Positions 1 through 45,044 of a stretch of DNA of 45,044 nucleotides are shown in pieces. The translations under genes and the position numbers were made by a program. Under the pieces are notes generated by a model that saw only the letters and a list, made by a program, of their open reading frames with translations, ran no database searches and was not told the DNA's origin. The stretch's first letter is position 1. Every line of letters begins with the position of its first letter. The stretch comes from Methanobacteriota archaeon. Its GTDB lineage: Archaea; Thermoplasmatota; Poseidoniia; Poseidoniales; Poseidoniaceae. The DNA lies in contig PBET01000019.1 of assembly GCA_002719815.1 (NCBI GenBank), positions 24,939-69,982 of the forward strand, written 5' to 3'.

Positions 1-2046
1 GAAGAAATTCAAGAGAACAACAACGTGCTGACGACCATTGTCGATGTGACTGCACCCGGTGTCAAAGTTACAGCAGATCTTGCCGAACGGCAAGTTGAAT
101 TTGCTTCACAAACCACGTCAACTTGGAATTTAACCCTCGAAAATACAGCATTGTTGGAAACAAATGCCTCCATTGATGCCATTGGAATCTATCTCGATTC
201 AGATGGGACGGAAATGCCATGGTATCTAGGAATGACAGCATCGAATTTCACACTTCAAGGCAAAGCTACAGCAGACGTTTCCTTGACCGTTGTGTATCCA
301 GAAGCGCCTGATCCAGGACTGTACCGTATCGATCTTGTCGGCTTGGATGTTGACAATGCAATTACCTATCCGTTGTCGGTGTATCTGCATGTTCTCGATA
401 TTCCCGAATTCCGAGTTGAATACGACTACACCGTTGTGCCAGTTCACCCAGCAAATCCAACCAACCTCACCGTTCGAGTTTACAACGATGGAAACACAGA
501 GATCGGCTATGATCTCTTCTTGCAAGCGCCTGCGGGCTGGAGTGCTGGATTTACCGATTTGAGCAACGATCCTGGTGCTACATCGGGTTCAACTGGCTTG
601 ATTGCAAAAGGTGGACAGATGGATGTGAGCATGCAATTTACACCACCACAGGTTTCCACAGCTGCAGGAACGCCACGAACGGTCACACTGACTGCGATAT
701 CGCAAACTGAACCATCGCAGACTTGGGAGGTCGACATTCCACTCGAAGTCATGGAAGTGCGCGAAGTTGAACTCATCTTGGAATCCGATTTGGGAACGCC
801 TCGTCCAGATGCATTGCTTAATCTCTTGTTCACGATTGAAAACCGTGGAAACGTCGATATGACGCTCATGCCGAGTTTGTCGTTACCAACTGGATGGTCT
901 GTACAGACGCCACTAGATGCCATCGAAATGGGTTGGACAGAACAATCGAAGAACATCCTCATTTCGATAAAAGGCAATGGAAATGCTCTCTCTGGACCAA
1001 TTCAACTCAACCTTGATGTTGGAACCGAACGCTTCAGTTGGTTGGATACGCTCAATGTGCTGGAACTTCCTCAACCATCGCTTGCATTTTCAGAATTAGA
1101 ATTTGAAAATGGAGAAACATTTGATCATCCATTTGGGCCCGGAGCGCATCCAGCAGGACAAGAAATGACCTTCACGTGGTTGCTGATCAACGAAGCAGAT
1201 GTTGCGTGGAGTCCATCGATTTCAACCTCCTTTTCGCTCGGCGTCTTTGGTGAATGTGCCGATGTTCCAACAATAACCAACGATGTCGTTCCCGTCGTCT
1301 GTTCAATCATTCTTCCACTTACACTCGAAGTAGGCTCGCAACCATCGTTTTCGTTTACCTTGTACGACGATGAAGTCTCCATAACCGAAGGGACGAGCAT
1401 GCTCGTGGCCGAACAACGGAGTGTTGAGTGGGAAATTACAGGTCTCTCGAGTCTTGACGATACAGGTTCAGGAACGATTCAGGTACGCGTGTTGAACACG
1501 GGCAACATCGCTCTTTCACATCAACTACTTCTCGAGACCTCGGATGGTCTTGATGCATCAATCGTCGGTGAAGATATCGTTAACGCAGTTGCCGGCGATT
1601 CTCAACAATTCACAATCCAATTGACCGGTACGTCGAAGGGCATGCAACAACTCTCGCTCGAAGTCTCTGGAATTCACGAGGTCGAGACATCCTCAACAGC
1701 AATCGATATCGATATCACGGCTTCCTTTGATACCACTGATTCGAAAGGAAACGTTCCCTTACTCGTAGGGGCTGGAATTGCCCTTGTATTCGGCTTCTTA
1801 GTTGTCTTGATCGTTGTTCTACGAGCAAAGGGTGCAAAGATACAGCCGCCTGCTCCAGCACCACTCATTCAACCCCCGTCACAACAACCCGCACCAACGT
1901 GTTGGTCATGCAGGTCACCAATCCTTGGTCCAATGAAGGGTTGTCCGGTTTGCGGTGCGAGATATCACGCAGACCTGCCAACATGCCAATCGGTGGATGC
2001 ATGCACAAATTGTGGCGCTTCATCAGAAGGCTTTGTTTCGGCATGA
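1..2046 (+). CDS. Surface protein, CARDB/NEW3-like repeats, TM anchor and zinc-ribbon tail (5' partial)
   Basis: The frame is open to the first base of the window, so the N-terminus lies outside; a GTG at 25 is only an internal candidate. The first visible residues (EIQENNN) resemble the end of a CARDB repeat. The body is a series of beta-rich extracellular repeats of the CARDB/NEW3 kind, with phrases such as RVYNDGNTE and IENRGNVD. About 80 residues before the end is one strong membrane segment (VPLLVGAGIALVFGFLVVLIV) followed by basic residues. A Pro/Gln-rich linker then leads to a cytoplasmic Cys-rich tail with CWSC, CPVC and CTNC pairs, which looks like a zinc ribbon. The inferred topology is a cell-surface stalk, one membrane pass and an intracellular zinc ribbon. 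No enzymatic motif was seen. The ligand and role are unknown. Confidence 0.85.
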   Translation, partial: EEIQENNNVLTTIVDVTAPGVKVTADLAERQVEFASQTTSTWNLTLENTALLETNASIDAIGIYLDSDGTEMPWYLGMTASNFTLQGKATADVSLTVVYPEAPDPGLYRIDLVGLDVDNAITYPLSVYLHVLDIPEFRVEYDYTVVPVHPANPTNLTVRVYNDGNTEIGYDLFLQAPAGWSAGFTDLSNDPGATSGSTGLIAKGGQMDVSMQFTPPQVSTAAGTPRTVTLTAISQTEPSQTWEVDIPLEVMEVREVELILESDLGTPRPDALLNLLFTIENRGNVDMTLMPSLSLPTGWSVQTPLDAIEMGWTEQSKNILISIKGNGNALSGPIQLNLDVGTERFSWLDTLNVLELPQPSLAFSELEFENGETFDHPFGPGAHPAGQEMTFTWLLINEADVAWSPSISTSFSLGVFGECADVPTITNDVVPVVCSIILPLTLEVGSQPSFSFTLYDDEVSITEGTSMLVAEQRSVEWEITGLSSLDDTGSGTIQVRVLNTGNIALSHQLLLETSDGLDASIVGEDIVNAVAGDSQQFTIQLTGTSKGMQQLSLEVSGIHEVETSSTAIDIDITASFDTTDSKGNVPLLVGAGIALVFGFLVVLIVVLRAKGAKIQPPAPAPLIQPPSQQPAPTCWSCRSPILGPMKGCPVCGARYHADLPTCQSVDACTNCGASSEGFVSA

Positions 2047-2113
2047 TTCGTGAACAACAAAGGACATCCTTTTGATAGGTCAACGCCCCCCGCAGAATGA
2101 AGGAGGGTCGAGT

Positions 2114-4984
2114 ATGCAAGAAACTCAGCAAAAGAAGCGCGTCGCAATTCTCTTGATTTCATTGATGATGTTCTCGATGTTGCCACTCATTGCACCTCTG
2201 GCCTCAGCCGATGGAGCGAGGGATGCGAGCATCCAAGTCACGGTAACGCCTTCTGCTCAAACCATCAACCCTGGTGAAGCAGGAGAATACACCGTGCGAG
2301 TTTACAATTCGGGCTCAAATGCAGTAACCGTTCAGTTGAGTACCGCTGAAGGAGCGGAACAAGATTGTAGTGCCTACACCTCAACCATCACTCAAATCAC
2401 AGGGCAAATCGATGCAGGTTCGTATGAGGAGGCCAGCATGAATATCTCGCTTACACAAACTGCAGAAGGTTCGTGCGACACGACCGTTACCGCCAACGCT
2501 CAAGATGCTCCAGAGCCACCTGAACCTCCTGGCCAACCTGCAACCGAGACAGCCACTGTCACGACAACAGCAGGCGATGGTTCAGGAAGCGCATTGTTCG
2601 GTGTCGACCTGTCGATGGAAGTCTCCACGAAGACTTGGGGAGGAGAAGATACAACGGAGTGGTCGCTCATTGTTGAGAATACTGGTCAACAAGAAGCGAC
2701 CATCGACCTCTCAATCGACGAGGATAATGAAGCATCTGGATGTTCGGATCCTGGCAGTTTAGACCCAACACTTTCTCAGAATCAGGTGACACTTGGGTCC
2801 GAAGAATCGACCGAAGTTATCGTTTCATTGAGTGTAACGAATGACCAGGAAGCGGACAAGTATTGCTGGAAAGCAACAGGTACCGTCAACAGCGATCCGA
2901 CTGGGAACTCAAGCGATTCACAATCGTTCGACATTACAGTACCAATCCTCAAGGAATGCAGCTTGGCACTTTCAAAATCTTCAACGAATATTCAACCTGG
3001 GGGAGAAGAAACATTGACTGCAATCTTCACCAACGAAGGCAACTCCGACTGGAGCATTCAAGCCGATTCTGGAGGCCCTAAGGCCGATGATTGGATTTCA
3101 TTCGTGGGAGGCTCGAGTGGAACACTCCCATACGATGGTGATGCAACCAAATCATTCAATTTCAAAGTTAATCCTGATGATTCTGTTAACGCTGGAGAAG
3201 AGCAATCGATTTTCATCCAAGGGAAAGACAGCGGTCAAGTCAAGTGCAACGCGGAACTAATCATCACGGTTGGGCAATCCTATGGGGCGACCATCAGCAT
3301 GGTTTCTTCCCAATTGAACAACATCGAACCGGGTACTTCAGCAACAACGTCGGTTACCGTGGAGAACGCAGGAAACGGTGTCGACACATTCCGCATCATA
3401 CCATCATCACTTGACAGTGGTTGGTCGGTTGAACTCGAAGAATCAACGGTTACGCTCGATTCGAAACATACAGTAAATCGCAAGAAAACCATCGACGTGA
3501 CGGTGACCTTACCCGATGATGCATTGGCAGTTGATGTCGTGCCCATTGACCTCGCAATCGCTCCTGCAGCGGGCGGTGAACCATACGATGAGGTGACGCT
3601 TTCTGTTACGGTCGCCGAGGTACATGGATTCGAGGCCGACTCTACAGCACTTTCTCAAACCGGAAAGGCTGGAAATGAGGTTAAATTCCCATTCAATATC
3701 GAAAATACGGGGAACGTCGATGATCGCTTCCGTTTGAGCGTGGTTCAACAAACTGCATCCCCGGCATGGTCGTACTTCTTTGAGGATGAGGCAGGTAACC
3801 GATTCAACGATGTTTCCGTTGGTGCTCGCGCTACGAAATCGCTCTTTTTCATTGCAACAGTAAGCGAATCAGATGAATATTCAACCTTCACCGTACGAAT
3901 CACCAACAAGGATGATTCGAACAACATCGATGAGGATGGCGATGGAATCCCAGATAACCAGCGTGAACTGCGATTTACTGCATACCTTACCACTCGAGAT
4001 TATGCCATGGATGTTCGCCTTGAAGAAGGTGGACTCGATGGTCGAACCGGTGAATTGATTCTCGCTCCAGGTGATGAGGAAACGGTCGGTATGTGGATTC
4101 GAAACATGGGGAATGGCGACGATACAGCCATTCTCGAATTGACTGGATTGAATGGTGTTGCCACGCGCACTGTCTACTCGAAAGGGTTGCCAATCGCTGC
4201 AAACAATGAGATTCAAGTGCCGTTTGGTTATGGAATCTGGGACGAAAACAACAGTGCTTTCCTATTGGATGCATCTGGCAACCCATACACGAAGGCATCG
4301 AAATCTCTCATGGAAGAATACATGGTGTTCGAACTCAACATTACCCAAGGGCACGAGGCTCGACCATTTGAGATGTATCTTGAAGTAAAGATTGAAGTCA
4401 ATCAAGCAACTCTCACGGGTGAAGGTGGAAATCTCTACATTGTCGTCACCAGTAAATCCAACGCTGCAAACCGAACAGGTCAAGCGACAGTCTCCCTCAG
4501 CGTTCAGAAGATTTTCGATTTGAACATCCTCGAACCAGAAACAACATCGTTTGATTTGGTTTATCCGCAGAGCATGTCGTTCACTGTTCAAATTCGAAAC
4601 GATGGAAACATCGAAACAGAAACAGAGATCTTTGCTTCAGAAAACCTGCGGGGATGGAAGATTGAATTGGAAGATCCAACTGATGATTGTGAGATAATCA
4701 GTACGTCATCGCTTCTCTGTTTCATCGATAAGGGCGAAGTCAAGAACATCACCGTTGAGATCAAGCCTCCGTTTGGAGCAGAATTAACCGACACGTTTGA
4801 CTTCACCATTTCCGTTCAACCAGAGGATATTGGCGTCATTGGTCGAGAGAATCAACAATTTGATGTGACCGGTGAAATCGAAAAAGGATTCTTTGGACTT
4901 GCTGACGATACGACGCTAACGATGTTTGCAGGTGGTTTCCTTCTTCTTGTTGGGGTCATCTTTTTCCTCAACCGTCGGCTTTGA
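2114..4984 (+). CDS. Large secreted, C-terminally membrane-anchored surface protein with CARDB/NEW3-like repeats
   Basis: This is a 956-residue protein. I chose ATG 2114 over an in-frame TTG at 2072 because GGAGG at 2102-2106 lies 7 nt before the ATG and the signal peptide begins there. Residues about 8-33 form a basic, then hydrophobic, then Ala-Ser-Ala-like signal peptide. The body has many Ig-like repeats with NTGNVDD, NAGNGVDTF, NMGNGDD and NDGNIETE signatures, typical of NEW3/CARDB modules in archaeal surface proteins. An Asp-rich stretch near residues 610-625 (DEDGDGIPDNQ) resembles a calcium-binding type III dockerin/thrombospondin loop. A C-terminal membrane helix (about 932-952) ends in Asn-Arg-Arg-Leu. 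The gene follows the previous surface gene after 67 bp and may share its transcript. Its exact function is unknown; a cell-envelope or adhesion role is inferred. Confidence 0.85.
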   Translation: MQETQQKKRVAILLISLMMFSMLPLIAPLASADGARDASIQVTVTPSAQTINPGEAGEYTVRVYNSGSNAVTVQLSTAEGAEQDCSAYTSTITQITGQIDAGSYEEASMNISLTQTAEGSCDTTVTANAQDAPEPPEPPGQPATETATVTTTAGDGSGSALFGVDLSMEVSTKTWGGEDTTEWSLIVENTGQQEATIDLSIDEDNEASGCSDPGSLDPTLSQNQVTLGSEESTEVIVSLSVTNDQEADKYCWKATGTVNSDPTGNSSDSQSFDITVPILKECSLALSKSSTNIQPGGEETLTAIFTNEGNSDWSIQADSGGPKADDWISFVGGSSGTLPYDGDATKSFNFKVNPDDSVNAGEEQSIFIQGKDSGQVKCNAELIITVGQSYGATISMVSSQLNNIEPGTSATTSVTVENAGNGVDTFRIIPSSLDSGWSVELEESTVTLDSKHTVNRKKTIDVTVTLPDDALAVDVVPIDLAIAPAAGGEPYDEVTLSVTVAEVHGFEADSTALSQTGKAGNEVKFPFNIENTGNVDDRFRLSVVQQTASPAWSYFFEDEAGNRFNDVSVGARATKSLFFIATVSESDEYSTFTVRITNKDDSNNIDEDGDGIPDNQRELRFTAYLTTRDYAMDVRLEEGGLDGRTGELILAPGDEETVGMWIRNMGNGDDTAILELTGLNGVATRTVYSKGLPIAANNEIQVPFGYGIWDENNSAFLLDASGNPYTKASKSLMEEYMVFELNITQGHEARPFEMYLEVKIEVNQATLTGEGGNLYIVVTSKSNAANRTGQATVSLSVQKIFDLNILEPETTSFDLVYPQSMSFTVQIRNDGNIETETEIFASENLRGWKIELEDPTDDCEIISTSSLLCFIDKGEVKNITVEIKPPFGAELTDTFDFTISVQPEDIGVIGRENQQFDVTGEIEKGFFGLADDTTLTMFAGGFLLLVGVIFFLNRRL

Positions 4985-5032
4985 GTTGGCCGTTTTCCTC
5001 ATTTTAGCGAAGTCAGGAGGCTTGTTCAGCAC

Positions 5033-5491
5033 CTACTTTCCGGTGGAAGAAGCAACCTTTTCCAAAACGGTATCAATCCATTCTTCAGCATCATCATCGT
5101 AGTCCGTATCACAATCAATACGGTCATGAAACCGCTGACCGCCCTTCTTTTCTAACAACTCGTCCCATTGAATGCCTGCTTCACAGAAAAGATCGAAAGC
5201 AGTATCGCCGAGTGCAAGAATCGCAAAATTAACGGCATTCAACGCATTATCATCCAATTCTTCAACAGCATCATACAAATCTTGAGCGTTGTCAGGTTGT
5301 TCGCCATCGCCCCACGTACTGACGACGATGATAAGATGACTCGCAAGCCTGAGGTCATCAACCTTTACATCCTCCAAACATGCACATTTTGATTCAATAT
5401 CATATTCGCCTGCTTTCTTTTGTGCGTCCATGGCTAGGAGTTCAGAATTGCCCGTTTCAGTTCCAAAACCGATGAGAAGAGTATGCGCCAT
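5033..5491 (-). CDS. Flavodoxin (FMN-binding electron carrier)
   Basis: This 152-residue protein has the flavodoxin-like fold. The phosphate-binding loop GTETGNSE is at residues 10-17. A 50s loop follows with STWGDGEQPDNA, and an FMN-contacting LGDTAFDLFCEAG segment is near residues 93-105. The GDGE(Q)PxNA and LGD patterns resemble the FMN domains of CysJ/P450 reductase and short-chain flavodoxins. Flavodoxins carry one or two low-potential electrons and often replace ferredoxin when iron is scarce. The ATG immediately follows the TGA of the upstream 79-residue gene (TGAATG), so the two are probably translationally coupled. Expression is likely controlled from the palindromic operators at 5744-5778. 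The C-terminus is acidic. The redox partner cannot be told from sequence. Confidence 0.88.
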   Translation of the reverse strand: MAHTLLIGFGTETGNSELLAMDAQKKAGEYDIESKCACLEDVKVDDLRLASHLIIVVSTWGDGEQPDNAQDLYDAVEELDDNALNAVNFAILALGDTAFDLFCEAGIQWDELLEKKGGQRFHDRIDCDTDYDDDAEEWIDTVLEKVASSTGK

Positions 5492-5731
5492 TCAAGCTAC
5501 CGCCCTTGGTCTTTCAGGACATCCTTTACAGGGAGCCTTTTTCTTCCGTTCGTATCGTTTACAACATTTTGATTTCACTTTCACCTCTGCTACCTCAATA
5601 ATTTCAGCAGTTTGTTTTTTTTGGCAAGAATTAGTACAACTCAAACAGTCGTTTTGTTTCTTCATAGGTTTCAGTATAATGGTTCCGCCAAGCAATTTGT
5701 CAAGGGTCAAGACACCGGGTTCATCGCACAT
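5492..5731 (-). CDS. Small Cys-rich protein in flavodoxin operon, probable metal binding
   Basis: This 79-residue protein of unknown function is the first gene of the flavodoxin operon. It has two cysteine groups: CLSCTNSC near residues 30-37, and a basic C-terminal module with CCKRYERKKKAPCKGCP near residues 56-72. The second has the pattern CC-x10-C-x2-C and resembles tiny cationic Cys-rich modules found in bacterial hypothetical proteins; a metal or Fe-S site is inferred. The start has no ribosome-binding site. A TATA-like AT-rich stretch centred near 5760 lies about 27 nt upstream, which fits a leaderless transcript. Its stop directly abuts the flavodoxin ATG. The pairing and control region suggest a role in iron homeostasis, but no catalytic motif is visible. 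Confidence 0.7.
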   Translation of the reverse strand: MCDEPGVLTLDKLLGGTIILKPMKKQNDCLSCTNSCQKKQTAEIIEVAEVKVKSKCCKRYERKKKAPCKGCPERPRAVA

Positions 5732-5743
5732 GGAAGTTACGAG

Positions 5744-5778
5744 TTTAGGGACACCTAAAATATTTAGGGTGGCCTAAA
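5744..5778 (-). promoter_or_regulatory. Tandem DtxR-like palindromic operators flanking the TATA element of the flavodoxin operon
   Basis: Two perfect hexamer inverted repeats are present: TTTAGG-GACA-CCTAAA at 5744-5759 and TTTAGG-GTGG-CCTAAA at 5763-5778. Their centres are 19 bp apart. The half-site TTAGG with a 4-bp spacer matches the left part of the well-known DtxR/IdeR/MntR-family site (TTAGGttagCCTAA). The AT-rich stretch between and overlapping them (5756-5766) reads as a TATA-like box for the minus strand, about 27 nt before the ATG at 5731. A bound repressor would occlude TBP. Iron or manganese control is an inference. Confidence 0.7.
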
Positions 5779-5836
5779 CAATTTTCCCAGCATCTCATGG
5801 ATTACTGGGAACGCTTATGGAGGGTATTCAAGTCGG

Positions 5837-5842
5837 TTTAAA
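5837..5842 (+). promoter_or_regulatory. Putative TATA element of the complex I operon
   Basis: TTTAAA lies about 39 nt before the nuoA ATG (5876). Transcription would start near 5865, giving a leader of roughly 10 nt. The assignment rests only on composition and spacing. Confidence 0.35.
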
Positions 5843-5875
5843 CAGAGAGCGGATGCTTTCTTGGGGCGATGACAA

Positions 5876-6343
5876 ATGGTCGATACAGGTTCAGTTCCGA
5901 GCGCCTACCTTTCGATTGCATTCTTGGCGATTGTTGGTATTCTCATGCCTCTGACCAACTTCATCATGTCATGGGCACTTCGTCCACGAACAGATCCATC
6001 TCGACCACACATTACCAAGTCGTATTTGCTTGAAGGCTATGAGCGTGACCACAGCCTCTATCCTCGCCGTCTTTCGACCTTCGAGTGTGGAAGCGAACCC
6101 ATTGGCGATGCAATGATTCAATTCCATTTCCAGTACTACTGGTATGCCATTGTCTTCCTCGTCTTTGACGTTGCGTTCATGTTCCTTGTTCTTGGTGGCA
6201 TGGTCGCTTCCGAAGAGACTTCAAAAGCGTCAGGCGATATTGCAAACGCTGAAGCAGGCCTAGCCATCATCGCAGCCTTCTTCACCATCATGTCGCTTGG
6301 TGTCTGGTACGTATTCCGCAAGCGAGGTCGAATTTACATTTGA
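5876..6343 (+). CDS. nuoA: Complex I subunit A
   Basis: This 155-residue membrane subunit has three predicted helices: an N-terminal one near 10-28, and two near 90-108 and 128-146. The family signature appears in the loop as TFECGSEPIGDA, followed by FHFQYYWYAIVFLVFDVAFMF, matching the NuoA/ND3/FpoA family. The conserved ECGxEP loop Cys contacts the quinone-site interface in complex I. It is the first gene of a 12-gene operon that continues to 17960. The ATG at 5876 has only a weak upstream purine tract. Its stop TGA is part of the TGAGGTGA ribosome-binding site of nuoB. Confidence 0.95.
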   Translation: MVDTGSVPSAYLSIAFLAIVGILMPLTNFIMSWALRPRTDPSRPHITKSYLLEGYERDHSLYPRRLSTFECGSEPIGDAMIQFHFQYYWYAIVFLVFDVAFMFLVLGGMVASEETSKASGDIANAEAGLAIIAAFFTIMSLGVWYVFRKRGRIYI

Positions 6344-6353
6344 GGTGAATCAT

Positions 6354-6947
6354 ATGGCAGAATCAGGAGAAAATTACACCGCATTCAACAGTCGTGCATT
6401 GGTCGAAGTTGTTGGTGATGTCACCGACGAAGCACTCAAAGCAACCAAAATCAAGCAATTGCTCTCCGTCCTTGCTGGACGATTCTTCAACTGGGGTGGT
6501 CGAAAATCCCTCTTTACGCTTCACTTGGGGATCAAGTGCTGCGCTATCGAGATGGCAGCTGCAGCAACACCTCGTTTTGATGGGGATCGATTCGGCGTTC
6601 TGTTCCGTTCATCGCCTCGACAATCGGACGTTCTTCTTGTCAATGGCCCGATCAGCAAGAAATTCGCTGACAAAGTTGTTCGTCTCTGGGAGCAAATGCC
6701 AGAACCAAAGTATTGCATTGCGATGGGCGAATGTGCTATCTCTGGAGGCCCATACTTCCAATCTTACAACATCCTCGAAGGTGTTGACACCGTCATTCCA
6801 GTCGATGTTTACATCCCAGGTTGTCCACCACGTCCAGAAGCCCTCATTGATGGATTCGGACTCCTTCGTGAGAAGATCATTCGAATCGGTGGTGCGCCGA
6901 GTACAGGCCGAGATGGTGAAAAGCCAGTTATTGTGGGAGAGGACTAA
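6354..6947 (+). CDS. nuoB: Complex I subunit B (N2 iron-sulfur subunit)
   Basis: This 197-residue protein carries the terminal N2 [4Fe-4S] cluster that reduces quinone. All four ligands are visible: tandem Cys62-Cys63 in GIKCCAIE, Cys127 in GECAISGG and Cys157 in PGCPPRPEAL. The longer frame begins at 6297 inside nuoA, but ATG 6354 is preferred because TGAGGTGA (6341-6348) sits just before it and the upstream extension is not conserved-looking. Length fits the archaeal and bacterial family. It acts in the peripheral arm with NuoC, D and I. The nuoC ATG follows after 2 nt. Confidence 0.96.
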   Translation: MAESGENYTAFNSRALVEVVGDVTDEALKATKIKQLLSVLAGRFFNWGGRKSLFTLHLGIKCCAIEMAAAATPRFDGDRFGVLFRSSPRQSDVLLVNGPISKKFADKVVRLWEQMPEPKYCIAMGECAISGGPYFQSYNILEGVDTVIPVDVYIPGCPPRPEALIDGFGLLREKIIRIGGAPSTGRDGEKPVIVGED

Positions 6948-6949
6948 TC

Positions 6950-7600
6950 ATGGGAATGAGCATTTCTGCAGAACAAAATGCAGCAGCATCATCCGAATTC
7001 GCTGAACTCGCTGAGAAGCAGTTTGGTGGCAGTGGAGTAACCGTTTCTGTTGAACATCACAGCAATGCGGCGAAGTACGCATTCGTCCGTTTGACCTGTC
7101 CTCCACAGCACTGGATTGCTCTTGCGAAGTGGATGCGATTTGATGCTGGCGTGAACTACTGTTCCATGATTACAGGAACACATTATCCTGATGGTGCTGA
7201 GCGAGGTTGGGGTGTTGCCTATCACTTCTTGCGACAACCTGTTCGAGATGTTGAACCCTTTACAGCAGATGTTCTCAATGCAAGCGATCTCGATGGTGCT
7301 TCAATTCCTTTAGAGGTTGAGGTTCTCATCGACTTGCCTGCTGGCGATGCGCCTGTTGTTCCAAGCGTTCAATCGATTTGGGTTGGTGCTGATTGGAACG
7401 AGAAGGAAACATGGGATCTTGTCGGCATTCGCTTCGAAGGTCACGAAAACATGCACCGTGTACTAAATCCTCACGACAGTCCTGAAGGATTCCACCCGTT
7501 GCAAAAGCAACATCAAATTCGATACCATGATTTCAATGAAATGTATGACGATGCACAAGGATTTGTGCGAAAACCTGCGGATGAGGGCCGCGTGAAGTGA
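6950..7600 (+). CDS. nuoC: Complex I subunit C (30 kDa)
   Basis: This 216-residue soluble peripheral-arm subunit has a first half containing the NuoC fold with NYCSMITGTHYPDG. The family signature follows as WDLVGIRFEGHENMHRVLNPHD, the counterpart of ExxxxDxxGIxFxGHPxLRRIL. The acidic and aromatic contacts around KQHQIRYHDF match the C-terminus that packs on NuoD. It is a separate gene here, not fused to nuoD as in enterobacteria. ATG 6950 is 2 nt after nuoB; ATG 6956 is an alternative. Its stop is shared with the TGAGGTGA motif before nuoD. Confidence 0.93.
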   Translation: MGMSISAEQNAAASSEFAELAEKQFGGSGVTVSVEHHSNAAKYAFVRLTCPPQHWIALAKWMRFDAGVNYCSMITGTHYPDGAERGWGVAYHFLRQPVRDVEPFTADVLNASDLDGASIPLEVEVLIDLPAGDAPVVPSVQSIWVGADWNEKETWDLVGIRFEGHENMHRVLNPHDSPEGFHPLQKQHQIRYHDFNEMYDDAQGFVRKPADEGRVK

Positions 7601-7609
7601 GGTGAACAT

Positions 7610-8749
7610 ATGGCACAAATGTGGATTACAATGGGGCCCCAACATCCGATGACACACGGGTTGTGGACACTTCGAGTGAAGGTCGATGGTGAAACGGTTG
7701 TCGATACCGAAGCAGAACTCGGTTACATCCATCGTGGTGTTGAGAAGATCGCTGAAGCACGAGATTTCACACAAGTTACGCCATACTGCGACCGTCTTTG
7801 TTACGTAAGCGCAATGACATGGGCGAATTCCTACATCTATGCTGCTGAAGACCTACTCGAAGTTGAAGTTCCTGAGCGTGCTGAATTCATCCGTCTCATC
7901 GCTGCTGAGTTACAACGCCTCGCCTCCCACTTGATGTGGCTTGGTGCATTTGGCCCAGATATAGGAAATCTGACATTGATGACCTGGTGCATGCGTGACC
8001 GTGAGATGTTCCTCGATCTTCTCCAAGAACTTGGAGGTTCGAGAATGCACTACAACTATCCTCGTATCGGTGGTGTCAAGCGAGACCTTCCCGTTGGATT
8101 TGCTGACCGTGCTCGAGCCAAGATTAAGTTGTTTGAAAACCGTATCAATGAATATGAAATGATGCTTGACGAATCGACCATCTGGTTGGTTCGATTGCAA
8201 GGTGTTGGTTATGCACGAGCTGAAGACATGGTCAACTCTGGCGTATCCGGTCCAAACGTTCGCGCTGCTGGTGTCAACTATGACGTTCGCTGGGCACATC
8301 CATATTCCGTCTACGACCAAGTCGATTGGGAGCCAGCTGTTGAAAAGCCGACTTCGGTGAAAGGTGCAGATTGCTATGACCGATATCGTGTTCGTATGGA
8401 AGAGATGCGACAATCCTGTAAAATGACGCTCGATGCTCTTGACAAGATTCCAGGTGGAGCAAACACACACTACAACACTGGCGATGAAATGATCATCACC
8501 AAGGCGCCAACACGAGCACCAGAAGGTGCAACTGGATTCAGCAATTATGAGTGCACACGAGGTGCTTCACAATTCTACATCCAAGGTGGTGGCGATGGTC
8601 GCGGAAAGAATCCGTATCGACTTTCCATTCGCTCACCGATGTTCATTACGATTCCTTATGTTGCAAAGACCATGATCGGATACAAGGTTGCTGACATCCC
8701 TGCCATCATGGGTAGCTTTGACCCCTGCATTGGAGAGACGGACCGTTGA
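7610..8749 (+). CDS. nuoD: Complex I subunit D (49 kDa)
   Basis: This is a complete 379-residue quinone-site subunit related to the large subunit of [NiFe] hydrogenases. The N-terminal MGPQHPMTHGLW motif contains the quinone-pocket His. Next comes the signature ELGYIHRGVEK, then LQRLASHLMWLG. The C-terminal SFDPCIGETDR is the remnant of the old nickel-binding end and is intact. Only one of the hydrogenase Cys pairs remains, so it is not a hydrogenase. The start has a GAGGTGA site 7-9 nt upstream. It sits in order between nuoC and nuoH. Confidence 0.96.
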   Translation: MAQMWITMGPQHPMTHGLWTLRVKVDGETVVDTEAELGYIHRGVEKIAEARDFTQVTPYCDRLCYVSAMTWANSYIYAAEDLLEVEVPERAEFIRLIAAELQRLASHLMWLGAFGPDIGNLTLMTWCMRDREMFLDLLQELGGSRMHYNYPRIGGVKRDLPVGFADRARAKIKLFENRINEYEMMLDESTIWLVRLQGVGYARAEDMVNSGVSGPNVRAAGVNYDVRWAHPYSVYDQVDWEPAVEKPTSVKGADCYDRYRVRMEEMRQSCKMTLDALDKIPGGANTHYNTGDEMIITKAPTRAPEGATGFSNYECTRGASQFYIQGGGDGRGKNPYRLSIRSPMFITIPYVAKTMIGYKVADIPAIMGSFDPCIGETDR

Positions 8750-8758
8750 GGTGATACG

Positions 8759-10267
8759 ATGGATGACAAGTACGACCTGAGAAGTCTCTTCCTTGGAGAG
8801 GACAGTTTCGCCCACAAGACCATTACTTCACTGCTTGAAGGTACGCCACTGGAGGAAAGTTCCTCAGCCATCGCTTTCGGTGTGGGAACATTTGCCGTTG
8901 TCAACATCGTGTTCCTGTTGCTGTTCTTCTCTCAATTCGCCATCCTTTGGATTGAGCGTAAGGCTGTTGCTCGTATGAACGATCGCCGTGGAGCAACCAC
9001 CGCGCTTCGTTCGCTTTGGGTCGGAGAAAACGGTGTGACTGCTGGTGCTTGGTGGAACATGCTTCCATTCGGACTCGGTCGTCCAGTCGGTGCACTCAAC
9101 AAGTGGCTGAACAATCGCTTTGGCAATCAATCAGAATACGAAACAGTTGACCGTGTCGGAAACCGTTCGTGGATGGGTCTAAGCATCTTCCCTGGATTCT
9201 TCCAAAATGTTGCTGATGGTATGAAGTTCCTCGTCAAGGAACACATGGTCCCTCGTCGTGCAGATAAACTCATTTTCGAAGTTTCACCGTTCCTTATCGT
9301 TTCAACAACACTTCTCATTCTCGGTATGATCCCACTTTCAAGTGGCATCTACGCAACCAATCCTGACCTTTCCATTCTCTACATCATTGCCATTTTCGGA
9401 ATTGCTCCAATCGGTGTTTTCTTCGCAGGTTGGTCTTCCAACAACAAGTATACGCTCATCGGCGGTATTCGTTCAGCAGCCCAATTGACTGCTTATGAGA
9501 TTCCACTCCTGCTGACACTTCTCGCAGTGGCGATGCTCACTGGAACGTTCAACATCATCGACAGCGTTCATTTCCAACACACAGCAGGTGCCTGGAACAT
9601 CTTCCTGATGCCGTTGGGAGGCGCTCTGTTCCTCATCACCATGATCGCTGAAGTTGAACGTGTTCCGTTCGATATGCCTGAAGCAGAAGCGGAATTGGTC
9701 GAAGGATGGTGGACCGAATACGGCGGTATGCGATTCGGAATGTTGTTCATGGCTGAATACATTCGAACCTACGCTGCTTGTTTCCTCTTTACGCACTTCT
9801 TCCTTGGTGGATGGCATCTACCATTCCAAGGACTCATCGGTAGCATCCCATACCTCGGCCCTGCTTACCTTTTGATTCCTGGTGCGCTCGTCGTCCTCAT
9901 CAAGGCATGGCTGGTGTTCCTTATCGTCTTCGTATGGGCTCGATTCTCTCTTGCCCGTATTCGAACCGATCAGATCCTTGAGTTTGGATGGCGTATGCTC
10001 CTTCCGCTTGCAGTCTTGCAAGTTGTTCTCGCAGCAGTCTACCGTCTCTATCTGTTCGATTTGGACGGAATGTCTGATACCGTTTACGGAGGAACTGCAT
10101 GGGATGCATTCGGTGTTCCATTCCTCGTACCAGCATTGACCACAATCTTGTGGCTTGCAATCTTCTTCCTATTGCTCAATGATACGGGCAAGAATGAACG
10201 CGTTGCACGTATGTACCACGTGCAAACGGTGCAACCTGCTGGTACACACACGCCTGGACAGGACTGA
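8759..10267 (+). CDS. nuoH: Complex I subunit H with enlarged quinone-site loop
   Basis: This 502-residue membrane subunit joins the peripheral arm to the membrane arm. The family hallmark is EVERVPFDMPEAEAELVEGW followed by TEYGGMRFGMLFMAEY. WIERKAVARMNDRRG near residues 64-78 matches the usual ERKxxAxxQxRxGP loop. The family is normally about 320-350 residues. Part of the excess is a roughly 40-residue N-terminal extension. Another part is an insertion of about 55-60 residues between that loop (about 80) and FFQNVADGMKFLVKEH (about 147), a Trp/Gly-rich stretch including LPFGLGRPVGALN. The insertion faces the quinone chamber in known structures. Start ATG 8759 follows TGAGGTGA. Confidence 0.95.
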   Translation: MDDKYDLRSLFLGEDSFAHKTITSLLEGTPLEESSSAIAFGVGTFAVVNIVFLLLFFSQFAILWIERKAVARMNDRRGATTALRSLWVGENGVTAGAWWNMLPFGLGRPVGALNKWLNNRFGNQSEYETVDRVGNRSWMGLSIFPGFFQNVADGMKFLVKEHMVPRRADKLIFEVSPFLIVSTTLLILGMIPLSSGIYATNPDLSILYIIAIFGIAPIGVFFAGWSSNNKYTLIGGIRSAAQLTAYEIPLLLTLLAVAMLTGTFNIIDSVHFQHTAGAWNIFLMPLGGALFLITMIAEVERVPFDMPEAEAELVEGWWTEYGGMRFGMLFMAEYIRTYAACFLFTHFFLGGWHLPFQGLIGSIPYLGPAYLLIPGALVVLIKAWLVFLIVFVWARFSLARIRTDQILEFGWRMLLPLAVLQVVLAAVYRLYLFDLDGMSDTVYGGTAWDAFGVPFLVPALTTILWLAIFFLLLNDTGKNERVARMYHVQTVQPAGTHTPGQD

Positions 10268-10278
10268 GGTGAAGAAAC

Positions 10279-11631
10279 ATGCCAACACACCCTCAAGCAA
10301 AACCAAACTTCCGAAATTTGTTCTGGTATCCGTTCAAGATCACCTTGATTACGGCACTCCGAACCTTCCCGTTCTTGGGCCGTATGTTCCCAAAGAAGCT
10401 GGGTATGGGATACCACAACACGTCCCATCCAGAGTTCCTTGATGATGCAAGCGAGCATCGCGCTAAAGGCCGTGCAAAGTACAACGACATTTCCAATCAG
10501 GAATTCGCTCCAGACCGTGTCACATCAGATCTCTTCCCAAGTCTATGGAAGCCACAAACCGTCCAATACCCATACGAACGTCTTGAAGACATGGAACCAT
10601 GGCTCTTCGTTCCTGGAAATTACAACGGACGAATCGGCGTCATTTGGGAGACCTGTACTGCTTGTAAAATGTGCGTCAACATCTGTCCAAACGATTGTTT
10701 GCACATGACCACTGAACTTCGTGTCGACGTCCTTGACAATGCTGAAGGCGAGTACGAAGGCTATGGTGCTGAACTTGAAGTCGGTGGCTATGCTGCAAAG
10801 TTCCGTGAGGAAGTAACCGAAGAACTCGAATCTTTTGATTTGATTACCGCTCACAGTGCTCCTCCATCCGAGTGGCGATTTGCGCAAGTGTTGGATCTCT
10901 CTGGTAGTACTGCAACCGTTCGATGGAACGATTCAGGCCAGGAAGAAGTTCTTGCACAATCCGAACTTCGAACTGCGGATGACCAAATTGTCTCAGGCCG
11001 AATCGATATTGGCCGTTGTATGTTCTGTGGTCTCTGTATGGAAGCCTGTGGCTTTACTTCGTTCTTCATGACCAATGAATACGATGGAATGTCTGGTTTT
11101 ACTCGACAAGACCTTTGGTTCGATGCAAACCGAACGCGCGTTCTTCCTTCCGTCCACCAAGAAGCGGTCGATGGTGAACTTGCTAAGCGAGCGACCAAGG
11201 AACGAGACAAGCGCGCAAAGAAAGCAGCGAAGGCTGCTAAACCTGAAGTGGAAGTCGTAGAACCGACCCCAGTTGTCGAAGAAAAGGTCGAAGTCAAGCC
11301 TGAGCCAGAAGAAGAGAAGCCTTTGAGCAAAGAAGAGAAGAAGGAAGCTGAACTTCTGCGTGTAAAGGAACGATCAAAGAACATCGATTTCGACATTCTT
11401 GGTACTGCGAGTGCTGATGAGAAAGACGACCTGAAAACCATCAAAGGTGTCGGGCCATTCATCGAAGAGAAACTCAACGCTCTCGGTATCTTCACCTTCT
11501 CACAAATCAGTAAAATGACCAGCGAGTTAGAAGACCAAGTCAACGAAGCCATCGAGTTCTTCCCAGGTCGCGTTAAGCGAGACGAATGGGCCAAGCAGGC
11601 CAAGGAACTACTCGATAAGGGGGATGCCTGA
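10279..11631 (+). CDS. nuoI: Complex I subunit I with central insert and C-terminal HhH-like domain
   Basis: This 450-residue version of the 2x[4Fe-4S] subunit is far longer than the usual 130-200. The N-terminus carries a membrane-apposed helix (YPFKITLITALRTFPFLG). Cluster one is Cys126, 129, 132 and 136 (CTACKMCVNICP). Cluster two is Cys247, 250, 253 and 257 (CMFCGLCMEACG). The 110-residue gap between them includes a beta-rich stretch at about 198-235 (FAQVLDLSGSTATVRWND) that resembles an SH3/Tudor barrel. After about residue 300 comes a Lys/Ala/Glu-rich linker, then a domain at about 383-445 (DLKTIKGVGPFIEEKLNALG) like the helix-hairpin-helix domain attached to some ribosomal L21 and NuoE proteins. 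It passes electrons towards NuoB. Confidence 0.93.
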   Translation: MPTHPQAKPNFRNLFWYPFKITLITALRTFPFLGRMFPKKLGMGYHNTSHPEFLDDASEHRAKGRAKYNDISNQEFAPDRVTSDLFPSLWKPQTVQYPYERLEDMEPWLFVPGNYNGRIGVIWETCTACKMCVNICPNDCLHMTTELRVDVLDNAEGEYEGYGAELEVGGYAAKFREEVTEELESFDLITAHSAPPSEWRFAQVLDLSGSTATVRWNDSGQEEVLAQSELRTADDQIVSGRIDIGRCMFCGLCMEACGFTSFFMTNEYDGMSGFTRQDLWFDANRTRVLPSVHQEAVDGELAKRATKERDKRAKKAAKAAKPEVEVVEPTPVVEEKVEVKPEPEEEKPLSKEEKKEAELLRVKERSKNIDFDILGTASADEKDDLKTIKGVGPFIEEKLNALGIFTFSQISKMTSELEDQVNEAIEFFPGRVKRDEWAKQAKELLDKGDA

Positions 11632-11632
11632 A

Positions 11633-11908
11633 ATGGACGTTGCCTCCACCACTGAAACCATCATATTCTTCGTTTTTGCAACGATTACAATTCTTGGAGC
11701 ATTAGGACTCATCTATGCACAGCGTGTTGCCCATTCGATGCTCTCACTGATTTTCTGTTTCATGGCAGTTTCTGGAATTTTCATCCTTATGGGTGCTGAA
11801 TTCCTTGCAGCCATTCAGATTCTGGTGTATCTTGCCAGCGTAGGGTTGGTGGTACTGTTCGGTATTATGCTGACTCGACGACAAATTCAGGAGGAGGATT
11901 TTGAATGA
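11633..11908 (+). CDS. nuoJ: Complex I subunit J, N-terminal half
   Basis: This 91-residue membrane protein corresponds to the first three helices of NuoJ. The signature GAEFLAAIQILVYLASVGLVVLFG contains the pi-bulge helix region conserved in ND6/NuoJ. ATG 11633 is preferred over 11624, because the latter overlaps nuoI and has GGGGG directly abutting it, whereas 11633 has that site 9 nt away. The next gene supplies the remaining helices, so NuoJ is split in two, as reported for some archaeal complexes. The stop overlaps the next start as ATGA. Confidence 0.9.
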   Translation: MDVASTTETIIFFVFATITILGALGLIYAQRVAHSMLSLIFCFMAVSGIFILMGAEFLAAIQILVYLASVGLVVLFGIMLTRRQIQEEDFE

Positions 11909-12174
11909 GATTGATGTCTACTTTAACTCGACTTGGCTTGATCTTCCTTGCAGGTGCAATGATTACCGTACTCGGAACTGCAGAACTTTGGGATCAGGAG
12001 CCTGACAAAGAAGTCACAACCCTCGACCTTGCCAACACAATGCTCGACGATTGGGCTCTGCCATTGCTCATTCTAGGCGTTCTCATGGCTATGGCGATGA
12101 TGGGTGCTGCCTATCTCGTCCGGGATGAACGTCGTGAAAATCTTGAGTGGGAACAGCGAGGTGAAGACGCATGA
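11905..12174 (+). CDS. Complex I subunit J, C-terminal half (split NuoJ)
   Basis: This 89-residue protein has two hydrophobic helices (about 8-24 and 49-69). It lies exactly where the C-terminal part of NuoJ belongs. ALPLLILGVLMAMAMMGAAYLVRDER fits the last NuoJ helix, but sequence conservation is low in this region. The call rests largely on position between nuoJ and nuoK and on 4-bp ATGA overlaps with both. The tail is strongly charged. It most likely assembles with the preceding 91-residue subunit in the proton channel region. Confidence 0.8.
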   Translation: MRLMSTLTRLGLIFLAGAMITVLGTAELWDQEPDKEVTTLDLANTMLDDWALPLLILGVLMAMAMMGAAYLVRDERRENLEWEQRGEDA

Positions 12175-12473
12175 TCGATCCAGCATGGGTAAGCGTTCTT
12201 TCCGCGATTCTGTTCATTATCGGTGTATGGGGCGCATTCACTCGAAAGAATGCTATCATCGTCTTGATGTGTCTTGAATTGATTCTCAATGCTGCAAATC
12301 TTCAATTCGTTGCAGCAGCCATCCAGCACGGCGATGCTACAGGATGGGTTTATGCAATCTTTGCCATTGCCATTGCAGCCTCAGAGGTTGCGATTGGTTT
12401 GGCCATTTTCCTTGCCATGTATGGCCAACACGAAACGATTTCACTCGATGATGTGAATCTCTTGAAACACTGA
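12171..12473 (+). CDS. nuoK: Complex I subunit K
   Basis: This 100-residue protein with three membrane helices is the NuoK/ND4L/MrpC-like subunit. The two membrane glutamates needed for proton transfer are visible in LMCLELILNAANLQF and ASEVAIGLAIFLAMYG. Length is typical. The start overlaps the previous gene as ATGA. Its stop TGA forms the first bases of the TGAGGTGA site preceding nuoL. Confidence 0.95.
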   Translation: MIDPAWVSVLSAILFIIGVWGAFTRKNAIIVLMCLELILNAANLQFVAAAIQHGDATGWVYAIFAIAIAASEVAIGLAIFLAMYGQHETISLDDVNLLKH

Positions 12474-12482
12474 GGTGATAGA

Positions 12483-14714
12483 ATGGGCGGTACATCAGAA
12501 ACAATCAGTTCAACTTTCATTGAGTATGCGATTTTCATCGTACTCTTACCAATGCTTGCTTTCCCAATCATCCTCTTTTTGGGACACATCTTCAATGGGA
12601 ATCAAACATGGGTCAAGTCTGCAAAGGAAGGAGGCCTCATCGCTCTTCCAATCATGGTTGCAAGCTTTGTTCTCTCCATGCTCCTCATATCCGAATTTAT
12701 TGGAAAGGGAACAGGAGCACATCACATTGGTGATTGGCTCTCATTCGGTTGGATGAGTGCAGATGGAATGACCATCAACGAGAAGGTCTTCGGCGTTGGT
12801 ATTTACATCGACCACGTTACGGTAATGCTTCTCTTCGTCGCTTCCTTCCTCTGTATGCTCATCAACATCTTTAGCATTGGCTACATGAACACCGATCCAG
12901 TCAACGATAATCGTAACCACAGATTCTACGCTGAATTCGTTCTGTTCTGTTCAGGTATGCTCGGAATGGTTCTCGCTGATTCATTCCTTTGGCTGTTCAT
13001 CTTCTGGGAATTGATGGGCCTTTGTTCCTACCTTCTCATCGGCTTCTATTACGAGAAGCCAAGTGCAGCCTATGCAGCAAAGAAGGCGTTCTTGACCACA
13101 CGTGTTGGTGACGTTTTCCTCGTAATCGGATTGGTCATGCTCTGGAACCTCTTTGATTCACTCGATTATGCAGTCGTCTTCAATGAGGATTTGATTGCAC
13201 AAGTCGATCCTGGACAACTCCAACTTGCACTGGGAATGATGTTTATCGGTGCTGTTGGTAAGTCTGCCCAATTCCCACTTCACGTTTGGCTGCCTGATGC
13301 AATGGAAGGGCCAACGCCTGTATCCGCCCTTATCCACGCTGCAACCATGGTCAACGCAGGTCTGTACCTCGTTGCACGAATGTTCCCATTCTTTGGAGCA
13401 CCGTCAATGGCTGGCGAGCTTGTTGACCTCGCATTCATTATTGCCGCAATAGGAGGTATTACCGCCGTTATGGCCGCAGCGATTGCATTTGTTCAAGATG
13501 ATTTGAAGAAGGTCCTAGCGTATTCGACCATGAGCCAACTCGCCTACATCTTTACTGGCCTCGGTGCAGCGTTATGGCTTGCCAACACACCAGGAATGGA
13601 AAAGTATGCAATCGTCGCCTTTGGGGCTGCTCTTTTCCACCTCTTTAACCATGCAATGGCAAAAGGAATGCTGTTCATGGCCAGTGGTTCAGTCATTCAC
13701 GAAATGCATCATGCACATCACGATTTACATCACCATGACGACCATGGTGACGATCATCACGATGACCATCATGACGATCATTTCGATGCACAATCGATGG
13801 AGAACATGGGAGGACTTGCCTCGAAGATGCCAATTACTGCTACGGCGATGTTGGTCGGTTCGGCCTCGATTATGGGTCTACCATTGATTGGTGGATTCTG
13901 GTCCAAAGAAGGCATCATCGCAAATGCTTGGAGAGTTGCTCGCGAAGAGCCACTGTTCTTGTTCCCAGCTTTCTGTGTTCTTTTGGGTGCAGCAATGACC
14001 GGTTTCTATATGTCGAGAATGTGGCTCAAGACCTTTGCTGGTAAACCAAAGACAGAAGTTGCAGCCAACGTTCATGAGAACACCCCTTGGATTCCGATTC
14101 CATTGGTGACGCTCACCTTCGTGTCTCTATCAAGCGTCATTCTCGCAGGAATGATGTTCACACATTGGTCAAGCGACAGTAGCTATGCATTCTTCAGTGA
14201 AAAAGGATTGATTGATGGTCTGATATACGAATTTGAACACATCTTCCTCAATTCTGATGCCTTCTTCTTCGTACTGACCTATTTTGTAATCTTCATCGGA
14301 GCCATTGTTGGACCTGGCCTTGCAATGGCTCTTTACGGTGGTTCGCTCAAGGATGGCGAGAAATCCAAGCCATGGATGCAACCGATTATCAACCTCTCTT
14401 CTCGAGTCAATGCAAAGCGTGGTTTTGACAACAGTGCATGGGCTAATTCAGGTCTTTCCGATGCACTCAAGGAGCGCTTGTACTTTGACAAGTGGTACGA
14501 TGCAGCCATGCTCAAACTTGTTGCTGGCTTTGCCAACATCAGTGCTGCATTTGACAAGAACGTTGTCGATGGAACCATCAAGACGATTGAATCAACCTCG
14601 CAGAAACTCTCAACACAGGTTCGACGCTTGACAACAGGATCAGCTCGTGACTACATCATGATGGCGGCCTTAGGCGTCCTCGTTATCTATCTCATGTTGG
14701 AGGTGATGATTTGA
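12483..14714 (+). CDS. nuoL: Complex I antiporter-like subunit L with His/Asp-rich loop
   Basis: This 743-residue, many-helix subunit is homologous to Mrp antiporters. Core motifs are FIFWELMGLCSYLLIGFYYE, with the membrane Glu, and HVWLPDAMEGPTPVSALIHA, with the broken-helix Lys/His region. A long C-terminal lateral-helix region follows, ending in a membrane anchor. In the loop after SGSVIHEMHHA, at about residues 405-440, there is an insertion of alternating His and Asp (HHDDHGDDHHDDHHDDH) not normal for the family, which could bind divalent metal. Start ATG 12483 follows TGAGGTGA. It is complete. The stop overlaps nuoM by 4 nt. Confidence 0.96.
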   Translation: MGGTSETISSTFIEYAIFIVLLPMLAFPIILFLGHIFNGNQTWVKSAKEGGLIALPIMVASFVLSMLLISEFIGKGTGAHHIGDWLSFGWMSADGMTINEKVFGVGIYIDHVTVMLLFVASFLCMLINIFSIGYMNTDPVNDNRNHRFYAEFVLFCSGMLGMVLADSFLWLFIFWELMGLCSYLLIGFYYEKPSAAYAAKKAFLTTRVGDVFLVIGLVMLWNLFDSLDYAVVFNEDLIAQVDPGQLQLALGMMFIGAVGKSAQFPLHVWLPDAMEGPTPVSALIHAATMVNAGLYLVARMFPFFGAPSMAGELVDLAFIIAAIGGITAVMAAAIAFVQDDLKKVLAYSTMSQLAYIFTGLGAALWLANTPGMEKYAIVAFGAALFHLFNHAMAKGMLFMASGSVIHEMHHAHHDLHHHDDHGDDHHDDHHDDHFDAQSMENMGGLASKMPITATAMLVGSASIMGLPLIGGFWSKEGIIANAWRVAREEPLFLFPAFCVLLGAAMTGFYMSRMWLKTFAGKPKTEVAANVHENTPWIPIPLVTLTFVSLSSVILAGMMFTHWSSDSSYAFFSEKGLIDGLIYEFEHIFLNSDAFFFVLTYFVIFIGAIVGPGLAMALYGGSLKDGEKSKPWMQPIINLSSRVNAKRGFDNSAWANSGLSDALKERLYFDKWYDAAMLKLVAGFANISAAFDKNVVDGTIKTIESTSQKLSTQVRRLTTGSARDYIMMAALGVLVIYLMLEVMI

Positions 14715-16273
14715 ACATCGACTACCTTTCATTGATGGTCATTCTCCCAATTCTTGCAAGTATCTTCTTGTTGATTCTGACATCTCGACTCAATCCAGCA
14801 GCTCGAGCTAAGTTCGACGCACCAGTTCGTATGGCTTCGTTGATTATTTCTTTGGCAATGTTCGTGCTTGCAACGCTGATGTTCTTAGGACAGATTGGAG
14901 ATGTTGGATGGAACGATATTGCTTTCAATAATTTCGAATTCCAAGAATCCTATGTTTGGATTGAACAACTTGGCATCACATGGACGGTCGGTGTTGACGG
15001 TCTCTCCTTCCCAATGGTTTGGCTGACAACGCTGTTGATGCCGATCACGATTATTGCAACATGGAACGAGAAAGCAGGCGCCACTTACTTCCCACTCATG
15101 CTCATGCTCGGTGGTGCACTGATCGGTGTCTTCGTCGCTCTTGACATGTTCATGTTTTACGTCTTCTGGGAATTGACACTCATTCCAATGTTCTTCATGA
15201 TTCTCAAGTGGGGTGGAAAAGACCGCAAGTACGCTGCTCAGAAGTTCTTCATCTACACGTTCACAGCTTCCGTCATCATGCTTCTCGGTCTGTTGACGAT
15301 GTACTTCTTGATGGACACACAGACCTTCAGTATGCAAGAGATGGTTGTTCAAGCGAGTGGTGCAAACGGAAATGGCGTCTGGCTTGGTCTTGAAGTTCAG
15401 AAAGTTCTCTTCATCATGCTGATGCTTGGTTTCCTCGTGAAACTTCCAGCAGCACCGTTCCACACTTGGCTTCCTGATGCACACGTTCAGGCACCAACAG
15501 GTGGTTCGATGATGTTGGCTGGTGTGATGTTGAAGATGGGTGCTTACGGTATGTTCCGTCTTCCAATCTCATTGTTCCCACATGCGCTGGAAGAGTTCCG
15601 TTTCATCATCATGATCATCGGTCTCATCTCTCTTGTTTGGGGCGCCATCGTCTGTCTCGGACAAACCAATCTCAAGAAGATGGTCGCTTATTCATCGGTC
15701 TCTCACATGGGTGTCATCCTATTGGGTATTGCCAGCATGCAACCGCTCGGTTGGGCTGCAGCCCTCTTCATGATGTTCGCTCACGGAATCATCAGCCCAA
15801 TGCTCTTCGCAGTCTGTGGCGCATTCAAGCATCATTACCACAGCATGGAGATCGGAGCTATGCGAGGTATGGCAAAGCATTCACCATGGCTTGCAACGAG
15901 CATGATGTTTGGTTGGATGGCTTCACTCGGTCTTCCACTGCTTGCAGGATTCGTTGCTGAATTGATGCTTATGGTCGCCTACTGGTATGCGTACGGTTGG
16001 TGGATTCTCCTACCTGGGCTTGTTCTTGCCATCACTGCCGCCTACTATCTTTGGTCGATGCAACGAACCATCTTCGAAGGTGGAGAAGCAACACAACCTC
16101 CAGAAAGCCTTCACGGTGAACCGGTTCCTGACATTGACAACTCAGAAAAGATTGCAATGCTCTTGCTTGCAGCCTTTACCATCCTCTTCGGTATCATGCC
16201 ATGGATTTTCCTCGACATGATGGATATGTGGACTCGTAGCGCCATGGCGTTCCTTGGTGTTGGAGGTGCCTGA
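14711..16273 (+). CDS. nuoM: Complex I antiporter-like subunit M
   Basis: This 520-residue membrane subunit has motifs typical of NuoM/ND4: MFYVFWELTLIPMFFMI with the conserved Glu, AAPFHTWLPDAHVQAPTGGS, and LKKMVAYSSVSHMGVILLG. It begins with TTG at 14711, inside the TTGA overlap with the nuoL stop. GGAGGTGATG immediately upstream supports this start. It forms one of the three proton-channel subunits with NuoL and NuoN. No unusual insertion was seen. Confidence 0.96.
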   Translation: MNIDYLSLMVILPILASIFLLILTSRLNPAARAKFDAPVRMASLIISLAMFVLATLMFLGQIGDVGWNDIAFNNFEFQESYVWIEQLGITWTVGVDGLSFPMVWLTTLLMPITIIATWNEKAGATYFPLMLMLGGALIGVFVALDMFMFYVFWELTLIPMFFMILKWGGKDRKYAAQKFFIYTFTASVIMLLGLLTMYFLMDTQTFSMQEMVVQASGANGNGVWLGLEVQKVLFIMLMLGFLVKLPAAPFHTWLPDAHVQAPTGGSMMLAGVMLKMGAYGMFRLPISLFPHALEEFRFIIMIIGLISLVWGAIVCLGQTNLKKMVAYSSVSHMGVILLGIASMQPLGWAAALFMMFAHGIISPMLFAVCGAFKHHYHSMEIGAMRGMAKHSPWLATSMMFGWMASLGLPLLAGFVAELMLMVAYWYAYGWWILLPGLVLAITAAYYLWSMQRTIFEGGEATQPPESLHGEPVPDIDNSEKIAMLLLAAFTILFGIMPWIFLDMMDMWTRSAMAFLGVGGA

Positions 16274-16274
16274 T

Positions 16275-17960
16275 ATGTCAAATCAAAATGAACTCAACAT
16301 GGACATGATCGAAACGCTCGGTCCAGAATTCACAGTATTTGTCGGACTGTTGCTCATCATGATCGTTCCGAATCTAGGAAACGGGACGTTCCGAGTACCG
16401 GGTACATCAATTCGATTGCCATGGTTCCTTGGTGGAACACGCTACAAGGTGGTTGCATCACCTCGACTTCCTGGTTTACTCGCTGTCTTAACGATGGCTG
16501 TGGCACTTATCCAAGTCATCTGGTACCTTTGCGACTCATCAGCTGCCGATGGTAAAGTCATTTCAAGTGAAAATGGTATTGAAATTTTCAAAGTCAATAT
16601 GTTCTCTCGAATCTTCGAAGCCATTTTCTTTGCAGCATTGCTCCTTGCAGCAATCGCTTCGCTTGATCGTCTACCAACGGGCTCTCAAAAGAGCGATGAT
16701 ATCGATGTACTGTTCAACAATCGTCGTCAAGCAGATTTCTATATTCTGATGTTGACTTCAGCACTCGGAATGAGCGTTGTTGCACTGGCTCAAGACATGT
16801 TCGTCTTGTTTGTTGGGTTGGAACTTGCCTCATTCTCGACCTATGTTCTCGTCGCATTCCACAAGGAAACACGAGCAGGTTCTGAAGGTGGTGCCAAGTA
16901 CTTCATCGTCGGTTCGGTCGCTTCCGCAGTCGGTCTCTACGGTCTGAGTATGCTCTACCTCTGGGCAGGCTCACTTCAATTCGATGTGCTCGCAGCAAAG
17001 TGGGCTGCTGATGGAGCAACATCCCTCAGCATGATGGCGCTCGGATTTGTTCTGGTTGGATTCGCATTCAAGATCAGTGCTGTTCCATTCCACTTTGCTG
17101 CACCTGATGCGTATTCTGGCGCAAACAGTCCTGTTGCTGGTGTTCTCGCAACTGCAAGCAAGGCAATGGGTATGCTCGGTTTGATGCGTGTTCTTCTCAT
17201 CATTACCATTCCAGATTCGACCGCTGATGGATCTGCTGTTTGGATTGGACTCCTTGGTGTGCTCGCAGCTGTGACGATGACATGGGGTAACATCGCTGCC
17301 CTTGGCAGCGAGAATCCAAAGCGTATGCTCGCCTACTCATCGGTTGCTCATGCAGGATACATGCTTGCAGCATTAACGGCAATTGGTGCATGGAATTGGG
17401 GTCTTGTTGACAATGCAGGCGATGCGATGGATGTCGTGGTTGCAGCACTGCTCTTCCACATGTTTGTTCTCGTCTTCTTCAAACTTGGAGCCTTCCTTGT
17501 TCTCGGTGTCCTCGAGATGGAGGGTGGAGCTTCCCGCCTCTCATCACTTGCTGGACTGGGTAAGCGAGAACCACTGCTTGCTGTTGCCATGTTCTTGTTC
17601 ATGATTTCACTTGCAGGTGTGCCACCAATGGCCGGATTCCTGTCCAAGCTCTTGGTCATCATGGGAATCGTTGAGGTTGCAACAGGAACAGGTTCGCTTT
17701 CATCGATCGCTGATGCGCACTGGGTCTGGTGGCTTGCTCTCTTGATGGTTATCAACAGCGCAATCTCGATGTTCTACTATCTCCGTGTTGGTGTCGTCAT
17801 GTACTTCCACGAGCCTGAAGAAGGCCGACAAGGACCACTTGCATCAGGTGCATCAATTCGAATTGCAATCGCACTGTGTGCAATTGGAACGGTCGCATTT
17901 GGACTGGTCGGTGGCGAATTAATCGACATGTGCAGAGATGCTGCAGAATCACTTCGCTGA
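16275..17960 (+). CDS. nuoN: Complex I antiporter-like subunit N
   Basis: This 561-residue membrane subunit is the last gene of the operon. MFVLFVGLELASFSTYVLVAFHKE carries the conserved Glu. AVPFHFAAPDAYSGANSPVAG and KRMLAYSSVAHAGYMLAAL match NuoN/ND2. ATG 16275 is chosen because GGAGGTG at 16262-16268 lies 6 nt upstream; the longer frame from 16254 overlaps nuoM. The family is usually about 480 residues, and the excess is mainly in the N-terminal 100 residues (FRVPGTSIRLPWFLGGTRYK). No complex I gene follows, so NuoE, F and G are absent here. Confidence 0.95.
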   Translation: MSNQNELNMDMIETLGPEFTVFVGLLLIMIVPNLGNGTFRVPGTSIRLPWFLGGTRYKVVASPRLPGLLAVLTMAVALIQVIWYLCDSSAADGKVISSENGIEIFKVNMFSRIFEAIFFAALLLAAIASLDRLPTGSQKSDDIDVLFNNRRQADFYILMLTSALGMSVVALAQDMFVLFVGLELASFSTYVLVAFHKETRAGSEGGAKYFIVGSVASAVGLYGLSMLYLWAGSLQFDVLAAKWAADGATSLSMMALGFVLVGFAFKISAVPFHFAAPDAYSGANSPVAGVLATASKAMGMLGLMRVLLIITIPDSTADGSAVWIGLLGVLAAVTMTWGNIAALGSENPKRMLAYSSVAHAGYMLAALTAIGAWNWGLVDNAGDAMDVVVAALLFHMFVLVFFKLGAFLVLGVLEMEGGASRLSSLAGLGKREPLLAVAMFLFMISLAGVPPMAGFLSKLLVIMGIVEVATGTGSLSSIADAHWVWWLALLMVINSAISMFYYLRVGVVMYFHEPEEGRQGPLASGASIRIAIALCAIGTVAFGLVGGELIDMCRDAAESLR

Positions 17961-18012
17961 GAAGGGGCGACTTCAAGAGGGGTCGACCTCTCGTTGCACA
18001 TGGTGAGACCCA

Positions 18013-18705
18013 ATGGGACGACGTCATGAGGAAAAAGTGGACGAGGAAGAACTCGCACGCTTGGAAAATCCTGAAGGTTCACCAGGCAAAATCCGTGTCA
18101 AACTTCCAAACGATGGAAAGAAGCGCGGCGAACTTGGCTATAAGGGCGAAATGTTTGCCCTTGCTGAAGAAATCCTTGGTGGCCGACGTGTCACTGTTCT
18201 CTGTGCAGACGGCCAAACCCGAATGGCACGTATTCCTGGAAAGATGCGACGTCGACAATGGGTTCGAGAAGGTGATTTGATCATTGTATGGCCATGGGAC
18301 TTTCAAGATTCAAAGGCGGATGTAAAGCATCGATACACCAAGACACAGGCCATGTATCTTTCAAGAAAGCAAGTGCTTCCAGATGTCGTCGATATGTTTG
18401 GAATGAATTCACGCGTTGATGATGACGATATTGGTGACGACTTGTTCGGTTCTTCGGATGCTCCTGAAGAGGTCGCTCAAGAAGACGATGACGACGTTGA
18501 CGACATGTTTGGTTCAGATGATGGCGATGATGATGTTGACGACATGTTCGGTTCAGATGATGACGATGACGATGTTGACGACATGTTTGGCTCGGATGAT
18601 GAGGAAGAGGTCGAGGAAGCACCTGCAATGGAAGAAATGCCAGAGCCAGAACCTCTTGATGACGACGATGATGATGACGATGATATCGACGCATTGTTTG
18701 CTTGA
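18013..18705 (+). CDS. eif1A: Translation initiation factor aIF1A with long acidic repeat tail
   Basis: This 230-residue protein has an OB-fold core at about 20-115 (KGEMFALAEEILGGRRVTVLCADG, then MARIPGKMRRRQWVREGDLIIVWPW), diagnostic of aIF1A/eIF1A. That factor binds the A-site region of the small subunit during start-codon selection. Archaeal family members normally stop near residue 110. Here about 110 extra residues follow, almost all Asp/Glu, with three near-identical 13-residue repeats (VDDMFGSDD...) at 162-200 and related motifs before (DIGDDLFG) and after (DIDALFA, the C-terminus). Eukaryotic eIF1A also has an acidic tail ending in a DIDDI motif that contacts eIF5B. The gene lies 52 bp after nuoN and upstream of the Rio1 gene. 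Confidence 0.93.
   Translation: MGRRHEEKVDEEELARLENPEGSPGKIRVKLPNDGKKRGELGYKGEMFALAEEILGGRRVTVLCADGQTRMARIPGKMRRRQWVREGDLIIVWPWDFQDSKADVKHRYTKTQAMYLSRKQVLPDVVDMFGMNSRVDDDDIGDDLFGSSDAPEEVAQEDDDDVDDMFGSDDGDDDVDDMFGSDDDDDDVDDMFGSDDEEEVEEAPAMEEMPEPEPLDDDDDDDDDIDALFA
18496..18612 (+). repeat. Three 39-bp tandem repeats in the aIF1A tail
   Basis: Three in-frame units begin at 18496, 18535 and 18574. Each encodes Val-Asp-Asp-Met-Phe-Gly-Ser-Asp-Asp plus four acidic or Gly residues. The differences are mostly synonymous or Asp/Glu/Gly changes, which suggests recent duplication within the gene. Confidence 0.85.
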
Positions 18706-18759
18706 ACAGCAAAGGGTTGAAGAAATTCAATACCGAACAATCGTTTGAGGCGTATTGAC

Positions 18760-19758
18760 ATGGGACGTTCAAACGACGACTGGGATGAGTTGACGGAACG
18801 TACTCGTCAACGAAAGCAGACACGCCGTAAACGAAACAGACAGCAACGTTCCAAAGAGGAACAGGCTGATGATGAATACAACAATCAACACACATCAAAA
18901 TTTATTTCAGATCTGGCTAAGAAAGATAGCCAATACAATTGGATGAAGGATGAGAAGAACAAACGCATGTTTCAGAAGATTGAGAACCGAATCCAAGGAG
19001 CGATGGGAAGTGGTACCTATGACTGGGTTGACCGTCGTGTCTTCGACCAAGTTTTTGACCGCTTAACACTCATGTCCTTGTACAAACTGATGAATGCAGG
19101 TGTCTTGGATACGCTCGATTTTCCAGTCGCTCGAGGCAAGGAAGCACACGTGTTTCATGGAACCAATCTCGAAGGGAAGAGTGTTGCAGTCAAAATCTTC
19201 CATACATCCAATGCAGTCTTCAAGAATTTGATGCAATACATTGAGGGTGATCCACGATTTGGTGGTCTTCGCCGACGTCATCGTGATCTTGTTGATGTCT
19301 GGGTGCGTAAGGAGCATCGAAATTTAACACGCCTGTATCGTTGGGGACTTCCAGTTCCTCAACCGATTGCAATTCAGAAAAATGTCCTCGTTATGGACTA
19401 TTTGGGTACCGAATCGCAACCTTCTCCAAAGTTACGTGATGTGAAGATTGACCATCCACAGGCAGTGTATGATGAAATGCTCGAGTTCCTTGCCATATCT
19501 TGGCAAAAGGCTGAGTTGGTTCATGGTGATTTCTCTCCATTCAACATTCTCTGGCACGGAAATGCTCCAATCGTTATCGATGTTGGTCAAGCTGTTATCC
19601 AACATCATCCCAAAGCAAAGGAATTCTTGGTTCGTGATGTGACGCGTCTTGTCGAATGGGCCAATAAGAACGGCCTCGATGTTGAACTTGCAGATGCAAT
19701 GTATGATGTTCTTGAAATGGATTTATCGTACGTTGTTCAACGAGAAGAGGAAGAGTGA
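18760..19758 (+). CDS. rio1: RIO1-type serine/threonine protein kinase
   Basis: This 332-residue protein starts at ATG 18760, with GAGG about 9 nt upstream; an in-frame TTG at 18745 is less likely. The basic N-terminal 60 residues are low complexity (RQRKQTRRKRNRQQRSKEEQ). The RIO kinase domain follows: nucleotide loop VARGKEAHVFHG, the Lys in SVAVKIFHTS, the hinge VLVMDYLG, the catalytic loop ELVHGDFSPFNIL (HGD for the usual HAD) and the metal-binding PIVIDVGQAV. There is no winged-helix N-terminus, so it is not Rio2. Rio1 acts in late 30S subunit maturation, and the aIF1A and KH-protein neighbours fit that role. Its stop lies 1 nt from the convergent KH gene. Confidence 0.93.
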   Translation: MGRSNDDWDELTERTRQRKQTRRKRNRQQRSKEEQADDEYNNQHTSKFISDLAKKDSQYNWMKDEKNKRMFQKIENRIQGAMGSGTYDWVDRRVFDQVFDRLTLMSLYKLMNAGVLDTLDFPVARGKEAHVFHGTNLEGKSVAVKIFHTSNAVFKNLMQYIEGDPRFGGLRRRHRDLVDVWVRKEHRNLTRLYRWGLPVPQPIAIQKNVLVMDYLGTESQPSPKLRDVKIDHPQAVYDEMLEFLAISWQKAELVHGDFSPFNILWHGNAPIVIDVGQAVIQHHPKAKEFLVRDVTRLVEWANKNGLDVELADAMYDVLEMDLSYVVQREEEE

Positions 19759-19759
19759 A

Positions 19760-20503
19760 TCACTCCTCTTCCCACGTAATGGATTCATCTTCAGCCATTT
19801 CCATCATGTCCGCAACGGCTTCATCATCATCAGGATCGATTTGACTTGCGCGCAATCGACGACCTCTTCGTTCTGAAACATCAGACAATCCCGGTACAAG
19901 ACCATCAAATCCGTCGGCAACTCCATCATCATCTCGCGTCTCTATGGACTCGAGGGAACGATTGTCCATTTTCATTCGCTTACGACTTCGCTCTAAGAAC
20001 GAAAGAACACTTCCATGTTCTGAACCACCAGCGATCATCTCAACTGCTTGTCGAGCCAAACCGAGGCCATCAGCATCACCAACCAGGACAACCGTCGATT
20101 TGTAAATCGTAATTTCCACATCGGTGAGGTTTTCGATCAGTCGGCGAATCTTTCCTTGACTGCCGATGATACGTGCTCGAATACGTCGTTGTTGTTGGGC
20201 TCGCTTACCTACAAAATCTTTCAAATCAACCATTTCAAAGAAATGATCATCTTCGAGGAGTCGAATCGCCGCTTTCGGTGCCATACCTCGGCCAATGGCC
20301 TTGATGACATCTGGGAATTTCATCGCCTTGATCGGGTCGTATGAACCTGGCTCGCCCCAAACAACTTCCACATCACCAGATTCAGAATCGATGTGGAATT
20401 CCTGAGCGCCTGATGCTTTTCGCAGAGCCTTTGCTGTGGTACCCTTTGAACCAATAAGGACAGCGATTCTGTCCTTGGGAATACGTGGCAGCCCCTGTCG
20501 CAT
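19760..20503 (-). CDS. KH-domain RNA-binding protein, Pno1/Dim2/Krr1-like
   Basis: This 247-residue protein has two KH domains. The first (about 4-70) contains the RNA-binding loop VLIGSKGTTAKAL. The second (about 90-160) contains ARIIGSQGKIRRLIENLTDVEI, with GSQG as its GxxG loop. An acidic C-terminal tail rich in Asp/Glu follows from about 205. ATG 20503 is chosen because GGAGG lies 9 nt upstream and the residues before it look non-coding. The archaeal family is related to Pno1/Dim2, which helps small-subunit rRNA processing and is often encoded beside Rio1 and aIF1A. Here it is convergent with Rio1, not co-transcribed. Confidence 0.9.
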   Translation of the reverse strand: MRQGLPRIPKDRIAVLIGSKGTTAKALRKASGAQEFHIDSESGDVEVVWGEPGSYDPIKAMKFPDVIKAIGRGMAPKAAIRLLEDDHFFEMVDLKDFVGKRAQQQRRIRARIIGSQGKIRRLIENLTDVEITIYKSTVVLVGDADGLGLARQAVEMIAGGSEHGSVLSFLERSRKRMKMDNRSLESIETRDDDGVADGFDGLVPGLSDVSERRGRRLRASQIDPDDDEAVADMMEMAEDESITWEEE

Positions 20504-20529
20504 GTGTTGATGCCTCCTGCCACAGTTTT

Positions 20530-22347
20530 TCAATCTCGTTGTTGAATCAAGGCAACAAAGAAACCAATGCAAATCAATGCAATCAGTGAAGGTGCAAACG
20601 ATGGCACAAGGCCAGGACTTGACACATCAGCGCCTGTAACGACCATGTAATGGTCGTTGTTGATCTCACTGTTTTCATCGATGACGTTGGATGGATCAAT
20701 ACGTACACGAAGATCATATTGCCCACTGTTCGGAACAGTATAGGACCATTCAACAGATTCGACATTATCTCCAAGCGATCCAGCAGGCAGGGTTAGGACG
20801 CTCATGACAGTCCATTGTGTCGTCGCACTTCGATCAGCTGGAGCGGCTTCAAGGCTTACAACGACTGCACCCGCATACATTTGATTGGAACGTACTTCAC
20901 CAGTGATGGTCACATTACCGAAGTTCTCTCCTGGTCGAACGACCAATCGATCGAGATCTGTTGCTGTTGTATTCCAAGATAGATCAAGACCAGGCATCAC
21001 TTGGAAACCTTGCGGGTCTGTTGTCTCACTGTTTCCTGCTTCGTCAACAATGGTCGCTTTGAGCATGAGATACTGACGAGACTTGGTTGCCCAGTTGGCC
21101 ATTGCTAAGCCACGATCAAGCCCTGAACCAGGAAGTTCGAGCCATTGACCAGATAAGTCGGGCGTAAGGCCAACACCGTTGCTATCAAACCCGTATTGAA
21201 GCGATACAGCATCTTCATCAATACCAGAAAGAAGGTCGTAGGTCGAGAACGAAATGTTCGCAATTCCAATCAAGTTTGTCGTCAGTGGATCAACCGTCCA
21301 TCCAACAAGTTCTGGCATTGATGTATCAACACGAACCGTCTCAGAAATTGTGTTCCCGACGTTACCAACACGATCTGTTGCTCGCAGTGATATGCTGTGA
21401 TTTCCTTCACTCAAGGTGACAGTATGCGTATTCGTTGTAATCGTTGACCAAGTGCCGCCATCGATTTGCAATTCAACAACGTCAACACCACTGCCAGCAC
21501 CATCGTTTGCAGCATCAAGAATTCCAGTAATACTGACCGATGTCGTTGATTGCCACGTTCCACCGTTACCAACGGATACGCTGTTCATCGTCGGTCCAGT
21601 TCGGTCGATTCCAATGAAGATCGTTTCCGAACTACTGAGTCCAGAATCATCGAAAACCGTAAGTCGAGGGTTCCATGTTCCTTCTGAAAATGAACCACTG
21701 CTCCAATCCCAGCCATAGGCTAGGGACGTTGGTCCGTCGGTTGCAGGGGAGCCAGGCCCCGGAACATTTTGCAACGTCGCTCGATCAAAATCATCATCGG
21801 ATATTCCATATCTGAATTCAATCGTACCGGTCTCACCCACATTGTACCATGCACGGTCGGAACTTGTCGCACCCGTTCCAACATCGGGAGATAAGGCAGT
21901 AAATGCTGTGATCACTGGAACTTGATTGTCGATGGTGAACTCATCGGTTGTTGCAACAGTAACATCGCTGACATCTGAATCCCATCCTGTCGCTCGAAGG
22001 GTATAGGTGCCGTTCGTTTGTGAAGTTGAATCGAAATTAAACAGCCACGGCGTTCCAGTGAGGTTGGTGAGTGTGGAATAAGTGCCACCAACCTCTGCGA
22101 TTTCAACGAGGATTGAATCGATGGTTCCCGTACCTGTCAAACTGAACGTCACCGTCTTGAGGCCAGTCACCGATTCATCCTCTGCTGGACCGTTTGAGAA
22201 GACGATGTTGACAGCAGAGGTGTTGTAGGTTTCAGGATTCTCCTCGAGATGTAGGATTTGGGTTGGAATTGAAGAAAAGATGGAGAGAACGAGGAAGGTC
22301 ACGAGGCCAACAGCAACAACTCGTCCTCCCATGCTTTGCTTAGGCAT
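20530..22347 (-). CDS. Surface protein with Ig-like repeats and CARDB domain, membrane-anchored at both ends
   Basis: This 605-residue protein starts at ATG 22347 with AAGG 8 nt upstream; an in-frame TTG 15 nt earlier is less likely. A signal or anchor helix lies near 10-30. The body has beta-sandwich repeats with patterns used in bacterial Ig-like modules, for example TNGTYTLRATGWDSDVS, IDRTGPTMNSVSV and LSEGNHSISLRATDRVGN. The last domain is CARDB-like (GQYDLRVRIDPSNVIDENSEIN). The C-terminus is a Pro-rich stretch (PGLVPSFAPS) plus a membrane helix and QQRD, which may be an anchor or sortase-like signal. It ends 26 bp before the KH gene on the same strand. Its function is unknown; a role in the cell envelope is inferred. 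Confidence 0.85.
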   Translation of the reverse strand: MPKQSMGGRVVAVGLVTFLVLSIFSSIPTQILHLEENPETYNTSAVNIVFSNGPAEDESVTGLKTVTFSLTGTGTIDSILVEIAEVGGTYSTLTNLTGTPWLFNFDSTSQTNGTYTLRATGWDSDVSDVTVATTDEFTIDNQVPVITAFTALSPDVGTGATSSDRAWYNVGETGTIEFRYGISDDDFDRATLQNVPGPGSPATDGPTSLAYGWDWSSGSFSEGTWNPRLTVFDDSGLSSSETIFIGIDRTGPTMNSVSVGNGGTWQSTTSVSITGILDAANDGAGSGVDVVELQIDGGTWSTITTNTHTVTLSEGNHSISLRATDRVGNVGNTISETVRVDTSMPELVGWTVDPLTTNLIGIANISFSTYDLLSGIDEDAVSLQYGFDSNGVGLTPDLSGQWLELPGSGLDRGLAMANWATKSRQYLMLKATIVDEAGNSETTDPQGFQVMPGLDLSWNTTATDLDRLVVRPGENFGNVTITGEVRSNQMYAGAVVVSLEAAPADRSATTQWTVMSVLTLPAGSLGDNVESVEWSYTVPNSGQYDLRVRIDPSNVIDENSEINNDHYMVVTGADVSSPGLVPSFAPSLIALICIGFFVALIQQRD

Positions 22348-22448
22348 GCGACCATCCTTCAAATCTCCCCTTCTCCCATCGATTTTTGTAGCATCTCAAC
22401 AGGTTCTGACCAGATGGGTTCAAGTGCTTTGCATGTCGTCGAATTATC

Positions 22449-25268
22449 ATGGCGAGGGGCGTCTACGCGATTTGCTGTGTTCTTCTGATGGTCGCATCAC
22501 TTGGTGTTATCCCAGTAAGTTCCTACGATAGCAATGGTGTACAAGCCTCTGAACAGACGCTGAGCATCCTCCCCGCAAGTCCGACCGAAGGGGGGTCAAT
22601 CACCGGTTCATTGACGCTGCAAAACACCAATTCACAACTTGCTGCAAACGTTGAGTATTCGTTCTATGCAAATGCAATCTCGCCAAGTACGCGTCTGTTG
22701 ACATCAACAGTCAACATCGCTGCGAATGATTTTGCAACGGTTGATGCAACGTGGGATGGTTTGGCTCAAGATGACAACAAGTTGTGGGTGAGTTACTCAT
22801 ACAACAATGGACCGACGCATGAGTTCTATTACTCTTTTATTGTCGAGGGTCTTCCAAGTTTGTACATCACCGAATCAATCCTGAATCCATCTTCTGGAAT
22901 TCATTCTGGTGATACGGTCGAACTCAATACCAAAATTGCCAACATTGGCAGTGTTGATGCTGACGCCTCACATCTTGAGATTCGATATCCTGGAAACATG
23001 GATGATGTTCAACTTGCAACCGATGCCATTCTTGCTGGATCTGAGACATGGGTGAATACAACCTTCATCGCTCCTTCAACGGGAACCTACGAAATAACTC
23101 TCACACCAGATGCAAACGATGTGATTCAAGAGTCGTCTGAGGTTGGGAAGGATACAACAGTCGCCCTCATTGTTGAACCTCGTCTCGATCTCTCGCATCA
23201 GGGCGATGTAACCATCACAGAAACACAAGGCTCTCTTATCGGTCCGTGGACTGTTTCCGGTACAATTGCCCGTGAAGCAGGTGAAGGAACAACAGTTGTT
23301 CCTATGGTCTTGGAATTCCGAGAAGGAGCAACAACCGTTCGCTCCTTACAAGCGTTTGATGTCAGCATCTCAGGAACGGGCTACAGCACACAACCTTGGA
23401 CAACGACGATTACGAGCACGGACATTGCTGGATTACAAACCGGTCAATACACGCTTGCTGTTGTCATCGACCCGTTCACATCAGGTTCGTTCATCCAAGA
23501 GCGAACCGATAACGACGAACTTCTCGTCACGTTCACACTCCCAGAAATCCCTGACGTTTTTGTCGATCCTTTAGCGCTTCCAAGTCGGTCCTCGGTTGCT
23601 GCTGGTTCCTTTGTTGACTGGTCAATGACGGCAACAAATACAGGTGATGTAGCGGTCTCTGGAACGTTCATTTACACATGGGAAGGTCAATCTTACGAGT
23701 CTGAACCCATACCGCTGAACTCTGGTCAAACCTATACCTATACGGCAACACATGTCACCGAGTTGGGGCAGCATACAGCTTACATCAATGTTGAATGGAA
23801 GGCTGCAGGTGATTCATATGATCGAGTTCCAACGAACAGTGTTGCAACAGGTTCAGTTCTGGTTGAAGCCAATCTTGAACTCAATTGGGATGATGACTCA
23901 TGGGTGATTACCGATGATGCTGGCGATCCTGCAACCTTCCCGCTCGAATCGGGGGAATCCTATACCATGACGTTGGACATCAAAGCCACAAGAGGAACTG
24001 GTGATGTCACATTTACGTGCAAGAACAGCCAAACGACATGGGGAATCATTGATATCACAGTCGCAAATCCAGACGATAGAATCGAGGTTTCATGCACGTT
24101 CACCGCATCAGGAAAGATGTCGATTGTTCAACTGATTCCGTCAGACCCAATGGTTGCTGATGCATACGAACGCTCGTTTTCAACGGCATATACCGATGGG
24201 GGTGGGTCCAGTGGTGGAAGTAGCGATGGTATTGGAACGGCGATGTTGATGTTGTTTGGTGCGCTTGCCCTCATTGGTGTCCTCATCGCTACCGTCTTGC
24301 TTACTCGAGAACGAGAAGAAGAAGTCGAACGTGATATCTTCAATTATTGTCCTGCGTGTGATGGGGAACTTGAGGGCGATGAAAATCGATGCCCACACTG
24401 TAACTTTAACCTCCGCAAGGCCCGTTCACAATTCCACGATTGTCATGCATGTGGTGAATCGATTCCAGACCTTATGGAGAATTGTCCTTACTGTGGCGCT
24501 GAGCAGGATGTTTCGTCCTTCTTCGAGCGTCGAGAACGTCGAGTTCGAGATGTTCCTGAAGAGAAAGAACTTGTATCATTGCCTGAAGAAGATGAGGACA
24601 AGATTGTGAGTGGGTCAGAAGACTTTGCCGATGCAGTCAAAGAATTTGGATACGATGAGTCCAATCTCGAGGAAGAGTGGGATGAGAATGTCGTCGCTGC
24701 TGAGCAAGAGGTTACGGCTGCTTACGATCTGCGAAACGCAGATGAAATCGCCATGGAAGACATGACAGAAGAAGAAATTGAAGCGATGCAGAACCAAGTT
24801 GTAACCACCCTGAAAACGGTGAAGGAATCCTTTGAAGGGCATGATTTAGATGCCTTCCTACCGGGCAAGGATGAGATGAAATCGCTCAAGGATGATGGTA
24901 AGGACAAGGACGGAGCTGCATGGACAACACTCTCTGCGAGTGATGCTGAAATCCGCGGCGATCTCTACGAACTCACGGGTGAAGAAGGCGTTATGCCAGG
25001 CGAAAAGGTCGTTGTTGGCATGGGCATTACCGATAGTTCACTCGCTGGAAACGAAATCGTTGAAGCAAGTGCAGACTTTGCTTTCGAAGATGATGCTGAA
25101 CAGCCACTCGCCCAAGAGGATGGCGAGGCGACGAGTGCTACAAAGCCACGACGACGGCCACGAAGAAAGCGTGAACCAGAGGTCGAGACTGCGGATTGTG
25201 GTGCGTGTGGTGCAGTCATTCCAGCCGATGCGAAAGAATGTCCAACCTGTGGTGCAAAATTCGAATGA
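22449..25268 (+). CDS. Surface CARDB-repeat protein with TM and three cytoplasmic zinc ribbons
   Basis: This 939-residue protein has a signal peptide at about 1-25. CARDB-type repeats follow, including TVELNTKIANIGSVDAD, TPDANDVIQESSEVG and IDPFTSGSFIQERTDNDE. Ser/Gly-rich residues lead to a single membrane helix near 593-617, then the acidic/basic stretch REREEEVERD. The cytoplasmic part opens with two zinc ribbons (CPACDGELEGDENRCPHC and CHACGESIPDLMENCPYC). About 200 acidic, helical residues follow, then a basic stretch (RRRPRRKRE), and a third ribbon ends the protein (CGACGAVIPADAKECPTC). Topology is inferred. It is divergent from the previous surface gene with about 100 bp between them. 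The design matches the partial gene at 1-2046 and suggests a surface-to-cytoplasm link. No enzyme motif was seen. Confidence 0.86.
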   Translation: MARGVYAICCVLLMVASLGVIPVSSYDSNGVQASEQTLSILPASPTEGGSITGSLTLQNTNSQLAANVEYSFYANAISPSTRLLTSTVNIAANDFATVDATWDGLAQDDNKLWVSYSYNNGPTHEFYYSFIVEGLPSLYITESILNPSSGIHSGDTVELNTKIANIGSVDADASHLEIRYPGNMDDVQLATDAILAGSETWVNTTFIAPSTGTYEITLTPDANDVIQESSEVGKDTTVALIVEPRLDLSHQGDVTITETQGSLIGPWTVSGTIAREAGEGTTVVPMVLEFREGATTVRSLQAFDVSISGTGYSTQPWTTTITSTDIAGLQTGQYTLAVVIDPFTSGSFIQERTDNDELLVTFTLPEIPDVFVDPLALPSRSSVAAGSFVDWSMTATNTGDVAVSGTFIYTWEGQSYESEPIPLNSGQTYTYTATHVTELGQHTAYINVEWKAAGDSYDRVPTNSVATGSVLVEANLELNWDDDSWVITDDAGDPATFPLESGESYTMTLDIKATRGTGDVTFTCKNSQTTWGIIDITVANPDDRIEVSCTFTASGKMSIVQLIPSDPMVADAYERSFSTAYTDGGGSSGGSSDGIGTAMLMLFGALALIGVLIATVLLTREREEEVERDIFNYCPACDGELEGDENRCPHCNFNLRKARSQFHDCHACGESIPDLMENCPYCGAEQDVSSFFERRERRVRDVPEEKELVSLPEEDEDKIVSGSEDFADAVKEFGYDESNLEEEWDENVVAAEQEVTAAYDLRNADEIAMEDMTEEEIEAMQNQVVTTLKTVKESFEGHDLDAFLPGKDEMKSLKDDGKDKDGAAWTTLSASDAEIRGDLYELTGEEGVMPGEKVVVGMGITDSSLAGNEIVEASADFAFEDDAEQPLAQEDGEATSATKPRRRPRRKREPEVETADCGACGAVIPADAKECPTCGAKFE

Positions 25269-25420
25269 TTGATGCCTGTCAGCACTCATAGGGTTCGTCA
25301 TCGCTTGCGCTCGGAGTTGCTCTTGCGTCATTCAGGCAAGTTGACACAATCTGAAGGTCCGTTTCAACGCTTCCCTGTGTTGGGGTGATTTTCATATCGT
25401 TGAGATGATTGGAGGGGTAC

Positions 25421-25978
25421 ATGCAGCAGAGAGTTCTCACGGTCTTTATGGCCCTCTCGATGTTGCTGGTCTCAACATCGGGTTGCATTGGTCTTCTCCA
25501 AAGTAGGGAATACATGGAGCACCTACGTGGCGATATTCAAGTACAGACGCAAACTGAGACAACGAGCATTGAACATTTCTTCGATCAAGCAGAAGTTGGC
25601 AGAGAGTGGAATGAGAAGTTTACAGTCGATTCAGAAGTAACAGCTATCGGTGTCTACTTCAAAACGACCATGGCTGGTGAAACGGTCAAAGAAATCTTTG
25701 AGCAACTTGGAATATTGGATCCTCGTCAGGTTGAAGTCAGGATTACAGATTCACTCGGAACGCTTCGATACAACGCTACACACGATTCAACGAAGACTGC
25801 TCCTTATGTGAACATCGTTCCTGGAGCGGATGGAAAATTTGTTTCTGGCGAATGGAACATCAACATCGTTGGTACAGGTGGTGGCCTGTTTGGAGAGCAG
25901 GATGACTTTTTGCTGAACGTCTATGTTGATCGTTCCTGCACGGTTTATCCTCAAGATGATGTCTGTGTTGTCGATTAG
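25421..25978 (+). CDS. Predicted lipoprotein of unknown function
   Basis: This 185-residue protein starts at ATG 25421 behind GGAGGGG; an in-frame TTG at 25409 overlaps that site. The N-terminus has a hydrophobic signal (VFMALSMLLVSTSGC) ending in a lipobox-like SGC, so Cys about residue 21 could be lipid-modified and the protein anchored on the cell surface. The mature part is mixed alpha/beta with no recognised family. Two late cysteines (RSCTVYPQDDVC) could form a disulfide. The stop overlaps that of the convergent downstream gene by 4 bp. The 152 bp before the start hold no convincing gene. Confidence 0.7.
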   Translation: MQQRVLTVFMALSMLLVSTSGCIGLLQSREYMEHLRGDIQVQTQTETTSIEHFFDQAEVGREWNEKFTVDSEVTAIGVYFKTTMAGETVKEIFEQLGILDPRQVEVRITDSLGTLRYNATHDSTKTAPYVNIVPGADGKFVSGEWNINIVGTGGGLFGEQDDFLLNVYVDRSCTVYPQDDVCVVD

Positions 25979-27144
25979 ACAAGCGATTCACTGCAGGCAT
26001 AACGACGACTGCAATGTCGACATTTCCCTTTTCGCTCATGGTTACGCTTTGCACCACCTTCGACCATTAATCGTTGAACTTCGATAATACTCTCTTGGAG
26101 ATGTTGTTGCGCATGTTGGTCCCAAAAGACCTGATGCACATCGTCCTCACCATAGCGAAGAACGCCATATGGTGGAGACTTGTTGGTACTTGTTTCAACG
26201 AGGGAAATGTAGGCTAACAGTTGCAAACGATGCGATGCATGAGGCTTCTTTGGAACCTTTCCTGTCTTTTGTTCCACAGGGATGAATTCCCCATCGATGA
26301 TGACGATTTGATCTGGGCGTCCACGTAGGCCGGAAACTGGATCGATGAGAAGGTCGCTACTTTTGTCATCGTCTGAATACATCAATTGAGCTCCTTCCTC
26401 AAGGCCCGCTTTCTTCCGATTCTCCACCATTTCATTCTCAGCCTTGAGCGACCGTTGAAGTTGCCATGTTGCCAAGAAGGTCCAAATGAAAGCAATGACG
26501 ATGAGAATAAATGCAGCCTGGTCTCGATCTTCTGCAGCAACCAATGCAATGGCATGAGCGCCGATGACAATCGTAGCAAGAAGCAAACCTGCTTCTGTCC
26601 TTCCTGCTGAAAACCATCCTCCCAAGAATCCGATTGGACTCCATGTTGGTTCTAATCCAGTCGATTCAAATTGTTCCTTTAGGTCGCGAATTTCTTTGAT
26701 ACTTCGCTCAAATTTGAACCAATTCCGCCATGGTAATGCAATGGATAGAATTGCTACAATTAAACAAGAAACTGACCACATCGAGAGAATTTTAGCGAAT
26801 TCGAGAGGAGGATTCATGACATCATCGATGTAGAGAAAGGCGATTGAATCGATGGCAAAGGCGATGATAATCCCAAACCACCACGACCAGATGAGAAGCG
26901 ATCTACGCATTCGGATCATGGCTTCTTGATATTCATTCATATCATTGTGAATCTCTTTGTGTTTCTCAACACCTTCTTCAATCGCCTCGCCAACGCCTGA
27001 TGTACCTTCTTTGGCAAGTTGCCAAGACAATGGGCAATACATGAATCGCTCCAAGTCGCTCGCACTAACGGGCAATGCGTTTCCATCTTCATCACAATAA
27101 TAGTCCTCAGGGCCGATTTTTGCACCTGAAAAAACGCCCCCCAT
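25975..27144 (-). CDS. Membrane-embedded Cas4/RecB-like PD-(D/E)XK nuclease with Fe-S ligands
   Basis: This 389-residue protein has a split Cas4-like nuclease. The N-terminal part has SDLERFMYCPLSWQL with Cys37, then a GVEKHKEIH helix. Four predicted membrane helices interrupt the domain, in two pairs at about 85-150 and 185-235. The nuclease core resumes with GRPDQIV (Asp278), IPVEQKTGK (Glu291, Lys293) and HRLQLLAYI (Gln308). The C-terminus gives CRHCSRRYAC: Cys375, 378 and 384 in the CxxC-x5-C spacing of the Cas4/AddB iron-sulfur cluster. All expected catalytic residues are present, so DNA exonuclease activity is likely. No cas genes or CRISPR array are nearby. The membrane insertion is unusual. 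The start ATG 27144 lacks a clear ribosome site. Confidence 0.82.
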   Translation of the reverse strand: MGGVFSGAKIGPEDYYCDEDGNALPVSASDLERFMYCPLSWQLAKEGTSGVGEAIEEGVEKHKEIHNDMNEYQEAMIRMRRSLLIWSWWFGIIIAFAIDSIAFLYIDDVMNPPLEFAKILSMWSVSCLIVAILSIALPWRNWFKFERSIKEIRDLKEQFESTGLEPTWSPIGFLGGWFSAGRTEAGLLLATIVIGAHAIALVAAEDRDQAAFILIVIAFIWTFLATWQLQRSLKAENEMVENRKKAGLEEGAQLMYSDDDKSSDLLIDPVSGLRGRPDQIVIIDGEFIPVEQKTGKVPKKPHASHRLQLLAYISLVETSTNKSPPYGVLRYGEDDVHQVFWDQHAQQHLQESIIEVQRLMVEGGAKRNHERKGKCRHCSRRYACSESLV

Positions 27145-27264
27145 GATGCATCTTTCGTCAACATAGATTTGATTTCTTCCCCTTCTTTCATCAAAATGGA
27201 GTTCTGAGATGATGCGAAGTGGTTAAGAAGAGCGTTTAGGTCGGTTGCTTGCTGAGGCCATACT

Positions 27265-27873
27265 ATGACTGAAGAAACGGGACTCTTGATTCCACTTGAA
27301 CTCTATGAAGAATCTGGTGTGAACATCGGAACAAAGCAGAAGAGCGCTGATATGAGTCGCTTTATCGACACAGTCAATTCCGATGGTCTTTACCTTCTCA
27401 ATTTGAATCAAACAGATACTCGAATCCGCATCATTGCATCCTTTTTGAATCAATACGATCCATCGAAGATTATGGTCGTCTCAGCTCGGCAGTACGGACA
27501 ACGTCCTGCTCGTATGTTTGCTGAAGCGATTGGAGCAAATTCAGCTGTTGGTCGATTCATCCCAGGAAGCCTCACCAATCCAGCTCTCCGCTCCTACAAG
27601 GAACCGGATGTCTTGTTTGTTACCGACCCAGCATCCGATCAACAATCGCTTCGAGAAGCCGTTAACACAGGTCTACCAATCGTTGGCCTCGTCGATGCAA
27701 ACAACAAGTTGCGAAACGTTGACGTTGCACTACCTGCAAACAACAAGAGTCGACACTCTCTTGCTCTCATTTACTGGCTTCTTTCCCGTGAAGTTCTCAA
27801 GTTGCGAGGAGAAACAACCGACGACGCTTGGGCAGAAGCAAACGATTTGGAAGATTGGAAGTCAACCTTCTGA
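27265..27873 (+). CDS. rpsB: Ribosomal protein uS2 (small subunit)
   Basis: This 202-residue protein matches archaeal uS2 (S2/SA). Signatures include SGVNIGTKQKSADMSRFI near residues 18-35, GLYLLNLNQTDTRIRI, FAEAIGANSAVGRFIPGSLTNP and DPASDQQSLREAVNTGLPIVGL. It forms part of the 30S body-head junction. Length is typical. The short acidic/Trp tail (DDAWAEANDLEDWKSTF) resembles archaeal forms. Here it stands apart from the usual archaeal operon with uS9, uL13 and RNA polymerase subunits. The 120 bp upstream separate it from the divergent nuclease gene. It overlaps the convergent dihydrouridine synthase by 12 bp. Confidence 0.95.
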   Translation: MTEETGLLIPLELYEESGVNIGTKQKSADMSRFIDTVNSDGLYLLNLNQTDTRIRIIASFLNQYDPSKIMVVSARQYGQRPARMFAEAIGANSAVGRFIPGSLTNPALRSYKEPDVLFVTDPASDQQSLREAVNTGLPIVGLVDANNKLRNVDVALPANNKSRHSLALIYWLLSREVLKLRGETTDDAWAEANDLEDWKSTF

Positions 27874-28899
27874 AATCGGTTTCAAGAAGTTGGAAATCGC
27901 TTCCGCAGCTTCGTTCACATCTGAAAGTTCGTGCATAAGCGTTCGTACTGATTTCGCACCAGGCAGGCCTTTTGAGAATGCAATTGCGTGACGTTGCATG
28001 GTCTGTTTGGCAAGCCCTGTTGTTTCTCGACAGAGTGTGACGTAACGGTCCCAACACCATCGTCGTGCTGCGAATGCTTTCGAAGTTGCAGACAACTCAT
28101 CCCAGTCGTCATCCCGTTCCATGACCCACGGCAATTCTTCTTCCTCCATCCATCCAAGTCCGACTTTGATCTGAGCAAAAACATCTGGACGGCCGATTGC
28201 TGCACGACCGATCATCAGTCCCGAAGCATTGGTTAATTCCAAACACTGTTGAGCGCTTTGCGCATCTGTAATGTCTCCATTCGCTACAACGGGGACTTCA
28301 ACAGCATTGACTGCATTTTGGATGGTTTCCCAATCAGCAATTCCAGAATACCGTTGACGAAGTGTACGTCCATGAATGCACAATCGTTGCGCACCAACTC
28401 GTTCCAGTGACTGACAGATGTTGACAGCATTGTTGGGTCCTTGACCCGTTCCAAGGCGCATCTTTGCCGTGACGGGTATGTCCACAGCATCGACGATGTT
28501 TTCAACCATCGAGACCAGTTTTTGTGGCTCACCCATCAATGCAGCACCTGCACAGATATTGGTGACCTTTGGAGCAGGACATCCGAAGTTCAAATCGATG
28601 ACGTCTGCGGAATCCTCAAGCATCGTTGCAGCTGTTACCATATCGTCCATTTCCCCTCCGAAAATCTGTGGAATGAAGGGTTGTTCACGAGGATCTGATT
28701 CCATTTTTCTCCAAGAGGCTGTGGCTTCGCGACTAAGTGCAGTACTGTTCGTAAATTCTGTAATCGTGATATCTGCACCACATTCCTTCGCAAGCAAACG
28801 ATACGGAAGGTCGGACACGCCTGCCATCGGAGCGAGATAGAGCGGTCGTTGTTCACCCGACCAAGGCTCGTAGGTATCGAATCCGAAATCACGCATCAT
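27862..28899 (-). CDS. dus: tRNA-dihydrouridine synthase
   Basis: This 345-residue FMN-dependent TIM barrel reduces uridines in tRNA D-loops. Motifs are LAPMAGVSDLPYRLLAKECGA at the start of the barrel and DVIDLNFGCPAPKV, with the catalytic Cys in GCP. KMRLG, CIHGRTLRQRYSG, PVVANGDI and GLMIGRAAIGRPDVF (phosphate site) follow. It is closer to DusB/DusA-type barrels than to archaeosine enzymes. The C-terminal helical domain runs from about residue 250. The start ATG overlaps the stop of the upstream regulator gene (ATGA), so the two are probably co-translated. A second ATG follows immediately. Confidence 0.93.
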   Translation of the reverse strand: MMRDFGFDTYEPWSGEQRPLYLAPMAGVSDLPYRLLAKECGADITITEFTNSTALSREATASWRKMESDPREQPFIPQIFGGEMDDMVTAATMLEDSADVIDLNFGCPAPKVTNICAGAALMGEPQKLVSMVENIVDAVDIPVTAKMRLGTGQGPNNAVNICQSLERVGAQRLCIHGRTLRQRYSGIADWETIQNAVNAVEVPVVANGDITDAQSAQQCLELTNASGLMIGRAAIGRPDVFAQIKVGLGWMEEEELPWVMERDDDWDELSATSKAFAARRWCWDRYVTLCRETTGLAKQTMQRHAIAFSKGLPGAKSVRTLMHELSDVNEAAEAISNFLKPISEG

Positions 28900-30008
28900 G
28901 CATCGCCCGGTGACAGAACCTCTTCAATCATCGCACCTACACGTCGAATCCTACGCAAGACTCGATCGAATCGTGTGGTCATGATTTGTTGACAATCTTC
29001 AAGCGTATGTCCAACCAATCGATAGCCAAGTGGTAGTCGGCCTCCAAGTAAATTGAGCAAGAGCATTTGTTCAGAAGCATCGATGTTCTGCATTGCTTGT
29101 TGAACATCTTCAACAGTGAGTTTTCCTTTCGCAAGTGGTTGGAGAAGCGAAGCGTGGGTTTTCTCAGGAATTATTCGCATGAAGCCACCTTTCTTGAGCA
29201 ACCAATCCTCTCCTCGTCGTTGATGTTGCGTCATCATTGCAGACCAAAGAGCCGATGCAAGACGGTCAGTACGCGGTATTCGTTCCACGAAACCACATGC
29301 TCGAAAACGTTCGAGGATTCGTCCAAGTCGTGCCTTCTGTCCTCCAAATTGTTCGTGAACATCATCAAGTGAAACGGGTGTTCCAGTGTTGAGTAGAAAA
29401 TCGAACAGTTGCTCAGAGACCGAATTGTGAAGAATTTCATTTCCAGGGCGATCGCCAAGCAATCCAAAATCAGCCATCCATTGTGTCAAATCCGAAGCAT
29501 CCTGCTGAGTCGATCGATAATCAACAATGCTGAGGTTGAGAGGAAGTTGTGATTCTTCAGCAATTTCGTTTGGTAATGATACGCCTTCTCGCTGCCATCG
29601 TGGTTGAAGCAACTGCATTTTCTGATCAAGAATCAGTCGATATTGAGCGAAACACAACTCGAGGGCTTGGGACAATCCTCCGCCTCGAAGGATGTAGGTT
29701 CTCCAGCCCTTACCTTCATTTGTGTAAGAGAGTAAGCCCGATTGGCTAAGTCGAGCGAGATGATGATTGAGTGCTGCTGGCGTCATCGCAAGCTCATCGG
29801 AAAGCTCCTGTGCATCCCACGATTTCTGAGGATATTGGAAAAAGTGATCACGCAACATACGATGAATAGGTGAAGCAGCCCCGTAATCGGCCGTAGCATC
29901 GCCTTTTCGACGAACAAAACAAAACGATTCAACGAACCATCCAACCAATCGATCGATTGAGCGATCCGTTGTTGGCATTGGAAGTTCTTCCAATTTCAAA
30001 TTGAGCAT
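28896..30008 (-). CDS. Winged-helix DNA-binding protein (ArsR-like), two-domain regulator
   Basis: This 370-residue protein has an N-terminal winged helix at about 55-110, with WDAQELSDELAMTPAALNHHLARLSQSGLLSY followed by a Gly-rich wing. This resembles ArsR/GntR-like helix-turn-helix proteins, and a second possible winged helix (LDDVHEQFGGQKARLGRILERFRACGFVE) follows near 220-250. No ligand-binding family is recognised in the rest. It is co-transcribed with the downstream dihydrouridine synthase (ATGA overlap). The ATG at 30008 lacks a ribosome site; ATG 29978 is an alternative. It may be an archaeal-type regulator specific to this lineage. Confidence 0.75.
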   Translation of the reverse strand: MLNLKLEELPMPTTDRSIDRLVGWFVESFCFVRRKGDATADYGAASPIHRMLRDHFFQYPQKSWDAQELSDELAMTPAALNHHLARLSQSGLLSYTNEGKGWRTYILRGGGLSQALELCFAQYRLILDQKMQLLQPRWQREGVSLPNEIAEESQLPLNLSIVDYRSTQQDASDLTQWMADFGLLGDRPGNEILHNSVSEQLFDFLLNTGTPVSLDDVHEQFGGQKARLGRILERFRACGFVERIPRTDRLASALWSAMMTQHQRRGEDWLLKKGGFMRIIPEKTHASLLQPLAKGKLTVEDVQQAMQNIDASEQMLLLNLLGGRLPLGYRLVGHTLEDCQQIMTTRFDRVLRRIRRVGAMIEEVLSPGDA

Positions 30009-30072
30009 AACAGATTACAAGTGGCGATGGTCTTTGAAGGCTATGCAACAATTCCTTTTCAGAAAGGGAAAA

Positions 30073-30741
30073 TTATGCTTGAGCACGACGACCGTCATCC
30101 CAGTTGTAGGTCACACGTTCGCTTCTTCGGAATGTTTCGGGTTCAATATGAGGGGCAAGATTGAGAACATCCAATCGTAATATGCCTCGTCGACGTAAGA
30201 CTTTGACTGCAGAGTGAACGCTTGCTCGACTGCGTCCGATTCTTCGAGCAAGTTGTGCTTGCGAGCGCGGAATACCTTCCTCAAGAATGTCATCGATTAC
30301 TTGTCGTTGAACGGCCGATAGTCCGATTGGAAGGCTTGAAGCAATACGCTGATGATCATTTGAAACCGATTGAAGAAGTTCAACCTGAGCAGGTCCACCT
30401 GCGAAGTAACAGGTACGTCCATTCACAGGCATGACCGTGATGTTTCCTTGATTTTGCATCACGTCAAGATGATGTCGAAGCGTTCCATTCGCAGCACTCA
30501 GTTCGTTTTGCAATTCCCGATAGCACAAGCCAGGATGTCGCTCAAGGGTGCGTAGAACACGAGTGCGGAATGGGTGTTCGCTCGATTGTCGTTTTGTTGA
30601 GATTCCACCAAATGCGAATGCAGATGCCGTTGAAGCCATCGCCGCAACACCGTGTGCAAGGCCTGCGATTCCACCTGCCGCTCCAGCGAGTCCAGCGGCC
30701 AGCCATGGACGCTGACGAACCCATTGCGCAAGGAGAGGCAT
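30073..30741 (-). CDS. Membrane-tethered winged-helix transcriptional regulator
   Basis: This 222-residue protein begins with an Ala/Gly-rich hydrophobic segment at about 14-45 (LAAGLAGAAGGIAGLAHGVAAM), likely a membrane helix or hairpin. A first winged helix at about 58-108 contains HPGLCYRELQNELSAANGTLRHHLDVM. A second at about 140-190 contains SQAQLARRIGRSRASVHSAVKVLRRRGIL. The tail is basic. Two winged helices behind a membrane anchor suggest a membrane-bound regulator. The start has no ribosome site, but a TATA-like AATTAAGATA sits about 26 nt upstream and a perfect 14-bp palindrome lies between the two. The effector is unknown. Confidence 0.8.
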   Translation of the reverse strand: MPLLAQWVRQRPWLAAGLAGAAGGIAGLAHGVAAMASTASAFAFGGISTKRQSSEHPFRTRVLRTLERHPGLCYRELQNELSAANGTLRHHLDVMQNQGNITVMPVNGRTCYFAGGPAQVELLQSVSNDHQRIASSLPIGLSAVQRQVIDDILEEGIPRSQAQLARRIGRSRASVHSAVKVLRRRGILRLDVLNLAPHIEPETFRRSERVTYNWDDGRRAQA

Positions 30742-30745
30742 AGGT

Positions 30746-30759
30746 TGAGGATATCCTCA
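30746..30759 (-). promoter_or_regulatory. Perfect 14-bp palindrome at regulator promoter (candidate autoregulatory operator)
   Basis: TGAGGATATCCTCA is a perfect palindrome lying 4 nt upstream of ATG 30741. It sits between the minus-strand TATA-like element (AATTAAGATA near 30763-30772) and the probable leaderless transcription start. A protein bound here would block RNA polymerase. Autoregulation is an inference from position. Confidence 0.5.
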
Positions 30760-30762
30760 TTG

Positions 30763-30772
30763 TATCTTAATT
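30763..30772 (-). promoter_or_regulatory. TATA-like element of the membrane-tethered regulator
   Basis: AATTAAGATA on the minus strand is centred about 26 nt upstream of ATG 30741. This is the spacing expected for a leaderless archaeal transcript. Confidence 0.4.
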
Positions 30773-30788
30773 CATCGTATTGATGCAT

Positions 30789-31259
30789 CTATGTGCTGAT
30801 GATCGATCCTTGATGGATTTTCATGAATGCAACCAATGGTGAAAGAAGACGACCACAGGTTATTCCATGGCTTGATAATCGATAGGTGACACGAACCGGA
30901 GGTCCATCGGTCACAATTCGTTCGACCAAACCTTCGTCAGCAAGATAGCGTAATTTGTCCGAAAGTGTTCGAGAAGAGATTCCTTTGAGCAGATGCTTCA
31001 TTTCATTGAATCGTCGATCGCCAGCGATGTACAGAGTGGAAAGGATTTCGATGGTCCAACGAGAACCAAAGACGTTCAACGCTTCAACTGCAGCATCCAC
31101 TTCCCAATTCAAGTCAAATCGCCCTTGCGTAGAGTGATCAGCGAGAAGAGAACGTACAGAACCGCCGATTTGAATTGTTTCGCTTATTTTGTCACTAATG
31201 GTTTTGAGTTCAGTTGTTGGGAGTACCATCGGTGGTTCTGGCATGAAACCCCGTTGCAT
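30789..31259 (-). CDS. HxlR-family winged-helix regulator
   Basis: The domain near the middle reads FGSRWTIEILSTLY, then RRFNEMKHLLKGISSRTLSDKLRYLADEGLVER and PPVRVTYRLSSHG. This is the HxlR pattern (usually GGKWTLLIL, RFxELxxxxxGISxRxLxxxLKxLxxxGLV). The Cys common in the N-terminus of redox-sensing members is missing. About 60 residues precede the domain. I chose ATG 31259; ATG 31244 and ATG 31319 are alternatives, and the last would run into the divergent gene. It is divergent from the fused beta-oxidation gene at 31345 with a shared control region, so regulation of that gene is plausible but not shown. Confidence 0.82.
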   Translation of the reverse strand: MQRGFMPEPPMVLPTTELKTISDKISETIQIGGSVRSLLADHSTQGRFDLNWEVDAAVEALNVFGSRWTIEILSTLYIAGDRRFNEMKHLLKGISSRTLSDKLRYLADEGLVERIVTDGPPVRVTYRLSSHGITCGRLLSPLVAFMKIHQGSIIST

Positions 31260-31344
31260 TCCCCATACTTGATTTCTTTTCAACACCGAATGAACAAAAC
31301 GCAAGAGCGTATGATTCATGAACGGTTTGCCATTCGTTCACGGC

Positions 31345-33420
31345 ATGAAGGCTGTTGAGAACGTCGCAATCATCGGTGCAGGAAACATGGGTTCAGGAAT
31401 TGCACAGAAGAGTGCTCAAGAAGGATTCAATGTTCAAATGGTCGACAGGGAGGCACAATATGTTGCTCGCGGTCGCTCAATTATCGAGAATTTTTTGCAA
31501 GAAGCCATCGAGCGGCGAATCTTCTCACAAGACGAAGTGAATGCCACACTTGGACGAATCACGGATGTTGTTGGAACAGAAAATACAGCTGAAGATACCG
31601 ATTTGGTCATCGAAGCAGTGTTCGAAGATTTTGGAATCAAGACCTCGGTCTTTTCAACTCTCGACGAGGTTTGTGGTGAGGGAACAATCCTTGCCTCCAA
31701 CACCTCCTCGCTCTCAGTTAATGCACTAGCAGAAGCAACAGGCCGACCAGACCGGTTTGTAGGATTGCACTTCTTCTATCATCCTGCTAAGAACCGATTG
31801 ATTGAGGTTATTCCTGCTGAAACAACCTCCAAGGATACACTCGATCGAACCGTTCAGTACTGTCGAACGCTTGGAAAAGTGGTGATTGTTTGCAAAGATC
31901 GACCAGGATTTGTAGTCAACAGATTCTTTGTCCCTTGGCTGAATGAAGCATGTTTGTTGCTGGAAGAAGGTGTTGCAACAGCAGCACAAATCGATGCAAT
32001 TTCATGCAAAGCATTCCGAATAGGACTCGGCCCATTTGGATTGATGAACCTTACAGGCCCACCGATTGCATTGCATTCCACAGATTATCTTGCAGAACAA
32101 TTGAACACGCCTCGCTACAATGGCGCACAGAATCTCCGAGACCTTGTTGCGAACAATGCAATGTGGCCGATTGAAGATGAAACCGAATACACTCAAGAAC
32201 AGTATACAACAGTCTCTGAGCGTCTTTTGGGAGTCGTCTTCGGTGTTGCAGCACAGATTGTTGAGGAAGATATCTGTTCGATGGAAGATGTTGATCGTGG
32301 TGCAAAAGTCGGTCTTCGATGGGCTCGAGGGCCGTTCGAAATGATGAATCGAATCGGAGTTGCAGAAGCGTATCGTATGGCATCAGCGTATCAATCGCTT
32401 GCCGGAGATGCATGGGTGCTTCCTTCGTTCTTCAAGGATCGATCAGATGCAGGAGTTAACTGGGATTTCTCTTACGTTGATTCCTCAACAGAGGATGGAA
32501 TTGCAACCATTACCATCAATCGACCTGAAGCAATGAATGCATTGAACGAAGTCGTTGTTGCTCAACTCACGGAGGCGGTTCAAGCCGCAAATTCAGATAG
32601 CAATGTTTCGACCATCGTTCTCGATGGTGCTGGAAAAGCATTCGTAGCTGGAGCAGATGTCAAATTCTTTGTTGACAAGATTCGTTCGGATGACATTCCA
32701 GACATTGAAACCTTCACCGAAAATGGGCATGTTCTTCTCGCAGCACTCGAGGACTCAAGTAAAACAACGATTGCTTTGACGACCGGTCTAGCACTTGGAG
32801 GAGGGCTTGAACTTGCCCTCGCTTGCGATTATCGTATTGGAACTCGAAGGACACAATTCAGATTTCCAGAGACGAGCATTGGAATTTACCCAGCACTCGG
32901 TGGTACACAACGACCTGCTCGAATTGCAGGTCGAGAACTTGGCCGATGGGCCGTTCTTGCAGGAAATTTCATGAATGCGGAAACTGCAACAGATCTTGGA
33001 CTTGTAACGCATCTTGTTGACATCAATGATGTTCCGAACTGCATAACTGAAATTCATGCAACAGGTAAGCCATCAGACAAGTATCCTGGTAAGCCGATGA
33101 ATGAGAACAGTCCAGTCGTCAAATTTGCGAAGAAATTCTTCTCAGATGGGAACATGGATGCATTACTCGCTGGCTCCTGTCCAGATGGATTCGATGCTGA
33201 AGACAAGACCGTTGCTCGCCAATTGAAATCGCTCAAGTTTACTGCACCAATCGGACTGGCTATGGCAAGTGAACGAATCGATGCAACCGCTTCAATGTCA
33301 CTCGATGAAGGACTTCAACTTGAGTTGCAAGGATTGGATCGAATCTTCTCAACGGAAGACGCACTCGAAGGTCTCAGCGCTTTAATCGAAGGCCGAAGAG
33401 CGACTTACAAGAATGCCTAA
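31345..33420 (+). CDS. Fused 3-hydroxyacyl-CoA dehydrogenase / enoyl-CoA hydratase
   Basis: This 691-residue bifunctional enzyme catalyses two beta-oxidation steps. The N-terminal part is the NAD-binding dehydrogenase: VAIIGAGNMGSGIAQKSAQ, GLHFFYHPAKNRLIEVI with the catalytic His and Glu region, and DRPGFVVNRF. A second dehydrogenase C-domain repeat follows near 280-350. The C-terminal part from about 370 is a crotonase: NRPEAMNALNEV, AFVAGADVKFF (oxyanion hole), ALGGGLELALACDYRI and FPETSIGIYPALGGTQR with the catalytic glutamates. The order (dehydrogenase first) is the archaeal one, opposite to bacterial FadB. ATG 31345 is used because the longer frame begins inside the divergent promoter; there is no ribosome site, so it may be leaderless. 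Confidence 0.93.
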   Translation: MKAVENVAIIGAGNMGSGIAQKSAQEGFNVQMVDREAQYVARGRSIIENFLQEAIERRIFSQDEVNATLGRITDVVGTENTAEDTDLVIEAVFEDFGIKTSVFSTLDEVCGEGTILASNTSSLSVNALAEATGRPDRFVGLHFFYHPAKNRLIEVIPAETTSKDTLDRTVQYCRTLGKVVIVCKDRPGFVVNRFFVPWLNEACLLLEEGVATAAQIDAISCKAFRIGLGPFGLMNLTGPPIALHSTDYLAEQLNTPRYNGAQNLRDLVANNAMWPIEDETEYTQEQYTTVSERLLGVVFGVAAQIVEEDICSMEDVDRGAKVGLRWARGPFEMMNRIGVAEAYRMASAYQSLAGDAWVLPSFFKDRSDAGVNWDFSYVDSSTEDGIATITINRPEAMNALNEVVVAQLTEAVQAANSDSNVSTIVLDGAGKAFVAGADVKFFVDKIRSDDIPDIETFTENGHVLLAALEDSSKTTIALTTGLALGGGLELALACDYRIGTRRTQFRFPETSIGIYPALGGTQRPARIAGRELGRWAVLAGNFMNAETATDLGLVTHLVDINDVPNCITEIHATGKPSDKYPGKPMNENSPVVKFAKKFFSDGNMDALLAGSCPDGFDAEDKTVARQLKSLKFTAPIGLAMASERIDATASMSLDEGLQLELQGLDRIFSTEDALEGLSALIEGRRATYKNA

Positions 33421-33659
33421 ACCCAACACGATTGCATCTTCTGGATGGATTCAACAATCTTTCCAAGTTCGATGGACTCTTCTTGCTCTTGTGCGAGCAA
33501 GATTCGGTTCTCGACAGCTTCGACAAGATCGTCGCTTGGTTCCTGTCCCAACATATCGGTCAGAACTTCCTTCAAGGATTTTGATTGACCTCGAAGAATG
33601 GCGAGATGCGCCTTGATTTTCTCTTCATCATCGCGTGGTGAGCGTACGTTTGAGGTCAA
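33417..33659 (-). CDS. Small helical protein in E1/JAMM cluster, unknown function
   Basis: This 80-residue protein begins with TTG at 33659, overlapping the stop of the JAMM gene (TTGA), so it is translationally coupled. It is highly charged and predicted helical, with KIKAHLAILRGQSKSLKEVL, DLVEAVENRILLAQEQ and ELGKIVESIQKM. It ends in QSCWV, with a single Cys three residues from the C-terminus and no Gly-Gly, so it does not look like a ubiquitin-like modifier. Its tail overlaps the 3' end of the convergent fused beta-oxidation gene by 4 bp. No family is recognised. Its role may be as an adaptor or substrate of the neighbouring enzymes. Confidence 0.6.
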   Translation of the reverse strand: MTSNVRSPRDDEEKIKAHLAILRGQSKSLKEVLTDMLGQEPSDDLVEAVENRILLAQEQEESIELGKIVESIQKMQSCWV

Positions 33660-34198
33660 GCAACCACCTCAATCGGTGTAGCTTCACGTTCCACAAACCA
33701 TCTATCCCACGCAACGACCTCTTCCTCTGTCCAATGTTGAAGTGGACCTTCTTGACTGATGGTCTCGACGTTTTCAGGCCCAATGTTCCGACTTTGTTTG
33801 ATACCGGGTGCACCGAGAACGAGGGCTCGAGAAAGAATCCCTTGCGCAATTGCAAGGCTGTTTTTGTCTGTAAGGCTCCAATATGCCTGGAATCCTGGGT
33901 GGGTGTGTACCCATACTCGAAACGGAGCCATCATCCCTACAGGAGGACGAAGTGGTACACGTCCAGGAGAGCCCCAGTCGATTTGTATTTCTCCATTCGC
34001 ATCGATGAGAACAGATGTTTCCAAGCCAGCGATGAGAGAGAGGTTGTACACCAAATCCCAACGCCCATGCTGAGCAGCTCTACGTTGAACGGATTGAACC
34101 TCTTCGGATTCAACCGCTCGTGATTCTGCTTGAAAGCAAGCACTCGTCCACTGCTCGTAGGTGATACCAATCGATTTAATGTCCATAACGGGAATCAT
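33656..34198 (-). CDS. JAMM/MPN-family metalloprotease-like protein
   Basis: This 180-residue protein carries the zinc motif of JAB1/MPN+ isopeptidases: His98-Thr-His100-Pro, then Ser108 and Asp111 (VHTHPGFQAYWSLTD). The usual spacing is HxHPx(7)SxxD, matched exactly. The upstream catalytic Glu cannot be assigned with confidence. The C-terminus has an aromatic, acidic stretch (WTEEEVVAWDRWFVE). The start ATG 34198 overlaps the stop of the E1-like gene (ATGA), and GGAGGTGA precedes it; the longer frame to 34366 lies inside that gene. Relatives remove ubiquitin-like proteins from targets or cleave precursors. Pairing with an E1 suggests a protein-modification or sulfur-transfer cycle. Confidence 0.85.
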   Translation of the reverse strand: MIPVMDIKSIGITYEQWTSACFQAESRAVESEEVQSVQRRAAQHGRWDLVYNLSLIAGLETSVLIDANGEIQIDWGSPGRVPLRPPVGMMAPFRVWVHTHPGFQAYWSLTDKNSLAIAQGILSRALVLGAPGIKQSRNIGPENVETISQEGPLQHWTEEEVVAWDRWFVEREATPIEVVA

Positions 34199-34824
34199 GC
34201 TTTCACCTCCGGAAACTTGAGATCTCCAAACATGATGCTCGACATTCTCTCTCGAAGCGTCGGTTGATTTCGCAATTGTCCAATCAACCATGTTGCAGCT
34301 GCAGCAGCAGCATTGACATAGCCGAATTGGATGTTGCCTGCATCGATTGCGCCTTCGATTTGACAACTTGCAGGTTCGTGGTCCGGCGTCATCATGGCGA
34401 CAAGCTCAGGGTCTGATCCGTTGGTGAAATACACGTGACCATCACCCGTTGATCGCAAGTCAATCCAAGGAACGTTGGTTGCATGAACAAGTCTTCGAGG
34501 ATGTGGTCTATCGACGCCAATAATAATAAAATCATAGCCATCTAATTGTTCTTCAACCCTTAAGTTAACTGGATTCGATTTTACGTTAACGAATTTAAAT
34601 TCACTAAATCGGTTTGACAAAACATCTGTTTTTCTTTTTCCAACATCTTTGTGGCTAAATCGTTGATGCCCTAAATTTGATTCCTCAACAATATCTCCAT
34701 CCATAATTTCAATTGAACAGTTTTTTTCTATTTTATTTAATGCTGGAATAACTAATTCAGCAACCATGCCTCCAATTCCACCTGCACCTATAATCAATAT
34801 CCGTGGCGTACGCTTCGCTGTCAT
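34195..34824 (-). CDS. E1-like (ThiF/MoeB-fold) adenylyltransferase
   Basis: This 209-residue protein starts at ATG 34824. The ATP-binding loop is GAGGIGG at residues 13-19. MDGDIVEESNLGHQRF (41-56) corresponds to DxDxVxxSNLxRQ, but the usual Arg is His53. Lys65 and Asp105 (GVDRPHPRR) match further nucleotide and Mg contacts; the usual DN is DR. Cys154 in SCQIEG could be the thioester Cys. The zinc CxxC pairs of MoeB are missing, and the protein is shorter than MoeB (about 250). Family members activate the C-terminus of a ubiquitin-like protein by adenylation. The first ~101 codons are AT-rich compared with the rest. The gene lies 34 nt after the taw1 stop. Confidence 0.88.
   Translation of the reverse strand: MTAKRTPRILIIGAGGIGGMVAELVIPALNKIEKNCSIEIMDGDIVEESNLGHQRFSHKDVGKRKTDVLSNRFSEFKFVNVKSNPVNLRVEEQLDGYDFIIIGVDRPHPRRLVHATNVPWIDLRSTGDGHVYFTNGSDPELVAMMTPDHEPASCQIEGAIDAGNIQFGYVNAAAAAATWLIGQLRNQPTLRERMSSIMFGDLKFPEVKA
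34520..34824 (-). other. AT-rich 5' half of E1-like gene (composition break)
   Basis: By direct count, 34561-34800 is about 31% G+C (75 of 240), while 34321-34500, the 3' part of the same gene, is about 52% (94 of 180). The change falls near 34520, around codon 101, inside the Rossmann fold. It contains runs such as TTTTTTT and AATAATAATAAAA that are rare elsewhere in the window. Recombination with a foreign copy or recent acquisition is inferred. Confidence 0.75.
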
Positions 34825-34858
34825 GACAAAGATACAATTCCACAGTATTTGAAGGACT

Positions 34859-35869
34859 TCAACTCTGAACAAGAGGGAGTTTCTTGACTGGAGGTGCAAT
34901 TCCCAAATCTTCAGGGAAGTACAATTCTGCTTCAGGAATTGGAATCGGCACAATTTCACGACCGATGAGTGCGACACGACTTGGACGACTTTCCGAGAGG
35001 ACCTCTCGGTTGACCTGAGGCGCAAGTTCGTTTGAGAAGGAAAGGATGTCATCATGACTTGGCATGTTTTCCATGGAGAGATTCTCTCGGCTATGACCAA
35101 CATAGACGTAGCCCTTTGCTTCGATAAAGTCGGGATCTGCACGGTTATCGAGTTCTGCAAATTCCTTGATGTGCGTAGATGACATGTTGACGCCCTTCAT
35201 CAGGGTGTGACGACAAACAATTCTGGTGTCGAGACTTGGAAGTAAGTCGATGGTTTTCTCAAATTGATCCCAGGCGCCACTGTTCCATTTTGGTCGACAT
35301 ACATCATCGAACACTTGCTTGTTTGGAGCATCGACAGAGACGTAGAGTTGTGTAGGAAGCGTCTCGAGATTCTCAAGGACTTTTGGCAATGTTCCATTGG
35401 TGACGAGCATCGTTGTCATACCATGCTTGTGACACAAGTCCATGTATTCACCAAGACGGGTGTAGAGTGTAGGTTCACCATTCAGTGAGATAGCAACGTG
35501 TTTTGGATCTTGAGCTTCGAGGAACTTTTCTCTTGGAACCTTATCGTTTCCACCGAAGCCAGAAAGCAGTCGACGCTGTGCACGTACACTCTCATAGAGA
35601 AGTTCGAGCGGATCTTGATCAGTCAACTCAAGTGTGTCCATGTGCGGTTCTCGCCAGCAATAGGTGCATGCGAGATTGCATTGATCGACGACTGGGGACA
35701 TCTGCATGCACGTATGGCTCTTGACACCGTAGAATGTTCCCTTGTAACAGGCACGATCACGTAGAAGCGATTCTTTGGTCCAATGACAGGTTTTGACACC
35801 CCCATGTTCACCAACAATGTGATATCGTTGCTTCTGCAGTTTCGCTTTGAGTGCCGGGTCCATACCCAT
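34859..35869 (-). CDS. taw1: 4-demethylwyosine synthase Taw1 (radical SAM)
   Basis: This 336-residue enzyme builds the tricyclic wyosine base of tRNA-Phe from N1-methylguanosine and pyruvate. The radical SAM motif is CNLACTYCW. Three upstream cysteines, in VKTCHW, RACYKG and SHTCMQM, are spaced 13 and 13 residues apart. This matches the second [4Fe-4S] cluster of TYW1/Taw1 (C26, C39 and C52 in the Methanocaldococcus enzyme). NGEPTLYTRL and SVDAPNKQVFD also fit. ATG 35869 is chosen for the AGGAGGA site 6 nt upstream; the 40 residues before it are spurious. No flavodoxin domain is fused, unlike eukaryotic TYW1. Confidence 0.94.
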   Translation of the reverse strand: MGMDPALKAKLQKQRYHIVGEHGGVKTCHWTKESLLRDRACYKGTFYGVKSHTCMQMSPVVDQCNLACTYCWREPHMDTLELTDQDPLELLYESVRAQRRLLSGFGGNDKVPREKFLEAQDPKHVAISLNGEPTLYTRLGEYMDLCHKHGMTTMLVTNGTLPKVLENLETLPTQLYVSVDAPNKQVFDDVCRPKWNSGAWDQFEKTIDLLPSLDTRIVCRHTLMKGVNMSSTHIKEFAELDNRADPDFIEAKGYVYVGHSRENLSMENMPSHDDILSFSNELAPQVNREVLSESRPSRVALIGREIVPIPIPEAELYFPEDLGIAPPVKKLPLVQS

Positions 35870-36073
35870 GGTGATTCCTCCTGTAGCCGGATTCCACTGT
35901 TGATGAACGGTCGGGAGCGGCTCGGATAATTGGGCCTCTGGATTTTTATTCTTGAAGAGAGCGGTCCAAATGGGTGTAATTAACAACACTTAATGTAAGA
36001 ACTACACCTATGTGTTGGCAAGTTTACCACGCCTTTGAATAGGTGGAGCACCACATTTAGATTGAGGATAACA
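35870..36073. other. Intergenic divergent promoter region (204 bp)
   Basis: No gene is supported here. It separates taw1 (minus) from the micro-protein pair (plus). AGGAGGA before taw1 is at its right flank. AATAAAAATCC near 35940-35950 could be the minus-strand TATA element. An imperfect inverted repeat GGTGTAATT/AACTACACC spans 35973-36008. GAGGAT at 36064-36069 is the likely ribosome site for the plus-strand gene. Confidence 0.45.
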
Positions 36074-36235
36074 ATGGATAAAGAACTCCAGACATATACC
36101 GACCAAATTATGGATCAGCAACAGTACCGTTCGGGAATCTTCTCGAACGTTATGTCGCCGATTCTGAATGCAATGGCAGCGTTTCGTTTCTCTGCAAACG
36201 AACGTGGTGCCCCTCACTCAAGGAGGGATATCTGA
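36074..36235 (+). CDS. Micro-protein A of tandem pair (53 aa)
   Basis: ATG 36074 lies 6 nt after GAGG (36064-36067). The sequence reads MDKELQTYTDQIMDQQQYRSGI, then a Pro and Phe-Arg-containing stretch, and ends with ANERGAPHSRRDI. It closely parallels the next, even shorter gene (MDxEL, DQ, QxYRxGI, P, FRxS), indicating duplication. The predicted structure is an amphipathic helix and a basic tail. No known family. The GGAGGG before the next ATG sits within its last codons, so the two genes are linked in translation. Confidence 0.6.
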   Translation: MDKELQTYTDQIMDQQQYRSGIFSNVMSPILNAMAAFRFSANERGAPHSRRDI

Positions 36236-36355
36236 ATGGATCGTGAACTCGAAATGTTCGTTGACCAAGCTCTCGAAGGTCAAGTGTATCGAAACGGTAT
36301 TTCCTTCATGCCATCCTTCGTTCGAAAGATAGCATCCGTGTTTCGCCGTTCTTGA
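36236..36355 (+). CDS. Micro-protein B of tandem pair (39 aa)
   Basis: ATG 36236 abuts the stop of micro-protein A and has GGAGGG at 36222-36227, 8 nt upstream. The frame encodes MDRELEMFVDQALEGQVYRN followed by GISFMPSFVRKIASVFRRS. It shares about 14 aligned positions with micro-protein A (MDREL/MDKEL, DQ, Q-YR-GI, P, FR-S), which supports both as real coding genes. It is positively charged near the C-terminus, with a short amphipathic helix. The function is unknown; a membrane or nucleic-acid interaction is possible. Confidence 0.6.
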   Translation: MDRELEMFVDQALEGQVYRNGISFMPSFVRKIASVFRRS

Positions 36356-36397
36356 TTCGAAGGCAACGCCTTTGAAGCATGAGTCACTCGTTTGAGC

Positions 36398-37372
36398 ATG
36401 GCTAAGTGGGCGCCACATTTGATCGGATTGCTCACACCTATTTCTGCAGCAGTCACCCTACTCATCGGTGGCTGGTGGATGCTGACACCAATTATCTTGC
36501 TTCTTGGTATTTACCCGTTCCTTGATGTGCTTGCAGGATCTTCAACTGTTCATGATGTCGAGGAAGAAGGGAAAGGACACAATGTCATCGTTCATCTTCA
36601 TGGCCTTCTTGTTCCAATCGTTGTAATTTGTCTTCTTTATCGAGTTTGGGATGGTCTTGGTTCCATCTCCATCATCGTACCAGCACTTTCAGCAGGTCTT
36701 GCAACAGGTGCAGCAGGTGTTGTCGCCGCCCACGAACTTGGGCATCGGAAACCTCGCTCGTCCAGTTGGTGGCTTGGACGGCTTGATCTCTTATGCGTAC
36801 TTTATCTCCATTTCACAGTTGAACACAACCATACGCATCACAAACACTGGGCGCGCAAAGTCGACCCTACCAGTTCACCTTGGGGGCGAAGTGTCTATGG
36901 TCACCTTGTCCGAACAGTTCCCAGACAACTGCGAAATGCGTACAGAATTCGGAAAAAAGATACAACCATTTCCGTCATCATTGAACTTGCATTACTTGCA
37001 TCTCTTGCTTACTGGGGGTTGCCATTCCTCGCTGCGTTCGTCGGACAGGCCATCGTCGCCATCTATCTCCTTGAATTTGTGAACTTCATTCAACATCACG
37101 GACTTGAGCGAGGTGAAGATGAGCGTCCGCATGCAGGTCACGCTTGGGAGAGTCGAACGCGATGGTCTCGATACACGCTAATGAATCTACCACTCCATGC
37201 AGCGCATCATCTTCGTTCAAGTACGCCATACGAGCGACTACGTCCCTACGATGAATCGCCTCAACTTCCAGGTGGCTATTACCAGATGTTCTGGATTGCA
37301 CTTATTCCACCGTTGTTCAATCGGCTCATGCAGAAATCGGCCAGTCACTCTGGTGGCGTTGGCGGAGCATAG
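36398..37372 (+). CDS. AlkB-like integral membrane di-iron monooxygenase
   Basis: This 324-residue membrane protein has the histidine motifs of the AlkB/XylM alkane hydroxylase family. Box 1 is HELGHRK (His112, His116), box 2 [10 protein letters not shown] (His143-150), the family motif [10 protein letters not shown] (His233, His234, in place of NYxEHYGL) and box 3 [16 protein letters not shown] (His267, 270, 271). The C-terminal [20 protein letters not shown] matches the AlkB tail LPxGYxxMIxxALxPPL. Membrane helices lie near 10-45, 60-80 and 85-110. Start ATG 36398 follows a TTG at 36392 in frame; neither has a ribosome site. The substrate is unknown; alkyl chains are most likely. It overlaps the convergent gmd gene by 28 bp. 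Confidence 0.86.
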
Positions 37373-38409
37373 CCTCCATCAACCGCTTCTTGTACAATGG
37401 CTAAGTCGGATTCGACCATCATTTGAACGAGTTGCTCAAAGGTTGTCTTGGTTTCCCAACCGAGTTTTTCCTTTGCATAGGCTGGATCTCCGATGAGAAG
37501 ATCAACTTCAGCAGGGCGGAAGAATTTCGGATTGGTCCGAACACGGACAACACCATGTTGATCGGTTGCAATCGTATCAACACCTTCGCCCGACCAGTTC
37601 AATTCAAGACCAATGTGCGAGAATGAAAGGCTGATCATATCTCGGATGCTGTGAGTTCGACCGGTCGCAATGACGTAATCATCAGGCTCATCTTGTTGCA
37701 GCATCTTCCACTGCATCTCGACGTAATCGCCTGCAAATCCCCAGTCACGCTTGGCATCGACGTTGCCGATGTAGAGACATTCATCGAATCCATGCTTGAT
37801 TCGAGCCGCCATCATGGTCACCTTTCGGGTGACGAATTCAAGGCCACGGCGTGGGCTTTCGTGATTGAAGAGAATACCTGTGCAAGCGAACATGTTGTAG
37901 GATTCGCGGTAGTTTCGAGTAATCTCGAATGCCATGACTTTTGCACAACCATATGGTGAGCGCGGGTGGAACGGTGTTTGTTCCGATTGTGGGACTTCGC
38001 GTACCTTACCGTACTGCTCACTGGAGCCTGCTTGGTAGAAGCGACAGTCTGGAGCATGCTTTCGAACAGCCTCGAGACAACGTAGCGCACCAAGGCCAGT
38101 GATGTCAGCAGTCATCATGGGTGAACGCCATGATTCAGGTACAAAGGACATCGCACCGAGATTGTAGAATTCATCTGGCTTAACCTGATGAACAGCATTG
38201 TCAATCGAATTTTGATCGGCCAAATCACCGTTGAGAAGGTGAAAATTATCGTTGCTCATCAAGTGATTAATGAGGTTACGACCAAGGCTTGGTTGCGATA
38301 CCCGACGGACCAATCCATAAACGGTGTACCCCTTTTCTAAGAGCAATTCGGCAAGGTAGGATCCATCTTGTCCGGTGATTCCGGTGATGAGTGCAGTCTT
38401 TCCGCTCAT
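37345..38409 (-). CDS. gmd: GDP-mannose 4,6-dehydratase
   Basis: This 354-residue short-chain dehydrogenase makes GDP-4-keto-6-deoxy-mannose, a precursor of fucose or rhamnose-type sugars. The NADP-binding motif [20 protein letters not shown] is at the N-terminus. It is followed by YNLGAMSFV, the substrate motif [10 protein letters not shown] and the catalytic SPYGCAKV. The GDP-binding end includes [11 protein letters not shown] and [13 protein letters not shown], all typical for Gmd. ATG 38409 has an AGGA site about 6 nt upstream; the longer frame from 38472 is not needed. It presumably contributes to cell-surface glycans. No glycosyltransferase lies nearby. Confidence 0.95.
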
Positions 38410-38504
38410 AGCGAATCCTGATGTTTCCCTTTTTTGAAAGCGTCGCATTAAATGTTGAGTCATTCGATACAAACCATTGTAAAGAAATAACGTCGCGATT
38501 TTAA

Positions 38505-38514
38505 CTGCATGCAG
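38505..38514. promoter_or_regulatory. 10-bp palindrome near ABC cassette promoter
   Basis: CTGCATGCAG is a perfect palindrome 20 nt before ATG 38534. It lies where transcription would start if AAGAAATAAC (38482-38491) is the TATA element. It may be an operator but could occur by chance. Confidence 0.25.
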
Positions 38515-38533
38515 AGATGCAGGGGTTCATGAA

Positions 38534-39241
38534 ATGCTAGAAGTCAACGATCTCACCAAGAGTTTTGGTTCGCTCAACGTTTTGAAAGGTGTCAATATGC
38601 AGGTCGAAAAGGGCGAGATGGTCGCTCTCATGGGCCCATCTGGTTCTGGAAAGTCTACACTTCTCAACATCATCGGTGGATTGCTTGCAGGTGATGGTGG
38701 CAGCATTACGCTTGATGAGCGAACATATGGGCAAAAGGGCCCATCCAGCGTTGTCGACGTTCGGCGAAATAAGGTGGGATGGATTTTCCAAGATTTCCAC
38801 CTTCTTGACAACCTCTCAGCTGTCGATAATGTTGCAATCGCCCTTGAATTATCTGGAATGCCTTCTGATGAAGCAGTAGCTGCTGCAGAGATTGCCTTGA
38901 CGAAAGTTGGTCTTGGCGATCGACTCAACTTCATTCCAGACCAACTTTCGGGTGGACAACAACAACGTGTTGCTATCGCTCGAGCAATTGCAGGAAATCG
39001 ACCTGTTCTTCTTGCTGATGAACCGACAGGAAATCTTGACATTGCAAGCGGAAAAGAAGTCATGAAATTGTTCAAAGAGTTGTGTCATGATGAAGAAAGT
39101 CCAATTTCAATCCTTATGGTTACGCACGATCCAGATTTGGCATCCAATGCTGACCGGATGCTTCTCCTCAATGATGGGAAAACAGAAGCCTCAGACATTC
39201 GTTCTGCTTGGGGCCTTGATGAGGAGGGTGAGGAAGAATGA
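38534..39241 (+). CDS. ABC transporter ATPase (LolD/MacB-type)
   Basis: This 235-residue ATPase is the first gene of the exporter cassette. Walker A is [11 protein letters not shown] (about 35-45), the Q-loop [12 protein letters not shown], the signature [14 protein letters not shown] and Walker [14 protein letters not shown], followed by the switch His in MVTHDPD. LolD/MacB/FtsE-type ATPases pair with FtsX-fold permeases. AGGGG 8 nt upstream supports ATG 38534. The stop overlaps the permease start (ATGA at 39238). A second ATPase follows the permease, so the complex may use two different ATPases. Confidence 0.94.
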
Positions 39242-42200
39242 GTGACGAGATCTCCGGTTTGAAAGACAGCGACTTCGGCCAGAATCGTTCTCGAATTCGA
39301 CGATACCAACATGCATTGATGGAATTACCGAGCCGATTGCGACTCGCTGGTCAAAGCGCATGGCGCGGGAAAGAACGAGGCATGGCTGTCATCGCCGGTG
39401 TGTTCCTCGCATCCCTCGTCATTACGACGGTCCTTGCGTATGGTGTTGGTTTGTCTCAGTTGTTCTTCGAAGAATCCCTTGATTCTGAGCCGTTCGATGC
39501 CAAGATTGAGTTTGCACGAACGCCTGTTGAAAACGCATCTGGCTGGTCCAACAATACAACGACGATGACAGAAGTCTGTGACGAATTGATGGATGAATTC
39601 TCGGAATTCAACGATTGTACACTCGTTCTTGGACGCCAAGGAATCCATAGTGGTGGCTTCTTCAACATTGATTTCGTTGTTGCTCAACCACTTGAAATGC
39701 GTGCGATTTCGGACAACGAAAATCCGCTGTGGGATACGATGAATTTTGATTATCCTGAAGCGCTTGAAGCAGGTCCACCTATTTCCGATAAACGAGCCAT
39801 TCGCTTCTTAGGACCTGAAGCATTTGACGGCGAACTCGCCGATCGTCTCAGTGAGAACATCATCGCTGGTTTGGGCGAATGGCCAACGCCTGAAAATATG
39901 AGTGCGAATCGTGGTATCATTCTGCCTTCAACGATTGCAAGTGAAGCACAAGCGAAGGTTGGTGATGTACTTGACGAACTCACCTTTGCCTACGTTGTTG
40001 ATGAGTCAACGTTGCTTGAAGCGACCATCAATGACGAAAATTGCGCAGGTGAAATCACACCCGAAAACAACGAAATGATCTACTGTCGAATGTGGATGAC
40101 CGTCGAGAATTTGACCGTTATGGGTATCTATGAACCATGGGATTTTGGTAACCCAACGCTTCCATTCAATCCAATCTTTTCAACATGGGAAGTGCTTGAA
40201 GAAGAGCAACGCCAAGTATTGATGAACAACGATCACATGTACCTTGGTGTTACCATCGATCGTGGTCAATTGCCAACATCATCGACTGCAGATGCTGCCG
40301 ATTGGCTTGAGGATTTAGGGACTCGCGTTCAACAAGGAAACTACACCGATGAAGGCGTTGAGTTGTATTACACAGACATTGTTTCTGGAACGATCCTCTT
40401 CCTCAACATCTTCCTTGGTTTGATTCAGATTTTCGATTACATCATTATGATTCCAATCGTAATTCTTTCCCTTGCAGTTCTCATCTATGGTCTCGTTCTT
40501 TCGCTTGAACAACGACGTCGTGAGGTCAGTATCCATCGTGTTATTGGGGCGGATGGGAAGAGTCTGCAAGGCATGGTCCTTCTGGAACTCTTTGTCATGT
40601 CTTCTGTCGCTTGGCTGATTGGTTATATCCTAGCACTCATGGCTGTTCCAATCGTTCTCTCAGCGGTCGGTTTCATGGAATTTAGAACCGGTGATTTTGA
40701 TGTCAACCCTACACTTGGCATTGGTTCAACACTGTTCACGGCCATTGCAACACTTGGACTTGCTATGATCTTCGGACGCAGTCGTGCCAGAGATTTCATC
40801 GAACTTGAGATTGAAGAAGGTGTCCGTAAAACAACAGCAAAAGCCGAACCAAAGCGCTGGCTCCATTGGTCTGCATTCCTGTTCGGTATGCTTGCAGTCA
40901 TCGACACATGGCTTGAGATGAATGGTAGTGAGGATGGTATTGTTTCCAACTTCTTTATCGAAGGATTGATTGGAATCATTGGACCATTTGCTCTATGGAT
41001 TGGAGGAGCATTGCTGCTTGGAAGAATTGGTGCAAAAGGTCCACAAATCATGCAACTCCTGTTTGGACGTACACCGCTTCTCAAAGACGTTAAGCGCGGT
41101 CTGAAAGGGTCGGGTTCTGCTGAATCAGTTAATCGACTCGCCGTCATTATGCTTCTCACGCTCTCCATTGTTACACTTGCAGCTGTACAAGGCTATACTG
41201 GAACACTTGTCGATGAGAAGACGGCCGATGCCACGGTTGGTTCGGACTTACAAATTTCAACCGAAGAAGCCATCAATGCATCGACGCTCATCGCCCTTGT
41301 CAACGAATTTACTGATGGCGACGTGAATCCAATTGCAACAAGCGTCCCTGAAATTACGCTTGCTGACGACCAAGGTGGCGATAGTTTGCAAACGTTCGTT
41401 CTTCTCAATGGAAATGAAGACGTCTTACGATGGAGTGAGCAGTCAATCCCTGGGACGGACATTGATGCTGCCATGAAAGCCTATTCGAACAACGGCTTCT
41501 CTGCAGGCGAAGATTCCGCTTATTCACTCGACTTACCGGGATCGAAGCGTGGAGGCGATGAAAACAGTCTCGATGATGTCCTCCTCAAGCCAGGTGATGA
41601 GAAGTCACGAGAGATCACCTTCGTGTGGGAAAATATCACCTTCAATTTCACATCAGGCGGTTCTGAAGAAACAGACCCACTTGCTCTGTTCGACGCCTAC
41701 ACACTCCTGATGGATGCCGATTGGGGAGGGCTCAATCTTTCGGGACAAGACTTGGATGAGCGAGATTTGGGTCGTGTTGATCTGTCAAACACCAACCTTG
41801 CAGGTGCCGACCTCTCGAACATGAACATGAGCGAATCCATTCTTCTCGATGTCAACCTCAGCAATGCGGACTTGACAGGAGCCAACCTTGAGAATGCGAT
41901 CCTTGTCAATTTCATGGGTGGCTCATTGGAAGATGCAGACTTGACCGATGCAAACCTCGCAGGTGCGTTTGGATTCTTTGACCTCTCAGCAGCAACCTTG
42001 TCGAATACGACCTGTCCAGACGGAAGCAACAGCGATGAGTCCGGATGTGCAAGCGGAGCAAGCGAAATACCTCCGCCATTGGCAGCAGATCTCTTCTTTA
42101 CGGATACGCGAGTTCAGTTGATCGTAACGCCGTATACGACCTCGATGTACTATATGGGTACACATGAGTACATTCCTGGTGTTGGAGCAGCTACAATTGC

Positions 42201-42858
42201 TTCTGCCTTGATTATCGGTGAAGATTCATGGCGCAGTCTCGTCGGCGATGAACTTGCCAACAACGTGTCCTCCAAGACGTGGATTGTTCGCGTTGACGGT
42301 TTGTCAGGTGAAGCACTTGAATCACTTGCCTCCCAAATCAAGGCAGATGCTCGTGTATCTGATGTCCTCGATTGGTCAAGCACACACAAAGAAGTTGAGC
42401 GAAATGGTGGCCTCATCTTTGGAACACCCGGATTGTTGTCCCTGCAATTCGTTGTGGCGAGTGTAGCTGCAGTTGCATCGAGTTTCGTTTTCCTTTCACT
42501 CGTTCTCAGTCAGCGTCAGAAAGAGTTGGCCGTTTTGCAAGCGATTGGAGCATCACCAAACCAAATCATTCGATTGGTTCTGTTTGAGATTCTTTCGATT
42601 GTTATCGTATCCATGGCACTCGGTATCGTCCTTGGTGCTGGATTGGCGCTGTCCTTCAATGGATTCTTCGATATCTTCGGATTCATCTTCCAAATCTTTG
42701 GAGGTTCATCAACGACGATACAACGGACACTGGTCTATCCATGGTCACAGATCATTCTTGTGTCCTTGGCGGTCTTTGCAGCCGTCGTCGTTGCATTGTT
42801 GGTGACAACACGTCGAGCGTTAACAGCAGACTTGGCCAGTGTGCTGAAGGGGGAATGA
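39238..42858 (+). CDS. Double-FtsX permease with extracellular pentapeptide-repeat domain
   Basis: This 1206-residue permease has two FtsX-like halves. The first half has a membrane helix near 45-75, an extracellular domain, and three helices near 385-505 with the coupling stretch LEQRRREVSIHRVIGADGKSL. The second half has helices near 540-600 and about 640, then an extracellular part. At about 829-920 lie pentapeptide repeats (LSNTNLAGADLSNMNMSES, NADLTGANLENA), closing with TTCPDGSNSDESGC, as in exported pentapeptide proteins. The last helices (about 1060-1200) carry LSQRQKELAVLQAIGASPNQ, typical of MacB/LolC. The substrate is unknown, perhaps a lipoprotein or peptide. Start overlaps the ATPase gene (ATGA). 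Confidence 0.9.
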   Translation: MSDEISGLKDSDFGQNRSRIRRYQHALMELPSRLRLAGQSAWRGKERGMAVIAGVFLASLVITTVLAYGVGLSQLFFEESLDSEPFDAKIEFARTPVENASGWSNNTTTMTEVCDELMDEFSEFNDCTLVLGRQGIHSGGFFNIDFVVAQPLEMRAISDNENPLWDTMNFDYPEALEAGPPISDKRAIRFLGPEAFDGELADRLSENIIAGLGEWPTPENMSANRGIILPSTIASEAQAKVGDVLDELTFAYVVDESTLLEATINDENCAGEITPENNEMIYCRMWMTVENLTVMGIYEPWDFGNPTLPFNPIFSTWEVLEEEQRQVLMNNDHMYLGVTIDRGQLPTSSTADAADWLEDLGTRVQQGNYTDEGVELYYTDIVSGTILFLNIFLGLIQIFDYIIMIPIVILSLAVLIYGLVLSLEQRRREVSIHRVIGADGKSLQGMVLLELFVMSSVAWLIGYILALMAVPIVLSAVGFMEFRTGDFDVNPTLGIGSTLFTAIATLGLAMIFGRSRARDFIELEIEEGVRKTTAKAEPKRWLHWSAFLFGMLAVIDTWLEMNGSEDGIVSNFFIEGLIGIIGPFALWIGGALLLGRIGAKGPQIMQLLFGRTPLLKDVKRGLKGSGSAESVNRLAVIMLLTLSIVTLAAVQGYTGTLVDEKTADATVGSDLQISTEEAINASTLIALVNEFTDGDVNPIATSVPEITLADDQGGDSLQTFVLLNGNEDVLRWSEQSIPGTDIDAAMKAYSNNGFSAGEDSAYSLDLPGSKRGGDENSLDDVLLKPGDEKSREITFVWENITFNFTSGGSEETDPLALFDAYTLLMDADWGGLNLSGQDLDERDLGRVDLSNTNLAGADLSNMNMSESILLDVNLSNADLTGANLENAILVNFMGGSLEDADLTDANLAGAFGFFDLSAATLSNTTCPDGSNSDESGCASGASEIPPPLAADLFFTDTRVQLIVTPYTTSMYYMGTHEYIPGVGAATIASALIIGEDSWRSLVGDELANNVSSKTWIVRVDGLSGEALESLASQIKADARVSDVLDWSSTHKEVERNGGLIFGTPGLLSLQFVVASVAAVASSFVFLSLVLSQRQKELAVLQAIGASPNQIIRLVLFEILSIVIVSMALGIVLGAGLALSFNGFFDIFGFIFQIFGGSSTTIQRTLVYPWSQIILVSLAVFAAVVVALLVTTRRALTADLASVLKGE
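41713..42050 (+). repeat. Pentapeptide repeats inside the permease
   Basis: About 16-18 consecutive A(D/N)LxX-type units are encoded, for example GADLS, NADLT, GANLE, DADLT and DANLA, predicted to fold as a right-handed quadrilateral beta-helix. A Cys pair in TTCPDGSNSDESGC caps the end. The position falls in the extracellular loop of the second FtsX half. Confidence 0.85.
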
Positions 42859-42860
42859 AG

Positions 42861-43835
42861 ATGAGTGAAACAATTCTTGAATCCGATGGCTTGTATCACG
42901 TCTATGAATCGAAGGCAGAAGACGGTAACGTCGTCGCGTTGCGTGGACTTCACATCAACATGAAAGCAGGCGAAGCCATTGCAGTTGTCGGTCCTTCAGG
43001 GTCGGGTAAATCGACACTGATGAAGTGTCTTGGTGGATTGATGAAACCGAGTGCAGGTTCGGTCAGTCTTGCTGGAAAGAACATGACCCGATTGAAAGGT
43101 CAGGAATTGGTTGAACTTCGTCAAAAGACCGTTTCGTTCATTTTCCAAGAAGGAAATCTCCTTCCTGATTTGAACGCTCGAGACAACGTTGCTCAACCGT
43201 TGCGCCATCAAGGCGTCTCTTCGAAGAAGGCGCTTGCTCAAGCGGATGCAATGCTTGAACGACTTGGAATGGCACATCGAACTCGAGCACTTCCAGCCAT
43301 GCTCAGTGGTGGAGAACAACAACGCGTTGCCATCGCTCGAGCGCTCATCACACGTCCACGATTGATTTTGGCGGATGAGCCGACAGGTGCACTCGATCCA
43401 GTGACAAGTCGAGAAGTCCTTGCTTTGTTCAAAGATTTGCACGAGAACGACGGTGTTTCGTTCCTGATTGTTACCCACTCAAAGGAAGTGGCTTCATTTG
43501 CTAATCGTTCCCTCGAACTTCGAGATGGTCGTTTCGTTGCTGAGCATGGGGACTCCATCGATGTTGAAGATTTGAGCAAAGATCGTGAACTCATCATCGA
43601 TGAGACAGGAACAGTCACACTACCACCTGACCTTCTGGTTCGCTTGGGAGGTGCAGGTCGATATACGGTTGGAAATGTGGCAAGTGGCTACCTCTCACTT
43701 CAAGGCGATTCGGTTGAAGCCATGGGCAAGATGGAACTTGCACAAATTTGTCCAGCCTGTAAGCATGACTATCTTGATAGCGATGAGCAAATGTGTCCAT
43801 CTTGTGGCTCAAGTCGGCCTATGGTGGAAGTCTGA
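42861..43835 (+). CDS. ABC transporter ATPase with C-terminal zinc ribbon
   Basis: This 324-residue ATPase starts at ATG 42861. AAGGGGGA lies 6 nt before it, whereas ATG 42855 abuts that site. Walker A is [11 protein letters not shown], the signature [14 protein letters not shown], Walker B LILADEPTGALD, and VTHSKEVA carries the switch His. A C-terminal extension of about 100 residues follows: a beta-rich part with SLQGDSVEAMGKMELAQ and a zinc ribbon, CPACKHDYLDSDEQMCPSC. A ribbon on this class of ATPase is unusual. The gene follows the permease with 2 nt between, so it belongs to the same complex. It is distinct from, not a copy of, the first ATPase. Confidence 0.93.
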   Translation: MSETILESDGLYHVYESKAEDGNVVALRGLHINMKAGEAIAVVGPSGSGKSTLMKCLGGLMKPSAGSVSLAGKNMTRLKGQELVELRQKTVSFIFQEGNLLPDLNARDNVAQPLRHQGVSSKKALAQADAMLERLGMAHRTRALPAMLSGGEQQRVAIARALITRPRLILADEPTGALDPVTSREVLALFKDLHENDGVSFLIVTHSKEVASFANRSLELRDGRFVAEHGDSIDVEDLSKDRELIIDETGTVTLPPDLLVRLGGAGRYTVGNVASGYLSLQGDSVEAMGKMELAQICPACKHDYLDSDEQMCPSCGSSRPMVEV

Positions 43836-43837
43836 AC

Positions 43838-44137
43838 ATGAAGCAACTCGTATCCTTTGTCAGTTATCTTGAGGGGTTCTCAGCCCTGTTCCTGTTTGCA
43901 GTAGCGATGCCAGTCAAGTACATTGGTGGTGATCCTGAACTGGTTTCCCTCGTCGGTGCCATTCACGGGGGTTTGTTTGTTGCGTTCATTGGTTTGTTGT
44001 TCTTTGGCGTAGGACGTCAATGGAACATGACTGCACTCATTCATGGATTCATCGCTGCAGTCGTTCCAGCAGGACCGTTTCTTTTCGATGGAATGCTCAT
44101 TAGCGGTGAGTATGGCCTCGAGAAAACAGAAGATTGA
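43838..44137 (+). CDS. DUF3817-like small integral membrane protein
   Basis: This 99-residue protein has three predicted helices. It resembles the DUF3817 family: FVSYLEGFSALFLFAVAMPVKY followed by a Gly/His stretch (GAIHGGLFVAFIGLLFF), with the conserved His near the second helix. ATG 43838 follows the ATPase stop by 2 nt. The function of the family is unknown. It may be an accessory of the exporter or just the last gene of the operon. A stretch of AT-rich DNA follows. Confidence 0.8.
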   Translation: MKQLVSFVSYLEGFSALFLFAVAMPVKYIGGDPELVSLVGAIHGGLFVAFIGLLFFGVGRQWNMTALIHGFIAAVVPAGPFLFDGMLISGEYGLEKTED

Positions 44138-44142
44138 CCATA

Positions 44143-44165
44143 AATAATGGTGGAATTATTATATC
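44143..44165 (+). promoter_or_regulatory. Putative promoter with AT-rich inverted repeat before the tandem membrane genes
   Basis: AATAAT (44143-44148) and ATTATT (44155-44160) form an inverted repeat overlapping the TATA-like TTATTATATC at 44156-44165. A start about 26 nt downstream falls at the GTG of the next gene (44193), which fits a leaderless transcript. Confidence 0.4.
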
Positions 44166-44192
44166 CTTTGCGATGAGAAATCATGTTGAGAC

Positions 44193-44621
44193 GTGATAAT
44201 CTTGGATGCAAAAAAAATCTTTCAACCGAAAATATGGTACATCATTTGTGGCGCTATGGCTCTTATTGGTGGAATTGAAAACATGATGAACGCTGAAACT
44301 TGGGCAGAAAGTGCCTGGGGTAAGGACGGTGTAAACGAACAAAGTAAAGCAATGGAGACACTTTTCGGCCTCTTCATGTGTGGATTTGGAGCAATGGGTC
44401 TTGTTTGCGCCTTTGTTCTTGATGGTACAACTCAAGCCAAATTCGCTATGGTCAATTCGGGTGTCATTATGGCGTTCTTCCTCGCAATGTTCGCCGTTCT
44501 CCCAACAACTGGCTATGATCCGCCAGGTGTTGCTTGGTTAGTACCTCCATTCTTGTTCCTTGGGGGATTGTTAGCTTCAGGATACTTGCACAGCAATGAT
44601 GAGCAACCGGCGGAGGCTTGA
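44193..44621 (+). CDS. Membrane protein, four helices, unknown function (paralog A)
   Basis: This 142-residue protein has four predicted helices (about 15-30, 55-80, 85-105 and 110-130). The start is GTG 44193; TTG 44202 is an alternative and neither has a ribosome site, consistent with a leaderless transcript. PKIWYIICGAMALIGGIENM and QAKFAMVNSGVIMAFFLAMF have clear counterparts in the next gene (SKVWLILTAIIHTFVG and QARLAAVFAGPIVVWFLV). The C-terminus is acidic (SNDEQPAEA). No known family. The stop overlaps the next frame's upstream TTG (TTGA). Confidence 0.7.
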   Translation: MIILDAKKIFQPKIWYIICGAMALIGGIENMMNAETWAESAWGKDGVNEQSKAMETLFGLFMCGFGAMGLVCAFVLDGTTQAKFAMVNSGVIMAFFLAMFAVLPTTGYDPPGVAWLVPPFLFLGGLLASGYLHSNDEQPAEA

Positions 44622-44623
44622 GC

Positions 44624-45022
44624 ATGGATTGGAAGGAACAAGCACTGAACTCCAAAGTTTGGTTGATTCTTACTGCGATCATTCATACATTTGTGGGGAT
44701 GCTTTCAACATACGATTCAAGCAATGATAATGAAACTATGATTCTCGGAATCATGCTCATCATCCCCGTATACATGCTCTATGCTGCTTTCATGACCGAA
44801 GGTCAAGCACAAGCACGATTGGCAGCTGTATTTGCTGGACCAATCGTGGTCTGGTTCCTCGTTTGTGCGGCTATGGGCTTGGAGCCTACTTACGCCACCG
44901 AGAACATCGAATGGAAGCTCTCCCCTGAACTCATTCCTCCGTTGTTTTTCTGGGGCATGACAGCACTTACAGGCCTACTAGGCTGGAACATGGAAGAATC
45001 CACTCCAGCAACAGAAGCATAA
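44624..45022 (+). CDS. Membrane protein, four helices, unknown function (paralog B)
   Basis: This 132-residue protein is very like the preceding gene in layout: helix near 10-28 (KVWLILTAIIHTFVGML), helix near 37-57, QAQARLAAVFAGPIVVWFLV, IPPLFFWGMTALTGLLGW, and an acidic end (MEESTPATEA). ATG 44624 has GGAGG at 44612-44616, 7 nt upstream; the TTG at 44618 is the coupled overlap with paralog A. The two look like a duplication that has diverged. Function is unknown. The window ends 22 nt after its stop, so the downstream part is unseen. Confidence 0.7.
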   Translation: MDWKEQALNSKVWLILTAIIHTFVGMLSTYDSSNDNETMILGIMLIIPVYMLYAAFMTEGQAQARLAAVFAGPIVVWFLVCAAMGLEPTYATENIEWKLSPELIPPLFFWGMTALTGLLGWNMEESTPATEA

Positions 45023-45044
45023 GTCAAGCAGCTTTGACACCTTG

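Follow-up and report, generated by a model that had tools for sequence, protein, structure and literature searches.

What does a Cas4-type nuclease do in an archaeon when its gene lies away from any CRISPR locus and membrane helices are set into its sequence? The question is raised by a gene at 25975-27144 on the minus strand of the window, i.e. the stretch of 45,044 nucleotides analysed here, which comes from a Poseidoniaceae genome of 1.57 Mb that is 72% complete. The anatomy of this membrane nuclease is well supported by the analysis; its biological role we infer.

The reading frame (389 aa) is confirmed among the open reading frames of the window. Its C-terminal part matches two Pfam families, PDDEXK_1 (8e-12) and Cas_Cas4 (4.3e-9), in each case with a score that passes the curated cut-off. 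The protein also matches the PADLOC Cas4 models (best 2.5e-17), the Cas4 structure 8d3l in a PDB profile search (2.2e-6) and, via its Cas4 domain, the Cas4-Cas1 fusion model NF049935. The comparison with Cas4 profiles that the first-pass annotation had suggested thus gives a match to the Pfam family, and a score of 54.1 bits against TIGR00372 (cas4), below the cut-off of 65 for the CRISPR-associated equivalog. One relative (L149) exceeds this cut-off with 67.2 bits, so at least one member of the family passes it.

The same annotation had listed a full set of Cas4 hallmarks, and each of the residues named (Cys37, Asp278, Glu291, Lys293, Gln308, Cys375, Cys378 and Cys384) is found at its proposed position in the window translation. 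To these we add His62 as a plausible motif-I histidine. Across 65 aligned proteins that share about 30% identity with the window nuclease, all of these residues are invariant except Glu291, which is nearly so; in other words, the catalytic residues and the cysteines are conserved in the relatives. The protein has the signature of a Cas4/RecB-type Fe-S PD-(D/E)XK nuclease, i.e. D...ExK with the motif-I His and QxxxY, together with four cysteines of which one is N-terminal and three are C-terminal (CxxCx5C). The segment RNHxRxGKCxxCSRR is a hallmark of the family. We infer Fe-S binding and nuclease activity for the membrane nuclease, as well as its polarity and its natural substrate. The features are collected in Table 1. 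In a member from another family of the same class (L080 in genome G074, family f3) Thr replaces the catalytic Asp and ExK has become DxK; this protein is possibly inactive.

Table 1. Position of the nuclease gene, its parts and its immediate neighbours in the window.
Feature	Coordinates	Strand	Basis or remark
Membrane-inserted Cas4-type nuclease gene	25975..27144	-	389 aa; open frame, Pfam PDDEXK_1 and Cas_Cas4
N-terminal Cas4 helix, residues 26-45	27010..27069	-	motif (V/I)SASDLERxxYCPLSW; aligns with Pyrobaculum Cas4 4r5q there
Putative Fe-S ligand Cys37	27034-27036	-	invariant in 65 aligned proteins
His62, motif I	26959..26961	-	invariant; helix 53-109 unbroken into TM1 (AlphaFold2)
TM helix 1, residues 88-106	26827..26883	-	hydropathy; AlphaFold2 helix
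TM helix 2, residues 119-137	26734..26790	-	hydropathy; AlphaFold2 helix
TM helix 3, residues 185-203	26536..26592	-	hydropathy; AlphaFold2 helix 184-203
TM helix 4, residues 211-229	26458..26514	-	hydropathy; AlphaFold2 helix 208-245
PD-(D/E)XK core, residues 260-389 (Asp278, Glu291-x-Lys293, Gln308)	25978..26367	-	pLDDT 87-97; conservation; Foldseek Dna2, Cas4, MGME1
C-terminal putative Fe-S cysteines Cys375, Cys378, Cys384	25993..26022	-	invariant; after conserved RNHxRxGKC
Ribosomal protein uS2, divergent neighbour	27265..27873	+	TIGR01012; conserved neighbour in Poseidoniales, outside the system
Short lipoprotein-like ORF, convergent	25409..25978	+	4-base overlap with nuclease stop; conserved neighbour in Poseidoniales only

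The window nuclease has four hydropathy peaks above 1.9, at the helices TM1 to TM4 of Table 1. In the same scan the nearby ORFs of soluble type (uS2, Dus, HTH proteins and others) have no peak at a threshold of 1.6, and the multi-pass membrane proteins elsewhere in the window have many. The four helices proposed earlier are therefore real features of the hydropathy profile, and only their place in the fold had to be refined: they had been described as two pairs that split Cys37 from the catalytic core, and they are in fact inserted after the motif-I helix, which bears His62, and before the beta sheet that bears Asp278. The flanks of the helices follow the positive-inside pattern. In 77 four-helix proteins the 15 residues ahead of TM1 contain 3.2 K+R on average and the segment after TM4 contains 3.1; loop 2-3 has 4.1, and loops 1-2 and 3-4 have 0.6 each. 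The helices look transmembrane rather than soluble, and the charge pattern places the N and C termini, and with them both halves of the nuclease, probably in the cytoplasm.

The number of helices varies between lineages. Most, like the window protein, have four; the f3 proteins (278-281 aa) have two, and L088, L098 and the members from f11 have about eight. Hairpin 1 of the four-helix form is homologous to hairpin 2 according to hhalign (probability 99%, 53 columns, 32% identity), where the controls were three non-hairpin segments, all negative, and did not include unrelated hairpins. Judged by this comparison, the membrane part appears to be a repeated two-helix hairpin.

The AlphaFold2 model of the window protein (pLDDT 77, pTM 0.71) is most reliable in the nuclease parts (about 20-70 and 260-389, mostly pLDDT 83-97) and moderately confident in the TM region (block means 36-79). 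In the model the motif-I helix runs into TM1 as one helix from 53 to 109, and TM4 extends to 245; the model of a four-helix relative behaves alike. The top Foldseek matches are Dna2, Cas4 and MGME1, with EXO5 also among the nearest structures, so the predicted fold is that of a Cas4/RecB-type nuclease. To the question of whether this fold closes around the helices, the prediction answers with a closed, cytoplasmic nuclease on helical stalks. The hairpins, two in the window protein, would occupy the loop that leads from the motif-I helix to the catalytic beta sheet, an arrangement that would keep both nuclease halves on the cytoplasmic side and let them come together as a single fold.

In genus g4 one protein (L072, genome G026) has an insert of ~95 residues (about 108-205) in the outer loop joining TM1 to TM2; the insert resembles a secreted domain, and L043 (G082) probably carries one of the same type. 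The L072 insert has no Pfam match and no second copy in the fetched loci, and hence it was not used as a topology marker.

How widespread is this architecture? Of about 170 genomes in f1, the window's own family, only 6 lack the gene. Within the same class, 18 f3 genomes and some of the f2 genera also carry it; in f1 and f3 it is near-universal. A profile survey of Thermoplasmatota gave matches in 264 of 392 sampled genomes (147 of 221 of good quality; 110 of 147 genera), the first figure being slightly high since a few matches are ordinary Cas4 or Cas4-Cas1 proteins. A scan with one genome per species returned 402 relatives, and the 80 retained from these are all from Thermoplasmatota or labelled only 'Euryarchaeota archaeon' or 'archaeon'. 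The insertion point is common to relatives across the phylum. The earlier statement that no similar arrangement is known therefore agrees with our literature search but not with the genomes, where the arrangement is common across the whole phylum.

The nuclease tree is broadly consistent with taxonomy, and the nuclease gene shows the vertical inheritance of a core gene, unlike a gene of defence islands. Several f2 genera, mostly with small genomes, have lost it, and it is therefore dispensable. We rejected a viral or mobile origin: no relatives were found in the viral contigs and phages searched, plasmids gave only weak Bacillus Dna2/Cas4 matches (~30% identity), and among viral structures Foldseek matched nothing but phage nucleases of the general PD-(D/E)XK type. 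A second copy in one genome (G171, contig C6, 85804-86948) has internal stops and is apparently decayed; the intact copy is on another contig.

The chromosomal surroundings are fixed within each clade and are not islands. In Poseidoniales the neighbours are uS2, Dus, the lipoprotein-like ORF and a secreted CARDB protein. In other clades the gene directly upstream may encode a secreted LTD-PLD protein (14 loci), an IF-2B family protein that is probably MtnA (13 loci) or a TPD/CDIN1-type PD-(D/E)XK protein (PF14811; 12 loci). The neighbour tables show no stable partner gene across the phylum and no defence island, and the idea of a conserved partner was dropped, as the neighbours differ between clades. 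The secreted protein has two LTD and two PLD domains and a C-terminal membrane helix (e.g. L094, L115, L118, L121, L122, L131, L134 and L149), and in the 14 loci it is separated from the nuclease by a few bases or overlaps it. The TPD-domain gene (CDIN1/C15orf41 family; L089, L140, L158, L164, L167-L170 and others) possibly forms an operon with the nuclease.

Taken with the membrane anatomy, these data lead us to a preferred reading to which we assign a probability of roughly 45%: a solo-Cas4 Fe-S PD-(D/E)XK nuclease that is tethered to the membrane and faces the cytoplasm. Where DNA ends, as single strands or flaps, appear on the inner side of the membrane, it would bind them and trim or degrade them, and its substrate would chiefly be DNA entering the cell. 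We favour incoming DNA because a membrane-tethered end-trimming nuclease has an obvious use there; neither ComEC nor defence neighbours lend support to this step. None of 40 relatives has a match to the ComEC channel family (PF03772), which argues against bacterial-type competence, and classical competence was rejected on this ground. With one old and large branch of the solo-Cas4 family built into the membrane, the search for a role can be focused on DNA located there, and the role can be tested in cultivated relatives such as Aciduliprofundum, which has the single-chain form.

Almost equally likely is a housekeeping role in repair. The protein may be a nuclease of replication or repair that trims flaps and ends in the manner of Dna2, EXO5 or MGME1, tethered because in these archaea the chromosome or the replisome would be attached to the membrane. 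The core-gene behaviour, the taxonomy-consistent tree, the clade-fixed surroundings and the presence of Dna2, MGME1 and EXO5 among the nearest structures all fit this explanation. Yet whole f2 genera have lost the gene, and the clades have no replication or repair operon in common; we regard this explanation as possible and on the unlikely side.

We consider it rather improbable that the nuclease serves nucleic-acid scavenging, where secreted enzymes would cut extracellular DNA and the imported pieces would be digested at the inner membrane face. The 14 loci directly downstream of the lamin-tail/phospholipase-D-type protein, whose superfamily includes nucleases, suggest such a scheme, but this neighbour is missing at most loci, the window included, PLD-type proteins are often not nucleases, and no importer was found (no PF03772 in the 40 relatives). 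Very improbable is a DNA-sensing effector of abortive defence, whose hairpin bundle would open or disrupt the membrane once the nuclease part has bound DNA: the varying number of helices (2, 4 or 8) would suit it, but a plain anchor would tolerate a repeat bundle equally well, and the active-site residues are strictly kept in a gene with a core distribution and no defence neighbours.

The earlier claim that the gene lies away from CRISPR holds for far more than the window. No cas1 or cas2 adjoins the window nuclease, judging by its neighbour genes and the cas1 search of its relatives; cas1 is absent from 60 out of 60 relatives and from every sampled f1-f3 genome, so a CRISPR link was rejected for the window's class, and the nuclease is therefore a solo form, i.e. 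a Cas4 family gene outside CRISPR loci that is vertically inherited. That it acts in trans as the Cas4 of CRISPR adaptation is suggested by the Cas4 profile matches and the member above the TIGR00372 cut-off, but this is the least probable explanation and close to negligible, given a nuclease near-universal in families where no cas1 was found and cas1 in only 83 of the 392 Thermoplasmatota genomes, as compared with 264 for the nuclease family. Automatic 'Cas4' labels in these archaeal genomes do not imply CRISPR.

Characterised solo-Cas4 proteins consist of a contiguous soluble Cas4 domain, which is not formally part of their published definition; the window nuclease, with four inserted TM helices, lacks such a domain. 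Dna2 and EXO5 also bear an Fe-S cluster, and MGME1 lacks the cysteines. These three share the RecB-type fold with the window nuclease but are soluble, and Dna2 has an additional helicase domain. CRISPR-associated Cas4 (TIGR00372; 8d3l, 4r5q, 4ic1) has the same fold, motif order and cysteines but is soluble and encoded beside cas1/cas2, whereas the window protein is membrane-inserted and scores below the family cut-off. The type I-U/I-G Cas4-Cas1 fusions match in the Cas4 domain; the window protein has no Cas1 part and the fusions have no membrane helices. The closest known group is the archaeal solo-Cas4 surveyed by Hudaiberdiev et al. 2017 (PMC5704561), which lie outside CRISPR loci, are mainly vertically inherited and have no assigned role. 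They share with the window nuclease the Cas4 catalytic motifs, the four Fe-S cysteines, the non-CRISPR location and the mainly vertical inheritance; what sets the family described here apart is that its fold contains membrane hairpins, which may be repeated, and that some of its genes are split. The words 'transmembrane' and 'Thermoplasmat-' occur nowhere in the main text of that survey (PMC5704561). A non-exhaustive literature search found no description of a membrane-embedded or split Cas4, and we regard the membrane nuclease as a variant of the known solo-Cas4 whose membrane-embedded and split forms are apparently undescribed. Solo-Cas4 is common in archaea and has no known role.

The split forms are found in three families, f6, f16 and f27 (together L190-L196, L213-L240 and L249-L251), where the nuclease gene consists of two adjacent ORFs and the break is exactly at the outer membrane loop. 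In f16 and f27, chain N (about 73-93 aa) has the Cys motif, the motif-I His and TM1, and chain C (about 175-210 aa) has TM2, D..ExK, Q and CxxCx5-6C. With the break at the outer loop each chain keeps one helix, and the putative Fe-S ligands are on two chains. The split is seen in all of the ~35 f16 and f27 genomes examined and in three f6 genomes, including single-contig ones such as G413 (f27; 1,938,699 bases), and an assembly error was rejected as its cause. L214 and L233 were left unpaired by the automatic pairing, but their C chains are present. In the tree, single-chain and split members are separated by one branch (98/92), which fits a gene that was split, or fused, just once.

The start of chain C differs between the families. 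In f27 it is mostly an ATG or GTG that overlaps the chain N stop or lies just past it. Most f16 loci have, at the end of chain N, a strong Shine-Dalgarno-like stretch (GAGGTGAT); of seven genomes searched, two (one each from f16 and f27) showed the 16S end GGATCACCTCC. Downstream of this stretch an ATA overlaps the chain N stop in 11 out of 18 f16 loci, and in these there is usually no ATG, GTG or TTG close enough to retain TM2; ATGA is used at none of the f16 loci. Chain C of f16 may thus be initiated at an AUA codon. An ordinary -1 frameshift is unlikely in f16, as its loci share no slippery site. We regard it as a serious though tentative possibility that these are phylum-wide membrane nucleases whose Cas4 fold is assembled across hairpins, and that in at least three lineages two helix-held chains share one [4Fe-4S] cluster, with the second chain in one lineage beginning at a non-standard AUA codon downstream of a strong ribosome-binding site. 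If true, this would be one of the few natural cases in which two membrane polypeptides share a nuclease and its Fe-S centre, and the split forms suggest that the halves of a Cas4 fold can be separate genes.

Examples of f16 loci in which the putative start of chain C is the ATA of ATAG or ATAA are L213, L216 and L218. Elsewhere in the window, the plus strand carries a run of multi-pass membrane ORFs (8759-17960) that resemble subunits of respiratory complex I.
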